This document shows, one piece after another, positions 1 through 64,000 of a stretch of 64,000 bases of DNA. The stretch spans positions 62,001-126,000 of the forward strand of contig JAHBVX010000003.1 in assembly GCA_019637295.1 (NCBI GenBank), in the 5' to 3' direction. Position 1 is the stretch's first letter. Each line of letters opens with the position of its first letter. The notes below the pieces were generated by a model, which made no database searches, was not told where the DNA came from, and saw only the letters and a program-made list of their open reading frames with translations. Source of the stretch: Polyangiaceae bacterium. GTDB lineage: Bacteria > Myxococcota_A > Polyangia > Polyangiales > Polyangiaceae. Made by a program: the position numbers and the translations under genes.

Positions 1-1
1 G

Positions 2-118
2 TTCGCGGCCGGGGACTGCCAGCGAGGCCAGTCGCTCGTGGTGTGGGCCATCGCCGACGGGCGCCGGGCCGCCGCGGGCATCGATCGCTGGCTCGCCGAG
101 CGCCGTAGCGCGCACTGA
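2..118 (+). CDS. gltD: Glutamate synthase small subunit, C-terminal fragment (cut by window edge)
   Basis: Only the last 38 codons are present. They contain the glycine/aspartate signature [16 protein letters not shown] followed by a GRRAA helix, which is the FAD-binding C-terminal segment of NADPH-dependent glutamate synthase beta subunits (GltD). In the family this subunit oxidises NADPH and passes electrons to the large subunit, which makes glutamate from glutamine and 2-oxoglutarate. The stop codon is TGA at 116-118. Related flavoprotein oxidoreductases share the fold, so the exact subunit is inferred from a short stretch. Nothing can be said about its promoter or operon. Confidence 0.7.
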
Positions 119-221
119 AGAGCTCTCGGGAATTGGCCCAGCCCGGGAATCTGCGGCACTTGTCGCCCTCCGCGCGCGGGAGGCTGACGCGGCGACCGAT
201 CGATGGAATACTCCGGATCGT

Positions 222-986
222 TTGGCCATCAAGCGCAAGAAGCCTCCGCTCCCCCCCCGGCTCGCTCCCCTGCTCGCCCCGCAGCGAGCGCCCGTGGTCT
301 CCGCTCCGGACGTGCGAGTGACCTACGGCCCCGCGGGGCGCGACACCCTCAGCGCCATCGCGGACGCCGCGCGGGCCAAGACCCCGCCCCAGACCTCGAG
401 TCCAGACCTCTCCTTCGAGATGGCGCCGGCGGGTCGTGAGACCTTGGCCGTGCTGGTGGGCGAGACACGCCGACACGTGGCCACCGACATACGCCCCGCC
501 ATGAGCACGCTCGACTACGGGGAGAGTGACCACGCCTCCCTGGCACCCGAGATCGAGGTGAGCGAGCAGCCCGCCGGGCGCGAGACGTTGGCCGCGATCG
601 CCAGCGCCCTCGGAGCGGATCCGGAGGCGTCGCGCCGGCGGCGGGTCGCCACCCGCGGCTTCGACGAGGTGAGCCAAGTTCGTTCCGTCGAGGTCGGACG
701 GGACACGCTCGACGCGCTAGCTCGCGCCGTGGCGCACGAGCCCTCTCCCGAGTCCGGCGTCGCGCCCGGGTTCGAGATCTTCGAGACCGCCTCGTTCCTG
801 GTACGCGCGACGGACCTGACTCGCCTGTCGACGGACGCGCAACGACGCGCCTTCGTTCAGGAGCGCTTGCTGCATCGCCTGCCGGTGACGGAGGCCTCGG
901 ACATCGACCGCGTGGACGCCACTCCGTTCACGGAAAAGAACACGGTCGTGCTCCGGGTCTGGTGCCGGGTTCGCCCCCGAGTGTAG
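222..986 (+). CDS. Unknown protein with four GR(D/E)TL repeats
   Basis: I do not recognise this 254-residue protein. It carries a short motif four times, at residues 39-43, 71-75, 119-123 and 159-163: Gly-Arg, Asp or Glu, Thr-Leu, each followed by a short hydrophobic helix such as AAIASALG. Linkers between repeats are polar and Pro/Ala-rich. After residue 180 the sequence becomes a more ordinary mix ending VVLRVWCRV, possibly a small folded domain. No signal peptide or membrane segment is evident. The TTG start at 222 is the only upstream start candidate in frame; GTG at 294 is an alternative. It ends 12 bp before the PlsB-like gene and may be cotranscribed with it. Regular spacing suggests repeated binding peptides, but that is inference. 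Confidence 0.6.
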   Translation: MAIKRKKPPLPPRLAPLLAPQRAPVVSAPDVRVTYGPAGRDTLSAIADAARAKTPPQTSSPDLSFEMAPAGRETLAVLVGETRRHVATDIRPAMSTLDYGESDHASLAPEIEVSEQPAGRETLAAIASALGADPEASRRRRVATRGFDEVSQVRSVEVGRDTLDALARAVAHEPSPESGVAPGFEIFETASFLVRATDLTRLSTDAQRRAFVQERLLHRLPVTEASDIDRVDATPFTEKNTVVLRVWCRVRPRV

Positions 987-998
987 GCTCGGCGCAGG

Positions 999-2588
999 AT
1001 GCGCCAGGAAGACCGTGAACGCGCGACGATCGAGGCGGCGACGCGAGTCGTCGATCGTCTGGTGGTTCGCGCCAAGACCCCGGAAGATCTCGAAGTCGCC
1101 CTCAGCGACACGCTCTACCACGAGCGCCGGCGCCTCGAGCGCGAGCGGTCGAGCCGGCCGCGGACGCGGAGCGATCAAGCCTTCTATCACGACATGCAGC
1201 GGCGCCTCCGGCACGCCTCCGCGGCGGATCTGCGGCGCGCCCTCGACGAGGTCGCGCGCCGGTTCGCGCGCGAGATCGTGGGCAGCTTCGATGACCGCGT
1301 CTACCGTCTGTCCACCACGGTCGTGCCCACCGGCCTGAGCCTGCTGCTCGGCGCCACCACGCCGACCAAGCTGCGCTCCCTGTCGGGTCTCAGGCGTGGC
1401 CTGTCGGATCACCTGGAGCTGCAGGGCGCACTGGAGTCGGTCCGCCGACTCGAGAAGCTGGGCACCCTGATCGTCGTTCCCACCCACTCCTCCCACTTGG
1501 ACAGCCTGGTGATGGGCTACGCCATCCACCTCATGGGCTTGCCTCCGCTGCTGTACGGCGCGGGGCTGAACCTGTTCGAGAACCCGCTGATGTCGTTCTT
1601 CATGAACAACCTCGGCGCCTATCGCGTGGATCGCAAGAAGCAGTCGGCGCTCTACAAGGAGGTCCTCAAGGAGTACGCCACCGTCGCGCTCGAGTTTGGC
1701 TACCACAACCTCTTCTTCCCGGGCGGCACCCGCAGCCGCAGCGGAGCGGTCGAGCGTCATCTCAAGCGCGGGCTGCTCGGCACCGGGCTCGCGGCGTTCA
1801 TCAACAACCTGCGCGCGGGCCGCGAGAAGCCGCGCCTGTACGTCGCGCCCTGCACCATTTCCTACAAACTCGTGCTCGAAGCCGAGACGCTGATCGACGA
1901 CCACCTGAAAGAGGTCGGGAAGTCTCGCTACATCATCGAGGATGACGAGTTCTCCCATCCGCGCAAGATCCTCCGCTTCTTCTCGGACCTCGTGTCCTTG
2001 GATGCCAAGGTCGTCCTCACCTTCTCCCGCCCGCTCGACCTGTTCGGCAATCCCGTGGATGACGACGGCAACAGCCTCGATCCTCGGGGCCGGCACGTGG
2101 CACCCGAGAGCTACGTGCTGCAGGAGGGCGAGCCCCGCCACGACCGGCAGCGCGACGGACAGTACACCAACGAGCTGGCAAGCGCCGTGGCCCGCTCCTT
2201 CGTGACGGACAACGTGATCATGAGCACCCACGTGGTCGGCTTGGCACTGATGGGACTCCTGGCGCGCGCCAATCCAGGGATGGACGAGTATCGACTCTTG
2301 CGCACCGGCGGCATCGCGCCGTCCTTCACTCACGCGGAGGTGAGCGAAGAGATCTCGCGCATCATCGCCGGCGTGCGCTCGCTCACCGACCGCCCACGCC
2401 TCGCGCCCGACCTCGAGCACGAGCCCGCCGCGGTGCTGGACGACGCGCTCGAAGCCTACGGCTGCTACCATGCTCGGCGCGCCGCCGTGCGCCGAGGGGA
2501 CCGTATCTTCCACGAAGATCGCAACTTGCTGCTCTACTACGGCAACCGCCTGAGGGGTTACGACCTCGGCCGGCGCCTCCAGCACTGA
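999..2588 (+). CDS. PlsB-like glycerol-3-phosphate acyltransferase
   Basis: The protein has the acyltransferase HX4D motif HSSHLD at residues 163-168 and the substrate-binding motif FPGGTR at 240-245, in the order and spacing of the PlsB/GNPAT branch. This family transfers a fatty acyl group to the sn-1 position of glycerol 3-phosphate, the first step of phospholipid synthesis, at the inner membrane. At 529 residues it is shorter than E. coli PlsB (about 800). It is followed 8 bp later by gpsA, which makes glycerol 3-phosphate, and an acylglycerophosphate acyltransferase lies just beyond on the other strand, so context fits phospholipid assembly. An alternative lysophospholipid or ether-lipid acyltransferase role cannot be excluded. 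Confidence 0.8.
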   Translation: MRQEDRERATIEAATRVVDRLVVRAKTPEDLEVALSDTLYHERRRLERERSSRPRTRSDQAFYHDMQRRLRHASAADLRRALDEVARRFAREIVGSFDDRVYRLSTTVVPTGLSLLLGATTPTKLRSLSGLRRGLSDHLELQGALESVRRLEKLGTLIVVPTHSSHLDSLVMGYAIHLMGLPPLLYGAGLNLFENPLMSFFMNNLGAYRVDRKKQSALYKEVLKEYATVALEFGYHNLFFPGGTRSRSGAVERHLKRGLLGTGLAAFINNLRAGREKPRLYVAPCTISYKLVLEAETLIDDHLKEVGKSRYIIEDDEFSHPRKILRFFSDLVSLDAKVVLTFSRPLDLFGNPVDDDGNSLDPRGRHVAPESYVLQEGEPRHDRQRDGQYTNELASAVARSFVTDNVIMSTHVVGLALMGLLARANPGMDEYRLLRTGGIAPSFTHAEVSEEISRIIAGVRSLTDRPRLAPDLEHEPAAVLDDALEAYGCYHARRAAVRRGDRIFHEDRNLLLYYGNRLRGYDLGRRLQH

Positions 2589-2596
2589 GGGACACG

Positions 2597-3607
2597 ATGG
2601 ACGAACGAGTCGCGGTCATTGGCGCCGGAAGCTGGGGCACGACCCTGGCGAGGGTGGTCACCAGCGCTGGCCGGCCCGCGCTGCTCTACTCGCGTCGCCA
2701 AGATCTGTGCGACGAGATCAACTCCACCCACACGAACTCGGCGTACCTGCCCGACATCCACCTACCCGCGTGCCTCGAGGCCACCGCGGATCTGGAGCGC
2801 GTCGCGCGCGAGTCGTCGCTCATCCTCTTCGTGGTGCCCTCCCATGGCTTCCGTGACACCGCCCGGGAGCTCGGCAACTACCTCACCGGCGAGCACGTGG
2901 TCGTACACGCGACCAAGGGCATCGAGCAGGCCACGCACCGGCGCATGAGCGAGGTCTTGCGTGAGGAGACGTGCCTGCGAAAGATCGGCGTGCTCTCCGG
3001 CCCCAACCTGGCCCGGGAGCTGGCTGCTGGTCAGCCCACGGGCACCCTCGTCGCCTCGAGCTACGACGAGGTCTTCCGGCGCAGCCACGCCGTGCTGAAC
3101 ACGGACTACTTCCGTGTGTACGGCGGGCGGGACGTGATTGGCGCCGAGGTGGGCGGCGCCTTCAAGAACATCGTGGCCCTAGCCGCCGGCGTCGCCGCCG
3201 GCCTCGGCCTCGGCGAGAACACCAAGGCGCTGCTCCTCACGCGCGGTCTGTCCGAAATGGCGCGATTCGGGGTCGCCATGGGCGGTGAGCTCATGACCTT
3301 CGGCGGGATGGCCGGCATCGGCGACTTGATCGCGACCTGTTCGTCGCGCCTGTCGCGCAACCAGCAGGTCGGCGAGCGCCTCGCGCGGGGCGAGTCCCTG
3401 GCGGACATTCAGGGGGAGATGCGCATGGTCGCCGAGGGCGTGAAGACCGCCCGAGCGGTGCACGAGTTCGCTCGCGAGAAGGGGCTCGACCTGCCGATCG
3501 TCGCTGCGGTCCACCGCCTGCTCCACGAAGGAGGCGACGTGCCCACCCTGCTCCGAGATCTGATGAGCATCCCCACCGGCGCGGAGTTCGTCGCGCTCGC
3601 GCCGTGA
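2597..3607 (+). CDS. gpsA: NAD(P)-dependent glycerol-3-phosphate dehydrogenase
   Basis: The 336-residue protein starts with a Rossmann nucleotide-binding loop (G9, G11, G14 in VIGAGSWGTT), has the GPNLARE segment, the catalytic lysine K190 in the GGAFKN motif, and the C-terminal GIGDLIATCSS substrate region. These are hallmarks of GpsA, which reduces dihydroxyacetone phosphate to sn-glycerol 3-phosphate in the cytoplasm. Length matches the family. It lies 8 bp downstream of the PlsB-like acyltransferase gene, so product and consumer are probably made from one transcript. The ATG start directly precedes the dinucleotide-binding strand, which fixes the N-terminus. Confidence 0.95.
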   Translation: MDERVAVIGAGSWGTTLARVVTSAGRPALLYSRRQDLCDEINSTHTNSAYLPDIHLPACLEATADLERVARESSLILFVVPSHGFRDTARELGNYLTGEHVVVHATKGIEQATHRRMSEVLREETCLRKIGVLSGPNLARELAAGQPTGTLVASSYDEVFRRSHAVLNTDYFRVYGGRDVIGAEVGGAFKNIVALAAGVAAGLGLGENTKALLLTRGLSEMARFGVAMGGELMTFGGMAGIGDLIATCSSRLSRNQQVGERLARGESLADIQGEMRMVAEGVKTARAVHEFAREKGLDLPIVAAVHRLLHEGGDVPTLLRDLMSIPTGAEFVALAP

Positions 3608-3614
3608 ACGCGCG

Positions 3615-4325
3615 CTAGCGCAGCGCAGGCGGGAGCATGCTCGCGATCCGCTCGCGCACGGCCGCGATCAATCGCTCCTTCTGCTCCATCCCGTACTCGG
3701 TTGGGTCCACCGGCGCGTGGACGTGGAGCTGCACTGGACCGCCGGGGTGCACCGTCCAACCCCGGGCCAGCAAGACGTCGCGGGTGCCCACGATGGTGAT
3801 GGGCAAGATGCGGGCGCCGGTGTCGAGCGCCAAGTGGAAGCCCCCCTTCTTGAAGGGCAGCAGGGTACCGGTCGCGCTGCGCGTACCCTCCGGTGCGATC
3901 CAGATGCTGGTGCCTCGCGCCAGGGCCGTCTTGGCGCGAGCGAGGCTCTGAATGGCTCGCTCGCGGTTCTTGCGATCGACGTCGACGAAGCCGCTCGCAC
4001 GCATGGCCCTGCCCCACACGGGCACCCGGAACAACTCCTCCTTGGCGACCATGCGCACTCGGCGCTCGAGCGCCTGGAACACCACCGGGATGTCGTACAG
4101 CGACTGGTGGTTGCTCATCACGACGAAGGCTTCATCGGCAGGCGCCCGCTCCAGCCCATGCACGGACAGGTCGATCTGCGCCTGCTCCAGCAAGCGCCGC
4201 GACCACGCGTCGAGCCTGCGGTCGCACACGTCGCTGCTCACGCGCCCGACGGCGGACTCGGCAACCGTGGGAATGCTGATCCTGGCGGTCTCGACGATGG
4301 CTCGGGAGAGATGCCAGAGCGTCAT
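3615..4325 (-). CDS. 1-acyl-sn-glycerol-3-phosphate acyltransferase (PlsC-like)
   Basis: The 236-residue protein has the HX4D catalytic box NHQSLYD (H73, D78) and the EGTRS motif at 146-150, preceded by the conserved FVDVDRKNRERA segment. PlsC enzymes acylate lysophosphatidic acid at the sn-2 position to give phosphatidic acid on the cytoplasmic face of the inner membrane. It runs toward gpsA, with only 7 bp between the two stop codons. With the PlsB-like and gpsA genes it completes a local route to phosphatidic acid. It has no strong N-terminal membrane helix, unlike some PlsC proteins. Confidence 0.85.
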   Translation of the reverse strand: MTLWHLSRAIVETARISIPTVAESAVGRVSSDVCDRRLDAWSRRLLEQAQIDLSVHGLERAPADEAFVVMSNHQSLYDIPVVFQALERRVRMVAKEELFRVPVWGRAMRASGFVDVDRKNRERAIQSLARAKTALARGTSIWIAPEGTRSATGTLLPFKKGGFHLALDTGARILPITIVGTRDVLLARGWTVHPGGPVQLHVHAPVDPTEYGMEQKERLIAAVRERIASMLPPALR

Positions 4326-4443
4326 GTGTGGCAGCTAGCCAAGACGGGTCGGCGCCGCAAGCGTTTGCCGGGGGCGGGCGATAATCGTGGTAGCGAAAGC
4401 GCGTGAGCTGAAATAAGCTCCGGGGTCGGGTCCCAGGTCCTCG

Positions 4444-6315
4444 ATGGAAGTCTCGTGCAGTAGCTGCCCCGCGCGCTACGCGATCCCCGACCAAAAGGTC
4501 CAGGGGCGCAAGGTTCGCCTCCAGTGCAAGCGGTGCGGAGCGGCGATCATCGTGGACGGTACTGCGGGCGCCGCTGTACCCGCCTCGGCTTCCCCGCCCG
4601 CCGCGAGCCAGCAGCCCACGGTGGCAGCCACGCCACCGGCGAAGGCCGCGGCCAGCCCCGCGCCCACGCCCGCGGCGGCCAGCCCCGCGCCCGCCGCGCC
4701 CAAACCCGCCGCGGCCAGCCCCGCGCCCACCGCGCCCAAACCCGCCGCGACCAGCCCTGCGCCCACGCCCGCCGCAGCCCCGCCCAAGCCCGCCGCGCCG
4801 AAGCCCACCCCGAGCACGCCCATCGCCGCCGGCGCGCTACCCGCGAAGACCACCGATTCCGCGCCGGTCAAGACCCCGGAGCCGCCCAAGCCCGAGCCCG
4901 CGCCTGCGGCGACCACCGGCTGGCGAGAGCCGGGGCGCGCCGCCGGGCCGACGGTAGCGGGCGCGGGAACTCCGGTCACGCGCAAGCAGATGCAGCGCAC
5001 CATCATCGGCGGCCTCACGGGCCCCGAGGGCTCGTTCGAGCCGATCACGAGCAGCGCAGTGACGGCCGCCGCGACCCCGGAGCCACCTCGCCCCACGTCG
5101 CCAGAGCCGCCTCGACCAGCGCCGAGCGCGACCGAAGCCGCGGCTCGCGCGCCGGCGCTGCGCGCCAAGCAGACCATGATCGGCTTTCCGGGGCTCGACA
5201 GCGGCCCGGCGCCCGAGCCCGCACCCGCGCCGGACGAGCGCGGCGAAGCGCCCGAGCCCGCCAAGCCGCTCGCTCCCATCGCCCCGGCCTCCACACCGCC
5301 CCCGGCGCTGCCTCGCCCGGGTGGGCGCGCCGAGTGGACGGTCGCGATCACCGACGACCACCAAGAAGAGCTGACCACCGCCGAGGTGATCGAGCTGTAC
5401 ATCCGCGGCGCCATCGACGCGGAGACGTACCTGTGGGCCGACGGCATGGGGGACTGGTCCCAGCCCTGGGACGTACCCGCCCTCGCCGCCGCCCTGCGCC
5501 TGCGCGGCCAAGTTCCGCCGGTGCCCGGCGGAGAGCCTCGCGACACCAGCAGCTTCCTGCTCGCGCACTCGAACGATTTCGGGGAAGACGAGCACACGGT
5601 CGTCGCGGACCTGATGGACTCGGTGCGGCGCGCGCCGACTGCTGGGCACTGGCACGAGCCGGGCAGCTGGGATGCGGCCCCTCCCGCGCTGGACGACGAT
5701 CGCGAGTTCGACGAGGTCACGGTGGCGACGGACGCGCCAACCGAGGAGTTCCTGCGTCAGCTGCGCGAACAACACAGTCCGCCAGACGCCGTCGACGATC
5801 TGCTCGACGACCCGCGCGCGAACATGGCGGAGGTGATGGCTCCCGCGCCGGCGCAGCCCTCGGCAGACCTCGGCTTCTACGACGACTCGGACGACACCAC
5901 CGAGATGCATCTCGGTCCGGACGCCAACGCGTCCCTCGCCGCGCTGCTGCAGCAAGCTCGGGATCAGGCCGCCCCCGCGCGCCCAGCGACGCCGGCCCCC
6001 GTGTCGCCCTTCGGCTCACCCCCCGCGGCGTTCGCCTCCCCGCCCGCCGCGGCCCTCGCCGCTCCGCCGACCGGACCAGCGCAGCACGCGGCGTTTCTGT
6101 CCCCCGGCCCGCCGCCGGCGGCGCCCCTCTCCGGCGCGGCGCCGTCGCTTCAGCCCGCGACCGCGCCGCGCAAGGGCAGCAGCGGCTGCTTGCTGGCGTT
6201 CGTCATCTTCGTCGTGATGCTGGGCGGTGCGCTGACGGCCAGCTACTTCACCGGCTTTCCGCCGGAGCTGTGGCGCCTTCCCTTCTGGCAAGAGCTCGGG
6301 CTGCCGCTGCGCTGA
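4444..6315 (+). CDS. Zinc-ribbon/GYF-domain membrane protein, GltJ (AgmX)-like but without TonB-like tail
   Basis: This 623-residue protein begins with an MJ0042-type zinc ribbon (C5, C8, C28, C31). A long Pro/Ala-rich linker follows, including near-identical SPAP..APKPAA units. A GYF_2-type domain sits at about residues 297-353 (from EWTVAI to AALRLRG, with the WADGMGDW core), then an acidic linker and a single membrane helix at about 582-605, with only about 18 residues after it. In Myxococcus the gliding-motility protein GltJ/AgmX has a zinc ribbon and GYF domain on the cytoplasmic side and a TonB-like domain outside. Here the outer part is missing. Divergent from the plsC-like gene, with 118 bp between. 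A polarity or motility role is inferred, not shown. Confidence 0.75.
   Translation: MEVSCSSCPARYAIPDQKVQGRKVRLQCKRCGAAIIVDGTAGAAVPASASPPAASQQPTVAATPPAKAAASPAPTPAAASPAPAAPKPAAASPAPTAPKPAATSPAPTPAAAPPKPAAPKPTPSTPIAAGALPAKTTDSAPVKTPEPPKPEPAPAATTGWREPGRAAGPTVAGAGTPVTRKQMQRTIIGGLTGPEGSFEPITSSAVTAAATPEPPRPTSPEPPRPAPSATEAAARAPALRAKQTMIGFPGLDSGPAPEPAPAPDERGEAPEPAKPLAPIAPASTPPPALPRPGGRAEWTVAITDDHQEELTTAEVIELYIRGAIDAETYLWADGMGDWSQPWDVPALAAALRLRGQVPPVPGGEPRDTSSFLLAHSNDFGEDEHTVVADLMDSVRRAPTAGHWHEPGSWDAAPPALDDDREFDEVTVATDAPTEEFLRQLREQHSPPDAVDDLLDDPRANMAEVMAPAPAQPSADLGFYDDSDDTTEMHLGPDANASLAALLQQARDQAAPARPATPAPVSPFGSPPAAFASPPAAALAAPPTGPAQHAAFLSPGPPPAAPLSGAAPSLQPATAPRKGSSGCLLAFVIFVVMLGGALTASYFTGFPPELWRLPFWQELGLPLR
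4655..4800. repeat. Imperfect Pro/Ala-coding repeat inside the zinc-ribbon/GYF gene
   Basis: Three or more imperfect copies of a unit of roughly 36-39 bp encode SPAP(T/A)xAAPKPAA-type segments. All are in frame, so changes in copy number would lengthen or shorten the linker between zinc ribbon and GYF domain without breaking the gene. Pure low-complexity drift is an equally good explanation. Confidence 0.6.
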
Positions 6316-6320
6316 GTCGC

Positions 6321-7934
6321 TCAGGGGCGGATGTTGACGAGCGTCCCCTGATCGAAGGTGTCGCCGGCGTAGGCCGCGTGCCAGTGCTCCGGCACCCCCG
6401 GGCTCGCCCACAGGAACGTGAAACGCGCGTCGATGGGAGCGACGTTGATGCAGCCGTGGGATCGCACCCGACCGAAGTCGTCGTGCCAGTACGCGCCATG
6501 CAGCGCGTAACCTCCTTTGAAGTACATGACCCAGGGGACGTCGCGCAGCTCGAACTCGTCGTCGGCGACGTCCGAGTCCATCGTGGTCGTCACGTGCTTC
6601 TGGTAGATCCGAAACGTGCCTTGCGGCGTGCTGAGCGTCTTGCCTGGTTCGCCCAGACCATCTCGACCGGTCGACACCAGCGTCGCGTAGACGGGGGTGT
6701 CACCCTCCCACAGCACCATGGTCTGGCTCACGATCCCGACGTCGATCCACTTCACGCCCTTCTTGGCCCAGGACGGGAGCCTGCGCGGCTTGGCCGCGAC
6801 CTTCAGGTCTTCGCTGCGCAGCCAGCGTCCGTTCTTCGCCTCCACCATGCGCACGCCGGTGATGTTGCGGACGTTGCCCGTGAGGGGAAGGAACTCGCGC
6901 CAGCCCAGGCGCTCGCCCCGCTCCAGCTTGCCGCCCTTGAGATCCCACCAGGTCGCACCGGCCTTGCGCGCGAAGGCGACCGGCAGCCCGACGTCGCGGA
7001 TCGGCGTCCCATGAAAGGGCGAACCGGAGTCGGCCTTGAGCTTGTCCGCCGGCAGCAGGCGTCCGTCGGTGCTGATGGCGAAGCGCCGCCCGTCCGCCTC
7101 GGGCCCCGCCACGAACGTCCCGATCAGCGCGACCCCGGCCTTGCGCTTCACTCGCCCCGCGATCACTGCGTAGGGTGGCGCGCGGAAGCTCGAGATGTTC
7201 GGGATCCGTCGCTCGCCTTGGAGCCACCAGGGCACCGCGTCGTTGCCGTCGCCACCGAAGCGCACGCTCTGGTCCATGGGCTTGGCGTGCTCGGGGATGG
7301 CGCCGATCGCGTAGCCGTGCTCGTCCAGCGGCACGTCGTTGGCTCCCACGTCGAGGGCGTCCCACTGGTCTCGCAACTTGGTCCAGTTCCTCAGGTGTCG
7401 CTCGAGCCGCATCTCGTACTGGAACTGCTCGGCCTTGGTCGGCACTCGCAGGTAGTTCGGCGCGATGGCGCGCACGAAAGCGTAGCGGTACGGCATGGGC
7501 CACGCCTGGTTGGGCTCGGCGCGGATCGCGCGCGCGATCGGGTGATCCAGCTTGAGCGTGGCGTCGTTGCCGGCACACACGAAGCCCACGGGCCGGATCG
7601 CGTACCAGCCGCCCGCGCAGTCGCGGTGACTGACGGGCTCCTTGGAGCGGGCGATGGTCGAGCCCACCCGCAGATAGCCGACCGCCGGCGTCAGCTTGTC
7701 CGGCTTGCCGTACACCGGCGTCACCATCGCGATGGGCGCGAGCTTGGGGTTGTCCTCGGGCGGCACGGGGATGTGGGACCAATCGTCGCGCTCGACCTCC
7801 GAGCCGCCGTTCTCGGCCTTCAACTTGGCGCTCGCGGGCGCGTCTTCACCGAGCAGCTCGGCCGCGGAGTTGCACCCGGCGACGCCGAGCAGCCCTGCGG
7901 TGAGCGCACACCAGAGCTGGGGCACACGAGTCAT
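6321..7934 (-). CDS. L,D-transpeptidase (YkuD) lipoprotein
   Basis: The C-terminal part carries the YkuD catalytic signature: a histidine in ALHGAYWHDDFG followed by SHGCIN, with the nucleophile at C495. These enzymes form 3-3 peptidoglycan cross-links or attach proteins to peptidoglycan in the periplasm. I chose the ATG at 7934 rather than a TTG six codons upstream because it gives a clean lipoprotein signal peptide ending LLGVAGC (C21). The mature protein is unusually long (537 residues before processing). Its first 300 or so residues have no motif I recognise and may be substrate-binding or SH3-like. It ends 5 bp from the convergent zinc-ribbon/GYF gene. Confidence 0.88.
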   Translation of the reverse strand: MTRVPQLWCALTAGLLGVAGCNSAAELLGEDAPASAKLKAENGGSEVERDDWSHIPVPPEDNPKLAPIAMVTPVYGKPDKLTPAVGYLRVGSTIARSKEPVSHRDCAGGWYAIRPVGFVCAGNDATLKLDHPIARAIRAEPNQAWPMPYRYAFVRAIAPNYLRVPTKAEQFQYEMRLERHLRNWTKLRDQWDALDVGANDVPLDEHGYAIGAIPEHAKPMDQSVRFGGDGNDAVPWWLQGERRIPNISSFRAPPYAVIAGRVKRKAGVALIGTFVAGPEADGRRFAISTDGRLLPADKLKADSGSPFHGTPIRDVGLPVAFARKAGATWWDLKGGKLERGERLGWREFLPLTGNVRNITGVRMVEAKNGRWLRSEDLKVAAKPRRLPSWAKKGVKWIDVGIVSQTMVLWEGDTPVYATLVSTGRDGLGEPGKTLSTPQGTFRIYQKHVTTTMDSDVADDEFELRDVPWVMYFKGGYALHGAYWHDDFGRVRSHGCINVAPIDARFTFLWASPGVPEHWHAAYAGDTFDQGTLVNIRP

Positions 7935-7987
7935 GACCCAGGTGCATGCCAAACCCCAGCGGGTTGGCCCAGTTTACGGCTACCGAT

Positions 7988-9154
7988 TCACTCGCTGGGG
8001 CCGAGAAATGCCGGCTGCAGCCACGCTCGCTTGCCGCCCGGGGCCTCGACCGTGGCGCGCACGTACCCCTCGCTACCCTGGTGCACATACGTGGCCTCCG
8101 GGCACGCGGCCTCCCGCAGCAAGCGCCCCCCCGAGCCGGTGAACCGAATCGAGCACTGCGCCGGCTCCTTCACCCGCACGCGGGTGTGCTGCGGCGTGAC
8201 CTCCGCGTCCGCCAGCTCCACGCCGGTGCTCGCGTAGAAGTCCCCGGCCAGCATGGCAGCGCGGATGGCGTCCGGGCGCTTCTCTGCGCGGACGTGGATC
8301 CACGCTCGATCGCCGGTGTACGCGAACTTGCCCTGCCGAACACGCCCCAACTTGTCCGCGAAGTGGTGAGCGTCATCCGTCGCGAGCGCGAACACGCGCG
8401 CGCCACGACCGAGCACGTCATCCCAAAGCCGCTCGCCGGCGCTCTCGGCCACCGTGCGACCGCGCGGGTGCTGAGGATCGAGGCCGGCGTTCCAGACCTC
8501 AACGAACGCGAGCCCACGCTTGGCCAGCTTGGCGATCGTCCGCGCGTCCGCCGCGAAGTGGAACGACGGATGATTGAGCACGGTGAGCCCGCCAAGCTGC
8601 TCGGTCAGCTCCATCTGCACCTCGAACGCCTGCTGGCGCTGCAGCGCGAAGGGGAAGCGAATGCGCTCGCCCCGCGCTTCGTCCCGGGCGGGGTCGACGA
8701 ACAGCGCCGTGGTGTGGAACAGACAGCGATAGCCAGGAGGGGGCCGCGGCTTGCAGATCGTCGCGTTGTGGGTCAGCTCCACCCCAGGCACCAGCAACAG
8801 GCCCGCGGGCGGCTCGACCACGGTGATGCGATTGTGATCCGTGAGCGCGACGAAGTCGTAGCCGCGCTCGGCGTAGAACGCGAGCACCTGCTCCGGCGGC
8901 GTCTTGGCGTCGTGCGAGCGCTCGGTGTGGACGTGCGTCTGCCCCTTGAGGTAACCCGGGCGCGAGGTGCCGGGCGCGCCCTCGGTGGCGGCGCGGTCGG
9001 CGACCAGCGACGGGGCCGGCAGCTCGGGCAGCAACGGCGAGCCAATCCCCGGCACCGAGCGCACCTCGGCCGCCGAGCCCGCCCTCCGCTCGACGCCGGT
9101 ATCGAGGGACGCACAGCCCAGCGTCAGCAGGACGGCAGCGGCGGCGCGACGCAT
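7988..9154 (-). CDS. PHP-domain metal-dependent hydrolase, lipoprotein
   Basis: The 388-residue protein has the PHP metal-binding series: QTHVHT (H74, H76) with H81, LTDHN (D106, H107), PGVEL, LNHPSF and LATDDAHH near the end. PHP proteins bind two or three metal ions and hydrolyse phosphoesters. The N-terminus MRRAAAAVLLTLGC looks like a lipoprotein signal with the modified cysteine at C14, so the enzyme would sit on the outer face of a membrane. It lies upstream of the L,D-transpeptidase on the same strand, 53 bp apart. The substrate is unknown; exported PHP proteins are often annotated only as CehA/McbA-like. Confidence 0.82.
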   Translation of the reverse strand: MRRAAAAVLLTLGCASLDTGVERRAGSAAEVRSVPGIGSPLLPELPAPSLVADRAATEGAPGTSRPGYLKGQTHVHTERSHDAKTPPEQVLAFYAERGYDFVALTDHNRITVVEPPAGLLLVPGVELTHNATICKPRPPPGYRCLFHTTALFVDPARDEARGERIRFPFALQRQQAFEVQMELTEQLGGLTVLNHPSFHFAADARTIAKLAKRGLAFVEVWNAGLDPQHPRGRTVAESAGERLWDDVLGRGARVFALATDDAHHFADKLGRVRQGKFAYTGDRAWIHVRAEKRPDAIRAAMLAGDFYASTGVELADAEVTPQHTRVRVKEPAQCSIRFTGSGGRLLREAACPEATYVHQGSEGYVRATVEAPGGKRAWLQPAFLGPSE

Positions 9155-9232
9155 CGACCTCAGCTCTAGCTCGCTTCAGCCCCCCGGGCCAACTCCGCCA
9201 GACCTGGCCCACACTATTTGTTAGGCTCGGGC

Positions 9233-11455
9233 GTGCTTCGCCGCTCACTCGTCGTCGGCTACGGGCTCTTGGGCTGCGGGGCCGGCCCGCTGGGCGCCGA
9301 CTCACCCCACGCCACCCCACGCCGCGCCAGCCTCGCCCCCGTCTCGGTCTCGAGCATGAACGCCCCGCCCCCACCGCCCACTCGTCGCCAGGAACTGGTG
9401 GAGACCCTGTTCGGCGCGCCGGTGGCCGATCCCTACCGCTGGCTCGAGCAGTTCGACGACCCCGAGGTCAAGGCCTGGGTGGCCTCGCAGAACGCCTTCG
9501 CGCGCCGGACCCTCGACCAAGCGCCGAGCCACGGGTCCTTCTCACGCCGACTCGAGGAGCTGCTCACCATCGGCGAGCTGTCGCTGCCCTGGGTGCGCCG
9601 GGTCGATCGCGAGCGCACGCGCCTGTTCTACACCCAGCGCGACGGCGGCCAGAACCAGCCCGTGCTGTGGGTGCGCGACAGCGACGGCCCCGCGCGTGTC
9701 TTGTTCGATCCCAACGCCGAGCGCGCCGACGGCACGCTGTCGCTCGACTATTACGCGCCTTCTCGCGACGGCAAGCTGCTCGCCTACGGGGTGAGCCTCG
9801 GCGGCAGCGAAGAGGCCACTCTGTATCTGCGAGAGGTCGACAGCGGCCGGCTCCTGCCCGACACCATCACCCGGGCGCGCTACTCGTCCGTGTGCTGGTT
9901 GCCCGGTAACCAGCGCTTCTTCTACTCCCGGTTCCCGGCGCCGGGCAGCGTGCCGGCGGGTGAGGAGCACTATCATCGCCGAATCTACGAGCACGTCCTG
10001 GGCCGAGATCCGGACCGCGATCCGCTGCGGTTCGCCGCGCCGAAGATGACGGACTTCCCGAGCTGCACCGTGTCACCGAGCGGACGCTGGCTCGTGATCC
10101 GCGTCCACGAGAGCTGGAGCAAGACCTCGCTCTATCTGGCGGACACGCAGCGACCCTCCCTCGAGTTCACGCGCATCACCCCTGAGGGTGAGCACGTCTA
10201 CGATCCCGTCATCACCGATAACGCGCTGTTCGTGCGCAGCAACTCCGGTGCGTCGCGCTACGCGCTGTTCGCCGCCGCTCCCGAGAAGGCCGGCCGGGAG
10301 CACTGGCGACTGGTGGTGCCCGAGCACGCCCAGGACGTGCTCTCCGAGTTCAACTTCGTCGGGGGGCGGCTGTTCGTGGGCTATCTCTCGAACGCGGCCT
10401 CGCGCCTGGAGCAATTCGCACCCGACGGCCGCTCGCTCGGCGAAGTGCCGCTGCCGACCGTCGGCACCAACAACGGCGTGTCGGGCCTGCAGGACGGGGC
10501 GGAGGCCTACTTCGACTTCGAGTCGGTGGCCGCGCCCCCGGTGATCCAGCGACTCTCGCTGAAGGATGGCTCGCAGAAGGAGCTGCATCGGGTCGCCGCT
10601 CCGCTGTCCACCGACGCGTTCGTCGCCACGCGCCGCGAAGCGACGAGCAAGGACGGAACCCGAGTGCCGTTCCTGCTCGTGCACGCCAAAGACGTGGACC
10701 CGCGCCAAGGTCCTCACCGCACGATGCTCTACGGCTACGGCGGGTTCAACGTGAGCCTCCAGCCGCGCTTCTCGCGCACGCTCATCGCCTGGCTCGAGCG
10801 CGGCGGCATCTATGTCCAAGCCAACCTCCGCGGCGGGGGCGAGCAGGGCGAGGCGTGGCACCGCGCGGGGCGGCGCGAGCAGAAGCAGAACGTGTTCGAC
10901 GACTTCTACGCGGTCGCCGAGCGGCTGATCGCCGACGGCGTCACCTCCCCCTCGGCGTTGGGCATCTATGGCCGCTCCAATGGTGGTTTGCTCGTCGCGG
11001 CCGCGGTGACCCAGCGCCCCGCGCTGTTCCGGGCCGCCGTGAGCAGCGTGCCGCTCGCTGACATGCTGCGCTTCGATCGCTTTCTGATCGCGAAGCTGTG
11101 GACCAGCGAGTACGGCTCGCCCGATGCAGAGCCAGACTTTCACTGGCTCCGCGCCTACTCGCCGTACCACAACGTCCAGCCGAACAACGCCTACCCGGCG
11201 GTGCTGCTCACCAGCGCCGAGAGCGACACCCGGGTGCACCCGGTGCACGCCATGAAGTTCGGCGCCGCGCTGCAGCACGCCCAGAGCGCGCCCCGCCCGG
11301 TGCTGGTGCGGATCGACGCGGACGCGGGCCACGGGCAGGGTAAGCCGACGCGCCTGCTGGCTCGGGAGACGGCCGACGTCTACTCCTTCCTCTGGTCCCA
11401 GCTGGACCCGGACCCGGACGGGCTCCAGTCCGAGACTGAGCTCCCATCCAATTGA
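9233..11455 (+). CDS. Prolyl oligopeptidase (family S9A), probable lipoprotein
   Basis: The catalytic triad is visible: S582 in GRSNGG, D665 in SAESDTRVHP, and H700 in ADAGHGQGKP. The N-terminal half is the expected seven-bladed propeller that limits access to short peptides, starting with the DPYRWLE motif. Length (740 residues) is typical for the family plus an export signal. I chose the GTG at 9233 because it gives a basic-hydrophobic leader ending GLLGC; a TTG five codons earlier is also possible. It cleaves peptides after proline, probably in the periplasm. Divergent from the PHP gene and convergent with no other gene; the FadR-type regulator follows on the same strand. Confidence 0.92.
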   Translation: MLRRSLVVGYGLLGCGAGPLGADSPHATPRRASLAPVSVSSMNAPPPPPTRRQELVETLFGAPVADPYRWLEQFDDPEVKAWVASQNAFARRTLDQAPSHGSFSRRLEELLTIGELSLPWVRRVDRERTRLFYTQRDGGQNQPVLWVRDSDGPARVLFDPNAERADGTLSLDYYAPSRDGKLLAYGVSLGGSEEATLYLREVDSGRLLPDTITRARYSSVCWLPGNQRFFYSRFPAPGSVPAGEEHYHRRIYEHVLGRDPDRDPLRFAAPKMTDFPSCTVSPSGRWLVIRVHESWSKTSLYLADTQRPSLEFTRITPEGEHVYDPVITDNALFVRSNSGASRYALFAAAPEKAGREHWRLVVPEHAQDVLSEFNFVGGRLFVGYLSNAASRLEQFAPDGRSLGEVPLPTVGTNNGVSGLQDGAEAYFDFESVAAPPVIQRLSLKDGSQKELHRVAAPLSTDAFVATRREATSKDGTRVPFLLVHAKDVDPRQGPHRTMLYGYGGFNVSLQPRFSRTLIAWLERGGIYVQANLRGGGEQGEAWHRAGRREQKQNVFDDFYAVAERLIADGVTSPSALGIYGRSNGGLLVAAAVTQRPALFRAAVSSVPLADMLRFDRFLIAKLWTSEYGSPDAEPDFHWLRAYSPYHNVQPNNAYPAVLLTSAESDTRVHPVHAMKFGAALQHAQSAPRPVLVRIDADAGHGQGKPTRLLARETADVYSFLWSQLDPDPDGLQSETELPSN

Positions 11456-11473
11456 TATTACTACTGAGTTTCG

Positions 11474-11508
11474 ATTGTCCAACAATCTACCTTGATTGTT
11501 GGACAATT
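11474..11508. promoter_or_regulatory. Double palindrome, probable FadR/GntR-type operator
   Basis: A perfect 14-bp inverted repeat, ATTGTCCAACAATC at 11474-11487 and its exact complement at 11494-11507, is separated by 6 bp. Each arm is itself a small palindrome, ATTGT-N3-ACAAT, which fits the TnGTnnnACnA core known for FadR-subfamily operators. The pair sits 23 bp before the regulator's GTG start at 11531, as expected for autoregulation. The sequence is AT-rich against a very GC-rich background. A possible TTGATT/TACAAC promoter (11492-11497 and 11516-11521) overlaps it. Confidence 0.75.
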
Positions 11509-11530
11509 GCCTCGCTACAACGTCCGGCGC

Positions 11531-12328
11531 GTGAGCGAGCCGAGCCGACAGGGACGCCCCGAGCCCAAGAGCCCACCGCGACGGCGACCGCGCCGCGCCG
11601 AAGAGGTGGCGGAGCTGCTCAAGCGCCGCATCCTGTCCGGGGTCTACGCGCCCGGCGACAAGATCCCGGCCGAGACCGCGCTCGCGGTCGAGCTGCTGGT
11701 TCACCGCTTCACCGTGCGCGAAGCGATGAACAAGCTCGAGGAGTTGCGGCTGATCGCGCGACGCGCCGGCGTCGGAACCGTGGTGCTGCCCTACGGGGAG
11801 CACGCGGGCCTCGAGGTGGTCGAATACCTGGTCGTGTCCCCGGAGGGTGTGGTGGACACGAAGCTGCTGTCGGACCTGCTCGAGTTCGCGCGGGTGCTCG
11901 GCGCGGAGATCGCTGGCCTCGCCGCTGAGCGGCGCACCGAAGACGACCTGCTCCGGCTCGAGCACGTCTTGTTGTCGCTCCGGCGTGAGACCGCCGTCTC
12001 CAAGCTCTTGTGGCTGGACTTCCAGCTGCACACGGCCTTGGCGGACGCCGCGCACAACCTCGTGCCCAAGCTGCTGCTCAACGGCGTCCGGGGTGCGCTC
12101 GAGAAGTACGCCCCCTACCTCGAGACCCTGTGGGTGTCGCCGGGCACGATCATGAACGAGTACGAGCACGTCGTCGCCGCTGTACGAAATCGCGATGACA
12201 GCCAGGCACGCGCGCTGATGCGCGGCGTGTGGACCGAGCGCCACACCCGCTTCGTCGCGTCGTTCCAACCCGACCCCGGGTCTTCACCGACTTGGAGAAG
12301 CCCCACCGATCCGACCGGATCGATTTAA
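11531..12328 (+). CDS. GntR-family (FadR subfamily) transcriptional regulator
   Basis: Residues about 22-88 form a winged helix-turn-helix of the GntR type (AEEVAELLKRRI...YAPGDKIPAE...TVREAMNKLEEL). The rest is an all-helical FCD ligand domain with the DFQLHTALADA motif that usually contributes to metal or acid binding. Regulators of this group respond to acyl-CoAs, sugar acids or carboxylates. A longer reading from TTG 11492 would start inside the palindrome, so I prefer GTG at 11531 (265 residues). A fatty-acid link is suggested by the adjacent SCP2 gene and the acyl-CoA dehydrogenase remnant nearby, but the ligand is not known. Confidence 0.85.
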   Translation: MSEPSRQGRPEPKSPPRRRPRRAEEVAELLKRRILSGVYAPGDKIPAETALAVELLVHRFTVREAMNKLEELRLIARRAGVGTVVLPYGEHAGLEVVEYLVVSPEGVVDTKLLSDLLEFARVLGAEIAGLAAERRTEDDLLRLEHVLLSLRRETAVSKLLWLDFQLHTALADAAHNLVPKLLLNGVRGALEKYAPYLETLWVSPGTIMNEYEHVVAAVRNRDDSQARALMRGVWTERHTRFVASFQPDPGSSPTWRSPTDPTGSI

Positions 12329-12360
12329 CCAAAGCAACCGACTGTAGGAGCAAGAGCAAC

Positions 12361-12687
12361 ATGGCAACTGCGAAAGAGAAGATGGACGAGGCAGCCTCCA
12401 AGATCGCAACCAACCAAGATGCCGCCAAGAGCATCGGAGCGGTCTACAAGTTCGTCCTGGCCGGCGACGGCGGTGGCACCTGGGTGATGAACCTCAAAGA
12501 CAACCCCGGCGTCAGCGAAGGCGAAGGCGACGCGCAGTGCACGATCAAGATGGCTGCCGGTGACTACGTCGACATGCTCGAAGGTCGCGCCAACGGCCAG
12601 CAGCTGTTCTTCAGCGGCAAGCTGAAGATCGAGGGCGACATGGGCCTGGCCATGAAGCTGCAGAAGCTGACCGACGTCCTGAAGTGA
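12361..12687 (+). CDS. SCP2 sterol-binding domain protein
   Basis: This 108-residue protein is a single SCP2 domain: GAVYKFVLAGDGGGTWVMNL, then CTIKMAAGDYVDMLEG and FFSGKLKIEGDMGLAMKLQKL. Such stand-alone domains bind sterols or acyl chains in a hydrophobic tunnel and are thought to carry lipids in the cytoplasm. The ATG at 12361 is preceded by a TAGGAG ribosome-binding site. It starts 32 bp after the FadR-type regulator, so both could share a promoter and lipid-linked control. A very long hairpin follows the gene. Confidence 0.9.
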   Translation: MATAKEKMDEAASKIATNQDAAKSIGAVYKFVLAGDGGGTWVMNLKDNPGVSEGEGDAQCTIKMAAGDYVDMLEGRANGQQLFFSGKLKIEGDMGLAMKLQKLTDVLK

Positions 12688-12693
12688 TCCCCC

Positions 12694-12750
12694 GCTCGGG
12701 CCGGCGTCTCGCCGCCGCAAACTGCGGCAGCGAGACGCCCGCACCCGAGC
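12694..12750 (+). terminator. Very long hairpin between SCP2 gene and pheA (terminator or pheA leader)
   Basis: The 57-base segment folds into 23 base pairs. The outer stem is 7 bp (GCTCGGG/CCCGAGC), the middle stem 10 bp (GGCGTCTCGC/GCGAGACGCC) and the inner stem 6 bp (GCCGCA/TGCGGC), around an AAC loop. One 1x1 mismatch and a 2x4 internal loop interrupt it. There is no following T-run, so it is not a classical intrinsic terminator. It ends 10 bases before the pheA ATG and could hide the ribosome-binding region or act in attenuation. Confidence 0.65.
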
Positions 12751-12760
12751 TCCTCTCGCC

Positions 12761-13852
12761 ATGAGCCTCGACGACGAACGCCGCCGCATCGACGCCATCG
12801 ACGACGCGCTGCTCGAGCTGCTCGACGAGCGAGCCAAGGTGGCGCGAGCCATCGGTCAGCAGAAGGCTCGCGCCGGCATCGACGCCCACGATCCTGCGCG
12901 CGAGCTGGCGTTGCTCGCGCGCCTCGAGGCGCAGGTGGCCGCGCGCGCCGAGCCGAACTTCCCGACGCACGCGGTGCGGCCCGTGTTCCGAGAGATCATC
13001 AGCGCCTGCCTGTCGCAGCAGCTCGAGCTCGAGGTCGCGTTCCTCGGGCCGCCCGGCACGTTCACCCACATGGCAGCCCAGAGCGCCTTCGGACTGGCTC
13101 CCCGCTATCAGGAGCTGGCCACCATCGGCGCCGTGTTCGACGCGGTCGAGCGCGGTCACGCGCGCTACGGCGTCGTCCCGATCGAGAACTCCACCGAGGG
13201 CGGTGTGACGTTCACCCTCGACGAGCTCGTCGGTAGAGCCGTACGGATCTGGGGTGAAGTCGTGGTGGACGTGGCGCATTGCTTGCTGCGGGAGCGCGGC
13301 GACCTGACCGGCATCGAGCGCGTCTACTCCCACCCACAGGCGCTGGCGCAGTGTCGCGCGTGGCTAGGCAAGAACCTGCCCGCCGCCGAGCTGGTGCCGG
13401 CCGCGTCCACTGCGGCGGCGGCCCGACAGGCGCGCGGGGATCCCGCGGGGGCCGCCATCGCCAGTCGTCTCTCCGCCGAGCTGGAGGGCCTCGGCGTCGT
13501 GCGCGCGCCGGTCCAGGACCGAACGCAGAATGCGACACGCTTTGCCATCCTCGCGCTCGAGGAGCATCCACCCACTGGGGACGACAAGACCAGCATCGTG
13601 TACAGCCTGAAGCATGAGCGCGGCGCTCTGCGAGCGACGCTCGCGCTGCTCGAGGCCCGCGGCCTGAACCTGACGCGCATCGAGTCTCGCCCCCACCCCG
13701 AGCGTCTCTGGGAGTACCTGTTCTTCACGGACTTCGAGGGACACTCGAGCGATCCCGAGGTGGGCGCCGCCATCGCAGCGCTGGCCGAGCTGTCCCCCAG
13801 CGTGAAGGTCATCGGCAGCTATCCCCGCGCGCGTCCGCCGGGTAGGCCTTGA
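12761..13852 (+). CDS. pheA: Bifunctional chorismate mutase / prephenate dehydratase (P-protein)
   Basis: Three domains are visible in order. An AroQ-type chorismate mutase spans residues 1 to about 85 (RRRIDAIDDALLELLDERAKVA). Prephenate dehydratase follows from about 98 (FLGPPGTFTHMAA, with QNATRF near 255), and a C-terminal ACT domain has the ESRP motif that binds phenylalanine for feedback inhibition. The enzyme converts chorismate to phenylpyruvate for phenylalanine synthesis. Length (363) is normal. The protein ends naturally at GSYPRARPPGRP, and a fragment of another gene begins within its last codons. The long hairpin just upstream may control it. Confidence 0.95.
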   Translation: MSLDDERRRIDAIDDALLELLDERAKVARAIGQQKARAGIDAHDPARELALLARLEAQVAARAEPNFPTHAVRPVFREIISACLSQQLELEVAFLGPPGTFTHMAAQSAFGLAPRYQELATIGAVFDAVERGHARYGVVPIENSTEGGVTFTLDELVGRAVRIWGEVVVDVAHCLLRERGDLTGIERVYSHPQALAQCRAWLGKNLPAAELVPAASTAAAARQARGDPAGAAIASRLSAELEGLGVVRAPVQDRTQNATRFAILALEEHPPTGDDKTSIVYSLKHERGALRATLALLEARGLNLTRIESRPHPERLWEYLFFTDFEGHSSDPEVGAAIAALAELSPSVKVIGSYPRARPPGRP

Positions 13853-14297
13853 CAGGAGTTACTACCTCGCCGTCGGGATCATGCGGGCGGCGTACGAGCA
13901 CGCGCTGCAGCACGCCCGCGAGCGGGTGCAGTGGGGCCGCCCGATCATCGAACACCAACACGTCAGCAAGAAGCTCTTCGAGTGCTACCAGGCCATCGAG
14001 GCGGCGAGGGCCTACCTGTGGAAGGGAAGCTGGCTGAGCAAGGAGCGCTTCCCCGGCGACCTCAAGACGAGCCTGGGCGCGAAGACCTTCGCGACCGAGC
14101 TGGCGGTCAAGCACACCACCGAGATGGTGCAGGTGCTCGGTGGTTACGGCATCTCGCGGGAGTACCCGGTAGAGAAGTATGCACGCGACGCCCTGCTCCT
14201 GCGCATCATGGACGGCACCAACGAGACGCTGATGAACAAGGCGCAAAGCACCTGGACTGAGCGGACGGGCTGGGCACCGGAACGGTGGACGAGGTGA
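13845..14297 (+). pseudogene. Acyl-CoA dehydrogenase, C-terminal remnant
   Basis: This frame encodes only the C-terminal helical domain of an acyl-CoA dehydrogenase: GLDRSYYLAVGI, HARERVQWGRPI, LGGYGISREYPVEKYARD and MDGTNE. Homology begins at GLDR, whose codons overlap the last two codons and stop of pheA in another frame, so there is no room for the N-terminal and middle FAD domains. The first ATG is at 13881 (138 residues). A deletion that joined the middle of an acyl-CoA dehydrogenase gene to the end of pheA is the simplest explanation. The remnant ends with its own stop and shows no internal frameshift, so it may be recent. Confidence 0.75.
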
Positions 14298-14324
14298 AGG
14301 GACGGGGCTACTCTGGCTGCCGCC

Positions 14325-15170
14325 GTGAGCGCCAAAGACCCGCTGAACCAGACGCTGCCCGCGAGCAGCAGCGGCCCGCGCTATGGCCTGGTCTATGGCC
14401 GTCGTACCCTGCCGCTGGCGGAGGGTGAGTTCATCCTGGGACGCGGAGAAGACTGCCACATCACGCTGGACAGCGCGCAAGTCTCGCGCCGTCACGCTCG
14501 CCTGCTGGTCACCATGGCCGGGGTCGTGGTCGAGGATCTCGGCAGCGTCAACGGCGTCATCCTCGACGGACAGCGGGTCGCCAAGCGGGCCACCGTCGCG
14601 CCGGGTGCGACGCTGAAGCTGGCGGACGAGCTCTTGCGCCTGGTGGATCTGACCAGCGAGTCGGCCCGCGCCACCGCTCCACTCCGACACTCGGACACGC
14701 TGCGCGTGGATCTGGCAGAGACCGCAGGGCTCGAGAACACCGAGCGCCGCCAAGACGCCTTCGCGATGCTGTCGACGGTAGCCGAGAAGTCACTCGCGCT
14801 CGGGCGCGTCGCAGACGCCGAGCGCGTCCTTTCCGGGGTGCTGGGACAGGTGCTGGCCGACGCGCAAGCGAAGAAGCCGCTGCCGGCGGCGCTCACCGAG
14901 GGCGCTGCTCGTCAGGCCGCGAGGCTGGCGGTAGCGGCGGGCCACGGCCGCTGGGCCAACTACGCCATCTCGCTGTACGCCGCCCTCCGGCGGCCACTGC
15001 CGATGGACGTGATCGACTCGCTGCACGAGAACGTGCGTAAGCTGCCGCAGCTCGAGACCACGCGGCTGTCGCAGTACGTCACCTCCCTCGCCGGCGTGGA
15101 CCTCTCGCCCGCGGAGCGCTTCGCGCTGCGCCGTCTCGAGGGCTTGCTCCGGGTGTTGAAGTCTATTTGA
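14325..15170 (+). CDS. FHA-domain protein
   Basis: Residues about 20-105 form a forkhead-associated domain with [15 protein letters not shown] and the [11 protein letters not shown] turn, which bind phosphothreonine peptides. The remaining 175 residues are predicted helical and are not recognised; they may be a TPR-like scaffold. No membrane segment is seen. In myxobacteria FHA proteins read out Ser/Thr kinase signals, and four such kinases are encoded in this window, though none next to it. The start is GTG at 14325. The last 8 bases overlap the 3' end of the convergent FKBP gene. Confidence 0.85.
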
Positions 15171-15669
15171 CGATCTCGACCAGCTCGACGTCGAACACCA
15201 GCGTGGCGTCGGGTCCGATCTTGGGTGGGCTGCCGCGCTTGCCGTAGGCCAGGTCCCCCGGGATGGTCAGCTTGCGACGGCCCCCCTTCTTCATGCCCGG
15301 CACGCCCTCGTCCCAACCTCGGATGACCTCGCTCGCGCCGAGGGTGAACTCGAAGGGCTCGCCGCGATCCCGCGAGCTGTCGAACTTCGTGCCGTCGAGC
15401 AGCGTGCCCGTGTAATGCACCCGCACCTTGTCGCCCTTCTTGGCGGCGGGCCCCTTGCCCGGCGCGAGGTCCTCCTTGACCAGCTCGCTCGGCGCCGCCC
15501 CATCGGCGGCGTCGGTGACCACCGGCGAGGACGCCGGGGGCGCGGCCGTAGGCGCGGTGCGCGCCGGTCGCGGACGCGACTCGGGCTCGGGAACCTTCTG
15601 CTCGCAGGCGGCGCTCGCGAGCACAACGGCACCAAGAGCGAGGAAGGCAGGTGTCAGGTGTCGCTTCAT
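15163..15669 (-). CDS. FKBP-type peptidyl-prolyl isomerase, lipoprotein
   Basis: A leader [22 protein letters not shown] with a lipobox gives a lipid-anchored protein. After a Pro/Ala linker the FKBP domain covers about residues 75-168, with [16 protein letters not shown], the GWDEGVPGM core and the IPGDLAYG loop that form the active site. It should catalyse cis-trans isomerisation at proline during folding of exported proteins. The domain is complete. The gene overlaps the FHA gene tail to tail by 8 bases. Confidence 0.92.
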
Positions 15670-15750
15670 GGGGGCTTGCTATGCAACGTTCCGGCTCGTG
15701 TGACAAGCTTCGCGCACTCGACGTCGCGCGCTCGCGCCGCGACCTGCACC

Positions 15751-16893
15751 ATGCGCCGAACTCGCCTCGCCTTCAGTCACCTCGCGGCAGTTGCCGTCGC
15801 AGCCGTGGCCGTGGCCGCAGCCGTCCTCTGGCTCACTAGGCGCGCACCCGTCGCCGAGGCGCCCCCTGGCCCCCCGGCGCCCTCGAGGGCGCGCACACGG
15901 CCGTTCGTCGTCGACGTCCATGTCCACCTGTCGGCTCGCGGCGTGGGGCGGCTCGCCGAGCTGATGGAGCGCCACCAGTTCGACCATGTCGTCAACCTCT
16001 CCGGCGGCCACCCCCTCGACGGATTGCCCGCACAGCTCGAGGCAGCGCGCCGCTCGGGCGGGCGGATCACGGTGTTCGCCACGCTGGCTTACGAGCAGGC
16101 GGCGGCGCCGGGCTACGGCGAGCGGATGGCGCGACTGCTGCGCGCCGCCCACGCACAGGGTGCGCGAGGGCTGAAGATCGCCAAACTCCTCGGTCTTGGG
16201 CTACGGGGCCCCGACGACGCGCTGATCCCCGTGGACGATCCCGAGCTCGACGTCGTATTCGAGACCGCCGCTCAGCTCGACATGCCCGTCGCGATCCACT
16301 CCGGGGATCCCAAGGCGTTCTGGCTGCCAGTGGACGAAGACAACGAGCGGCGCGACGAGCTGCGGGCGCACCCCGGTTGGTCCCAGCACGGCCTCGACGT
16401 GCCGAGCTTCGACGAGGTCTTGGCGCAGCTCGAGCGCAGAGTCGCCCGACACCCGAAGACCACGTTCATCTCGCTGCACTTCGGCAACGCCGCCGAGGAG
16501 CCCGAGCGTGTGGCGGCGCAGCTGCGCAAGTACCCCAACCTGTACGTCGACACGGCGGCGCGCGTCCCGGAGCTCGGCCGTCACCCACCCGCCCGGCTGC
16601 GCCAGCTGTTCATCGAGTTTCAGGATCGCATCCTGTTCGGCTCGGACCTCGGCGTAGGCCCAGCGGGCACGCCGCTGTTCCTTGGCTCGAGCGGCAGCGA
16701 GCCACCCACGGCGGAGGAAGAGCGGCTGTTCTTCGCAGCGACGCGGCGCTACTTCGAGACGGCGGATCGGGACTTCGCACACCCCACCCCCATCCAGGGG
16801 CGCTGGACCATCAGCGGCATAGACCTGCCGCCCGACGTGCTGCGCAAGATCTACGGCGAGAACGCCAAGCGCGTGCTCAAGCTCGACCGCTGA
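15751..16893 (+). CDS. Amidohydrolase-2 family metal-dependent hydrolase, membrane-anchored or exported
   Basis: After an N-terminal hydrophobic segment (residues about 10-30) the protein shows the TIM-barrel amidohydrolase series: DVHVHLS, AIHSGD, SLHFGN and GSDLGVG. This group (amidohydrolase 2) includes metal-dependent hydrolases and decarboxylases such as ACMSD, and substrate cannot be deduced. Export is unusual for the family. I chose ATG 15751 because longer readings run through the FKBP gene region. Its last 17 bases overlap the end of the convergent MFS gene. Confidence 0.82.
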   Translation: MRRTRLAFSHLAAVAVAAVAVAAAVLWLTRRAPVAEAPPGPPAPSRARTRPFVVDVHVHLSARGVGRLAELMERHQFDHVVNLSGGHPLDGLPAQLEAARRSGGRITVFATLAYEQAAAPGYGERMARLLRAAHAQGARGLKIAKLLGLGLRGPDDALIPVDDPELDVVFETAAQLDMPVAIHSGDPKAFWLPVDEDNERRDELRAHPGWSQHGLDVPSFDEVLAQLERRVARHPKTTFISLHFGNAAEEPERVAAQLRKYPNLYVDTAARVPELGRHPPARLRQLFIEFQDRILFGSDLGVGPAGTPLFLGSSGSEPPTAEEERLFFAATRRYFETADRDFAHPTPIQGRWTISGIDLPPDVLRKIYGENAKRVLKLDR

Positions 16894-18034
16894 GCCGGGC
16901 GGCCCCGTCCCGCCACACACCGAGGCCGCCGAGGATGGCGACCACGCCCATCATCGTCCACATCGCGCCGTAGCCGAGGTGCTCCGCGACTCGGCCGGCG
17001 ACGAACGCCGCAACGGTCATGCCCACGTTGAAGGAGAGGTTGAACGAGGCCATGGCACGGCCCCGAGCACTCGGCCCCGCTTCTTGTAGAAACAGCGCGT
17101 TGAGGGACGGATAGGCCAGACCATGAGCCGCGCCGAAGCACGCGCCCACGACGGCGAGCGCCGCAGGTCCGTGGACCTGCGACAACCCGAGCACGCTGAC
17201 GCCGAACACGAGCGTGGCCAGGGCGCCCACTCGGCGGTGGCCAACGCGATCCCCGAGACCACCGAGGGCGAGCCTCACGCCGATCGCCAACGCCACGTAG
17301 GCCACGAAGAAGGGGGCGTGAGTCGTCATGCCCTGGGCACGCACGAAGACGCTCATGAAGTGGATCGCGGCACCGAAGGCCATGGCCGCTGCGAACGCGC
17401 TGAGCAGCACGCTGCGCATTCCGGGTCGCAGCGCCAGCGCCAGCACCCCGACGGGCGCTTCGCCCTCCGGCGTGGGGCGCCGGGTCTCGCCGACGGCGAA
17501 CACGCCGCACAGCGAGAGCAACCCCGCGATGGCGCTCAGCTGAAACAGCCGGGCGAAGCCCGCGCGCGCGATGACCAGCTCGCCGAGGGTGGGGCCGAGC
17601 GCGTGCGCCGCGAGCGTGGTCGTGCCGAACACGGCGATGGCGCGCCCGAGCCGACCCTCCGGCGCCAGATCCGCCACGACGGCGTTGGCGGACACGAAGA
17701 ACAGCGAGAAGGCGACGCCCTGCAGCAGGCGTAGCGCGTAGATCGCCGGGCCGAGCGCGTCGACGCGGGAGTAACCCCATGCCCCGAGCGCCCACAAGAG
17801 CGCACCGAGCACCAGCAGCGGCCGGCGGCCGAAACGGTCCGCCCACAGGCCCGTGAGCGGGATGGCCAGCAGGCTGGCGAGGCCGAAGGTGCCCATGATC
17901 TGGCCCACTGCCGCCCGACTCGCTCCCAGCCGCTCGAGATACACCGGCAGGGTGAAGAAGCTCGTCACGCTCATGAAGAACACGAAGTTCGCGGCGGTGA
18001 TCAGCAGCAGCGCTCGCCCGCGAGACTGGCCCAT
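16877..18034 (-). CDS. Major facilitator superfamily transporter
   Basis: The 385-residue protein has the alternating hydrophobic pattern of about twelve membrane helices. The MFS A-motif follows helix 2 (GLWADRFGRRP) and a second copy lies in the C-terminal half (GGLGDRVGHRRVG). It should exchange a small molecule across the inner membrane, probably as an efflux carrier; the substrate cannot be read from sequence. The ATG at 18034 gives an N-terminus starting a few residues before helix 1. It is divergent from the DUF502 gene, with 66 bp between. Confidence 0.9.
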   Translation of the reverse strand: MGQSRGRALLLITAANFVFFMSVTSFFTLPVYLERLGASRAAVGQIMGTFGLASLLAIPLTGLWADRFGRRPLLVLGALLWALGAWGYSRVDALGPAIYALRLLQGVAFSLFFVSANAVVADLAPEGRLGRAIAVFGTTTLAAHALGPTLGELVIARAGFARLFQLSAIAGLLSLCGVFAVGETRRPTPEGEAPVGVLALALRPGMRSVLLSAFAAAMAFGAAIHFMSVFVRAQGMTTHAPFFVAYVALAIGVRLALGGLGDRVGHRRVGALATLVFGVSVLGLSQVHGPAALAVVGACFGAAHGLAYPSLNALFLQEAGPSARGRAMASFNLSFNVGMTVAAFVAGRVAEHLGYGAMWTMMGVVAILGGLGVWRDGAARLSGRA

Positions 18035-18100
18035 GTACGGCACCCTCACGCCTCGGGCTTCCCGACGGGCGGGGATGGGACTATCTCGGGCCGGACGATC

Positions 18101-18739
18101 ATGAAGACGCTGTTCGGCTACTTCTGGCGCGGCTGCCTGGTGCTCGCGCCCGTGGGCATCACTCTGTACCTCGGATGGTGGGTCATCGCCACCGTCGATC
18201 AACTGCTGCCCATCGGCATCCCGGGGTTGGGTTTCATCATCACCGTGGGGACCATCACCCTGGTGGGCGTGCTGACCTCGAACGTCGTCGGGCGCGCGGT
18301 GGTCCGGCGCATCGAGACCTGGCTCAGCCGAGTGCCGCTGGTCAAGCTCATGTACACGAGCATCCGCGACTTGATCAACGCGTTCGTCGGCGACAAGAAG
18401 CGCTTCGAGCACCCAGTCTCGGTCGCGCTCAGCGAAGCGCGGGATCTATTCGTGCTCGGGTTCGTGACCCGCGAGAACCTCGAGCCGCTGAAGATGGACG
18501 CGCACGTGGCGGTCTACTTTCCGCAGTCCTACAACTTCGCGGGCAACCTGCTGTTGGTGCCGAAGGACCGGGTCACGCGGCTGCCCGCCAGCTCCGGGGA
18601 CGTGATGGCCTTCATCGTCTCCGGGGGCGTGTCCGGGCTCGGCAAGGGACAGCACGCGCTGAGCATGCCGCCGCCCCCTCCCCGACCACCTCCGGCGGAT
18701 CGCACCCTGCTGGGCCTCGGGCCCTCGGATCGCGAGTAA
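18101..18739 (+). CDS. DUF502 family membrane protein
   Basis: The protein has two closely spaced membrane helices (about residues 8-30 and 42-62) and then a conserved soluble region with RVPLVKLMYTSIRDL and VYFPQSYNFAGNLLLVP, typical of DUF502 proteins. The family is widespread in bacteria and plants (COV-like) and has no agreed biochemical role. The C-terminus is a short proline-rich tail (PPPPPRPPP). It stops 4 bp before the end of the convergent SDR gene. No regulation can be read here. Confidence 0.85.
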   Translation: MKTLFGYFWRGCLVLAPVGITLYLGWWVIATVDQLLPIGIPGLGFIITVGTITLVGVLTSNVVGRAVVRRIETWLSRVPLVKLMYTSIRDLINAFVGDKKRFEHPVSVALSEARDLFVLGFVTRENLEPLKMDAHVAVYFPQSYNFAGNLLLVPKDRVTRLPASSGDVMAFIVSGGVSGLGKGQHALSMPPPPPRPPPADRTLLGLGPSDRE

Positions 18740-18743
18740 GCGC

Positions 18744-19547
18744 TCAGCCCCCCATCAACTCGAGCAGGCGTGAGCCGCCGAGCAAGCTCTGTCCCCCGTC
18801 CGCCACCAGCGTGGTGCCCGTGATGAAGCCCGCGGCGGGCGACAGCAAGAACAGCGCCATGTCGGCGATCTCGTCCACCGTCCCGAAGCGCCCCGCGGGC
18901 AGGGCTCGCTCGAGCTTTGCGCGCTCGTCCGCACCGGGCGGCGCGAGGCGGCGCATGCCTTCGGTGGCGTCGATGGGACCGGGCGCCAGCGCGTTGACTC
19001 GGATCTTCACCGACCCCCACTCCAGCGCGAGATCCTGGGTCAGCTTCTGAATCGCGGCCTTGGCTGCGCCGGCGTGACACTGCAGCGGCGTGGGCACGAA
19101 GGCCTGCGTCGCGGTGATGCTGAGCACCGCGCCGCCCTGCTTGGACAGCGCCTCGAAGCTCGCGCGGCACGCGTTGAAGGTGCCGAGCAGATCGATGTCG
19201 ATGACGGCCTTGAAGCCACCGGCAGACAACGTGGCCGCGGGCGACAAGAAATTGCCCGCGGCGGAGCACACCAGCAGCGTGAGCTTGCCCGCTCGCTCGA
19301 CCAGCTCGGCGACAGCGCCGCTGAGGGCATCGTAGTCGCGCACGTCGAGCGCGAAGGCGTGGGCCTGTCCTCCCACGCTGCGGATGCGCGCCGCCGTGTC
19401 GTCGAGCTTGCTCTGCGTGCGGCCGACCAGGCCCACCACCGCGCCGTGCTCCGCCAGGCGCAGCGCGATCCCAGCACCGATACCGCTGCCGCCGCCGGTG
19501 ACGAGCGCGACCTGGCCCTGCAGCAGCCCGGGCCGAAACGGCGTCAC
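18744..19547 (-). CDS. Short-chain dehydrogenase, 2,4-dienoyl-CoA reductase (DECR2)-like
   Basis: The N-terminal TGGGSGIG loop (residues 17-24) binds NADP(H). CSAAGNF replaces the usual NNAG segment and QCHAGAAKAA carries His where classical SDRs have the catalytic Tyr; both changes are typical of the peroxisomal-type 2,4-dienoyl-CoA reductases, as is the APGPI..TEG segment. Such enzymes remove double bases of unsaturated fatty acyl-CoAs (double bonds) during beta-oxidation. The GTG start overlaps the TGA stop of the upstream small membrane-protein gene (GTGA at 19544-19547), implying translational coupling between two unrelated proteins. Length (267) is normal. Confidence 0.8.
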   Translation of the reverse strand: MTPFRPGLLQGQVALVTGGGSGIGAGIALRLAEHGAVVGLVGRTQSKLDDTAARIRSVGGQAHAFALDVRDYDALSGAVAELVERAGKLTLLVCSAAGNFLSPAATLSAGGFKAVIDIDLLGTFNACRASFEALSKQGGAVLSITATQAFVPTPLQCHAGAAKAAIQKLTQDLALEWGSVKIRVNALAPGPIDATEGMRRLAPPGADERAKLERALPAGRFGTVDEIADMALFLLSPAAGFITGTTLVADGGQSLLGGSRLLELMGG

Positions 19548-20071
19548 GCCTGACCTCCGCCCCAGCCGCCACCACCGGGAGGCGGCCCGTAGCCGCCCCC
19601 GCCGGGCGGCCCGCCGTAGCCGCCCGGGGGCCCCGCGGGGGTGATGGCGCCCGGCGCCGGGGCGCTGGCCCAGGCCGGCGCGGGGGGCTGAGCGAGCCGA
19701 TTCGCGAGCGGCGTCCAAAGCGCGTAGAGCAGCTGGTTCTGACGACCCTGCCAGTCCTGGTAGCCCATGTAGGCCAGGATGATCGCGACGGGGAAGAAGA
19801 ACAGCCAGGCGACGATCAGGATCACGATCCCGTTGGTCTCGAAGTCGGCGGCCACGCGGATGTCACAGAAGAAGCCACCCTGCGCTTGGGTGAGCGTGAC
19901 GCTGACCTTCGGTACCATGCCGTAGCTAGCCTGTGTTCCGCGCCCCGCCCACTGGGTCGGCCCGGTCTGCTGCAGCGGCACGCCCCACTGGTACAGCGTG
20001 CCCCCGAGCGACTGCACGACGCTCGCCGTGTCCGTCCCCGTGATGAACTTCTGCTCGTTCTTGTCCAGCAT
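19544..20071 (-). CDS. Membrane protein with Gly/Pro-rich tail, unknown function
   Basis: I do not recognise this 175-residue protein. It begins with about 75 soluble residues (mixed beta pattern, GTLYQWGVPLQQ), then a strong hydrophobic segment at about 83-103 (IVILIVAWLFFFPVAIILAYMG). The tail from about residue 133 is Pro/Ala then Gly/Pro-rich with repeated GGYGPPPGGGG-type units. The soluble part resembles small lipid- or membrane-associated domains but no family is assigned. The SDR gene overlaps its stop codon and the TerB-like gene lies 54 bp upstream on the same strand. Confidence 0.65.
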   Translation of the reverse strand: MLDKNEQKFITGTDTASVVQSLGGTLYQWGVPLQQTGPTQWAGRGTQASYGMVPKVSVTLTQAQGGFFCDIRVAADFETNGIVILIVAWLFFFPVAIILAYMGYQDWQGRQNQLLYALWTPLANRLAQPPAPAWASAPAPGAITPAGPPGGYGGPPGGGGYGPPPGGGGWGGGQA

Positions 20072-20125
20072 CAGACTCCTCCGGTTCCGGGTGTTCGCTC
20101 GCGGCCGCTCGGCGACGGACGACGG

Positions 20126-20539
20126 TCAGACGTCTTCGAGCGCGCGCGTGCCAAGCTGGATGGCTCCATCCTGAACGGACTCGAGGATGCTCTGCGCATC
20201 GGCGCTCTCGATGCCGAGCAGCTCGATCAGCTTGTCGAGCAGCTGCTTCTCGCTGTCGCTCTGCTCGCCATCCGCGTGAGTGAGCAGCGCAGCGTTGGCC
20301 AGCAGAAGCTCGCGGTCTTCGTCCGACAACTCGTCCAGCGGGATGTCGTCCGCGAGGGTGCGACTCGACTTGGCAAACTCCTTGATCTCGCGCTCCTCCT
20401 CCTCGCTCGCGTCGAAGCCGGCCAGCAGCCCTTCGATCACGTGCTCCTCGGGCTGCTCGACCTTGCCGTCGGCCCACGCGACGACCACCAGGGACTTGAC
20501 GATGTTCTTCTCGCTCGGCGTCATGACGAACTGGAGCAT
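20126..20539 (-). CDS. TerB-like helical protein
   Basis: The protein (137 residues from ATG 20539; an internal ATG at 20524 is possible) is an acidic all-helical bundle. It has the two TerB-type metal-site segments VVVAWADGKVEQPEE and ALLTHADGEQSDSEKQLLDKL. TerB-like domains are common, bind divalent metals weakly and serve in stress or membrane-surface functions, usually undefined. It is one of three TerB-like proteins in the window. It is divergent from the kinase gene at 20606, with 66 bp between. Confidence 0.75.
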   Translation of the reverse strand: MLQFVMTPSEKNIVKSLVVVAWADGKVEQPEEHVIEGLLAGFDASEEEEREIKEFAKSSRTLADDIPLDELSDEDRELLLANAALLTHADGEQSDSEKQLLDKLIELLGIESADAQSILESVQDGAIQLGTRALEDV

Positions 20540-20605
20540 ACCCGAAGCAAGGCCTGCGCCCCATTGCATTCCCGGCCCAGCGAGAGAAAGCTCGCCCGGG
20601 TCAGA

Positions 20606-22078
20606 GTGAGCACGGACGAAGACCAAGTCGCGCTGGCGCGCGTGGGCCAAACGGTGGCTGGCCGCTACACGCTCACCCACCTGCTCGGGACGGGGGGGAT
20701 GGCGGCGGTCTACCGCGCCGTCACTTCGGACGGCGCTCCGGTGGCCATCAAGGTACTCCACCCCGAGATGGCCCGCCGCGCGGACGTGCGTGAGCGCTTC
20801 GTTCGCGAAGCGTACGTCGCGAACAAGGTGAACCACCCTGGAGCGGTGGCGGTGCTCGAGCACGGGGTGGACGACGAGGCGTTCCTGGTCATGGAGTTGC
20901 TCGAGGGTGAGCCCCTCGCGTCGCGGGTGAAGGGCGCGGGGCTGACCCAAGACGAGCTCTTGGACGTCCTCGATCAGATCCTCGACGTGCTCGCCGTCGC
21001 GCACGACGCGGGCATCATCCACCGCGACATCAAGCCGGACAACCTGTTCTTGTGCAACGACGGTCGCGTGGAGGTGCTCGACTTCGGCCTGGCGCGCATG
21101 ACGGACGAGCTCCCCGGCGCGTTCAAGACCCGAACCGGGCTCGCGCTCGGCACCCTGCCCTACATGCCGCCCGAGCAAGCGCTCGGCCGGCGCGATCAGC
21201 TCGACGGGCGCGCGGATCTGTTCTCGCTCGGCGCCAGCGCGTTCCGAATCCTCGCCGGGCGACGCGTGCATCAAGCGCCCAGCGAGGCGGAGCTGCTCAT
21301 GGCGATGGCCACCCAGCCGGCCCCGCCCCTGGCCAGCGTGGCGCCCAACGTTCACCCCCATCTGTGCGCCATCATCGACCTGTCCCTCGCGTTCTCGAAG
21401 GACGCCCGCTACCCCGACGCTCGCACCATGCAAGCGGACGTACGCGCGGTGCGGGAAGGTCGACCCCCACCCTACGCCGTGGGCCTGGGCGTGCAGACCT
21501 CGCGCATGGAGGAGACCCGCGTCGATCGCTCCGCTCCGGTGGTGTTGCCCGCTGCGGTAGTCGCCGCCGGTCCGCCCTCCACCCGCTGGGACGCCTCGAC
21601 CCTCGAGGCCCCGCCGCCGAGTGCAGCCCAGCCGCACTCGCTGCGCGGGGACATGGCCCCGGTGTCGCTCCCGGGCTCCGCCTGGGCCCCGAGCGCGGGC
21701 AGCACCGCGCCACCGCCCCGAAGCTCGGGGCTCGTGCTGGGGCTGCTGCTCGGCGGGGTATTGCTGCTGCTGCTGCTCGGAGTCGCCGGAGCCGCCGTGT
21801 TGTATGGCCTGAGTGATCGCTCCGCCGACTCGACGCAAGACAGCGGCCCCGCCCCGCTCGAGCCGATGACCGCCACGGCCGGCGAGCTGGCGTCGGACGA
21901 CGGCGGCACGGCCGCAGCTCCCGACGAGGCGCCCCTGCGCCCGGAGCCGGCGGTCGCGCCGACGAGCCAGGGGCCGGTAACGACCACGACCCGCAAGGTG
22001 ACCGCGCCCACCCCCACCGCGACCAAGGGCAACAAGGGCAACAAGGGCAACAAGGGCAACAAGGGCAAGCCGAGGTGA
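20606..22078 (+). CDS. Transmembrane Ser/Thr protein kinase
   Basis: The kinase domain shows the glycine loop GTGGMAAVY, the ATP-binding lysine K49, the catalytic loop HRDIKPDN (D141), DFG at 159-161 and GTLPYMPPEQ, so it should be active. A Pro/Ala-rich juxtamembrane region leads to one membrane helix at about 373-400 and an outer tail of about 90 residues ending in a KGNKGN repeat. The GTG start is at 20606. The TGA stop overlaps the GTG start of the DTW-domain gene (GTGA, 22075-22078), so the two are translationally coupled. Substrate and signal are unknown. Confidence 0.9.
   Translation: MSTDEDQVALARVGQTVAGRYTLTHLLGTGGMAAVYRAVTSDGAPVAIKVLHPEMARRADVRERFVREAYVANKVNHPGAVAVLEHGVDDEAFLVMELLEGEPLASRVKGAGLTQDELLDVLDQILDVLAVAHDAGIIHRDIKPDNLFLCNDGRVEVLDFGLARMTDELPGAFKTRTGLALGTLPYMPPEQALGRRDQLDGRADLFSLGASAFRILAGRRVHQAPSEAELLMAMATQPAPPLASVAPNVHPHLCAIIDLSLAFSKDARYPDARTMQADVRAVREGRPPPYAVGLGVQTSRMEETRVDRSAPVVLPAAVVAAGPPSTRWDASTLEAPPPSAAQPHSLRGDMAPVSLPGSAWAPSAGSTAPPPRSSGLVLGLLLGGVLLLLLLGVAGAAVLYGLSDRSADSTQDSGPAPLEPMTATAGELASDDGGTAAAPDEAPLRPEPAVAPTSQGPVTTTTRKVTAPTPTATKGNKGNKGNKGNKGKPR
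22025..22069 (+). repeat. 9-bp tandem repeat at the kinase C-terminus
   Basis: Four perfect copies of AAGGGCAAC and a fifth ending in AAG encode the lysine/glycine/asparagine tail of the kinase. The period is a multiple of three, so copy-number change would alter tail length without losing frame. The repeat ends 6 bp before the next gene's start. Confidence 0.9.
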
Positions 22079-23208
22079 CGGCGGCTTCGTGGCTCGAGCC
22101 CAGAGCGAGCTGCTATCGCTGCTTCAAGCCACGGGTCACCTGCGTGTGCGGCACGCTGCCCCGCGTCGACAACCGCACCCGGGTGGTCGTGGTGCAGCAC
22201 CCCCGGGAGCGATTCCACGCGCTCGGCACGGTGCGACTCATCGCCAACTCCCTCGCCCGGGTGCGCGTGGACGTCCCCTTCGCCGGACTGAGCCTGGAGG
22301 CGCCACCCCTCGGTGAGCGCGCGGTGCTGCTGTATCCGGACGCCGCTGCTCCGGAGCTCGCGGCACACGAGCGACTCACGGACATCGTGCTCGTCGATGG
22401 CACGTGGCACCACGCACGCACGCTGCTGCGCGACGTGCCCTGGCTCGCGCGCCTGCCCCGCCGTCGCCTGCGCCCGAGCGCGCCAAGCCGCTATCGCCTG
22501 CGCCGCGAGCCCGCGCGGGACTTCGTCTCCTCGGTCGAAGCGATCACGCTGGCTCTGCGCACCGTGGAGCCCGAGCTCGCCGGCCTGGACGAGCTGCTCG
22601 CCGCGTTCGACGCCATGATCGAGCGCCAGATCGAGCTTGGAGCAACCGCCCGCAGCGAGCCCCGCGAGCGCACGCGGCGAGCCGAGTCCGTTCGCTTGCT
22701 CCCGCGCGCGCTGGCCGAGCGCTGGGAGCGACTGGTCGTGACGTACGCGGAGCGCGTGCCGACCGGGACGGGCCGACAGATCGCGCAGTGGGTCGCCTGG
22801 CGCGCGCGCGACGGCGCCATCTTCGAAGCCTTTCCCAGCGTGTCCGGCGTCGTCAGCCCCGAGCTCCTGGCGCGCGCTGGCCTGACGCCGAGCGACCTCG
22901 GGCGCGCGGTGAACTGGGAGCAGGCCTCAGCGCAGTTCGCGGCGCTGGCGGGCCCCGACGCCGAGGTCACCGCCTGGCTCGACAAGACCTTGGCGGCGCT
23001 CGGCGCGCGGAGCCACCTGCCCCACACCGCGTGCCTGAAGGCGGTGTACGGTCGCACCGCCAGCGCTCGCATCGGCACCCTCGAGCAGGTGGTAGCTCGC
23101 CACGCGCTGGACGTACCCGAGCTTCCCATCGCTGGCCGCGCGCGCACCCGCCTGGGCGCGGCGGTCGCGCTCTGTCGTCACCTCGCTCAGCGCGGCCCCT
23201 CGGACTGA
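22075..23208 (+). CDS. DTW-domain tRNA-uridine aminocarboxypropyltransferase with C-terminal extension
   Basis: The N-terminus has a four-cysteine cluster (C13, C16, C23, C25) and the protein carries the DGTW motif at 108-111 (VDGTWHHA), diagnostic of the DTW/TapT family. TapT attaches the aminocarboxypropyl group of S-adenosylmethionine to uridine (acp3U) in tRNA. Family members are usually 200-250 residues; here a further 170 or so residues follow that I cannot assign. The GTG start overlaps the kinase stop. The gene's 3' end overlaps the convergent fibro-slime gene by 22 bp. Confidence 0.82.
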   Translation: MTAASWLEPRASCYRCFKPRVTCVCGTLPRVDNRTRVVVVQHPRERFHALGTVRLIANSLARVRVDVPFAGLSLEAPPLGERAVLLYPDAAAPELAAHERLTDIVLVDGTWHHARTLLRDVPWLARLPRRRLRPSAPSRYRLRREPARDFVSSVEAITLALRTVEPELAGLDELLAAFDAMIERQIELGATARSEPRERTRRAESVRLLPRALAERWERLVVTYAERVPTGTGRQIAQWVAWRARDGAIFEAFPSVSGVVSPELLARAGLTPSDLGRAVNWEQASAQFAALAGPDAEVTAWLDKTLAALGARSHLPHTACLKAVYGRTASARIGTLEQVVARHALDVPELPIAGRARTRLGAAVALCRHLAQRGPSD

Positions 23209-25175
23209 CAGGTCGGGCTGCAGCCGTCTCCGCCGACGTTGTTGCCGTCGTCGCACTGCTCGCCAGCCTGCACGATGCCATCGCCGCAGCGCGGCCCGAG
23301 CTTGCAGCCGGGCGCGCACTCGCCATATCCGCCGAGGTTCTTGCCATCGTCGCACTGCTCACCGAACACGCTGTCGATCTTGCCGTCGCCACAGAACGTG
23401 GGCAGCTTGCAGCCAGGCGCGCAGCCCGACGTGCCGTACGGCGTGAGGTTGGTGCCGTCGTCGCACTCTTCGCCATCCGCCGACTGCACGCTGCCATCGC
23501 CGCAGCGCGGCCCGAGCTTGCAGCCAGGCGCGCAGGCACCGTAGCTGCCGTCGTTCGTCCCGTCGTCGCACTGCTCGTCCGGGGTCTTGACGCCATCGCC
23601 ACACACGCTCTGACAGCTCGTGGTCTTCTGCACGAAGCCGGACAACGTGAGTCGGTAGTTCGACTGGGTGGTGTGCCGCTCAGCCTGAAAGACGACGATC
23701 TCGTACACCTGGCCGACGGTGAGGAAGAACTGCGTGGCCGCAGCTGCGTCCAGGGTCACGCTCGCGCTCTGGGCGCCGTGCACCCCACCGAGATCGATCG
23801 CCAGCCGCTTGTTGATGAAGGTAAAGACGTCGTCGTCCCCCGTGAAGTCCAGCTGCTCGCCGCCCTTGTACTCGAACCAGTAGCGGACCTCGCTCGTGAA
23901 GTGGAAGTTGTTCGAGTTGCCCTGGTTGCCGAAGCCTTGACCATTGATCGGGAAGAAGTTCGAGTCGTTGTACTGGTAAGCGCCCCCCGCGATCTGACCG
24001 AGGGTGAGCGTCTGCAGGAGGGTGACGTTGCCGTCGTTGCCGTGGGCGGGGCCCGAGTCTCGATACCACTGATCGAAGACGTCCTTGCCGTTCGTGGTCG
24101 CCGACGCCTGCCCCGCCTTGGCGTACACGGGCTTGCCGTCGTTGCCGAGCAGGTTCTGCACGATACCGAGCTCGCTCGCGATCGCGTGCTGGAAGTCCGG
24201 GTGCCCTCCGCTGGTGCCTTTGGCCTTGAAGTCGCGGATGACGATGGGCAGCACCAGCGAGGTCGGCTGCGTCGTCACCTCGGCGCAGACGTAGCCCGGC
24301 TCGACCTTGCAGGTCGGTGAGCAGCCGTCGCCGGCGACGGTGTTGCCATCCTCGCACTCCTCGTTGTCCCCGGGCAGCATCATGCCGTCGCCGCACTTGC
24401 TCACGCAGCTGCTGCCCGTGCAGTCGGGCTCGTTCACGCAGAAGGGCGTGCAACCGTCGCCCATGTCGTTGTTTCCGTCATCGCACTGCTCCGTGCCCTC
24501 CTTCTTGCCGTCCCCGCACACGGTGGGTTCGCAGGGCTGATTCGGGACGTCGCACTTGTAGCCCGGTTCGAGCCGACAGTTCACGTCGCAGCCCGGCGTG
24601 GCCGCGGCGCCATCATCGCACTGCTCGGCGCCCGCGACGATGCCGTCACCACACTGAGCGGCGTCGCACTTCACGCCAGGCAGCGGACACGCCCAGCCGG
24701 GCTCGAGCTGGCACTTGTCGTCGCAACCGTCACCGGCGCTGGCGTTGCCGTCGTCGCACGTCTCGGCCCCGGTGAGCTTGGCGTCGCCGCACACGACCGT
24801 TGAGACGCAGGGCTCACCGGGGACAGGACACGCGAAGCCTTGCTCGACCTCGCAGGTCGCGCTGCAGCCGTCACCGCTGTCGTTGTTGCCGTCGTCACAC
24901 TGCTCCGAGGCCTGGTTGATCTTCTTGTCGCCGCAGCCCGGCTCGGGCTCGCAGCTACCATCCGGGCAAGCATCCCCGGGACTGCCGCCGGTGGAGCCCT
25001 CGGGCACCAGGATGCCCCCGTCGGATCCGCCGCTGCCGCTCACGCCTCCGGTGGAGCCGTCCACGCCGGCGCCACCATCCGGGCGCAACACGGTCTCGGC
25101 GTTTCCGCCGCAAGCGCCGGACGCGCCGAGTAGCACCAACACCGCGGAGACGCTCCAACCGATCGCACGACGCAT
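23187..25175 (-). CDS. Lipoprotein with fibro-slime domain and nine DUF4215-type Cys-rich repeats
   Basis: A leader ending LLGASGAC suggests lipid attachment. After a Gly/Ser linker come five Cys-rich repeats with the CGDG..E.CDDGN..DGC pattern. A fibro-slime domain (from VIRDFKAKGTSGGHPDF through WFEYKGGEQLDFTGDDDVFTFINKRL to the YRLTLSGF end) follows, then four more repeats to the C-terminus. The repeats are the DUF4215 type abundant in myxobacterial surface proteins; fibro-slime domains are calcium-binding PA14-like modules found in extracellular matrix and fibrolytic proteins. It is probably displayed outside and binds matrix or polysaccharide; that is inference. The 3' end overlaps the DTW gene by 22 bp. 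Confidence 0.85.
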   Translation of the reverse strand: MRRAIGWSVSAVLVLLGASGACGGNAETVLRPDGGAGVDGSTGGVSGSGGSDGGILVPEGSTGGSPGDACPDGSCEPEPGCGDKKINQASEQCDDGNNDSGDGCSATCEVEQGFACPVPGEPCVSTVVCGDAKLTGAETCDDGNASAGDGCDDKCQLEPGWACPLPGVKCDAAQCGDGIVAGAEQCDDGAAATPGCDVNCRLEPGYKCDVPNQPCEPTVCGDGKKEGTEQCDDGNNDMGDGCTPFCVNEPDCTGSSCVSKCGDGMMLPGDNEECEDGNTVAGDGCSPTCKVEPGYVCAEVTTQPTSLVLPIVIRDFKAKGTSGGHPDFQHAIASELGIVQNLLGNDGKPVYAKAGQASATTNGKDVFDQWYRDSGPAHGNDGNVTLLQTLTLGQIAGGAYQYNDSNFFPINGQGFGNQGNSNNFHFTSEVRYWFEYKGGEQLDFTGDDDVFTFINKRLAIDLGGVHGAQSASVTLDAAAATQFFLTVGQVYEIVVFQAERHTTQSNYRLTLSGFVQKTTSCQSVCGDGVKTPDEQCDDGTNDGSYGACAPGCKLGPRCGDGSVQSADGEECDDGTNLTPYGTSGCAPGCKLPTFCGDGKIDSVFGEQCDDGKNLGGYGECAPGCKLGPRCGDGIVQAGEQCDDGNNVGGDGCSPTCQSEGPR

Positions 25176-25271
25176 GCCGCAAAATATACGGCGAAGGACA
25201 GGCTCGCGCGAGGAAACTCGACTGGAAAATGAGCGCTGCAATTCTGGCGGCAGGGAGTAGACTCGCTCGCC

Positions 25272-25865
25272 ATGGATCGGTTCCGGCGCTTCGACGAGGC
25301 CTACTACCACCGGTTCTACGAGAACCCCAAGACGCGAGTCATCGCGCCGGAGGAGCACGCCCACCTCGCCCAGTTCGTCTTCTCATTCGCCGCCTACAAC
25401 CACGTGGAGGTGAAGACGGCGCTCGACATCGGCGCCGGCGTGGGCCTGTGGAAGGACTGGATCAAGAAGAACGCCAAGGGCGTCACCTACACCGGCACCG
25501 AGGTCAGCCAGTCCATGTGTAAGAAGCACGGCTACCAGCACCGCGACATCGCTCGCTGGCGCGATCGCAAGAAGTACGATCTCATCGTGTGCCAAGGGGT
25601 GCTGCAGTATCTGCCGGATCCGGACGTGGCGCCGGCCATCGCCAACATCGCCGCCATGAGCCGCGGCCTGGTCTACATGGAGGTCACCACGCGCCATGAC
25701 CTGCGCGAGCGCTGTGACACCGCCCGCACGGACAACGACATCCACATCCGCAACGGCTCCTATTACCGCGGTATCCTGAGCAAGCACCTGACGAGCGTCG
25801 GCTGTGGGCTGTGGTGGAGCAAGGAGCGGGAAGCACCCTTCTTCGAGCTGGAGACGGCGGGCTGA
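25272..25865 (+). CDS. Class I SAM-dependent methyltransferase
   Basis: The 197-residue protein has motif I LDIGAGVG at 51-58, an acidic residue after strand 2 (TGTEVSQ) and motif IV-like LIVCQGVLQYLPD, as in methyltransferase type 11/25 proteins. Substrate is unknown; the QYLPD loop resembles small-molecule methyltransferases. Its stop overlaps the start of the next gene by one base (TGATG, 25863-25867), so they form a pair. A 96-bp gap separates it from the divergent fibro-slime gene and probably holds promoters for both. Confidence 0.85.
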   Translation: MDRFRRFDEAYYHRFYENPKTRVIAPEEHAHLAQFVFSFAAYNHVEVKTALDIGAGVGLWKDWIKKNAKGVTYTGTEVSQSMCKKHGYQHRDIARWRDRKKYDLIVCQGVLQYLPDPDVAPAIANIAAMSRGLVYMEVTTRHDLRERCDTARTDNDIHIRNGSYYRGILSKHLTSVGCGLWWSKEREAPFFELETAG

Positions 25866-26173
25866 TGGCCGAGGTCAAGCGCATTCTCCGTCCCGTGCTC
25901 TCGGTGGTCCTGATTGGCGCCTCCGTGCTGGGCTTGCTCAACGTGTTCGGGGACAACGCCGAAGAAGAGGCTGCGGCGAAGCGACTCGCCTGCGGGGCCC
26001 ACAGCGACTGCGACGCGCAGATCACGCGCCTGTCCCGCACCCCGCTCGGGCAGTCCTTCACCTTCGGGCTCGGCTACGAGGGGGGCAAGCGGGGGCAACG
26101 CCCGACCGAGGTGAGCGTGTCCTGCAAACGCGCCTACGTCCTGCTCGGCAGCTGGGCCTGCGCCATCGAGTGA
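25865..26173 (+). CDS. Small single-pass membrane protein, unknown
   Basis: This 102-residue protein has one membrane helix (about residues 9-28) near the N-terminus and a soluble remainder with four cysteines (LACGAHSDCDAQ, VSCKRAY, SWACAIE) that could form two disulfides outside the cytoplasm. I do not recognise the family. The ATG start shares a base with the methyltransferase stop, so the two are translated together. It ends 15 bp before the convergent M20 peptidase gene. Confidence 0.7.
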   Translation: MAEVKRILRPVLSVVLIGASVLGLLNVFGDNAEEEAAAKRLACGAHSDCDAQITRLSRTPLGQSFTFGLGYEGGKRGQRPTEVSVSCKRAYVLLGSWACAIE

Positions 26174-26188
26174 CGGTCGCCGCGCGGC

Positions 26189-27352
26189 TCAGCCCTCCGC
26201 CAGCTCCTGCCACAGGAAGCGCACCAGGGCGTCGCTGCGGAGCGCCAGGCTGTCCAGCTCGATGAACTCGCCGCTGGTGTGAAAGCCGCGGCCCCGGGGA
26301 CCGAGGCCGTCGATGGCGGGTACGCCCGCGGCGGCGACGTTGTTGGCGTCGGACCCGCCGCCGAGCAGGCCCGCTTCCCCGTGCCCTAGCCCGGCGAGGG
26401 CAGCGCACCGGCCGTAGCGCTCGGCGAGGGCAGCCGACTCGCTGGAGCGCGCGAGCGGCGGGCGCCGCACACCCCCGGTGGCCGCCACGCTGGCGCCCGT
26501 GGACTCGCTCGCCGCGCGCGCGGCTTCCTCGATCGCGGCGACGACGAGCGGACCATCCTCGGGTTGCTCGAAGCGAAAGTCGAGCGCGCACTCCGCGCTC
26601 TCCGGGACGGTGTTCTTGCTGGTTCCTCCCTGGATGGTGCCCACGTTCACCGTGATGCCGCGCTCGTACTGGGTCAGGCTCTGCGCTCGCTCGACGAAGC
26701 GCGCGAGCGCCCAGATGGCGTTGATGCCGTCAGCGTGCTGGTTGCCCGCGTGCGCCGCGCGACCGGTGGCACGGACTCGCATCCCGCCAGTGCCCTTGCG
26801 ACGCGTGATGATGGCGTCCCCAGCGCGGCCCGCCTCGAACACCAGCGCCTCGCGGGCGCGGGCGGCGAGCTCCCGCATCAGCGGCGCGGAGTCTGGTGAC
26901 CCGATCTCTTCGTCGGCCACGGAGACGAACGCTAGGGGCAGCGACGCGAGCGCTCCCACGTCCGCGAGAGCGGCCAGGGCGGTGCGCACCGTGACGATGC
27001 CCCCCTTCATGTCCAGCACGCCCGGACCGCGGGCGATGTTGCCCTCCTCGGTGTAGCCCTCGAAGCTGCCCGGGGGGAACACGGTGTCGTGATGCCCCAC
27101 GAGCAGTACGCCGCGGCCGCGCTCGGCCCAGGCGGGGGTGCTCCACACGAGGTGCTGTCCGACCTCTCGCCCCGGTACGACACGCGGCTCTAGCCCCGGC
27201 AGAACGAACGAATCACGCAGCAGCTCCCCCATGCGGTCCACGCCGGCGACGTCCTCGGTGTAGGAGCTCTGCTGCACCCACTGCCGCAGCCGCTGGCGGG
27301 CGTCCGGGTCCAACGCCCGGGCGCGCTCGAGGGCCGCGTCGAGGAGGCTCAT
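26189..27352 (-). CDS. M20 family metallopeptidase (ArgE/DapE/CPG2 type)
   Basis: Metal-site motifs are complete: GHHDTVF (H87, D89), GVLDMKGG (D114), VADEEIGS (catalytic and metal glutamates), a downstream FEAGR segment and the C-terminal [10 protein letters not shown] histidine. A dimerisation domain with GRAAHAGN sits in the middle. The family removes acyl or amino-acid groups from peptides and amino acids; the sequence is closest in pattern to carboxypeptidase G2-like members, but substrate is uncertain. Start ATG 27352 gives 387 residues with no signal peptide, so it is cytoplasmic. It lies downstream of tRNA-Pro on the same strand. Confidence 0.88.
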
Positions 27353-27413
27353 GCCGGGAGTCTTCGACCGGTGGGCCGCGGCGTCCAGCACGCCGGGCCC
27401 CGGGAGAGAGAAA

Positions 27414-27492
<79 letters not shown>

Positions 27493-27652
27493 ACCGCCCA
27501 CACCGAGCTTTTGGGGGTCCCGGTGGGGTGGGCGGAAGGTAGACGGTCTGCGCGCGATTGCAAGCGCGATTCTTGCTCGTAGCCCGATTTCGTTCGCAGG
27601 CCCCTTCACTTCCTTCCCTCGCGCCCGCCGTGGCTCTAGCCTTGCGCAGGGC

Positions 27653-28312
27653 ATGCGGGTACTCGGGCTGGAGACGTCGTCGCCGCTGGGCAGCGTGGCG
27701 CTGCTCGAATCGGGCCGCGTGGTGGCCAGCGCACAGCAAGAGGCAGCGGGCTCCCTCGCGGAACGGATCGTGCCCCTGCTGCACGGCGTGCTCGCGAGCG
27801 CGGGTTGGTCGCCAGCGGACATCGAGCGGGTCGCCGTTGGGCTAGGGCCAGGCTCCTTCACCGGCCTGCGGGTCGGCCTCGCCCTCGCCGCCGGACTCGG
27901 CGTCGGCCTGGGCGTCCCGGTGGTGGGCGTGTGCTCCCTCGCCGCCATCGCGCACTCGGCGACGCTGCCGCCCGAGGTCTTGCGCGTGGTCGTGCTCGAC
28001 GCGCGGCGCGCGGAGGTGTTTTGTGGGGCCTACGACGCCGAGAGTTCAACGGTGGTCGAGCCCCGCGCTGTCTCGCTCGTGGAGTTTCCGAGGTGGCTCG
28101 CCGCCCTAGGCGAGCCTCGAGCCCTGCTGGGCCAGGGCGCGAGCCTCGTCGGCGCCGAGCCGGGCTCGGACCATCGCCCCCTGCCCCACGCCGTCGACGT
28201 CGCAGCGATCGGCGCAAGGCTCGACCCGGCGCAGGCGCCCCCCGAGCCGCGCTACGTGCGCGACGCGGGAGCGACCCCCCAGTCGCTGCCCACCGCACCC
28301 TGGTCGAGATGA
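27653..28312 (+). CDS. tsaB: tRNA threonylcarbamoyladenosine biosynthesis protein TsaB
   Basis: The protein begins [18 protein letters not shown], the ASKHA-fold opening of TsaB, and has the conserved [15 protein letters not shown] segment and the DARRAEVF motif. TsaB supports TsaD in adding the threonylcarbamoyl group to adenosine 37 of ANN-decoding tRNAs in the cytoplasm. Length (219) is normal. It is divergent from the tRNA-Pro gene with 160 bp between, and 17 bp upstream of a Crp/Fnr regulator gene that may be cotranscribed. Confidence 0.93.
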
Positions 28313-28329
28313 GGTAGCATCGGCGCGGC

Positions 28330-29013
28330 ATGGAGGCTGACCACCACAGCGAGCGCCTGCTGGCGCGGTTCGGGCGCCGCTTCGAGGCTGGGGATGTCCT
28401 GTTCGAGGAGGGCACCGACGCGAACGAAGCCTTCCTGCTCCAGGACGGCCGCGTACGCCTGATCCGCCGGGTGGGGGGCGCCGAGCGCAGCCTGCGGGTG
28501 CTGCGGCCGGGCGATCTGTTCGGCGAGTCGGCCCTCATCGCCGGCGCGGAGCGCACCTCGACCGCCGTCGCGCTGAGCGCGGGGGCGGCGCTGGTGCTCG
28601 ACCAGAGCACCTTCCAGCAGGTGTTGGCGGCGAATCCTGCGGTCGGCACCCGAGTCCTGGGTCAGCTCATTCGACGCCTCCGGGAGGCCGAGGACCAGAT
28701 CGAGATCCTGATGCTGCGCGACACCAAGTCCAAGGTCGTCGTCGCCCTGGTCAAGCTCGCCCAGCACTCGACCTCGGCCGGGCCGGTCGAGCTCGGCGTC
28801 TCGCCGATGGAGCTGTCGGCGCGGGTGGGCCTCGATGTGGACACCGTCAAGCGCATCGTCCAAGAGCTTCGGGACTCCGGCTACGTGCGTATCGTCGACG
28901 AGCGCGTGGAGATCCCGGAGCCGGAGGCCCTGCGCGAGCTGCTCGGGCTGCTCGGCGTCCGCGATCAACTGCGTGGGGGCGAGGAACCGGGAGCGGAGCG
29001 GGGTCGTCTCTGA
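28330..29013 (+). CDS. Crp/Fnr family transcriptional regulator
   Basis: An N-terminal cyclic-nucleotide-binding-type beta roll (about residues 10-125, with RPGDLFGESALIAGAERT) is followed by a long dimer helix and a Crp-type winged helix (LSARVGLDVDTVKRIVQELRDSG). The roll lacks the four N-terminal cysteines of Fnr, so it is not an iron-sulfur oxygen sensor. The GES..RT pocket keeps residues seen in nucleotide-binding members, so cAMP or c-di-GMP sensing is possible but unproved. It starts 17 bp after tsaB. Confidence 0.87.
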   Translation: MEADHHSERLLARFGRRFEAGDVLFEEGTDANEAFLLQDGRVRLIRRVGGAERSLRVLRPGDLFGESALIAGAERTSTAVALSAGAALVLDQSTFQQVLAANPAVGTRVLGQLIRRLREAEDQIEILMLRDTKSKVVVALVKLAQHSTSAGPVELGVSPMELSARVGLDVDTVKRIVQELRDSGYVRIVDERVEIPEPEALRELLGLLGVRDQLRGGEEPGAERGRL

Positions 29014-29102
29014 GCCCCCGAGCTAGGCCTATCTCCTCGAAATCAGCTCACTCTGCGATGATTGACGCACTGAGGGCCGTGCGCTAAGCCCCGGCTGCCC
29101 TC

Positions 29103-29903
29103 GTGAGTCGCTTCGCCCTCCTCCTGCCCGTGGTGGCTCTGCTCGCCACTGGCTGCCCGGGCGGCAACAGCCGCGTGCCAGCAGGCGGCGACCCCCAGCG
29201 CATGAGCGAGAGCGAATACGACATCGCCCGGGATCTCTGGCTGCGCCAGCGCAAGCCACGCGAAGCGCTGGCCCACGTCCTCGAGGCCCTCGAGCTGGAC
29301 GACGAGAACGCGGACGCAGCACACCTGGCCGCGCTCATCTACCTGGATTTCTGCAGCAGCGGCGCGGCCGACTGCCGGCTCGGGGAGGCGGAGAAGCACG
29401 CCCGACAGGCCCTGACGCTACGTAAGGACTACCGCGAGGCCCGCAACACGCTGGGGGTGGTGCTGGTCCATCAGAAGCGCTACGGCGACGCGGTCGCGGT
29501 GCTCAAGCCCCTGACCGCCGACATCCTCTACCAAACCCCCGAGAACGCTTGGGGAAACTTGGGCTGGGCGTACCTGGAGCAGGGCAAGCTCGACCTCGCC
29601 ATCGACTCCCTGCGCCGTGCCGTGGCCGCTCAGCCGCTGTTCTGCGTGGGGCATTTCCGGCTTGGCTCAGCGCTCGAGCGCAAGGGGCAGATCACCGAGG
29701 CCCTCGACGCCTACTCCGCGGCGGTGTCTACCGAGGCCCCCGGCTGCAGCGCTTTGCAGGAGGCGTGGGCGGCCCGTGGGCGGCTGTACGTCAAGCTCGG
29801 CAAGCGCGAGGAGGCGGACTCGGATCTGCTCCGCTGCATCGAGCTGTCGGCCCGAACGGCGGCGGCGAAAGAATGCCGCTCCATGCGCGCGAATCTCAAG
29901 TAG
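29103..29903 (+). CDS. TPR lipoprotein, Tgl/PilF-like (probable type IV pilus pilotin)
   Basis: A signal peptide ending LLATGC predicts an outer-membrane lipoprotein. The rest is an array of about six tetratricopeptide repeats (for example YREARNTLGVVLVHQKRYGDAV and AWGNLGWAYLEQGKLDLAIDSL), the layout of Myxococcus Tgl and Pseudomonas PilF. Those proteins help the secretin PilQ assemble so that type IV pili, and thus social motility, work. Length (266) fits. The family call rests on architecture; other TPR lipoproteins look alike. The start is GTG 29103. A RodZ-like gene follows after 14 bp. Confidence 0.65.
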   Translation: MSRFALLLPVVALLATGCPGGNSRVPAGGDPQRMSESEYDIARDLWLRQRKPREALAHVLEALELDDENADAAHLAALIYLDFCSSGAADCRLGEAEKHARQALTLRKDYREARNTLGVVLVHQKRYGDAVAVLKPLTADILYQTPENAWGNLGWAYLEQGKLDLAIDSLRRAVAAQPLFCVGHFRLGSALERKGQITEALDAYSAAVSTEAPGCSALQEAWAARGRLYVKLGKREEADSDLLRCIELSARTAAAKECRSMRANLK

Positions 29904-29917
29904 GCTGAGCGCCCCTC

Positions 29918-30346
29918 ATGGAGGAAACGGTCGGACAATTCCTGCGCCGCCAGCGCGAGCAGCAACGCATGAGCGTGGAAGAAGTCTCGCGTTCCACGCG
30001 GGTGCCGATGAGCAGCGTCGAGCGCATCGAGGCAGATCGTTTCGACGAGCTTCCGGGGGAAGTGTTCGTGCGCGGCTTCCTCAAGTCGTACGCGCTCGCC
30101 GTCAGCCTCGCTCCGGACGAAGTGCTCGCTCGTTACACCAAGAGCCGGCGGGTGGCGTGGGTCACCCCGCTGCCCATTTCGAGCCCGTCCAAGCCGGCCC
30201 GCGGTCGTCGTTTCGGCGTCGCAATCGCCTTCGTCCTGCTGCTGATCCTGTTCACGCTCGCGCTCAGCATCGTGCTCAAGCCTCGCGGGGACGACATGCC
30301 TCAAGAGCTCTCCCGAGCAAACGACCTGCGGTCCTCACGCGCGTGA
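29918..30346 (+). CDS. RodZ-like HTH membrane protein, short
   Basis: The first 75 residues form a helix-turn-helix of the HTH_25 type (VGQFLRRQREQQRMSVEEVSRSTRVP and the GEVFVRGFLKSYA segment), followed by a basic linker and a membrane helix at about 103-123. This is the RodZ cytoplasmic plus membrane layout, but the periplasmic domain is only about 20 residues. RodZ links MreB to the rod-shape machinery; a short version could keep the MreB-facing part. It sits 14 bp after the Tgl-like gene and 1 bp before recO, clearly in an operon. Confidence 0.75.
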   Translation: MEETVGQFLRRQREQQRMSVEEVSRSTRVPMSSVERIEADRFDELPGEVFVRGFLKSYALAVSLAPDEVLARYTKSRRVAWVTPLPISSPSKPARGRRFGVAIAFVLLLILFTLALSIVLKPRGDDMPQELSRANDLRSSRA

Positions 30347-30347
30347 C

Positions 30348-31073
30348 ATGGCGCGACCTCGAGCGCGCGCGGCGTCGCGCGAGTTCACGACCGAGGCGCT
30401 GCTCCTGCGCCGGGTTCCCACAGGCGACGCGGACGACGTGGTGGCGCTGTTCACCGAGCGCGTCGGACGCGTCTCTGCCTTCACCCGCGGCTCGCGGCGC
30501 AGCCAGAAGCGGTTCGGCGGCGCGCTCGAGCCGTTGCACACGCTCCGCGTGCACCTCGAAGAGCACGACGGGCGCGAACTGTTCACGCTGAAGGAGGCGA
30601 CGCTCGCGCGACCTCGCTCGGTGCTGCTCTCGCAGCTCGACGCCATGCAGGCGGCCGGCGAGGCGTTGTCCTGGGTCCGGCGCGCGACGCCGGCGCGCAC
30701 GCCCGAGCCGCTGCTGTGGCAGCGGCTCGAGCTGTTCCTCGATGGGCTCGGGCAGGAGGGCGCCGCGACGGGTCGGCTGCTGTCGGCGTTCGGCTTCGGA
30801 CTGCTGGATGCGGTGGGATTTGGGCTGTTGCTCGGGCAATGCGTGGTCTGCGGCAAGCCCTGCCCCAGCGGTCGCCGCGCCCAGCTCGATGTCGCGCGCG
30901 GCGGGGTGGTGTGTCAGGGCTGCGGCGGCGCGCGTATCGGGGTGTCGGCGGCGCTGCGCCAGCGCCTGGTCGCGGCGGCCGACGGGCAGCTGACCGTCCT
31001 GTTGGACGAAGATACGCGCCTCGCCCGGGAGCTGGTCGAGCTCAGCCTGCGCTTGCACGCCGGCGTCGAGTGA
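30348..31073 (+). CDS. recO: DNA repair protein RecO
   Basis: The N-terminal OB-fold segment (EALLLRRVPTGDADDVVALFTERVGRVSAFTRGSRRSQK) and the C-terminal four-cysteine zinc site (C in QCVVCGKPC and VCQGCGG) are those of RecO. It loads RecA onto single-stranded DNA coated by SSB in the RecFOR pathway. Length (241) is normal. It begins 1 bp after the RodZ-like stop, so it is cotranscribed with envelope genes, and is followed 21 bp later by a TerB-like gene. Confidence 0.92.
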   Translation: MARPRARAASREFTTEALLLRRVPTGDADDVVALFTERVGRVSAFTRGSRRSQKRFGGALEPLHTLRVHLEEHDGRELFTLKEATLARPRSVLLSQLDAMQAAGEALSWVRRATPARTPEPLLWQRLELFLDGLGQEGAATGRLLSAFGFGLLDAVGFGLLLGQCVVCGKPCPSGRRAQLDVARGGVVCQGCGGARIGVSAALRQRLVAAADGQLTVLLDEDTRLARELVELSLRLHAGVE

Positions 31074-31094
31074 GTTCGTGCTAGGCTCGCGCCC

Positions 31095-31613
31095 GTGGGA
31101 CTCGATGCTCGAATTCGCAAGCTAGCGACCGGCGTCTCGGCGGGCGAGGCCGCCCGCGCACACGCCAAGAGCCTTCGGCCGCACGAGCTGCTCAGCGAAG
31201 TCGAGCAGGCGCAGGCGGAGGAGTTCTCGGCCACCCTCGAGGCGATGTTCTTGATGGCCGCGGTGGATGGCGACGTCAGCCGCGAGGAGCTCGAGCAGCT
31301 CGCCGGTAGCTTCCAGGCCATCGTGGACATGCATCAAGTCACGGGCATCGAGCTGCAGTCCGTGCTCGAGTCCTTCAACGAGAAGCTGGCGCGGGATGGC
31401 TGGCGCAGTCGGCTCGAGGCGGTCGGCAAGAGCCTGTCCACGGAGGACGCTCGCGCCTTCGCGTTCCGCCTCGCCGCCGGCGTCGCCTTCGTAGACGACC
31501 ACGTGGCTCACGCCGAGGCCGCGGCGATCGAGGCCCTCGCACGCGCTTTCGAGCTGTCCGCGGACGAGTCCCAGTCCATCCTGAGCGAAGTGCACGACGA
31601 GCTGTTCGGGTGA
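31095..31613 (+). CDS. TerB-like helical protein
   Basis: The 172-residue all-helical protein has paired acidic segments typical of TerB-like domains: FLMAAVDGDVSREELEQLA and GVAFVDDHVAHAEAAAIEALA. The role is unknown; the fold binds divalent metals in TerB itself. It starts with GTG 21 bp after recO and ends 21 bp before murJ, so it is placed within an envelope/repair transcription unit. It is the second of three TerB-like proteins in the window and is not a close copy of the others. Confidence 0.75.
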   Translation: MGLDARIRKLATGVSAGEAARAHAKSLRPHELLSEVEQAQAEEFSATLEAMFLMAAVDGDVSREELEQLAGSFQAIVDMHQVTGIELQSVLESFNEKLARDGWRSRLEAVGKSLSTEDARAFAFRLAAGVAFVDDHVAHAEAAAIEALARAFELSADESQSILSEVHDELFG

Positions 31614-31634
31614 GCCAGGCGCCTCGCGCGGGGC

Positions 31635-33323
31635 TTGGCCCCCAGCGAAGAAAACTCGGCCTCCCGGTCGCGCGCGCGCTATCCCAGGCAGCGCGTGGCT
31701 GCCCAAGCGCCCGGCGCACCCCAAACCCCGCCCGCCGGCAACGCCGGCGACGCTGAGCGCCGCGCCATCACGGGGCGCGCGGGCATCGTCGCCGCAGGGA
31801 CCCTCGGCAGCCGGCTGCTCGGCCTGGTCAGGGATCAGGTGCTCGCGGCCGTGTTCTCCCGGGCCGCTACCGATGCCTTCTTCGTCGCCTTCACCATCCC
31901 CAACGTGCTGCGTCAGCTGCTGGCCGAGGGGGCCGTTCAGAACGCGGTGCTGCCCGTGCTCGCGAGCACCCGTGAGCGTGAGGGACCCGACGCCGCGCGC
32001 GCGCTGTTCGCGCGCCTGCGCGGGCTCTCGCTCACCGTGCTCATGGTCGTGTCCGTGCTCGGCGTGGTTGGTGCGCCAGCGCTCGTCGACTTGTTCGCCT
32101 CGGGGTTTCGTTCCCAGCCCGGTCAGTTCGAGCGCACCGTCGAGCTGACGCGCTGGGTGTTCCCCTACATCTTCTTCATGGGCACGGCGGCGCTCGGCGT
32201 GGCCGCACTCAACGTGGAGAAGCGCTTCGTCGTCAGCTCCTTCGCGCCAGGCCTGCTCAACGTCGCCTTCATCGCCGCGGCGTTGACGTTACCGAGTTGG
32301 CTGGCAGCTCGAGGTCACCATCCGATCCTGGCGATGGCCATCGGAGCGTTGATCGGCGGCGTGCTGCAGGTCATCGCCCAGTGGCCGAGCCTACGCAACA
32401 CGGGCTACCTCACCCTGCCCCGGCTCGACTTCTCTCACCCGGGAGTGAAGGAGACGCTCCGCCGCATGGGGCCGGTGCTCCTTGGCCTCGGCGTCTACTA
32501 CGTCGACGTCGTGCTCGCACGGCGCTTCCTCTCGGAGCTCGACGAGGGCGCGCAGAGCTACTTCGGCTGGGCGCTGCGGCTATGCGACTTCCCCCAGGGC
32601 ATCTTCGTCATGGCCGTGTCCAGCGCCACGCTGCCCAGCCTCTCGCTGCTCGTCGCGCGCGGCGACCTGGAGGAGGTCGGCCGCACCTTCGCCTACGGGC
32701 TGCGCCTCTCCTTGTTCGTCGGGCTCGGCGCGACCGTCGGCGTCGTCGCGCTGTCGGAGCCGTTGGTCGCGCTCATCTTCCAGCGCGGACACTTCGACGC
32801 CACGGCCACGCGCGAGACCGCCAACGCGCTGATGGCACAAGGCCTCGGCATCTGGTGCGTCGCAGCGACGCGCCAGCTCGCCGCCGTCTACTTTGCGCTA
32901 GGTGACACCCGCACCCCCGTGCTCGTGGCCGCCTGCGACCTCCTCGTGTTCGTCGTGTTGGCGCTCTCGCTGCGAGGGCCGCTTGGGCACGTGGGGGTCA
33001 GTCTCGCGGTGGCCGGCGCGGCCTTCGCACAGATGCTGCTGCTCGGGCTGCTGCTGCGGGGCCGGCTGCCGCGGCTCCACGCCTTGGAGATCGCCGTCAG
33101 CTCCGTCAAGACGCTCCTGGCCGCCGGACTCGCCGCTGGGGCCGCGCTCGGAGCGGCCCACCTCGTGTCCCGGGCCGTGCCTTCGGGCACGCTGTCGACC
33201 CTCGCTCCGGGCGGGGTCGCCGCAGCCGTCTTCGGGCTAGGCTTCCTGCTGGCCGCCCGCCTCGTCCGGAGCCGAGAGCTCGAGGCGCTGCGTGAGGGCT
33301 TCTCCCGGCGGGTGAAGCGCTGA
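31635..33323 (+). CDS. murJ: Lipid II flippase MurJ
   Basis: After about 45 polar residues the protein has the MurJ pattern of fourteen membrane helices: GIVAAGTLGSRLLGLVRDQVLA, DAFFVAFTIPNVLRQLLAEGA, NVEKRFVVSSFAPGLLN and YYVDVVLARRFLSELDEG. MurJ moves lipid II to the periplasmic side for peptidoglycan synthesis. The TTG at 31635 is used here; a GTG at 31695 would shorten the non-conserved N-terminus by 20 residues and is about equally likely. Placement after a RodZ-like gene joins cell-wall synthesis to shape control. Confidence 0.93.
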   Translation: MAPSEENSASRSRARYPRQRVAAQAPGAPQTPPAGNAGDAERRAITGRAGIVAAGTLGSRLLGLVRDQVLAAVFSRAATDAFFVAFTIPNVLRQLLAEGAVQNAVLPVLASTREREGPDAARALFARLRGLSLTVLMVVSVLGVVGAPALVDLFASGFRSQPGQFERTVELTRWVFPYIFFMGTAALGVAALNVEKRFVVSSFAPGLLNVAFIAAALTLPSWLAARGHHPILAMAIGALIGGVLQVIAQWPSLRNTGYLTLPRLDFSHPGVKETLRRMGPVLLGLGVYYVDVVLARRFLSELDEGAQSYFGWALRLCDFPQGIFVMAVSSATLPSLSLLVARGDLEEVGRTFAYGLRLSLFVGLGATVGVVALSEPLVALIFQRGHFDATATRETANALMAQGLGIWCVAATRQLAAVYFALGDTRTPVLVAACDLLVFVVLALSLRGPLGHVGVSLAVAGAAFAQMLLLGLLLRGRLPRLHALEIAVSSVKTLLAAGLAAGAALGAAHLVSRAVPSGTLSTLAPGGVAAAVFGLGFLLAARLVRSRELEALREGFSRRVKR

Positions 33324-33348
33324 GCCCTCCGTGCTAGGCTGAGTCCTC

Positions 33349-34486
33349 ATGCGCAAGGCGATGCTCGCTGCCGCCGTGGTGGGACTGGTCGGCTGCGGGC
33401 TCGACACCGAGGCGGCACAGCGGGAGGGAACGGACGCCAGCGCGACGGTCGGGGGCAGCGGCGGCGTGAGCACCACGGACGCGAGCTGGCAGACCGGCGG
33501 CATACCGGCGGCGCGGGCAGCGTGCCGGGCGGCGGGCGGCGGCGCGGTCGTGGCGCCGCAGGCGCGGCGGCGCGGTCAGCGCCGGCGGCACCGGCGGCGG
33601 CGGGCCCACGGAAGACTGCGCGAACGGCAAGGACGACGACGCCGACGGCTTGGTGGACTGCGCCGACTCGGACTGCGTCGGGACGCACCTCTGCGTTCCC
33701 GACACTCCGGGCGGGTGGACGGGACCGATCGTCGTCGCGCTCGGCAACGTTGCCGCTCCGACCTGCCCCGCCGATTTCCCGGACCAGGCGCTGGTGGGTG
33801 GCGTACTGGCCACTCCCCAGCCGGCGCTGACCTGCCCGACCTGCGCGTGCGACGCGAGCGCCGCCACGTGCGGCGATCCCAAGGTGACCAGCTACGGCAG
33901 CAGCAACTGTGGGTCGCAGGCCCGGACCAACCACACCTTCACGGGCTGCCAAGCGTTCTCCCCCGGCAGCGACCAGAGCTCGTTCAAGCTCGAGCTTGGC
34001 GCCGCCGGCGGCATGTGCGCGGCCCAGTCGACGGGCGCGATGTCCAAGCCACCCCTGGCCTTCACCACCCACATCCTCGGCTGCGCCGCGGGGACCCAGG
34101 GCGCGGGCTGCGGCGCGGGGGCAAAGTGCACTCGGCGGCCCCCCGCTGGGTTCGGGCGGGTGTGCCTGCATCGCACCGGCAACCACGCGTGCACCACGGG
34201 CTGGACCGAAAAGACCCTGCTGTCGGCGAACGTGGTGGACACCCGCAGCTGCACGCCCTGCGGGTGCGGCGCGGTCACGTGCTCGGCCACGGCCACTGCC
34301 TACGACGACTCCGCATGTGTCACCGCGCTGGGCAAGACCCTCAGCGCCCCGGGCTGCGCGGTGCTCGACTCCGCCGAGAACACCTTCAGCGTGGTGACTA
34401 CGAAGTCGAGCTCTTGTCCGCCGACTGGCGGGACCGTGACCGGCGCCATCAGCGGCACCGAGACCACGCTCTGCTGCCGCCCCTGA
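33349..34486 (+). pseudogene. Cys-rich lipoprotein gene with frame loss in the Gly-rich linker
   Basis: The start is convincing: MRKAMLAAAVVGLVGC is a lipoprotein signal, followed by an acidic and Gly-rich linker as far as about 33505. The mature domain is also convincing but lies in another frame: EDCANGKDDDADGLVDC near 33615-33656 (a motif common in myxobacterial surface proteins), then a domain of about 270 residues with many cysteines ending TTLCCRP at 34486. Between about 33505 and 33600 the Gly-coding pattern jumps frames at least twice, with no stop codon. Either replication slippage has inactivated the gene or the GC-rich tract carries sequence errors. No function is recognised. Confidence 0.75.
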
Positions 34487-34501
34487 CGGGCGCGATCGGG
34501 G

Positions 34502-34673
34502 CTACAGCGGCTTTCCAGTGCATGGAACAGCAGCGGCGCGGGGTTGGGGACCCCGCGCGGGGTGTGGGGCGACAGCCCCACCGGGAACTTACGGCGGGGC
34601 CGGCGCCGGCTGCTCCCCGGTCGCGTCAGTCGCAGGGCACACGCAGGTTACGACCCAATGAAAGCCGCTGTAG
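34502..34673. mobile_element. MITE-like element with perfect 14-bp terminal inverted repeats
   Basis: CTACAGCGGCTTTC at 34502-34515 is repeated as its exact complement at 34660-34673, enclosing 172 bp without coding sequence. Inside are two strong hairpins: 8 bp GCGCGGGG/CCCCGCGC (34536-34558) and 6 bp TGGGGC/GCCCCA (34565-34580). Size, terminal repeats and lack of genes fit a miniature inverted-repeat element. GG flanks both ends, but no convincing longer target duplication is seen. It ends one base before a possible engB start codon. Confidence 0.65.
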
Positions 34674-34683
34674 GGTGGCGGCG

Positions 34684-35322
34684 GTGAGCGCCAGCCCGTC
34701 CCCCCGTGTCGTCCAGGCTCGCTTCGTCGCAGCCGCCCGCGAGATCCCGTCGTTGCCGCCTCCGGTCACCCTCGAGGTCGCCTTCGCGGGCCGCAGCAAC
34801 GTGGGCAAGAGCAGCCTGCTCAACTGCCTGATGGAGCGCCAGAACCTGGTGCGGACCAGCTCGACGCCGGGCTGTACGCGGCAGATCGGGTTCTACGAAG
34901 CGACCGTCGATGACCGACGCCTCCTGCATCTGGTGGATCTGCCTGGCTATGGTTACGCCAAGCGCTCCAAGACGGAGCGCGCCGCCTGGGCCAAGCTGCT
35001 CGATCACTACTTCGTGCAGCGCCCCAGCTTGATGCTCGTGGTGCTGCTGATCGACGTGCGTCGGGGCATCGAGAGCGAGGACCAGGAGCTGCTCGATCTG
35101 GTGGCGTCCGTCGAGCAGCGACGCGTCAGGCCGCTGCCGGTGGTCGTGGTAGCCACCAAGCTGGACAAGCTGAGTCGCGCGGCCCAGAAACCGGCGCTCG
35201 CCAAGCTCGAGCAGCGCGTCGGGCGCAAGCTGCTGGGCTTCAGCGCCAAAGACGCCACCGGCCGGCAGGCGCTGCTCACCGCGATCTTGAAGTCCGCCTT
35301 CGCGACGCCCGCGGAGCCATGA
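34684..35322 (+). CDS. engB: Ribosome biogenesis GTPase EngB (YihA/YsxC)
   Basis: GTPase motifs are all present: G1 GRSNVGKSS, G2 region TSSTPGCT, G3 DLPGYGYA, G4 TKLD and a SAKD G5. With 212 residues it matches EngB, an essential GTPase for assembly of the large ribosomal subunit. I chose GTG 34684, with AGGGTGG upstream; GTG 34675 is also in frame. Either way the translation start abuts the right end of the MITE-like element, which therefore supplies the leader of this essential gene. It is convergent with the next gene. Confidence 0.93.
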   Translation: MSASPSPRVVQARFVAAAREIPSLPPPVTLEVAFAGRSNVGKSSLLNCLMERQNLVRTSSTPGCTRQIGFYEATVDDRRLLHLVDLPGYGYAKRSKTERAAWAKLLDHYFVQRPSLMLVVLLIDVRRGIESEDQELLDLVASVEQRRVRPLPVVVVATKLDKLSRAAQKPALAKLEQRVGRKLLGFSAKDATGRQALLTAILKSAFATPAEP

Positions 35323-35323
35323 C

Positions 35324-36034
35324 TCAGGGCACGCTGCCGACGGCGTCCTTGCCGTCGATCTCGCGACCGCAGTCGCCGTAGAGCGAGAAGCGATGCGAGG
35401 TGCCCACGAGCTCGAAGCGCCACGCGGGTCCGATGCGGCTGCGGTAGTACTCGATGCGCGCGCGTCGGTCGCGGGGAGCGCCCGCCGTGATGGCGTGGGC
35501 CCACACCTCGCGCGGACCACAGCGCGGCTCGGGCAAAGGGTCCTGGGGTGTCGCTGGACACGGGAAATCCGTGATGTCCGGATCCGCGACCAAGCCGTCG
35601 GCGTGCAGGTGGACGTTCTGCTTGCCGCAATAGTGCCGGCGCGGCAGCGTCCCGGGATCTCGTTTCGGCTGCGGCCCCTGACCCTGAGCGCTCTGAAACG
35701 AAAAGCGCACGCGCCCGCCCGGCGCGCTCACGTCGACGGTGCCGCTGGGCTCGACACCCTCGAGCACGATCCCCCGGAGCAGGGTGCGCCGGGTCAGCAG
35801 TCGAGCCGCGCTGAGGGCGGCGAGCGGCTCGACCTCCTTCGGAAAGCCGACCAGCCCTTCGCTGCTCGGGGGCGCCGGCGGCTCGGCGACCTCCGGCTGA
35901 GACTTGACCCTCGCCCAGTACGACAGGGCGATGCCCAAACCGAAGGCCAGCACGATGACCGCGAGCCCCAGCCAGCGGTCGCGCCGGCGGTGCGCCTCTA
36001 TCTCGTCGTGCTGGGCAATCAGCTCCGGATCCAT
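35324..36034 (-). CDS. Single-pass membrane protein, unknown
   Basis: I do not recognise this 236-residue protein. A charged N-terminus with HDEIEAHRRRDRW is followed by a membrane helix at about residues 22-41, then a Pro-rich linker and an outer domain with several cysteines (RRHYCGK, DFPCPAT, PRCGPREVW, LYGDCGRE). I chose ATG 36034; a GTG six codons upstream is possible. The stop is adjacent to the convergent engB stop. The 164-bp gap upstream leads to tRNA-Val on the other strand. Confidence 0.65.
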   Translation of the reverse strand: MDPELIAQHDEIEAHRRRDRWLGLAVIVLAFGLGIALSYWARVKSQPEVAEPPAPPSSEGLVGFPKEVEPLAALSAARLLTRRTLLRGIVLEGVEPSGTVDVSAPGGRVRFSFQSAQGQGPQPKRDPGTLPRRHYCGKQNVHLHADGLVADPDITDFPCPATPQDPLPEPRCGPREVWAHAITAGAPRDRRARIEYYRSRIGPAWRFELVGTSHRFSLYGDCGREIDGKDAVGSVP

Positions 36035-36198
36035 GGCGGCCGCTCGTATCACGACGCCGGCCGCGGACCAGCGGATTTCGGGTAGCCCATGGCTGGATCG
36101 CCCCGATGGCGTTGATCTACCCCGCGAGGTGCGCTATCGAAGGCGTCCCAACGCCTGTTGCCCGCGGGCACGGCGTGGGGCAGCTTCGCTGCTGCTTC

Positions 36199-36270
36199 GG
36201 GCGCATAACTCAGTGGTAGAGTGCGACCTTCACACGGTCGAAGTCGTAGGTTCAAGTCCTACTGCGCCCA
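36199..36270 (+). tRNA. tRNA-Val (anticodon CAC)
   Basis: The cloverleaf is complete. The acceptor is GGGCGCA/TGCGCCC with discriminator A, the D-arm ACTC/GAGT, the anticodon stem CGACC/GGTCG around TTCACAC (anticodon CAC), and the T-arm GTAGG/CCTAC with loop TTCAAGT. No CCA is encoded. The 3' 19 bases lie inside the coding region of the gene on the opposite strand. Confidence 0.95.
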
Positions 36271-37841
36271 CGAAGACCTGGCGGACGACGACGCCGACCG
36301 AGCGCGAGCGTGCCCAGCACTAGCGCGAGCAAGCCAGAACCCGGCGCGCCGCGCGTGGTGCGACAGCCGCAGCCGCCGTCGTCGGCGCCGTCGCCGCTCG
36401 CGGTAGGCGCGCCGCCGCTGGAGGTGCCCCCGCCCGAGCCTGGGGCTCCGCCGCTGCCCACCCCGCCGCCCGAGCCTGCCCCGCCGCCCGAGCCGCCCGA
36501 GCCTGCCCCGCCGCCCGAGCCTGCCCCGCCGGAGCCTGCCCCGCCGCCCGAGCCCGTCGCCGGCGGACCGTGCTCGAACGCGCCGACGTCGATGGCCCCG
36601 TTCGCCGGTCGAGCCGCCGCGGTGCCGACCGGGAGCAGCGCGCGCGGCGGCGGATGGAACGCGGGTACGCCGAGGGGGCTGGGGAAGTCGTAACCCGCAG
36701 GTGCCGCGAGGGACGCAGCACCTGCGTTGATCAGCACGCTGCCGTCCGCGGGCATCAGATCCCAGCCCCCGAGGCTCACGAAGCCAGGCGTGGCGGCCGC
36801 CAGGGTAGCGGTCCACTCGCTGGGCACGTCCGTCGCGCCTGGAGGGAGGTAGTTGTTCTGACCCGAGAGCTTGGGGCTGCCGCTGGTGAAGTTGGCCTCC
36901 ACCGTGCGCACGAGCTTCATGGCGCCGCTGCCGTTCATCCAGAAGACGTTGTTGTGCGCTTCGAGGCTGTCGATGCCATGGAACAGGCGAAATACGGCGC
37001 TGCCCCCGGGCTGCACGATCACCGTGTTGTTCACGAAGCGGTAGCGGCCGAACGTCTCCCCGGTCCCGTCCCCACCGAAGCGCACGACGTACGAGGTCTG
37101 CGTCTTGACCAGGACGTTGCCCACGACGTCCGAGTCCTCGCGAGCGAGCGCCGGATTCTGACCGTCGGGACCGATCAGCTCCAGCTCGTGGTACAGCGCT
37201 CCTTCGATCCAGTTGTAGTAGATCTCGTTGCGCTCCGCGCGGGACTTGACGTTGTTGCCGCCGTTGGCGCCGTGCACGTAGCAGAACTGCATACGAAAGA
37301 CGCTCCCGGGGTGCGCCGTCTCGTCGGTGGCCATGTAGATCTGGTGATCTTGGGTGCCGCCCCCCGAGCCGAAGACTTCCACGTACTCCATCAAGAGCGA
37401 GCCGCTGTCCTGATCGGCGCCGAGCACGCCGTGCTTGGCGCAGTCGCGAACCACCGAGTCGCGCAGCGTGATGTCATGAGCGTGATGGTAGAAGCAGCGG
37501 AAGGAGCCTCCCGTCAGCTCGAGCCCCTCGAACACGTAGTGATCGCCGGCTGCCTCCACGGTGTTCGTCGCGCCGCTGATCACCGGGCGCTTGCCGTTCT
37601 TGGGCACGCCCACGATGCGGATCCGCTGAGCGGCCGTGCCGTTGCGTGAGAAGACCACTCCACCGTTGTAGGTCGCGTCGCCTTCGAGCTCGACCACGTC
37701 CCCCGGGTTGAGCAGGCCACTGACCTGGGACAGCTGCGTGTAGGTCTCGCCGGGACCCACCTTGTACGTCATGCCCAGCGCGCTGGCGCTGGCGAGCGTC
37801 ACCCCAGCGAAGCCCAGAACCGATCCGAGTCGAAGTCCCAT
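36252..37841 (-). CDS. MYXO-CTERM surface protein with right-handed beta-helix
   Basis: A signal peptide (GVTLASASALG) leads into a repetitive beta-helix domain, residues about 25-390, with turns such as HHAHDITLRDSVVRDC and NVVGNVLV-like rungs; such proteins often bind or cleave polysaccharides. A Gly/Ser linker of about 60 residues follows, then GCGCRTTRG, a membrane helix (LLALVLGTLALG) and RRRR: the MYXO-CTERM signal for myxosortase-dependent sorting to the cell surface. The TGA stop at 36252-36254 is in the T-arm of the tRNA-Val gene on the other strand, so the last six codons are antisense tRNA sequence. Confidence 0.85.
   Translation of the reverse strand: MGLRLGSVLGFAGVTLASASALGMTYKVGPGETYTQLSQVSGLLNPGDVVELEGDATYNGGVVFSRNGTAAQRIRIVGVPKNGKRPVISGATNTVEAAGDHYVFEGLELTGGSFRCFYHHAHDITLRDSVVRDCAKHGVLGADQDSGSLLMEYVEVFGSGGGTQDHQIYMATDETAHPGSVFRMQFCYVHGANGGNNVKSRAERNEIYYNWIEGALYHELELIGPDGQNPALAREDSDVVGNVLVKTQTSYVVRFGGDGTGETFGRYRFVNNTVIVQPGGSAVFRLFHGIDSLEAHNNVFWMNGSGAMKLVRTVEANFTSGSPKLSGQNNYLPPGATDVPSEWTATLAAATPGFVSLGGWDLMPADGSVLINAGAASLAAPAGYDFPSPLGVPAFHPPPRALLPVGTAAARPANGAIDVGAFEHGPPATGSGGGAGSGGAGSGGGAGSGGSGGGAGSGGGVGSGGAPGSGGGTSSGGAPTASGDGADDGGCGCRTTRGAPGSGLLALVLGTLALGRRRRPPGLRGRSRT
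36420..36560. repeat. Gly/Ser linker repeat in the MYXO-CTERM gene
   Basis: Several imperfect copies of a GC-only unit (on the plus strand, GCCCCGCCGCCCGAGCCT-like) encode the (A)GSGGG linker that spans the envelope before the sorting tail. All copies are in frame here, unlike the linkers of the lipoprotein genes at 33349 and 62530. Confidence 0.75.
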
Positions 37842-37930
37842 GGCAAAAGTCTACGGCACCTCGCGCCCGATCACCACAGCGGGGCCCGCGCGCCCTCGAC
37901 GCCACGCGAACCCGCGCGTACGGTACCGCC

Positions 37931-39190
37931 GTGACCAGCCTGCTCACCATCCTGGCGGTCGCGTGCCTGCTCGCCACTCCCGGCTGCAAGCGCGGCGGAA
38001 GCGCCGACGTACTCCTGGCTTGCCAGCAAGCCGAACCGCGCCAGCGCGCGACCCAATGCCAGCGGGCGTGTCAGGAGAAGCACGCCGAGGGGTGTCGTCG
38101 TCAGGGCGACGCGCTCCAGCACGACTACGTGCTGCACGCGCAGGCCGGACGCGCGGAGGCGGCGACGCTCGAACACGAGGCGCTGGAAGCGTTCGAGAAG
38201 GGATGCGAGCTCTCCGACAGCGACGCTTGTGTGCAGGCCTCCGACATGCTGAATGGGCTGCACTTGCGCATGGCCGATCCCAGCTCCGACGTCAGCGTCC
38301 CGGGCTTCTCGGATCGCGAAGCGCGTTACGCGCGGGTACGAGAGCTCGGCTGCGCGCTCGAGCCGCGCCGGAGCTGCGCAGCCGCGGTCGTGGCGCTGCG
38401 GGACCTGGACGCAGCGCGAGCGAAAGCCGCGCTGACTCGTCAATGCGCCGCCGGTCCCGCCGCTCAGCACGACGGCTGCCGCAGCCAGGGCGAGAAGCTC
38501 ATCGACGAGTACGTCGCGCTCAAGCGCTCCTGCGCAGACAAGAACCCGGACGCCTGTGAACGCCAGGGGCGCCTGCTGCTCGCCGAGGTTCGTGACCCTC
38601 GCCGCTACGCCCAGGACCTGCTGCTGCTGCGCCGCGGGCTCGATCAGGTGATCGCGGCTTGCCGCGCGCGCGGCCACTCGGACGACGTGGTCCGGGGGGG
38701 CACGGGCCCGCTGTCCGAGCCGCCGCGGCTCGAGAGCGAGCTTGGCGCCCGGGCTCGGGACCACGCGCGCTGCGTGCGCCGGCTGCTCGCCCCCGCGGCC
38801 TCGGGCCCCGCGCACGCGTCGCCGGGCGTGGGGCTGCTGCCTGCGCCTGACGCCGCCGTCCCCAGCGAGCTACCCCCACCCCGGGGGCGGCTGAGGGTCG
38901 GCCGCGTCACGACCACGGGCGAGGTCGACTCGGCGGAGGTCCAGCGCGCGCTCGAGGCGCGCTCCGCAGAGCTGCGTCGCTGCTACGCGCTCGGCCTCGA
39001 GCGCAACAGCGCGCTGCAGGGTCGCGTCGCCCTCGCGCTGGCCGTCGACGCGATGGGCACCACCGCCCACAACGCAGGCTCGGATCTGCCCGACACGGCA
39101 GTGGTGGCGTGCATGATCGGCGTGGCGTCCAAGCTGGCGCTGTCCACCCCCGGCACCGCTCGAGCCCCGCTGCTGCTGCAGCCGGATTGA
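37931..39190 (+). CDS. Lipoprotein with Cys-rich Sel1-like region and AgmX/PglI C-terminal domain
   Basis: The leader ends LLATPGC, a lipobox. Residues about 30-260 contain helix pairs with regularly spaced cysteines (FEKGCELSDSDACVQA, CADKNPDACERQG) resembling Sel1-type repeats. After a Pro-rich linker the last 80 residues form an AgmX/PglI C-terminal domain: ELRRCYALGLERNSALQGRVALAL and the second cysteine in VVACMIG. That domain is TonB-like and recurs in gliding-motility proteins. The start is GTG 37931. A scaffold role at the outer membrane is inferred. The 1-kb upstream gene is divergent. Confidence 0.75.
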   Translation: MTSLLTILAVACLLATPGCKRGGSADVLLACQQAEPRQRATQCQRACQEKHAEGCRRQGDALQHDYVLHAQAGRAEAATLEHEALEAFEKGCELSDSDACVQASDMLNGLHLRMADPSSDVSVPGFSDREARYARVRELGCALEPRRSCAAAVVALRDLDAARAKAALTRQCAAGPAAQHDGCRSQGEKLIDEYVALKRSCADKNPDACERQGRLLLAEVRDPRRYAQDLLLLRRGLDQVIAACRARGHSDDVVRGGTGPLSEPPRLESELGARARDHARCVRRLLAPAASGPAHASPGVGLLPAPDAAVPSELPPPRGRLRVGRVTTTGEVDSAEVQRALEARSAELRRCYALGLERNSALQGRVALALAVDAMGTTAHNAGSDLPDTAVVACMIGVASKLALSTPGTARAPLLLQPD

Positions 39191-39248
39191 GGCGCTGCCC
39201 CGAGAGACGACAACTCGCGCGGGCGTCGGGGTACTCTCGACCCCGGCG

Positions 39249-39989
39249 ATGCATCTGTTCATGCTCCCGCTCCTCCTGCTCCCGTTCGCGGCGCTCGGCT
39301 GGTGGGTGCTCGACGCCCTGCGCCGGGGGAGCGTGGACACGCTGTTTCTGCATCGGCACCACTCCTGGAAGAGCGAGCCGGGGCGCTACACGCTGGCGCT
39401 GCTGTCGGCCACGGGACTGGCGCTGCTCCTGGCCTGGACCACGGTGATATTGGCGCAGAGCGTCCCGCTCCACGAGTGGGTCTCGGCGACCGGGCTGTTG
39501 CTCGCCGCGGCCTCCGTCTGGCTGCGTCGACGGCTGACCCGGCTCTCCGTCGCCGACGTCCTCCGCAGCGACGATCTCGCGACGCTGCTGGCTCGCGCGC
39601 GTGACACGACCCTCGCCCGCCTGACGGCGCGGGCTCTCGCCTTGCCATCGGGTGAAGGCGTGAGCTACCGCACCAGCGGCGGCCGCGAGCGCGGTGCGCT
39701 CGACGACGCACTCGAGCGGGCGCTCGGCGCCGAGCGGCCCCGCCTGCTCCTCCCGCCGCTCCTTGGCTTGTGCGGCGCGGTGACGGCTGCGTTGGCGGTC
39801 GGGCTGCACGGGACGCTCTGGAGCGGCTCCGGAGCGTTCGCGATCCTCACCGGCGTGTCGACGCTGCACACCGCGCTGCGGACCCGCGCGTTCGCTCGCG
39901 AGCTCGCCCTCGAGCTCCCCACGCTGGCCGGCGCCCTCAGCCGTGCGGGCCCGAGCGATGGGGCTTCGGACGAGGTCAACGCCGCCTGA
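39249..39989 (+). CDS. Polytopic membrane protein, unknown
   Basis: Four hydrophobic stretches are visible, at about residues 2-20, 50-70, 78-92 and 165-200, separated by arginine-rich loops (SVWLRRRLTRL, TLARLTARAL). I do not recognise the family; there are no catalytic motifs. ATG 39249 follows the lipoprotein gene by 58 bp on the same strand. Its last 14 bases overlap the 3' end of the convergent large membrane-protein gene. Confidence 0.6.
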   Translation: MHLFMLPLLLLPFAALGWWVLDALRRGSVDTLFLHRHHSWKSEPGRYTLALLSATGLALLLAWTTVILAQSVPLHEWVSATGLLLAAASVWLRRRLTRLSVADVLRSDDLATLLARARDTTLARLTARALALPSGEGVSYRTSGGRERGALDDALERALGAERPRLLLPPLLGLCGAVTAALAVGLHGTLWSGSGAFAILTGVSTLHTALRTRAFARELALELPTLAGALSRAGPSDGASDEVNAA

Positions 39990-41904
39990 ACAGCGCCACG
40001 CGCACGGCGGGGGCGTCGTACAGACTCCAGCGCATGCTCGGCCGCGCAGGCAACTCTCGCTCGGCGACGAGCTCCAGCTCGAGCGCGCGCTCGAGGGTCT
40101 CACAGTAGGCGCGCCCGTCCTCGCTGGAGCACAAACTCGACCGGTAATAATAGAGCGTGCCGGGCTGGGCGGAGAAGTCCATGGGCGCCCGCTCGGTGCT
40201 GAGCGGCAGCGGGGTCACCGGGTGCTTGGGCGGGTGAAGCGGCAGCGCGAGCGAGCGCTTCTCCGCGCGCTCGACCCACGCCACCGCCGCCCCCGGGGTC
40301 AGCTCAGCGCGCCACTCGAGCGCGAAGCGCTGCTCGAGGGCGTCGGTCGGTAGCTCCGTCAGGGGGCCACAGCCAGAGAGCGCTCGAGCCCCCCCGATGA
40401 CGACGACCAGCACGGTGACCCCGCGGCCGAGGCGACGGCGCTGTTCGCGCAGCACGCGGCGCGGCGCGGCCGCGAGCAGCACGGCCAGCGCAGGAGCGAC
40501 CACCGGCCAGGCCAGGCGCCGCGTGGTCTCGTCCACCGCGAGGTTCGGCGCGCTCAGCATGTCCACCAGCGGCGCGTGGGCCAGGCCCAGCGCCGCCACC
40601 GCTGCAGCGATGATCGCGCGTCGCCGGCGCAGCACGAGCGCGGCGATCCCGAGCAGGGCCACGTAGGGCCAGAAGTCCGGGCGCGACATGTTCGACACGC
40701 GCAGACCGGCGCTCGGCATCCACTGCTGCCCGATACGGCCGCTCAGCACCTCCAGCAGGGCAGGGCCCGTCACGAGCGCCACGACCAACGCGATGCCGAC
40801 GCCCGCCGCGACGGTCACGCGCACCCGGGCGGCGAGGGAGCCGGGGCCCAGTAGCGCAACCGCGGGTACGAGCGCCGAGGGCACCCAGGCCAGCGGATGC
40901 AGGCGCGCCCCCTGGGCGATGCACAAGCCCGCGGTCAGGATGCCGAGCCAGAGCAGCGGCGAGCGCAACGATGGACGACGAGCCGCGCTGGTGAGCGCCG
41001 CGACCGCCGCAAAGTCGAACGCCATCATGGCGGAAAAATACGACTCCGAGAGCGAGAGACGCGCGAGCAGCGGATCGACGGCCAGCACGATGGCGACCGC
41101 GAGCGCGAGCCAGCGATCCGCGCCCACCCCGCGAGCTGCGCAGTACGCCAGCAGCGGTATGGACGCGCCCAGCAGCGCCTGCCACCAGAACACCCCTTGC
41201 TCTGGCGCCGCGCCCGTGGCGTGCGCTGCCCAGGCGAACAGCTCCCGAAACCCGGGACCGTAGGGTGAGTCGAGCTCGCCGCGATCGAGCGCGGTGTCGA
41301 TCCAGCGCGGACCGTGCCCATTCTGGTGAAAGAACGCGAAGCCCAGCACCCGCTGACGCAGCCACGCGAGCGCCGCCAGCGCGCCCAGGCCCACGGCCGC
41401 ACCGGTGGCGGCGCGACGAAGGCCGCCGCGACGCGCGACCCGTGCGCCGAGCAGCGCCCCGGCGAGGCCGAGCGCGAGCAGCCGCCACGGCGGCGGCTCG
41501 CGCGGCGCGCTGGTTGCCCGAGCCACGGAGGCACGCTTCGCGAATAGATCCGCAGTCGGGTCGTCGCGCACGCAGCGCACGACGCCCTCGAGCGCGTCGC
41601 GACGCGCCGCCGGCTGCTGTCTCCACTCGGGGAACTCGCCGACCGGCGAGATCCCGATCTCCCCTTCGCGGCGAAACGCCGGGCCGGCGCCAGCGCGCAG
41701 CTCCACGTCGAGGTCCGCGCGGGGTAGCCGCAGCACCACGCGCCGGGTGGGGCAGAAGCGCAGCTCGACGGGCTGCCCCAGCTGTTTGCCGCAGCGCGCC
41801 ACCCAGGCGCGCACCGCATCGGGACAGTCGGCCGCTCGCGCGGGCAGGGCGCACAGCACGCTCGCCAGCACCAGGAGCACAGCGCACGGGACGTGATGCC
41901 TCAC
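39976..41904 (-). CDS. Large membrane protein, possible GT-C type glycosyltransferase
   Basis: From GTG 41904 a signal peptide (LLVLASVLCALPARA) precedes an outer domain of about 100 residues with four cysteines. Then come about ten membrane helices with the SPYGPGFREL and ESYFSAMMAFDF loops, and a C-terminal soluble domain of about 120 residues. This layout, many helices with an early periplasmic loop and a C-terminal periplasmic domain, resembles lipid-linked sugar transferases of the GT-C fold, but no diagnostic Asp motif is certain. An earlier GTG at 41922 is possible. Substrate is unknown. Confidence 0.6.
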   Translation of the reverse strand: MRHHVPCAVLLVLASVLCALPARAADCPDAVRAWVARCGKQLGQPVELRFCPTRRVVLRLPRADLDVELRAGAGPAFRREGEIGISPVGEFPEWRQQPAARRDALEGVVRCVRDDPTADLFAKRASVARATSAPREPPPWRLLALGLAGALLGARVARRGGLRRAATGAAVGLGALAALAWLRQRVLGFAFFHQNGHGPRWIDTALDRGELDSPYGPGFRELFAWAAHATGAAPEQGVFWWQALLGASIPLLAYCAARGVGADRWLALAVAIVLAVDPLLARLSLSESYFSAMMAFDFAAVAALTSAARRPSLRSPLLWLGILTAGLCIAQGARLHPLAWVPSALVPAVALLGPGSLAARVRVTVAAGVGIALVVALVTGPALLEVLSGRIGQQWMPSAGLRVSNMSRPDFWPYVALLGIAALVLRRRRAIIAAAVAALGLAHAPLVDMLSAPNLAVDETTRRLAWPVVAPALAVLLAAAPRRVLREQRRRLGRGVTVLVVVIGGARALSGCGPLTELPTDALEQRFALEWRAELTPGAAVAWVERAEKRSLALPLHPPKHPVTPLPLSTERAPMDFSAQPGTLYYYRSSLCSSEDGRAYCETLERALELELVAERELPARPSMRWSLYDAPAVRVALFRRR

Positions 41905-41947
41905 GACGGCAGGATGCCACACGCCCGGGCGACGATGGGAGCCGTGC

Positions 41948-44251
41948 TCAGCGCTTGTCCTGCTTCTCTCTGCTGAAGCGCTCGTTCATGACCTGCATCG
42001 AGCGGCGAAACGCAGCCGCTTCGGCGGCGCACACCGGCGGGCAGGGGCTCTTCTTGCGCGCACCACAGCCCTTCTTCGTGCCCGTGGAGTACGCCGCCAG
42101 CGCCGTCAGAGCGCGGTCGTCCCCCTCGCTCTCCGCGCGCGGAAGCAGCGCGATGCGCGCCGAGCAGCTCGGCGCGACGCGAAAGTCGAAGGCGATGGCG
42201 AGAGCCGGGCTGGCGCGCTCGCGGGTCGCGGGCGCCTGCAGGCGAAGCCGTACCGCGTCACGCAGCGTGGGGGCGGTGAGGTACAGGTCGTACAGCAGAT
42301 CGGGACCCTGGCTGCCCATTCGAGTCGCCATCAAGTCCAGCGCCGCGTCCGAGTCGCTGCCGTGCGCGAGCTTCAGCAGCAGCGGGCGCAGCGCCGGATC
42401 CCCGGCCTGCGCCGGAGCGCGCTCGAACAGCTGACCGAAGGCCACGGTCGCTTCGCGCGTTTGACCGCTGTCGCTCGCCGCAGCGACCGCCCAGGCCCGC
42501 AGCACCTGCGCGTCCCCCGGGTGCTGCGTCGCCAGCGCCCGCAGAGCGTCGAGCCCCTCGCGCTGGGCGGCGATGATCGCGCCATCGAGGCTCGCGTCCC
42601 GCGCCACGGCGGCCGGCGCCGGCTCGATTCCGCCGGAGGCCGTCGCGGGCGCCCGCACCGCTGGCGCGGCGCTGGCCTCGGCGGTGGGGCTCACGGGAGC
42701 CTCGGCGACGACGCCGAGCGGCTGAGTGGAGCGTAGGCCGTAGGCCAACCCGCCCACGGTCACCACCAGCGCGAGGCTCCGCACCCCCATCACCAGCACG
42801 GCTCGTCGCCAGGCGGTGACGACCCGGGCGGCGCGCCGCGCCGCGAGGCTGGAGAGCGCCCACGCGCTGACTACCGCCAACAGGATCAGATCCCAACCGA
42901 CCCACGCGGAGGGCCAGCCGCTACGACCGACGTAGCGCACCACGCGTAGAACCAGCATGAGCACGCCGTAGGCGATCAGCGCCGACACCAGGGGTCCGCG
43001 CAGCGCGGCGACGGCGTCGGCGACCTTGGCGCTGTTGTTCCACACCCGGCGCTTGACCCGCAGCGTCAACAACAGAATCGGCGTGAGCGCCGTGCCGAGC
43101 ACCCCCAGCAGCGCGATGGACAGCTCGGTCGTCGTCAGCTCGCGCTTCGCGATCCAGGTCGCCCCGGCGATCGCCGCCAGCGCCAAGATGGACCAGGTAG
43201 TTATCGTGCCCGCGACGAGCAGACCCATCAGCCGCAAGCGACCGAACCGCGCGTCGTCCTCGCTCTCCTGTACCAAGATGGAGACCTGGGTGACGCGAGG
43301 ACCGGCGACCTGACGCGTGATGGAGAGCTGCTCCTCCAGAGTCGTCAGCGCGGAGTACAGATCCTGCATCTTCTGGTAGCGGTCGTTCGGATCCCGCGCC
43401 ATCGCGCGTTGAATCACCAGCTCCACGCTGTCTGGCAGGCTGGGCACCAGCGTCTTCGGGCGCGCCGGCTCGCGGCTCATGGCGGCCAGCACCGTCTGCT
43501 GAGGAGACTCCTCCTCGAAGGGCGGCTGACCGGTGAGGGACGTGTACAGCAACACCCCGACTCCGTAGATGTCGGTGCGATGATCACCCCGCTCGCCCCG
43601 TGCCTGTTCGGGCGACATGTAGGCGGGGGTTCCCATCACCACGCCTGCTTGGGTCATCGTCGAGCGTGAGCCGTCCACGAAGCGCGAGAGGCCGAAGTCG
43701 ATCACCTTGATCTCGGGGTCGGGACCTTCACCGAGGACGAACACGTTCTCGGGCTTCAGATCTCGGTGCACGACTCCACTCTCGTGGGCGACCACCAGCG
43801 CCGCGGCGACCTTGCGCGCGAGGCGCACGGCAAAGAGTGGCTCGAGCTTGGGTGTGGCCGTCAGCACCGCCGCGAGATCCCTGCCGTCCAGGAACTCGCA
43901 CACCATGAAGGGGACGCCTTGCGGGGTGACGCCGACGTCATGGATGCTCAGGATGGAATCGTGGGAGAGGCTCGAGACGGCCTCGGCTTCACGCTGAAAT
44001 CGCGCGAGCAGGTCCTCGCTGCGCGAGAGATCCGCGTGCAGGACCTTGAGCGCGTAGCGCTTGTGCGGCAGGCGCGTGTGGCACGCTTCGTACACGCGGC
44101 TCATGCCACCCTCGCCCACCAACCGCTCCACTCGGTAGGTCTCGTTCAACACGACGCCGACCAGCGACTCCTCGTCGGAACTCGAAGACGGACCCGGACG
44201 CGCGGCGGGTGACTCTGCGCTCGTCGGTTGGTCGTCCGATCCCATTGCCAT
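41948..44251 (-). CDS. Ser/Thr protein kinase with five membrane helices and C-terminal helical domain
   Basis: The kinase domain has GEGGMSRVYEA, K69, HRDLKPEN (D164), DFG at 185-187 and GTPAYMSPEQ, so it should be active. Unlike the usual single-helix receptor kinases, about five membrane helices follow (between about residues 360 and 580). A last part of about 180 residues has TPR-like helices (ALRALATQHPGDAQVLRAWAV) and ends KKGCGARKKSPCPPVC with clustered cysteines. With an odd helix count the helical domain would face outward. ATG 44251 is chosen. The gene is divergent from the AgmX-like gene with 90 bp between, a likely shared control region. Confidence 0.87.
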   Translation of the reverse strand: MAMGSDDQPTSAESPAARPGPSSSSDEESLVGVVLNETYRVERLVGEGGMSRVYEACHTRLPHKRYALKVLHADLSRSEDLLARFQREAEAVSSLSHDSILSIHDVGVTPQGVPFMVCEFLDGRDLAAVLTATPKLEPLFAVRLARKVAAALVVAHESGVVHRDLKPENVFVLGEGPDPEIKVIDFGLSRFVDGSRSTMTQAGVVMGTPAYMSPEQARGERGDHRTDIYGVGVLLYTSLTGQPPFEEESPQQTVLAAMSREPARPKTLVPSLPDSVELVIQRAMARDPNDRYQKMQDLYSALTTLEEQLSITRQVAGPRVTQVSILVQESEDDARFGRLRLMGLLVAGTITTWSILALAAIAGATWIAKRELTTTELSIALLGVLGTALTPILLLTLRVKRRVWNNSAKVADAVAALRGPLVSALIAYGVLMLVLRVVRYVGRSGWPSAWVGWDLILLAVVSAWALSSLAARRAARVVTAWRRAVLVMGVRSLALVVTVGGLAYGLRSTQPLGVVAEAPVSPTAEASAAPAVRAPATASGGIEPAPAAVARDASLDGAIIAAQREGLDALRALATQHPGDAQVLRAWAVAAASDSGQTREATVAFGQLFERAPAQAGDPALRPLLLKLAHGSDSDAALDLMATRMGSQGPDLLYDLYLTAPTLRDAVRLRLQAPATRERASPALAIAFDFRVAPSCSARIALLPRAESEGDDRALTALAAYSTGTKKGCGARKKSPCPPVCAAEAAAFRRSMQVMNERFSREKQDKR

Positions 44252-44341
44252 CGAGCCGCTCCTGGGCGGCACGGGGACCCTACCACGCCGGGCAGCGGGT
44301 CGAGCCTTGCGGCGCGCGCCGCCCCGCGGTTCGATGGTCCC

Positions 44342-44977
44342 ATGTCGAAGAGCGGGGTCCCGGACTGGTTTGGCAAGGACGACCCTCCGCCGGAGCCGCC
44401 GCGGCGGTCCGGGTCGAAGGCCGCTCCGCTGGCGGCAGCCCTCGTGATGCTCGTGGCAGGGGCCGGGGCCGGCGTCTGGATGACCCTCCGCGTCCCCGTG
44501 CAGGCCGAGGTGGCCGCGGCGACGGAACCTGACCCCCAGCCCGCGGCGCCGCCGGAGCCGCTGCTCGAGGAGGAACGAGCCGTCCCGGAGCTCGAAGCGA
44601 TACCGCCCAGCGCGCTCGACACCGACGCCGACGCTGTCGCCGCAGCCGAAGGCGACGCGACGACCGAGGACGAGAATCCAGGCGAGCGAGCGGAGCGAGA
44701 CTCCGCCTCCGTGCTGCGGGTCGTGCAGTCGCTGCGCGCCGAGACCCGGCGCTGCTACGCGCGTGAGCTTCCGAAGCAACCCGACGCCCGGGGACGGGTC
44801 GACGCCACGTTCACTATCGAGCGCAGCGGGCGAGTATCCAAGGTGACCACGTCGCAGTCAGCGACGCTCCCGCCGGCTGTCTCCGCCTGTGTCGCTGGGG
44901 TGCTGCGCCAGGCTCGCTTCGAGCCCGCCGGTGACACCGCGACCGTCAAGATGCCCTTCGTGTTCCAAGCGCAGTGA
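44342..44977 (+). CDS. Membrane-anchored protein with AgmX/PglI (TonB-like) C-terminal domain
   Basis: A short Pro-rich cytoplasmic start (PDWFGKDDPPPEPPRR) is followed by a membrane helix at 28-47, an acidic linker and a C-terminal domain of about 75 residues with TRRCYARELPKQPDARGRVDATF and AVSACVAGVLRQARF. The two cysteines and the G-V-V pattern match the AgmX/PglI C-terminal family, a TonB-like module that reaches into the periplasm. It matches the part missing from the zinc-ribbon/GYF protein at 4444. It is 85 bp upstream of the next kinase gene and may be cotranscribed with it. Confidence 0.78.
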   Translation: MSKSGVPDWFGKDDPPPEPPRRSGSKAAPLAAALVMLVAGAGAGVWMTLRVPVQAEVAAATEPDPQPAAPPEPLLEEERAVPELEAIPPSALDTDADAVAAAEGDATTEDENPGERAERDSASVLRVVQSLRAETRRCYARELPKQPDARGRVDATFTIERSGRVSKVTTSQSATLPPAVSACVAGVLRQARFEPAGDTATVKMPFVFQAQ

Positions 44978-45062
44978 CCCCCTCGGCCCGGCGAGACCCG
45001 CCCGTTTGCGGCCTTTACACGCCAACTTGAGCCGGATCGCCAGGCGGAGCTACCATCTAGCC

Positions 45063-46726
45063 GTGGGTTCGGAGTCCCTCCCTGGCAGCGTCGAAGGCCG
45101 CTACGCGTTCTACGATCGCATCGCGTCGGGCGGGATGGCGACCATTCACCTCGGGCGGATGCTGAGCCAGGTGGGGTTCGCCAAGGTGGTCGCCATCAAG
45201 CGCCTTCATCCGCACCTGGCGTCGGATCCCGATTTTTTGGCCATGTTCCTGGACGAAGCGCGCATGGCCGCGCGCATCAGCCACCCCAACGTGGTCTCGA
45301 CGCTGGACATCGTCTCTGACGAGAGCCCGCCGTTCCTCGTCATGGACTACGTGGACGGGGACTCGCTGTCGCACCTGATCAAAGCCACGCGCAAGCAAGC
45401 GGGCCTGGTGGAGCCGGCGATCGCGAGCGCGATCCTGAGCGGAGCCCTGTACGGGCTGCACGCCGCGCACAACGCGACGGACGAGCGCGGCGAGCTGCTC
45501 GAGATCGTCCATCGCGACGTCTCGCCTCAGAACATCCTGGTCGGACGCGACGGCGTGCCGCGCGTGCTCGACTTCGGCGTGGCCAAAGCAGCCCGGCGCA
45601 TCGCGTCGACGGAGGCGGGTCGCACCAAGGGCAAGTTCTCTTACATGGCACCCGAGCAGGTGCGCAACGAGACCGTCGACGCGCGCGCCGATGTGTTCGC
45701 GGCCGGGGTGTGTCTGTGGGAGACGCTGACGGGACGCTTGCTGTTCGCGGCAGACGATCCAGCGGGCACCATCACCCGTCTGCTCGAGCTGCAGATCCCG
45801 CCCCCGAGCAGCCTCGCGCCGGACGTGTCACCGGCCCTCGACGCGGTCGCGATGAAGGCGCTCGAGCGCGATCCCGCGCGCCGCTACGGCTCGGCTCGCG
45901 AGATGGCCATGGCGCTGGAAGACGCGGAGGCTCCCGCCATCCCGCGCAAGGTGGGCGCGTGGGTTCAGCACCACGCTGGCGGAATGCTGGATCATCGCAC
46001 CGCGCGGCTCGCGCAGCTCGGCAGCGGCGTGTCCGACGTCAACGTGAAGGTCCTGCGCTCGCAGCTCGTGGACGGTGCACCCGCAGTGAACGCGCGCTCG
46101 GCAACCCCGACGAGACCCGAGCCCGTCGCCGAAGCGGACGACCCCCCGACCCAGATCTCGGAGCCCTCGGAGATCAGCGTGCACCCGGACCTGGCGGTGG
46201 CCCACGAGCCGGCCGATTCGTCGGCGAGCGCGCAGACCTCCAACGTGTCACAGGTGCTCGCGGTCTCGCACACGGATCCGCCGCACACTCGCTCGCCCGC
46301 GCGCAGCATGCCGCTCGGCGCCATCGCTGCCGTCGTCGCGATGTTGGCGCTCGCCAGCATCGCGCTGTTGATCCTCACCCTGCGCGGCCGCGGCAGCGAC
46401 GCCGCCAGCAGCGCCGCGGCTGGCGCCGTGTCGACAGTGAGCCTCCCCGAGCCGAGCGCGACGCTGAGCGACGCCGCGGTGGACGAACCCGCCAAGAGCG
46501 AGGATGATGCCGTCGCTCCCGCCCTCGCCCAGTCGGGGCTCAGGGCACCGATCGTCCCCTCTGCTGCGCCTGCGCCTGCGCCTGCGCCCGCGCCCGCACC
46601 GGCGCCAACGACAACGACCAAAGCCCCCCCTCAGCCGCCCCCGAACTCGTGGTCCCCACCGAAGGACTGCAACCCGCCCTACGTCATCGACGAGCAGGGC
46701 ATCAAACGCTTCAAGAGGCACTGCCT

Positions 46727-46730
<4 letters not shown>
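45063..46730 (+). CDS. Transmembrane Ser/Thr protein kinase with HRDVSPQN catalytic loop
   Basis: The kinase has ASGGMATIH, K46, a catalytic loop HRDVSPQN in which S154 replaces the usual lysine, DFG at 170-172 and KFSYMAPEQ. The Lys-to-Ser change is known in a large bacterial kinase subgroup and does not by itself abolish activity. A membrane helix (AIAAVVAMLALASIALLILTL) lies at about 420-440, and the outer tail has an AP dipeptide run and ends with a conserved-looking DCNPPYVIDEQGIKRFKRHC peptide. The TGA stop overlaps the next gene's GTG (46727-46730). The start is GTG 45063. Confidence 0.9.
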
Positions 46731-47578
<848 letters not shown>

Positions 47579-47581
47579 GCT

Positions 47582-48730
47582 TCAGCTGCAGGTCGTGACG
47601 ACCTCGAACGGCAGCGGCGACGTGAGCGCGGCGCACGCGGCCGGGCAGAGCACCATGACGTCGGCGACTCTGAACCAGTGCTGGACCGAGCTCGGGGTGC
47701 AGGCCGCGAGGTCCTGCACCTGGCCGTAGGGCTGTCCCGCGCTGGCGGCGGGCCGCAGCTGGACCTGACCCCCGGCAGCGGACGCGGGCACCTCGAAGCG
47801 ACAGCGCGCCGACGCTCGCGTGAGCGCCGCGAGCACCGTCGCCTTGTTGATGCCTGGGATGGGGGCGTTCGTGCCGCCGGACAGCGCTTCCTGGTTCAGG
47901 GAGTCCTGACTCTGGCCCGTCATCGTGATGAACCACGTGAGCACGTAGGGTTCCCCCACGAGCGCAGCGGCGGTGACGTCCTGGTTGGCCTTCTGGCAGT
48001 TCTCGCTGGACTGATTCGTCCAGTTGGTGATCACCACGACGCTAGTCTGCATGGCACCGCTCGTGGCCTGCGTCTTGGAGTACTGGGTCGCGCCCAGGAG
48101 CGCGCCCTGCATGAACAGCGGCAGCAGCGTCGACGGCGTCGCCGAGTTCAGCTGACTCTGGATCGCGCCGAATCCGCCCGGCAGCTGGGTCATGGGCACA
48201 TCCGGCGAGGAGTAGCCGTTGCCCGAGCAGGACTGACCGAGCCCGAGCGGCGGCGGCCCGAGCTGAAACGCCATGCGGGTTCCGGCGCTCGTGGGCAGCG
48301 CCGAGAAATCCTGGAGCGCATCCGCCGAGTAAGCGAAGCGCTGGTTCTGAAACATGGAGTTCGTGCGATCGAGCACCACGTACAGTCCGAGGGGTAGCGG
48401 CGCGGCGAGCGTGGTGCCCGGGCTGCACGAGCCGCCGTCGGCGCCGGCGGCTCCAGCGCTCCCGCCTCCACCGTCGGCGGGGAGTCCGCCGCTGCCGCCC
48501 GCGGCTCCGCCCACGCCGCCGGTGGCGACCCCGCCGCTCCCTGCGCCGCCAAGCCCGCCGTCCACGGACGCGCCGCCCGTTCCCCCGCCTCCGCTGCCCC
48601 CAGCGCTCGCGCCACCGACGCTGCTGCCCCCCAGCAGCTCGTCATCGGGAGGAGCGAGCAGGGAGCAGCCCGCGCTCGCCGTAAGACCCACGACTGCCGC
48701 GACACCCAACGAGCCCGCTGCCGACCGCAC
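47582..48730 (-). CDS. von Willebrand factor A-like lipoprotein (copy 1)
   Basis: A lipobox (LTASAGC) is followed by SLLAPPDDELLGG, a Gly/Ala/Ser linker of about 70 residues and a domain starting LYVVLDRTNSM, which has the DxTxS form of a MIDAS metal site, with VVVITNW as the next strand. The C-terminus keeps cysteines in SARCRFE, LCPAAC and VTTCS. VWA-type domains bind ligands through the metal. It is a tandem paralogue of the gene at 48779. The GTG start at 48730 gives a good signal peptide. It converges with the kinase-partner gene, 3 bp apart. Confidence 0.75.
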   Translation of the reverse strand: MRSAAGSLGVAAVVGLTASAGCSLLAPPDDELLGGSSVGGASAGGSGGGGTGGASVDGGLGGAGSGGVATGGVGGAAGGSGGLPADGGGGSAGAAGADGGSCSPGTTLAAPLPLGLYVVLDRTNSMFQNQRFAYSADALQDFSALPTSAGTRMAFQLGPPPLGLGQSCSGNGYSSPDVPMTQLPGGFGAIQSQLNSATPSTLLPLFMQGALLGATQYSKTQATSGAMQTSVVVITNWTNQSSENCQKANQDVTAAALVGEPYVLTWFITMTGQSQDSLNQEALSGGTNAPIPGINKATVLAALTRASARCRFEVPASAAGGQVQLRPAASAGQPYGQVQDLAACTPSSVQHWFRVADVMVLCPAACAALTSPLPFEVVTTCS

Positions 48731-48778
48731 GGGGCTACCCTACCATACGCCAAGAGCGACGCTCACGAGGACGCCGAG

Positions 48779-49924
48779 TCAGTTGCAGGTGGTCGTGATC
48801 TGGTAGGCGTCGGTGGGACCCGATTCCACGCACGCCGCCGGGCACAGCACCAGCGCATCAGGCGCGAGATACCAGTGCTCCTCGGAGTTGTTGGTGCACG
48901 CACTCAGACCCGCGAGCTGCGTGAACGCCTTGCCGTTGGGCGCAGTTCGCGCCAGCTGATACTGTCCACCCGTGGTGTCGGCCGGGCGCTCCAGGCGACA
49001 GCGCGCGGAGGCCAGCGTGAGACGGTCGCGCACCGCCGCCGAGCCTGTGGCGATGATCGGGGTGCCGGTCTGACCGCTGGTGCCGACCGACAGCAAGGCG
49101 TTGCGGCTATTGGGGTCCATCGCGATGACCCAGGTGAGCACGTAGGGATCCGTCGACATCGCCGCCGCGGCGATGCCACCGAGTACCTGCGGCGTCTTGT
49201 CGCAGGGCTCGGTGGACTGGGCGTTCCAGTCGGTGATCAGCACCAGGCTCGCCTGCTCCGAGCTGGCGGCGGCGTGGGCCTTGGCGTACTGGGTGCCGCC
49301 GTTGAGCACGCCCTCCATCTGCGCGTTGATCGCCTGAGCCGCGCTGGCGAGCGCCGCGCTGATCGCCGACGCGTGCCCCGGCAGCGCGCCCATGGCCACC
49401 GCAGGCGACGAGTAGCCCGCGCCGGCGCAGCTCTGCTGCCCGCTGAGGGGCGGCGTGGTCTGGGTCGCCAGCTGCGTGCCCGCCGCGGCGGGCAGCTGCA
49501 TGAAGTCAGCGATGCCCTGGCTGCTGAAGGCGTAGCGCCCCGCCTGGAACATGCTCGAGGTGCGATCGAGGATGACGTACAGCCCCACCGGCTTCTTCAC
49601 CGCGGCCGTCGCGCCGGGCGTGCAGGACGCGCCGCCGGACCCGCCCGCGCCCGCGCTTGCGTCGGCGCCGCCGTCGACGCCACCCATCCCGCCGGTCGCT
49701 CCGCCCGTGCCGCCGGTCGCTCCTCCCGTGCCGCCGGTCGCTCCTCCCGTGCCGCCCGCGGCGCCGTTGCCCCCGGAGCCGCCGGCGCTGACGCCGCCGG
49801 CGGCGGCCGCGCCGCCTGGGCCCCCGAGCAGCTCGTCATCCGAGGGCGCGAGCAGCGAGCAGCCGAGCGCGGCCGACAGCGCGAGCACGCCCAGGGTGCT
49901 GGTCTGCACGACGGCGCTGCCCAT
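48779..49924 (-). CDS. von Willebrand factor A-like lipoprotein (copy 2)
   Basis: Same architecture as its neighbour: lipobox ALSAALGC followed by SLLAPSDDELLGG, a Gly-rich linker with a 21-bp repeat, then LYVILDRTSSM (MIDAS-like DxTxS), LVLITDW and a C-terminus with SARCRLE, LCPAAC and ITTTCN. The two proteins are clearly paralogues by local duplication, with the linker the most different part. ATG 49924 is chosen over an upstream start because it gives a normal signal peptide. Ligand is unknown; adhesion or matrix binding is plausible. Confidence 0.75.
   Translation of the reverse strand: MGSAVVQTSTLGVLALSAALGCSLLAPSDDELLGGPGGAAAAGGVSAGGSGGNGAAGGTGGATGGTGGATGGTGGATGGMGGVDGGADASAGAGGSGGASCTPGATAAVKKPVGLYVILDRTSSMFQAGRYAFSSQGIADFMQLPAAAGTQLATQTTPPLSGQQSCAGAGYSSPAVAMGALPGHASAISAALASAAQAINAQMEGVLNGGTQYAKAHAAASSEQASLVLITDWNAQSTEPCDKTPQVLGGIAAAAMSTDPYVLTWVIAMDPNSRNALLSVGTSGQTGTPIIATGSAAVRDRLTLASARCRLERPADTTGGQYQLARTAPNGKAFTQLAGLSACTNNSEEHWYLAPDALVLCPAACVESGPTDAYQITTTCN
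49690..49757. repeat. 21-bp tandem repeat coding GGTGGAT in the vWA-like linker
   Basis: About three copies of a 21-bp unit (plus strand, CGCCGGTCGCTCCTCCCGTG-like) encode the seven-residue repeat GGTGGAT. The period is a multiple of three, so copy number changes preserve frame. Confidence 0.8.
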
Positions 49925-49954
49925 GGCAGCCCGACGATAGCACACCGCCCCCGC

Positions 49955-50743
49955 TCAGCGTCCGCGAAACTCCGGCCCACGGCCCGCGCCGAAGGCGGCG
50001 ACGGCCTCGGCGAGATCGGCGGTCGTGAAGTCGATGGCCTGCGCGCGCGCCTCGCGCTCGAGGGCCCCGCCGAGCTCCCGTCGCAGCGCGTCCGACAGCG
50101 TGGCCTTGGTCTGCTGAACGGCGATGGGCGCGGCGCTGGCGATGGCCTCGGCTGTCTCGGCCGCGAGCGCGTCGAGACCGTCGCGCTCGACCGCGCGGCT
50201 GACGAGGCCGATGCGCTCCGCTTCGTCGCCGGTGAGCAGACGGCCGCTGAGAAGCAGCTCCGTCGCCCGCGATGGACCGACCACATGCGGCAAGAGCGCA
50301 GTGCAACCCATGCCCGGGTGCAGCCCCACCCGCACGAAGTTCGCCCCCAGCTTGGCCTCGCGCGCGGCCAGGCGCACGTCGCACGCCAGCGCAAAGCACA
50401 GTCCAGCGCCCACAGTGGCGCCGTGCAGCACCGCGATGCTCGGCACCCGCAGCGCTTGAATCGACAGGTAGCTCGCGTAAAAGCGCAGCATCGCCACCCG
50501 ATTGTCCTCCGGGCTGCGCCGAGAGGCCGCGTCGATGAACGAGAAGTCTCCGCCCGCGCAGAACGCGCGGCCGCTGCCACGCACGAGCACGACCCGAGTC
50601 GTGGTGTCCTCGTTCACGCTCTGCACCGCGCGCTCGACCGCGAGGCCCATGTCGGCGGTCATGGCGTTGTGCTTGTCTGGACGATTGAGGACGATCTCGG
50701 CGATGCGCCCGAGCCGGAGGATGACGGAGCTCGACTCGGTCAT
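49955..50743 (-). CDS. Enoyl-CoA hydratase/isomerase family protein
   Basis: The crotonase fold is evident from IVLNRPDKHNAM, the oxyanion segment FCAGGDFS and the HGATVGAGLCFALACD helix. The second catalytic glutamate expected after GL.P is absent: the sequence reads GLHPGMGCT, a variant seen in part of the family, so it may catalyse a reaction other than simple hydration. ATG 50743 gives 262 residues. It lies 5 bp downstream of the lipase gene on the same strand; together they could release and process fatty acids. Confidence 0.87.
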   Translation of the reverse strand: MTESSSVILRLGRIAEIVLNRPDKHNAMTADMGLAVERAVQSVNEDTTTRVVLVRGSGRAFCAGGDFSFIDAASRRSPEDNRVAMLRFYASYLSIQALRVPSIAVLHGATVGAGLCFALACDVRLAAREAKLGANFVRVGLHPGMGCTALLPHVVGPSRATELLLSGRLLTGDEAERIGLVSRAVERDGLDALAAETAEAIASAAPIAVQQTKATLSDALRRELGGALEREARAQAIDFTTADLAEAVAAFGAGRGPEFRGR

Positions 50744-50748
50744 GCGCG

Positions 50749-51855
50749 TCAGAACGCTTTCTGCCTCAGGAAGGCGACCAGGCTCGCGTAGAACTCGAGA
50801 TGGTCGAAGGAGTTCGTGAGCCCGGGCTTGTCGCCGAACAGGTGACCGACCTCGTCCAGGTGATCCGCCGGGACGCAGCCGAGGAACGTACCCCATTTGG
50901 CGTCTTGCACGCGCACCAAGCCGTCGTTCGGATACGGATCCGTCAGCCCCCCGTCCAGGTACGTCTCGGTGGCCACCAGCAGCGCGTCCGTCGCGTCCGT
51001 CACGAGCTTGTACTTGCTCACGAAGCTCGGAGCATTGGCCACGTTGCAGTGGCTGCCGCCCAGGTGGTACCCCGTGCGCCCGGTGATCGAGTAGTACTCC
51101 ACGGACGGGGAGTCGGTGTACTTGGCGTTGAACGCGGTGATCCCGGGCTTGGAGAACAGCTTCAGCGGCGCCATCACGGAGGTGTCCTCGCCCACCGCGT
51201 CGTAGAGCGGCGCGCCCACGAGCTTTACGACAGCATCCAGGACGTCCTGGAGCGCGGGGCTCTGCACCAGCTTCAGGACCAAGTCCGCCACCGGAGTGCC
51301 CCCGTGAGGCGTCGCGATGGTCGTGACCGAGGCGACGAGATCCGGGCGCTCGTGCGCCACGACTCGGACGTCGAGCCCGCCCTGGGAGTGGCCGACCAGG
51401 TTCACCTTGGCGTAGCCCGTCGCCATGCGGATCTGCTCGATGCGCTCGATGAGCTGCGCCCCGCGCACGCTGGAGTCGTTGAAGGGATCCACCGCCGGCG
51501 TGAACACCAAGGTCTCCCCCTGGGACGCGAGGTGCTCGCGCACTTTGTAGAAGTAGGTCGCGAACTCGGCGCCGGCGAACTGCTCGAAGCCGAAGAAGCC
51601 ATGGCACAGCACGATGGGGTACGGCGGTCCGAGGCCGGGGGTCGGCGCGTCGGCCTCGACGGCGGCGTCTGCGCCAGTGTGACCGCCGGCCGCGGAACCA
51701 CCGCTGCCCGCGGCGGCCTCGGCGCCTGCCTCAGGCGTGGCGTCGGCGACGGCGCCGGGCGGCGCGCTGGCCGAATCCTCGCCGCCGCAGGCCGCAGCCC
51801 ACCCGAGCGCCAACAGGGCGACTTGCGCGCGCAGCGGAGCGATGCGACGGGCCAC
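50749..51855 (-). CDS. Triacylglycerol lipase-like alpha/beta hydrolase, lipoprotein
   Basis: A leader ending LGWAAAC gives a lipid-anchored protein with a Gly/Ala linker. The hydrolase domain has the oxyanion segment PIVLCHGFFGF, the nucleophile motif GHSQGG, TTIATPHGGTP, and the likely Asp and His in NDGLVRV and DEVGHLFG, as in family I lipases. It should split esters of long-chain fatty acids outside the cytoplasm. Two cysteines in the C-terminal part (HCNV, GCVP) could form the disulfide typical of Pseudomonas lipases. No foldase gene is beside it. It lies just upstream of the enoyl-CoA hydratase-like gene. Confidence 0.87.
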   Translation of the reverse strand: MARRIAPLRAQVALLALGWAAACGGEDSASAPPGAVADATPEAGAEAAAGSGGSAAGGHTGADAAVEADAPTPGLGPPYPIVLCHGFFGFEQFAGAEFATYFYKVREHLASQGETLVFTPAVDPFNDSSVRGAQLIERIEQIRMATGYAKVNLVGHSQGGLDVRVVAHERPDLVASVTTIATPHGGTPVADLVLKLVQSPALQDVLDAVVKLVGAPLYDAVGEDTSVMAPLKLFSKPGITAFNAKYTDSPSVEYYSITGRTGYHLGGSHCNVANAPSFVSKYKLVTDATDALLVATETYLDGGLTDPYPNDGLVRVQDAKWGTFLGCVPADHLDEVGHLFGDKPGLTNSFDHLEFYASLVAFLRQKAF

Positions 51856-51943
51856 TTCCCTGGACGGTGACCTCGCCGCCTGCGGACGTCAAACGCCGTG
51901 CGCCCGGCGCCGACTCCGCGCTATGACGGGAGCCGCCACCAGC

Positions 51944-52462
51944 ATGACGGAGACCCTGGAGCAAGTTGGCCCGCGCCTGCCCGCCCTCGCGCGAGCCGCC
52001 ATCGTCGCCGCCCTGCAGGGACGCGCGCTCGACCCCACGGGCGCCGGGCCCGCCGCCCCCGCGTTCGTAACGCTGCGGCGCGCGGACGGCACTCTTCGCG
52101 GCTGCATCGGCAGCCTCGCTCCGGGCGAGCCGAGCCTCACGCGCGAGGTCGCGCGGGTCGCGGTGCTCGCCGCCACGCAGGATCCCCGCTTCCCGCCCCT
52201 GTCCGCCGACGAGCTCCCCGGCACGAGCATCGAGGTCAGCGTGCTGCTGCCCGAGCAGCCGATCCGGGGCGTGGAGCAGCTCGATCCGGCACGCTTCGGC
52301 GTGATCGTCCGTGACGACGCCGGTCGCCGCGGCGTGCTCCTGCCCGAGGTGCCCGGCATCGACAGCCCGCACCAGCAGCTGCAGGTAGCGCGCCGCAAGG
52401 CGGGCATCGACGAGCACGCACCCGTCCAGCTCAGCCGCTTCGCGGTGCGCAAGTTCCGCTGA
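51944..52462 (+). CDS. AMMECR1-domain protein
   Basis: The domain motif LRGCIGSLAPGEPS is followed by the ATQDPRFPPLSADELPGTSIEVSVL segment and the C-terminal LQVARRKAGI.....QLSRFAVRKF, which fit AMMECR1 from start to end. The family's biochemical role is not established; in archaea and bacteria it is often next to MEMO and radical SAM genes, which are absent here. I chose ATG 51944 because GGGAG lies 11 bases upstream; ATG 51923 is also in frame. It precedes the sulfate transport genes by 73 bp. Confidence 0.85.
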   Translation: MTETLEQVGPRLPALARAAIVAALQGRALDPTGAGPAAPAFVTLRRADGTLRGCIGSLAPGEPSLTREVARVAVLAATQDPRFPPLSADELPGTSIEVSVLLPEQPIRGVEQLDPARFGVIVRDDAGRRGVLLPEVPGIDSPHQQLQVARRKAGIDEHAPVQLSRFAVRKFR

Positions 52463-52523
52463 GGATCCCTACAGTTCTGGCAGAATTCCGCTTGCGGCCC
52501 GGGAAGAGTTCGCCAACGCTCCT

Positions 52524-52535
52524 CCGTTATAACGG
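52524..52535. promoter_or_regulatory. 12-bp perfect palindrome abutting cysU start
   Basis: CCGTTATAACGG is a perfect palindrome directly before the cysU ATG (52536). It contains a TATAAC hexamer that could serve as a -10 box, which would make the transcript nearly leaderless, or it may be an operator. The surrounding sequence has no clear ribosome-binding site. Which of these applies cannot be told from sequence. Confidence 0.45.
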
Positions 52536-53393
52536 ATGACCCCCGAGGCCCCTCCCCTGACCGCCCGGCGCCGCGCCACCTGCCGCGGGGTGCTCCCGGG
52601 CTTCGGCCTGAGCCTCGGCTACACCCTCACCTATCTCGGCGTGCTGGTGCTCTTGCCCCTCGGCGCGTTGGTGCTGCGCGCCTCGAGCCTGGGTCCCGCC
52701 GGTATCCTCCGCGCCGCGACGGAGGAGCGCGCCCTGGCGGCCTACGGGCTGAGCTTCGGCGCAGCGCTGGTGGCTGCGCTCGTCAACGCGCTGTTCGGCA
52801 CCCTGGTCGCCTGGGTGCTCATCCGTTACCCCTTCCCCGGCCGCAAGCTGGTCGACGCGATCGTGGATTTGCCCTTCGCGTTACCCACCGCCGTCGCGGG
52901 CATCGCGCTCACCGCCGTGTACGCGCCGACGGGCTGGCTCGGGGCGCCGCTGGCGGGCCTGGGCATCGAGGTGGCGTTCACCCGCGTGGGTGTCGTGTTC
53001 GCGCTCGTGTTCGTCGGCTTGCCGTTCGTCGTGCGCACGGTGCAGCCCGTGCTCGAAGCCCTCGACCCCCACGTCGAGGAGGCCTCCGCGGTGCTGGGAG
53101 CCACCCGGCTGCAGACATTTCGCGCCGTCATCTTCCCCGAGCTCTGGCCGGCCATGCTCACGGGCTTCGCGCTCGCGTTCGCGCGCGGCGTCGGCGAGTA
53201 CGGCTCGGTCGTGTTCATCTCCGGCAACATGCCGCACAGGACCGAGATCGCGCCGCTGCTCATCGTGACCAAGCTCGAGCAGTACGACTACGACGGAGCG
53301 ACCGCCATCGCCACGGTCATGCTGGGCGTCTCCTTCCTCGCGCTCTTGGGCATCAACGCGGCACAGCGGCTGGCGCGGAGGGCGCGGACGTGA
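52536..53393 (+). CDS. cysU: Sulfate/thiosulfate ABC transporter permease CysU
   Basis: The 285-residue protein has six membrane helices and the permease motif near the EAA loop ([31 protein letters not shown]) that docks with the ATPase. The [14 protein letters not shown] segment is characteristic of the sulfate permeases CysU and CysW rather than molybdate permeases. It would form the import channel with CysW. The stop overlaps the cysW GTG start (GTGA at 53390-53393). No sulfate-binding protein gene is found upstream, where the family often has cysP or sbp. Confidence 0.88.
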
Positions 53394-54283
53394 GCGCGGC
53401 GGTCTCGAGCCTTGGCCGCCGCAGCGTGGGGCAGCGCGTCCAAGACGAACCGCCGGCAGCGCGAGCGGCCTTGATCGCCGTCGCGCTCGCCTTCCTCGGG
53501 CTGTTCTTGGTGCTACCCCTCGCGCTGGTGTTCGTGTCCGCCTTCAGCGAGGGGGTGGGCGCGTTCGTGTCCGCCATCACTCACCCCGACACGCTGAGCG
53601 CCATTCGGCTAACGCTGCTGACCGCCGCCATCGCCGTGCCGCTCAACGTCGTGTTCGGCATCGCCGCCGCCTGGCTCATCTCCAAGTACGAGTTCGCCGG
53701 TAAGAGCGTGCTCCTCTCCCTGATCGACCTGCCCTTCAGCGTCTCGCCGGTGATCTCGGGGCTCCTGTTCGTCCTGCTCTTCGGCGCGCAGAGTCCGCTC
53801 GCCCCGCTGCTCGCGCTGGCGGACGTGCGCGTGATCTTCGCCGTCCCGGGCATCGTGCTCGCCACCACGTTCGTCACCTTCCCGCTGGTGGCGCGCGAAG
53901 TGCTCGCGGTGATGCAGGCGGAGGGCAGCCAGGAAGAGGAAGCCGCGCTGACCATGGGCGCGACCGGTCTGCAGATCTTGTGGCACGTCACCTTGCCCAA
54001 GGTGCGCTGGGGCGTACTCTACGGAGTGATCCTGTGCAACGCCCGCGCCATGGGCGAGTTCGGTGCGGTGAGCGTGGTGTCCGGGCACATCCGCGGCGAG
54101 ACGAACACGCTGCCGCTCCACGTCGAGATCCTGTACAACGAGTACGTGTTCGCAGGCGCCTTCGCCGTCGCGTCGCTGCTCGCGTCCCTCGCCCTCGTCA
54201 CGCTGGTCGCCAAAGAGGTGGTGCAGTGGCGCGCCCGTCGCGGCCGCACGCCGCTTCGCCCCGCGCCGGAGGTGGGCGCGTGA
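53390..54283 (+). CDS. cysW: Sulfate ABC transporter permease CysW
   Basis: Six membrane helices and the docking segment [23 protein letters not shown] are present. [32 protein letters not shown] is the CysW-type signature. It pairs with CysU to form the sulfate channel in the inner membrane. The GTG start overlaps the cysU stop, and the stop overlaps the cysA GTG start at 54280, so all three are translationally coupled. Length (297) is normal. Confidence 0.9.
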
Positions 54284-55272
54284 GCGTCGAGGGCATCGCG
54301 CTGGTCAAGCACTTCGGCGGCGAAGGAGAGGTGGCCGCCGTGCGCGGCGTCAGCTTCCAGGCGCCGGCAGGCCGGATCACCTCGCTGCTCGGGCCCTCGG
54401 GCTCGGGCAAGTCCACGCTGCTGCGCATGGTGGCAGGGCTCGAGAAGCCGGACGCGGGCACGGTGCACATCGACGGCCGCGACGTCACCCGCATCCCCGT
54501 GCGCGAGCGCGAGGTGGGCTTCGTGTTCCAGAGCTACGCGCTGTTCCGGCACATGACCGTCGCGGACAACGTCGCCTTCGGGCTGCGAATCCGCAAGCGC
54601 CCCAAGGACGCGATCGCCAAGAAGGTGTCCGCGCTCCTCGACCTGGTGCAGCTCGGCGAGTACGGTCACCGGCTACCGGACGAGCTGTCCGGCGGCCAGC
54701 GTCAGCGCATCGCCCTGGCTCGCGCCCTGGCCACCGAGCCCCGGGTGCTCTTGCTCGACGAGCCCTTCGGCGCACTGGACACGAAGGTGCGCGTCGAGCT
54801 GCGCGAGTGGCTGTTGCGGCTGCACGAGGAGCTGCCCGTCACCACCCTGCTGGTGACCCACGATCAAGAAGAGGCGTTCGAGCTGTCCGAGCATGTGGTC
54901 TTGCTCGACGCGGGAACGGTCGCTCAAGCCGGCTCGCCCACCGAGATCTACGAGCGACCCGCCAACCCGTTCGTCGCCGCCTTCGTCGGCGGCGCCAACA
55001 AGCTCGCCGGAGACCGGGACGCCTTCGTGCGTCCGCAGGACGTGGGCGTGCGCAAGGCCCACGGTGAAGACGGCGACCACGTCGCCATCGTAGAGCGACT
55101 CGTGCGCATCGGCGGCTACGTCAAGCTCTCGGTCGCGATGAAGGACGGCCACACCATCACCGTGCAGATGCCCAAGCACGAGTTCGACGAGCGGGGCATC
55201 GAGCGCGGCGACCGAGTCCTGGTCGATCTCCGGGACGTCAAGACATTCCCTCGCGGGGACTACGCGATCTAG
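54280..55272 (+). CDS. cysA: Sulfate ABC transporter ATP-binding protein CysA
   Basis: Walker [10 protein letters not shown] lies at residues 38-46, the ABC signature LSGGQRQR near 136, Walker B LLLDEP near 155, and the H-loop in LVTHDQEE. The C-terminal part has the FVRPQDV segment found in CysA/MalK-type regulatory domains. It powers sulfate import with CysU and CysW. The GTG start overlaps the cysW stop. Length is 330. The missing periplasmic binding protein must be encoded elsewhere. Confidence 0.9.
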
Positions 55273-55286
55273 TTCGCCGCTGCGTG

Positions 55287-55802
55287 CTACTCGCGCCCAA
55301 GCACAGCGAGCTTCTCGCGGTGCCGGGCCTGGGCCGCGTTGTAGTCGTCTTGGGTCAGGCCCAGCGAGGTCGTGAGCTGACGCAGCAGGTTGGTCTCCGT
55401 GTGGGTGATCTGGTCGTCGGCGGCTGCCACTTCGAGCAGCACGCCGAGCACCTCCGCGCGCAGCTCACGGTCACCCAGCTCTCGCAGCGTTCGACAGTAG
55501 CCGGGCACCTCCACGGTGGAGATCAGCAGCACGTGACGCCGCAGGGCCGCGCAGATGGCGTCGACACCGGCGCTCGTCATGCCGTGTACCCGCGCGAGCT
55601 CACGTCGCACCCGGCGCTCCTCGCTCTCGGCGTAGTCGCGATCGGCATACGCGACCGCGCCGAGCAGACCACTGATGGCGGTAACGACCTGCACGGTCTC
55701 CGGGTCCGCCTCCGGCAGGTGCTGCTCGACCGCATGCGCCAACTCCGCCGTTCCGCGCGGCGTCTCGAGTGTCGGGTGCCGCCTCTGCCAACGTCCAAAC
55801 AT
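55287..55802 (-). CDS. TerB-like helical protein
   Basis: The 171-residue protein is all helical with paired acidic segments LLGAVAYADRDYAESEERRVRREL and LLEVAAADDQITHTETNLLRQL, in the TerB pattern where conserved aspartates bind metal. The role is unknown. ATG 55802 gives the natural start MFGRWQRRHP. It converges with cysA (14 bp between stops) and is divergent from a kinase gene 178 bp away. It is the third TerB-like protein in the window; two of the three stand head-to-head with kinase genes. Confidence 0.75.
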   Translation of the reverse strand: MFGRWQRRHPTLETPRGTAELAHAVEQHLPEADPETVQVVTAISGLLGAVAYADRDYAESEERRVRRELARVHGMTSAGVDAICAALRRHVLLISTVEVPGYCRTLRELGDRELRAEVLGVLLEVAAADDQITHTETNLLRQLTTSLGLTQDDYNAAQARHREKLAVLGRE

Positions 55803-55980
55803 CCCAGGCAGTCTACTCCCCCGCTCCTCGACGCGCTGCAGCCGAGAGCGGACTTGCACGGCGCCGCTTCGCTCGCTCGTTCGTATCCATCCAGCATGCA
55901 CTCGCATTGCAGGAAACCATTGCAGAATCTCCGCTGACTTGCCGCTGCTGCTGCCCCGTGAGACAGTTCTCGCGCTGCTC

Positions 55981-57465
55981 GTGGGCGTAAACGAAGGCGA
56001 TGTGCTCGCGGGGAAGTACCGCGTCGAGAAGCTGCTGGGCATGGGCGGCATGGGGATGGTCGTCTCCGCTCATCACCTTCAGCTGGACGAGCGCATTGCG
56101 CTGAAGTTCCTCCTGCCCGAGGCATTGGCGGTGCCAGACGCCGTAGCGCGGTTCGTGCGGGAGGCTCGCGCTGCGACGAAGATCAAGAGCGAGCATGTCG
56201 TTCGCATCATCGACGTAGGGACGTTCGACTCCGGCGAGCCCTACATGGTGATGGAGTTCCTGCAGGGCAAGGACCTGGGGGAGATGCTGCGCGATAGCGG
56301 CCCCTTCGCCCCCGAGGCGGTCGCGGAGTACCTGCTGCAAGCCTGCGAGGCGCTGTGCGAGGCGCACGTGCGTGGCATCGTGCATCGCGATCTGAAACCC
56401 TCGAACTTGTTCCTCACCACCCGCGCGGACGGCACACCGCTCGTGAAGGTGCTCGACTTCGGGATCTCCAAGATCACCAACGCTTCGTCGTCGGGCCCGG
56501 AGCTGGGCCTGACCAAGACGAGCGCGATGATGGGCTCGCCGCTGTACATGTCGCCGGAGCAGATGGCGTCGGCACGCGACGTGGACCACCGCACGGACAT
56601 CTGGGCGCTCGGTACCATCATGTACGAGCTGTTGGCGGGCAAGCCACCCTTCAACGCCGACACGGTGCCTCAGCTCTGCGCCATGGTGCTGCAGCAGGAA
56701 CCGGCGCCACTTCACACGTTGCGGGCGGGGCTCCCCCCGGCGGTCCACTCCATCTTGACGCGCTGCTTGAGGAAGTCGCCAGCAGATCGCTACGCCAACG
56801 TCGCGGAGCTGGCCGTAGCGCTGGCGGAGCTGGCGCCGAAGCACGCCCGCACGTCGGTCCGCCGCATCACGCGCGTCATTCAGGGCGCGGGGCAGTCGGT
56901 GGGCAGCACGGCGCTGCCACCGTCGTCGGACGAGCTGCCGCCTGCCGCCGCGTCGGTGGTGGTGCCGGAGGAGCCGCTCGCGCAAGCGCGCTCGCATGCG
57001 GGCTCGTCCACCGCGTCGGTCACGGCGTGGAGCGAGACGGCGCCCTCCATCCCCAAGCGCTCACTGCCGCTGATCCCCATCGCGCTGGGGGTAGCCGCGC
57101 TGGGGGTGGTGGGCTTGGTCGCCGGCGTTGCCGTCATTTACGGGTCGCGAGACGTCGCCGCGAGCACGGCCGCCACGAGCGAGGCCAGCGCCGGCGCGGT
57201 CATCGACGTCCCGGCTCCCGAGCCCCCGCCGGCGGATCCGCAGGTCGCGCCCGCCAAAGCGGACCCCGAAGCGCCCGAGCCACCGGCTGCAGCCGAGCCG
57301 CCGAAGCCGGGCGCCACCGGGCGCAAGACCGCAAAGCTCCAAGCGAACCCTCCAGCACAGCCGACCACCGAGGCGAAGGTCCCCCCCCCGCCAACCGCCG
57401 TGGTGCCCACGGTCAAGCCACCCCCCAGCACCACGAGCGGCAGCGATCTCGGAGGCCGACTTTGA
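55981..57465 (+). CDS. Transmembrane Ser/Thr protein kinase
   Basis: The kinase has GMGGMGMVVSA, K42, HRDLKPSN (D137), DFGISK and SPLYMSPEQ, and should be active. A Pro/Ala-rich region with TSVRR leads to a membrane helix (IPIALGVAALGVVGLVAGVAVIYG) at about 363-386 and a Pro-rich tail. I chose GTG 55981, just before NEGDVLAGKYRVE. The TGA stop overlaps a TTG start of the next gene (TTGA, 57462-57465), the same arrangement as at the 45063 kinase. The first 178 bp upstream are shared with the divergent TerB-like gene. Confidence 0.9.
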   Translation: MGVNEGDVLAGKYRVEKLLGMGGMGMVVSAHHLQLDERIALKFLLPEALAVPDAVARFVREARAATKIKSEHVVRIIDVGTFDSGEPYMVMEFLQGKDLGEMLRDSGPFAPEAVAEYLLQACEALCEAHVRGIVHRDLKPSNLFLTTRADGTPLVKVLDFGISKITNASSSGPELGLTKTSAMMGSPLYMSPEQMASARDVDHRTDIWALGTIMYELLAGKPPFNADTVPQLCAMVLQQEPAPLHTLRAGLPPAVHSILTRCLRKSPADRYANVAELAVALAELAPKHARTSVRRITRVIQGAGQSVGSTALPPSSDELPPAAASVVVPEEPLAQARSHAGSSTASVTAWSETAPSIPKRSLPLIPIALGVAALGVVGLVAGVAVIYGSRDVAASTAATSEASAGAVIDVPAPEPPPADPQVAPAKADPEAPEPPAAAEPPKPGATGRKTAKLQANPPAQPTTEAKVPPPPTAVVPTVKPPPSTTSGSDLGGRL

Positions 57466-58496
57466 GAACCCTCGCACGCCGGTTCGCGTTCCGCTTGTCC
57501 CTCGCCACCTCGACGGCGGCCTTCGTGTGCTCGGCGCAATCCAGTGATTCGAACAAGGCGATGGCGGTGTCGCTCTTCGACGAGGCGACGGCGCTGATGG
57601 ACCAGGGCGCGTTCGCGCAGGCGTGCCTCAAGTTCGCCAACAGCAATCGGCTCGATCCCCAGCTCGGCGTGCTCTTGCACCTGGCCAACTGCTACGAGAA
57701 GGACGGGCAGCTCGCCAGCGCCTGGGCCAGCTGGCGCGACGCGGCTGAGCTGGCGCAAGCGCGCGGCGACGCGCGCGTGAAGGTCGCGAAGGACCGCGCA
57801 TCGGCGCTGGCCGCGAAGTTGTCGAAGCTGGTGATCGAGGTCCCCGAAGACGGCGCCGTGGAAGGGCTGCAGATCCGCGCCGACGGCGCGTTGGTCGACC
57901 CGGCGCTATGGGGAACCCCGGTCCCGGTGAACGCAGGCGAGCGCGTGCTCCAGCTCAGCGCACCGGGCAAGCTCGCGCGCACGGTTCGAGTCACGGTGGC
58001 CGGTAACGCGGCGGTGACGACCTACCGGGTGGAGCCGCTGGAGGACGACCCGGCACAGACCGCGACCGGAGGGGTCGGGGCGAGCCCGAGCGCGGCGGAT
58101 CCCTACGGCTCACCGCGCGCCGACTCGGGCACGGAGCCGGGCGCCACGCAGCGCACCTTGGGCTGGGTCACCGGTGGCCTGGGTGTGGTGGGGCTCGGCT
58201 TCGGCCTGGTGTTCGAACTGCAGCGAAGCTCCAAGGTGAGTGATCGCGCCGCGGTCTGCCCCACGGGAAAGGGCTGCTCGGCCGACGAGGACGCGCGTGT
58301 CAACGCCCTGAACGACGAGGTCAGCCAGGCCGCCACCCTGGAGACGATCGCCTTCACCGCCGGTGGCGCGCTGCTCGTGGGCGGCGTGGTCCTGCTGCTG
58401 ACGGCTCCCTCACCACGGGCAACCGCCGCACAGCTTCAGTTCGCTCCGTCAGTCAGCCCCCACAGCGCGGGGCTGACCGCCGTCGGCAGGTGGTGA
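57462..58496 (+). CDS. Kinase-coupled PEGA-like periplasmic/membrane protein (partner 2)
   Basis: The start is TTG 57462, overlapping the kinase stop; it gives a signal peptide (FRLSLATSTAAFVCSA). The mature part has a TPR-like helical region (ATALMDQGAFAQACLKFANS, NCYEKDGQLASAWASW), a PEGA-like beta domain (ADGALVDPALWGTPVPV, GERVLQLSAPG), a linker and two membrane helices separated by an acidic cysteine loop (CPTGKGCSADED). The order of parts matches partner 1 at 46727, though the helical regions differ. It may carry an envelope signal to or from the kinase; that is inference. Confidence 0.75.
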   Translation: MRTLARRFAFRLSLATSTAAFVCSAQSSDSNKAMAVSLFDEATALMDQGAFAQACLKFANSNRLDPQLGVLLHLANCYEKDGQLASAWASWRDAAELAQARGDARVKVAKDRASALAAKLSKLVIEVPEDGAVEGLQIRADGALVDPALWGTPVPVNAGERVLQLSAPGKLARTVRVTVAGNAAVTTYRVEPLEDDPAQTATGGVGASPSAADPYGSPRADSGTEPGATQRTLGWVTGGLGVVGLGFGLVFELQRSSKVSDRAAVCPTGKGCSADEDARVNALNDEVSQAATLETIAFTAGGALLVGGVVLLLTAPSPRATAAQLQFAPSVSPHSAGLTAVGRW

Positions 58497-58521
58497 TGGC
58501 CCGCCGAGAGGCGTAGCCGGA

Positions 58522-58541
58522 CAGCCACCGGGCGGTGGCTG
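58522..58541 (+). terminator. Hairpin after kinase partner 2, possible terminator
   Basis: CAGCCACC/GGTGGCTG form an 8-bp stem with a GGGC loop 26 bp after the stop. Only a short GTTTCT follows, so it is a weak candidate for an intrinsic terminator and might need Rho. Confidence 0.35.
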
Positions 58542-58587
58542 GGGAGTTTCTCCGCAACCGCGCGGTGACGCAGCCGACCTACGGCAC

Positions 58588-59262
58588 ATGACCAATCCCG
58601 TAGCCAACGGCAAGACCGATCGAGACTGGCAGCGCCATGCGCAAGAAGCGGGCGTCCTGACGGGCGGAGAGAAGCTACACGGCAAGACCGCTCGGCAGAC
58701 CGCCAAGGCACACCAGCCGACGGTCAAGGGCACCGTCCCCGGCCTCGTCAGGGACCACGCCGTCGAAGGCGTCCATCAGCTCGCGTTTGCTGCGGGTGGG
58801 ATGGGGACCGGCGCTACCGCGGCGATCACGGGGCCGGGCTACGCCCTGTACACGATGCTGAGCGCGGCCTACACCGCGGTCCAGCAGGGGGCGGAGCTCA
58901 ACGAGGCGCACCGACGAGACGCGGTCAACCTGGCCGTAGTCTACGCAGGCGCGGCCGCGCTGCCCAACGAGTACGTGCGGCACCAGATCCGCGACAAGCG
59001 CGCGGTCGCCGGTGAGCGTGGCGGTGCCATGAAGATCCTCACGCCCCTCATGCGCGACGACGCGAAGTGGAACGCCGTGCGCGCCGACGCGCAGAAGTTC
59101 GCGGAGCTCGGCAAGGCTCAGGCAGGCAAGTTCGGGCTCGACTCCGAGACCAAGCTGAGCCATCGCCTGGCGACGGATCGCAACTTCCGCGCGGCATACG
59201 AGTCGAACATGGCGTTCAAGCACGGGGTCGATGCGGCCGTCTTCGTGGCCAGCCGCAAGTGA
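58588..59262 (+). CDS. Orphan protein, unknown
   Basis: I do not recognise this 224-residue protein. It begins with a charged segment (NGKTDRDWQRHAQEAG), has a small hydrophobic stretch at about 73-100 (GGMGTGATAAITGPGYALYTMLSAAY) that could be an amphipathic or membrane-inserting helix pair, and ends with a charged helical region (KFAELGKAQAGKFG). There is no signal peptide. The composition is less GC-biased at third positions in places but not clearly foreign. The hydrophobic glycine-rich core recalls pore-forming or phage-like proteins, but this is not enough to assign a function. ATG 58588 follows the 8-bp hairpin. Confidence 0.6.
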   Translation: MTNPVANGKTDRDWQRHAQEAGVLTGGEKLHGKTARQTAKAHQPTVKGTVPGLVRDHAVEGVHQLAFAAGGMGTGATAAITGPGYALYTMLSAAYTAVQQGAELNEAHRRDAVNLAVVYAGAAALPNEYVRHQIRDKRAVAGERGGAMKILTPLMRDDAKWNAVRADAQKFAELGKAQAGKFGLDSETKLSHRLATDRNFRAAYESNMAFKHGVDAAVFVASRK

Positions 59263-59323
59263 TCCCCAGCGCCGTCGGCGAGAACACGTCCCCCTCGCCG
59301 ATCGGCGCCGCGAGCCATCGCGG

Positions 59324-61222
59324 TCACGTTCTAGAGCGCTGCACCCGCGCCCTCGCCGCCAGCTCCCGCAGCAACCGCTCGCCGCTCGTGGTGATCACGT
59401 CGTGCAGGTGGCGCGCGCGGGGCTCGGCGCGATCCAGGTAGCGCGCGAGCACGTCGCGTCGCTCGGGGTGGCGCGCGGCCTGGGCTTGCAGGGTGGAAGC
59501 TACCGCCGCGTCCGCGAGCAGGCGCGTGAGGCGCTCGGCGTGCAGCAGCGCCGGCGCGAAGTCGTGGCGCGGATCGGGCCCCGCGCGGAGCGCCGCCAGC
59601 CACTCGACCGCGGGTCCATCCACCACGCGACGCAAGCGATCGCGCGTGACTCGCCGCTGCAAGTGCTGCTGCGCACCCAGCGACAGCGACTCGATGTACG
59701 CCACGCGTCGAGCCAGCGCGTCGCGCGCCGACACCTGTTGCCAGCGCGCGCGGGCCAGCCGCCGCGCGAGCGTCCAGGGCGCCGCGCCCAGGGCGTCTTT
59801 GGTGGCCATCAGCGCCTGGATCTGGCTGGTGCCCTCGTAGATGGGCATCAGCACCGAGTCGCGGAGCAGCTTCTCCACGCCCTGCTCGCGCAGGTAGCCA
59901 CAGCCGCCGTGGAGCTGGATCGCGTGGCGTGTGATCTCCACCGCCTTCTCCGCGCCAAGATACTTGGCCAGCGGCGTGAGCTGCCGCGCGGCGCGCTGGT
60001 GCTGCTTGGCCGTCGCGCCCAGCCGCCTCGCCTCACCCGCGTCACGCGCCAGGTGGTGTTCGGCCAGGCGGCTGCGATGCGCCAGCTCGTGATGCCACGC
60101 GCCCGCGATGGCGAGCGCGCGGATACCCTCGATGTCGCTCCGCATCTCGTCCAGCCGATCGGCGATCAGCTCGTGTCGCTCCAGCGTGCGACCCATCGTC
60201 ACGCGCGACGCGGCATGATCGCGGGCCATGCGATACGCCGCTTCGCACACGCCCAGGCTCTCGAACGCGACGCTGAGCCGCCCGCTGTTCATCAGCAGCA
60301 GCATCTGGCGAAACCCCTGCCCGCGCTCTCCCACCAGCTCGGCGGGCGCGCGCTCGAAGCCGAGGGCCACCGTCGCCGACGCGTGGTGACCCAGCTTGTT
60401 CTCCAGGCGCTCGAGCGTGACGCGGCGCACGCGCCGTCCGTTCTCCTGCTCCCACGCCGGCACCAGGAACAGCGACAGGCCCGCGAGGCCGCCCTGCGGC
60501 TCGCTGCGCGCGAGCACGAAGTGGTACTTCCCATGGCCCGACGTGATGAAGATCTTCTCGCCGCTGACGTGCCACGCGCCCGACGCGTCCTGTGCTGCGC
60601 GCGTGGTGATGGCGCCCAGATCGCTGCCCGCGCCGGGCTCCGTCATGTCCATGCTGCCCCAGGCGCGCCCACTGGCGATCTCGCGGATCTGGGCCTCGAA
60701 GCGCGTGCGCACCAGCCGCCCGCTGTCCCGGTCGTACTGCGTGGTGCCCTCCATCGTGGACAGGAACAGCATGGCCAGCGCGATGCCACCGTGAAAGCCA
60801 TGGTGGCTCATCACCGAGGCGTCCGCGCGCGCGAACATCTCCCCCGTGGCGTAGTGCAGCAGCATGGGGAGGTTCATGCCGCCGAGCTCCCGCGGCAGGC
60901 ACATGCCCGCGAGCCCAAGCTCGCGCACCTGCGCAAAGATGGCGTCGAGGGCCGGCGGGAACACCACCTCGCCGCCCTCCAGCCGGATGGGCGCGTGCGC
61001 AATCTCCGGGACTCGCGGCGCGATGCGCGTCGCCGAGAACTCACCCACCAGCTCGAGCGCGCTCCGATAGGCCTCCAGCGCCTCGTCCAGCGTCGCGAAG
61101 CCGTCGCTCTGCCGGAAGCCGTTCTCCGCCAGCGTGACGATGGGCTCCCACTCGATGCCCCGCTCGACGTAGTACTTCAGATCCTCGTTGTCCGCGAAGT
61201 AGCTGGTCACGGCCGCGCTCAC
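59324..61222 (-). CDS. Acyl-CoA dehydrogenase (long type)
   Basis: The protein shows the FAD-binding and substrate segments of acyl-CoA dehydrogenases (MDMTEPGAGSDLGAI, GEKIFITSGHGKYH, ENKLGHHASATV, LHGGCGYLREQGVEKLLRD, PIYEGTSQIQ). It flavin-oxidises acyl-CoA at the first step of beta-oxidation. Length (632) is above the usual 380-400. The extra N-terminal part (SYFADNEDLKYYVE) and a C-terminal helical extension match the long bacterial FadE-like group that resembles the DUF1974/AcdC type. GTG 61222 is chosen. It is the intact counterpart of the fragment at 13845 but not of the same subgroup. Confidence 0.87.
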   Translation of the reverse strand: MSAAVTSYFADNEDLKYYVERGIEWEPIVTLAENGFRQSDGFATLDEALEAYRSALELVGEFSATRIAPRVPEIAHAPIRLEGGEVVFPPALDAIFAQVRELGLAGMCLPRELGGMNLPMLLHYATGEMFARADASVMSHHGFHGGIALAMLFLSTMEGTTQYDRDSGRLVRTRFEAQIREIASGRAWGSMDMTEPGAGSDLGAITTRAAQDASGAWHVSGEKIFITSGHGKYHFVLARSEPQGGLAGLSLFLVPAWEQENGRRVRRVTLERLENKLGHHASATVALGFERAPAELVGERGQGFRQMLLLMNSGRLSVAFESLGVCEAAYRMARDHAASRVTMGRTLERHELIADRLDEMRSDIEGIRALAIAGAWHHELAHRSRLAEHHLARDAGEARRLGATAKQHQRAARQLTPLAKYLGAEKAVEITRHAIQLHGGCGYLREQGVEKLLRDSVLMPIYEGTSQIQALMATKDALGAAPWTLARRLARARWQQVSARDALARRVAYIESLSLGAQQHLQRRVTRDRLRRVVDGPAVEWLAALRAGPDPRHDFAPALLHAERLTRLLADAAVASTLQAQAARHPERRDVLARYLDRAEPRARHLHDVITTSGERLLRELAARARVQRSRT

Positions 61223-61794
61223 GGTTGGGGGAAGGGAGCGGTCACGCCGCGAGTATGTCACAAGCGGGGTCCACTCGGCCCCGAGCGCGACCACGACCAC
61301 TGGGGCGAAGTGCCCGACGAGGAAGGTTACTCCCGTGGTGGCGCGCGGAAGAAACCGGAGCTGAGTTGGGGGCCGGAGGCAGCCGCGGAGCCGGTGGCGG
61401 TGGGCCCGACTCTGCGGGCCGCGTTCGATGTTCGATCGGAACTTCCTCCTCGCCGTCCTCGGTGACGACGCGCGCTGTCTTCGGTGACGACGCGCGCTGT
61501 CTTCGGTGACAATCCGAGCAGCGCGCGCACGGCGGCCCCGGTGCGGCTGCGCGGAGCAGAGTTTGGCCCGGGTGCCATGCACCGCGGCGATCTTCTCGGC
61601 GCGATGCTCAGGCAGGGGAGGCGTGGCTCCGTCTCGCCCAGGGGCAACGCTGCTGCCCGCAACTCGTCGCTCAGGTGTGGCAGGACAGCTCTTGAGCCGT
61701 TCCCGGGTCCGATCACTTTTCGATCACCGCTCGATGGTGCCCAAGCTTCGTCCGTCGGCTACCCTCACGGCTCTCGTCACTGACCGGAGGCGCC
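61223..61794. other. Intergenic region without a gene
   Basis: About 570 bp separate the acyl-CoA dehydrogenase start from the lipoprotein start. I see no credible gene here: the ORFs that cross it are in shadow frames. It holds the 22-bp tandem repeat at 61459-61511 and, at 61429-61442, a near-palindromic GTTCGATCGGAAC. A GGAGG ribosome-binding site stands at 61786-61790. Confidence 0.7.
61459..61511. repeat. 22-bp tandem repeat, about 2.4 copies
   Basis: The unit TCGGTGACGACGCGCGCTGT plus CT is present twice in full at 61459-61502, and a third copy starts TCGGTGAC before diverging. It lies in non-coding sequence between divergent genes, so it may be a protein-binding array or simply replication slippage. 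Confidence 0.8.
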
Positions 61795-62502
61795 GTGCCC
61801 GCAACCTTGAATTCATCAATATTTTTCTGCGCTTACATTACAGTTCTCGTGACCGCGGCGTGTTCGTCGGACTCTACCACCGCGATCGTTTCGCCTGACG
61901 CCAGCGCTGGCAGCGGCGGGTCGGCGGGCAGCTCCGGAGGCAGCGCCGGTTCCGGCGGCAGCGCCGCCACAGGGGGAGGCTCCGGTGGTAGCGCAGGAGC
62001 GAGCGGCAGCGCCGGCGCCTCGGGTTCGGCCGGGAGCAGCGGCAGCGGCGGCTCGGCGGGCAGCGCGGGATCCGGGGGAGCTGCTGGGAGCGGAGGGTCC
62101 ACCGTGAACATCGGTGTCGCGACCAAGGTCAAGTGCGATGACAACTTGGAGTGCAGCGTCGTTCAGTCGACCACAGACGGCGGCGTCGCCCTTGCTCAGA
62201 AGTGTTGCTGGCATCCACCGAATGCTTCGGGCGCGTGTGCCATCAGCCTCAACTCCTGTCCGGCGCCAGCGACAACCATCCGCTGCGACAGCAAGAACGA
62301 CTGCGCCACGGGCCACTGTTGTTTCGAGCACGCCTTGGCGAGCGGAGAGAAGCGGGCGACGTGCGCTCCCACGTGTAGCAGCGTGCAGGGCTTCGGCCGG
62401 ATGATCCTGTGTTCGTTGAACTCCGAGTGTCCTTCGCCTCAAACGTGTAAGCCCCTCAACTCCATTGACTTGCCGGGCGGCTACTACGCCTGTCAGAACT
62501 GA
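61795..62502 (+). CDS. Cys-rich lipoprotein (copy 1 of tandem pair)
   Basis: A GGAGG site precedes the GTG start. The leader ends LVTAAC (lipobox), followed by a Gly/Ser/Ala linker of about 70 residues and a domain of about 130 residues rich in cysteines: KVKCDDNLECSV, QKCCWHP, TTIRCDSKNDC and GHCCFEHA. The regular cysteine spacing suggests a small disulfide-linked fold. The family is not recognised. It is a paralogue of the next gene, which carries the same KVKCDDNLECS and TTIRCDSKNDC segments, and is intact. Confidence 0.75.
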   Translation: MPATLNSSIFFCAYITVLVTAACSSDSTTAIVSPDASAGSGGSAGSSGGSAGSGGSAATGGGSGGSAGASGSAGASGSAGSSGSGGSAGSAGSGGAAGSGGSTVNIGVATKVKCDDNLECSVVQSTTDGGVALAQKCCWHPPNASGACAISLNSCPAPATTIRCDSKNDCATGHCCFEHALASGEKRATCAPTCSSVQGFGRMILCSLNSECPSPQTCKPLNSIDLPGGYYACQN

Positions 62503-62529
62503 TTCAACCACGAAGAAGGAGAGCAGAAC

Positions 62530-63434
62530 ATGAAGAGCCAGGGCATCAGCACCTTCACCCGCGTGGCCAAGTCGTCCGCTCTGTGCGCGGCGACGATCCT
62601 CGTCGTGGCGTGTTCCTCCGACTCGGAGCACCGGTTTGGCAACAACGACGCCGGCACCGACGCGTCGAGCGGCGGCAGCTCCGCCTCAGGGGGTACCGGC
62701 GGCTCGGGTGGTTCCGCTGGCACGACGGGAGGCGCTGGCGGGAGCTCCGGCGCGACGGGTGGCCAGGCGCTGCGGGAAGCTCGGGTAGTGCGGGGGCAGC
62801 CGGCGTCGCGGGCAGCTCTGGTGCTGGCGGCGCCGCGGGAAGTTCCGGCGCTGGCGGGATGGGTGGTGCAGGCGGTGCGAGCGGCGCCGGGGGCGCTACC
62901 GGCGGAACGGGCGGCACGGGAGGCACCGGGGGCGCTACCGGCGGAACGGGCGGCACTGGGGGGTCGGGAGGCACCGGGGGCGCTACCGGAGGAACGGGCG
63001 GCACCGGCGGAGGCGCAACGGTGAGCGTTGGTGTCGCGGGCAAGGTCAAATGTGATGACAATCTGGAGTGCAGTCTGACCTCCGGTGGCGGTCAACTTGC
63101 GCAGAAGTGCTGCTGGAACTCGTCGACCGAGTCTGGGAGCTGTGCGCTCAGCGTCAACTCCTGCACCTCTCCGCTGACCACCATCCGCTGCGACAGCAAG
63201 AACGACTGCTCGTCGGGCCAGGTCTGTTGCTACACGCGAAGCCTGCTCGTCAGCCCAACCATGCCGAGCGCGACGTGCCAAGACACCTGCCCGTCGGGTA
63301 CGCAGATTGGCGTCACGCGGTTCGAACTGTGCGCTCCGGCGCCGCTCCCGGTGCTGCCGTGTGGCATTAACGCCTCCTGCGTACCGGTGACGAACAACCC
63401 GTACCTGCCGGCGGGATACCACCGCTGTCAGTGA
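62530..63434 (+). pseudogene. Cys-rich lipoprotein (copy 2), frame lost in the Gly-rich linker
   Basis: The start is good: AAGGAGAG before ATG 62530 and a leader ending ILVVAC. The linker reads GAGGSSGATGG until about 62765, where one base appears to be missing: GGTGGCCAGG stands where GGTGGCGCAGG would keep frame. Reading on gives an Arg/Ala-rich tail to 63024. The correct frame from about 62763 encodes the rest of the linker and the Cys-rich domain (KVKCDDNLECSL, QKCCWNS, TTIRCDSKNDC) to 63434. So either the gene is broken by one base or the sequence is in error. The intact paralogue is 27 bp upstream. Confidence 0.8.
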
Positions 63435-63445
63435 GGCGCGGGCGC

Positions 63446-64000
63446 TCAGCGCTCGCCCAGCTCCCAGCGCCAGAGCGTCTCCACCACCAACGCTACGGCT
63501 TCGTTGAGCGCGCGGCGGTAGCTGCCGAAGGCCATGTTCAGCTCGGCGGCCATCACCAGCCCCTTCGCCTCCGATCCAAGGAAGCTGCGCCGCAGGACCT
63601 GCGCGTGGCGGACGTGGCCCGGGTAGCTCTGAAGTAGATCGATGGCCTCGTTCACGCGCAACTGGAGGCGTTCGGCCCGCACGCCGACCGGCGCGCTGGC
63701 GGGCAGCCCGTCCGCCACCAAGCGCGTGCGAAGCAGCGGCGAGCCGGCAAGGCCATCGACGCGGCGCAGTCGGCGCAGCGCTCGCCTGGCCGCCGCGTCG
63801 AAGGCCTTGCGCGGCAGCACCTCGAACACCATCTGCGCGCCTTGGGGGCCGGGAGGGAGCACACGGTGGTTGTGGATGTAGCGCGCTTGCCAGTCTGCTC
63901 GTGAGGCCCGCCGCCAGTCGTTCCCGAAGATACCGTGAACCGTGGCGTCCAGCTCGAACTGACCGAGAACGTCCAAGTTCCGGTCCTTACGATTGACCCA
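63446..64000 (-). CDS. C-terminal part of a large NTPase-like protein (runs off window)
   Basis: The frame is open to the window edge and carries 184 residues and a stop at 63446. The segment DAAARRALRRLRRVDGLAGSPLLRTRLV and a C-terminal GSYRRALNEAVALVVETLWRWELG resemble the last domain of large bacterial STAND/AAA-type ATP-binding proteins, where RNPLLRSRLV and TYRRHL..GVERVVEWLW-type motifs occur. The C-terminal part looks like a sigma-type helix-turn-helix. The catalytic part lies outside. The assignment is by pattern memory only, and the full gene is needed. Confidence 0.45.
   Translation of the reverse strand, partial: WVNRKDRNLDVLGQFELDATVHGIFGNDWRRASRADWQARYIHNHRVLPPGPQGAQMVFEVLPRKAFDAAARRALRRLRRVDGLAGSPLLRTRLVADGLPASAPVGVRAERLQLRVNEAIDLLQSYPGHVRHAQVLRRSFLGSEAKGLVMAAELNMAFGSYRRALNEAVALVVETLWRWELGER

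Follow-up and report, generated by a model that had tools for sequence, protein, structure and literature searches.

Upstream of engB (ysxC) in a genome of the Polyangiaceae, a short non-coding element with inverted ends stands directly before the start codon, which raises the question of what this element is and how engB can be expressed with it in that place. The window, meaning the whole stretch of DNA that was analysed, comprises 64,000 nucleotides and belongs to a genome (G000) of 7.65 Mb in 25 contigs that is 98.5% complete. An earlier note, made from the letters of the window, described a MITE-like element with perfect 14-bp ends and two internal hairpins that forms the leader of engB, supplies or replaces its ribosome-binding region and may be a mobile regulator of translation or transcription. 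The reading that we consider likely keeps the mobile element and places it elsewhere relative to the transcript: an IS630-derived MITE family would have inserted into the TA of the -10 boxes of leaderless promoters, engB would be transcribed from a hybrid promoter, and the element would not be part of the mRNA.

The element upstream of engB

The downstream gene had been named correctly, as its product matches TIGR03598 with 178 bits against a cut-off of 124. The likely start is the GTG at 34684, which lies 11 bp 3' of the element, and another in-frame GTG (34675) lies at 2 bp. Upstream, a cysteine-rich ORF located between murJ and engB gave no NCBIfam match. The positions of all features are collected in Table 1.

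The inverted ends CTACAGCGGCTTTC (34502-34515) and GAAAGCCGCTGTAG (34660-34673) are 100% complementary over 14 nt and lie where the earlier note had placed them, and the two internal hairpins that it described are real. Other copies carry T or C at the outermost left position and mostly G or A at the outermost right one, so that the terminal C and G found here probably belong to the flanking target C-TA-G. The perfect inverted ends measure 13 bp with the TA and 11 bp without it. The whole element strand folds better than shuffled sequences (z -3.1). It is short, has no coding capacity and is bordered by terminal inverted repeats, as is expected of a MITE.

Table 1. Positions of the element, its parts and the neighbouring genes in the window
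Feature	Position	Strand	Remark
Cys-rich ORF	33650..34486	+	no family
MITE copy with its two TA target copies	34503..34672	+	limits common to full-length copies
Left terminal inverted repeat TACAGCGGCTTTC	34503..34515	+	TA is the probable target duplication; the adjoining subterminal region matches the IS630-type element in L168
Element proper, CAGCGGC...GCCGCTG, without the TAs	34505-34670		166 bp
Hairpin GCGCGGGGT / ACCCCGCGC	34536..34558	+
Hairpin GTGGGGC-GACA-GCCCCAC	34564..34581	+
-35-like hexamer TTACGA	34648..34653	+	17 nt 5' of the terminal TA; from PWM, weak evidence
Right terminal inverted repeat TACAGCGGCTTTC	34660..34672	-	gene-facing; reads GAAAGCCGCTGTA on the + strand
-10 box TAGGGT	34671..34676	+	the element's terminal TA plus flank GGGT; TANNNT, 7-nt spacer to GTG
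engB/ysxC	34684..35322	+	likely leaderless, GTG start; TIGR03598

Copies, parent family and target

The genome holds about nine full-length copies of the element with 87-97% identity and about seven fragments, which amounts to some 16 places. The copies are dispersed, have fixed ends and are intergenic; one solo end lies in L089. The 14-mer end has seven exact matches in the 7.65 Mb, compared with none for a reversed control, which far exceeds chance. For the 13-mer end there are 14 matches in this genome and none in the same-genus genome G001. In each of 182 further genomes from the order, the 13-mer has three matches at most, which is chance level, and a search of these genomes found the element in none of them. 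Exact patterns of both ends gave no match in 85k species genomes (among which G000 is perhaps not included). Because the 13-mer is this rare and matches to both ends are missing elsewhere, the family is, within the genomes searched, limited to a narrow lineage.

Some neighbouring repeats were seen along with these copies. The solo left end in L089 (~501-523, 23 bp) adjoins an ORF that, judged by eye, resembles DUF222/HNH proteins. Truncated copies in L074 (~5980-6026) and L079 (~6086-6350) adjoin another common motif, CTCGACYTGGGCAGTCTTGGCACGA, which is possibly a second repeat family that disrupted both of them. Matches in the same-family genome G024 were rejected as copies. Its contigs (L081-L088) carry many intergenic copies of a different repeat, roughly 300 bp long, and the hairpin block GGGGTTGGGGCCCCGCG..GGGGTCTGGGGCGAAGCCCCAG is the sole part that it has in common with the MITE. 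In addition, L080 of the window's own genome contains a similar hairpin core from which the MITE ends are missing. One hairpin module may, on these likenesses, be common to unrelated repeats.

The parent family was identified through another genome of the same family (G011), in which an IS630-type element of 1,037 bp is inserted in a kinase gene (L168:1397-2433). Its protein consists of DDE_3 and HTH_Tnp_IS630 and is encoded in two ORFs; the DDE_3 transposase is flanked by TACAGCGGCTCTCAGTGACATGGAAC and TACAGCGGTTCTCC, and the ends of the element, TACAGCGGCTCTC and TACAGCGGTTCTC, are near-identical to those of the MITE. Two MITE copies (L071 and L072) carry C instead of the middle T at the corresponding position of the end. 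The left subterminal regions of the MITE and this element match beyond chance (p=0.0005, with 26 bp closely alike), and the right subterminal regions gave no match beyond chance. At 44-45% identity, the transposases next in similarity are bordered by TAGAGCGG ends. The split of the L168 transposase into two ORFs falls at an A7 run on the coding strand and is possibly a case of programmed frameshifting.

In the window's own genome, a profile search for the DDE_3 transposase (PF13358) found none, and no autonomous copy was detected by end pattern (one mismatch), DDE_3 or the L168 transposase. The related transposases that the earlier note proposed to look for exist in the same-family genome G011 and were not found in G000. 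As the element encodes no DDE_3, it is an IS630 derivative and not an IS630 insertion sequence proper; it can be described as a new IS630-derived MITE family. The proposal of a MITE-like element is thereby upheld by copies, ends, target and parent family, and the absence of further copies, which the earlier note had named together with the absence of empty sites in relatives as refuting it, is contradicted by the approximately 16 places.

The target of the family is TA, with a probable duplication on insertion. TA stands at both element ends, and the duplication itself is read from the sister insertion sequence in L168. When that element is removed together with one TA, the two sides meet at C-TA-G and a kinase domain runs through the junction without a change of frame (a single-frame ORF of 112 aa); a separate frameshift lies about 20 codons beyond the junction. 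The flanks of the MITE are YTAR in 8 of the 9 copies for which both ends are known, compared with 16% of intergenic TAs (p=3e-6). Similarly, CTAG is cited as the preferred target of IS630 (PMC2170065). Joined MITE flanks gave no significant nucleotide alignment with the engB and rhomboid promoters of relatives, which are too diverged, so the empty site is deduced from position and not from sequence.

Leaderless promoters and the boxes at the element ends

A TANNNT motif about 12 bp before the start is the signature of leaderless genes (PMC3160421). In the window's genome, with background rates drawn from 864 kb (L127-L166 and the window), this motif forms a sharp peak 5-13 nt 5' of predicted starts, with 90 cases against about 2 per position elsewhere. 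An excess of T (-23) and G (-21) 5' of these boxes marks the -35 element. The Shine-Dalgarno signal is weak in genes with an upstream gap, being present in 90 of 490 compared with 70 in a control stretch. From these signals, leaderless genes look common in this lineage. The weakness of Shine-Dalgarno signals throughout the genome speaks against the claim that the element supplies the ribosome-binding region of engB, and a Shine-Dalgarno reading was dropped after weighing.

In 8 of the 15 copies, the terminal TA of the element and the adjoining flank together make a TANNNT box 5-13 nt 5' of a start codon. These are engB (TAGGGT-N7-GTG), a rhomboid gene (L067, TAGCCT-N9-GTG), L069 (TAGGCT-N5-ATG), an AMP-binding gene (L070, TAGTCT-N8-ATG), a HAMP gene (L075, TAGCCT-N6-ATG), L076 (TAACCT-N7-ATG), a transglutaminase gene (L077, TAACGT-N12-ATG) and a PilZ gene (L078, TAAGCT-N6-GTG). 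The box is formed with the right element end in five copies and with the left end in three. With permissive starts, the 8/15 compare with 9.3% of intergenic TAs genome-wide (p=2e-5), and with strict, fully automatic starts 5/15 compare with 6.1% (p=0.0015), the start codons being predicted in all these tests and the copies numbering 15. The fourth flank base is T at 9 of the 10 ends located within 21 nt of a start, at 3 of the 14 other ends and at 20% of intergenic TAs; this figure is partly post hoc, as position 6 was picked from the known -10 consensus yet spotted in these same flanks. The exceptions among the ten near-start ends are L071, which lacks the T (TAGAGC), and L072, which has a spacer of 17.

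The boxes look native and not made by the element, because they are also present in relatives that lack it. In the same-genus genome G001, the GTG start of engB falls on the same codon and is preceded by TATCTT-N6, and the rhomboid gene reads TAGGTT-N6-GTG. Including the window's own loci, a -10 box precedes engB at 5 of 13 loci (0.2 expected) and rhomboid at 5 of 13 (0.5 expected).

These observations suggest how the element could have come to lie before engB. A transposase-less relic of IS630 (Tc1/mariner superfamily) would have been moved in trans into TA, preferably within YTAR. In this GC-rich genome, intergenic TAs are scarce, and the TA that opens a TANNNT box is among the sites most frequently used. 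Insertion would copy the TA and leave its gene-facing copy next to the original NNNT, and this copying would preserve the -10 box. Everything 5' of the box, i.e. the -35 side, would be replaced by the element end, so that engB would have a hybrid promoter of element end and native TAGGGT. The re-formed box would be the one used, the element end would act as the -35 side, and expression may be affected. At -35 distance, the right end offers TTACGA and the left end TTCCAT, with TT at -23/-22 in both; these hexamers score in the top 3-4% of background with a PWM from this genome's TA-led promoters, and the whole 26-nt upstream region of the right end lies at the 45th percentile of background, which is ordinary.

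Judged from the spacing of TANNNT, transcription should begin at the GTG or immediately beside it. For this reason the element most likely lies 5' of the transcription start and replaces the old upstream half of the promoter, and the claim that it forms the leader of engB is probably wrong. The alternative, a 5' leader transcribed with engB that controls translation or mRNA stability through its hairpins (for example as an RNase III substrate), is very improbable. The hairpins are strong, most full-length copies have their right end towards the gene, and an RNase III-type role is known for some Correia elements; moreover, the upstream ORF is on the same strand and stops 16 bp 5' of the element, which makes possible a read-through transcript that contains the element and continues into engB. 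Against these points, the -10 box stands between the element and the start codon, and the copies in L076, L077 and L078 have lost most of the hairpins and are still found at -10 boxes. There are essentially no compensatory changes either: one both-side change was counted in 60 pairs, none of weight as a sign of a conserved RNA structure, and Rfam gave no match for the element, which does not have the marks of a cis-regulatory RNA or riboswitch.

Even less probable is a role of the element end in translation, in which ATGAAAGCCGCTGTA in the right end begins a short peptide that is coupled or fused to the downstream gene. An ATG is present in the right end of most copies, the engB mini-ORF MKAAVGWRR overlaps GTGA, the mini-ORF of L071 also stops exactly at a GTGA overlap, and in-frame fusions occur in L069, L070 and L072. 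Three such fusions are close to the chance expectation for the gene-facing ends, that ATG has no apparent ribosome-binding sequence 5' of it, and transcription would have to come from inside the element; the mini-ORF and fusion idea was rejected.

The more serious competitor of the hybrid promoter, although unlikely, is a plain MITE without a role, in which TA specificity and TA scarcity produce the boxes by chance and engB is expressed by read-through or from a weak promoter. The gaps hold few TAs (1-8), one of which is often the -10 box, the copies are decayed with no transposase left, and the fold shows no covariation. With uniform TA choice within the copies' own gaps, 4.3 of the 15 boxes would be expected compared with 8 observed (p=0.004). 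By this within-gap comparison, roughly half of the enrichment comes from the scarcity of TA, with targeting or selection accounting for the remainder. Among the four one-ended copies, three (L074, L075 and L076) retain the gene-facing end, which also argues against a plain MITE, small as these numbers are.

The hybrid promoter at engB can be extended to the whole family as a mobile promoter half, for which we see a tentative case. The TA-targeting MITE would have repeatedly entered leaderless -10 boxes, possibly through a preference for open promoter DNA, and placed at least eight unrelated genes (including those for engB, a rhomboid protease, an AMP-binding enzyme, a PilZ protein and a transglutaminase) under one upstream element. 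Because engB and other genes regain their -10 box through the element end, the transcriptional part of the proposed mobile regulator is plausible, and its translational part, acting through a leader, is not supported.

Related elements and meaning for this lineage

The family resembles the IS630 insertion sequences of the Tc1/mariner superfamily (L168, IS630 and ISY100) in its TA target, its YTAR/CTAG preference and its TACAG-type ends. It differs from them in that it measures 166 bp without a transposase gene, and none of IS630 type was found in the genome. The Correia repeat enclosed elements are comparable as TA-target MITEs of 100-170 bp with hairpins that lie 5' of genes. In the 'Black promoter' of Neisseria, a Correia element carries the -35 and a partial -10 that is completed by the flank (PMC2649163), and an element end that together with the flank gives a -10 box before genes is likewise found here. 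The sequences are unrelated, however, and in the present family only TA comes from the element, the remainder of the box seems to belong to the gene, and the genes are probably leaderless. By this comparison, the family probably works like the Correia promoter element without being a member of that family.

QMITE1 and QMITE2 of Coxiella measure 150-400 bp, and QMITE2 gives a -10 element at one small-RNA gene; these elements are reported to leave genes of known function unaffected at their 5' ends (PMC5896051). In contrast to the family described here, their direct repeats are 2-11 nt long with variable sequence and are not TA, and the pattern at the 5' ends of genes is the opposite.

The genome-wide -10 signal bears on the annotation of start codons in these bacteria. 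TA-targeting transposons could settle on essential leaderless promoters without being lethal, as the target duplication would repair the -10 box. Should the ends serve as promoter halves, a single element family would have rewired at least eight genes of one lineage.
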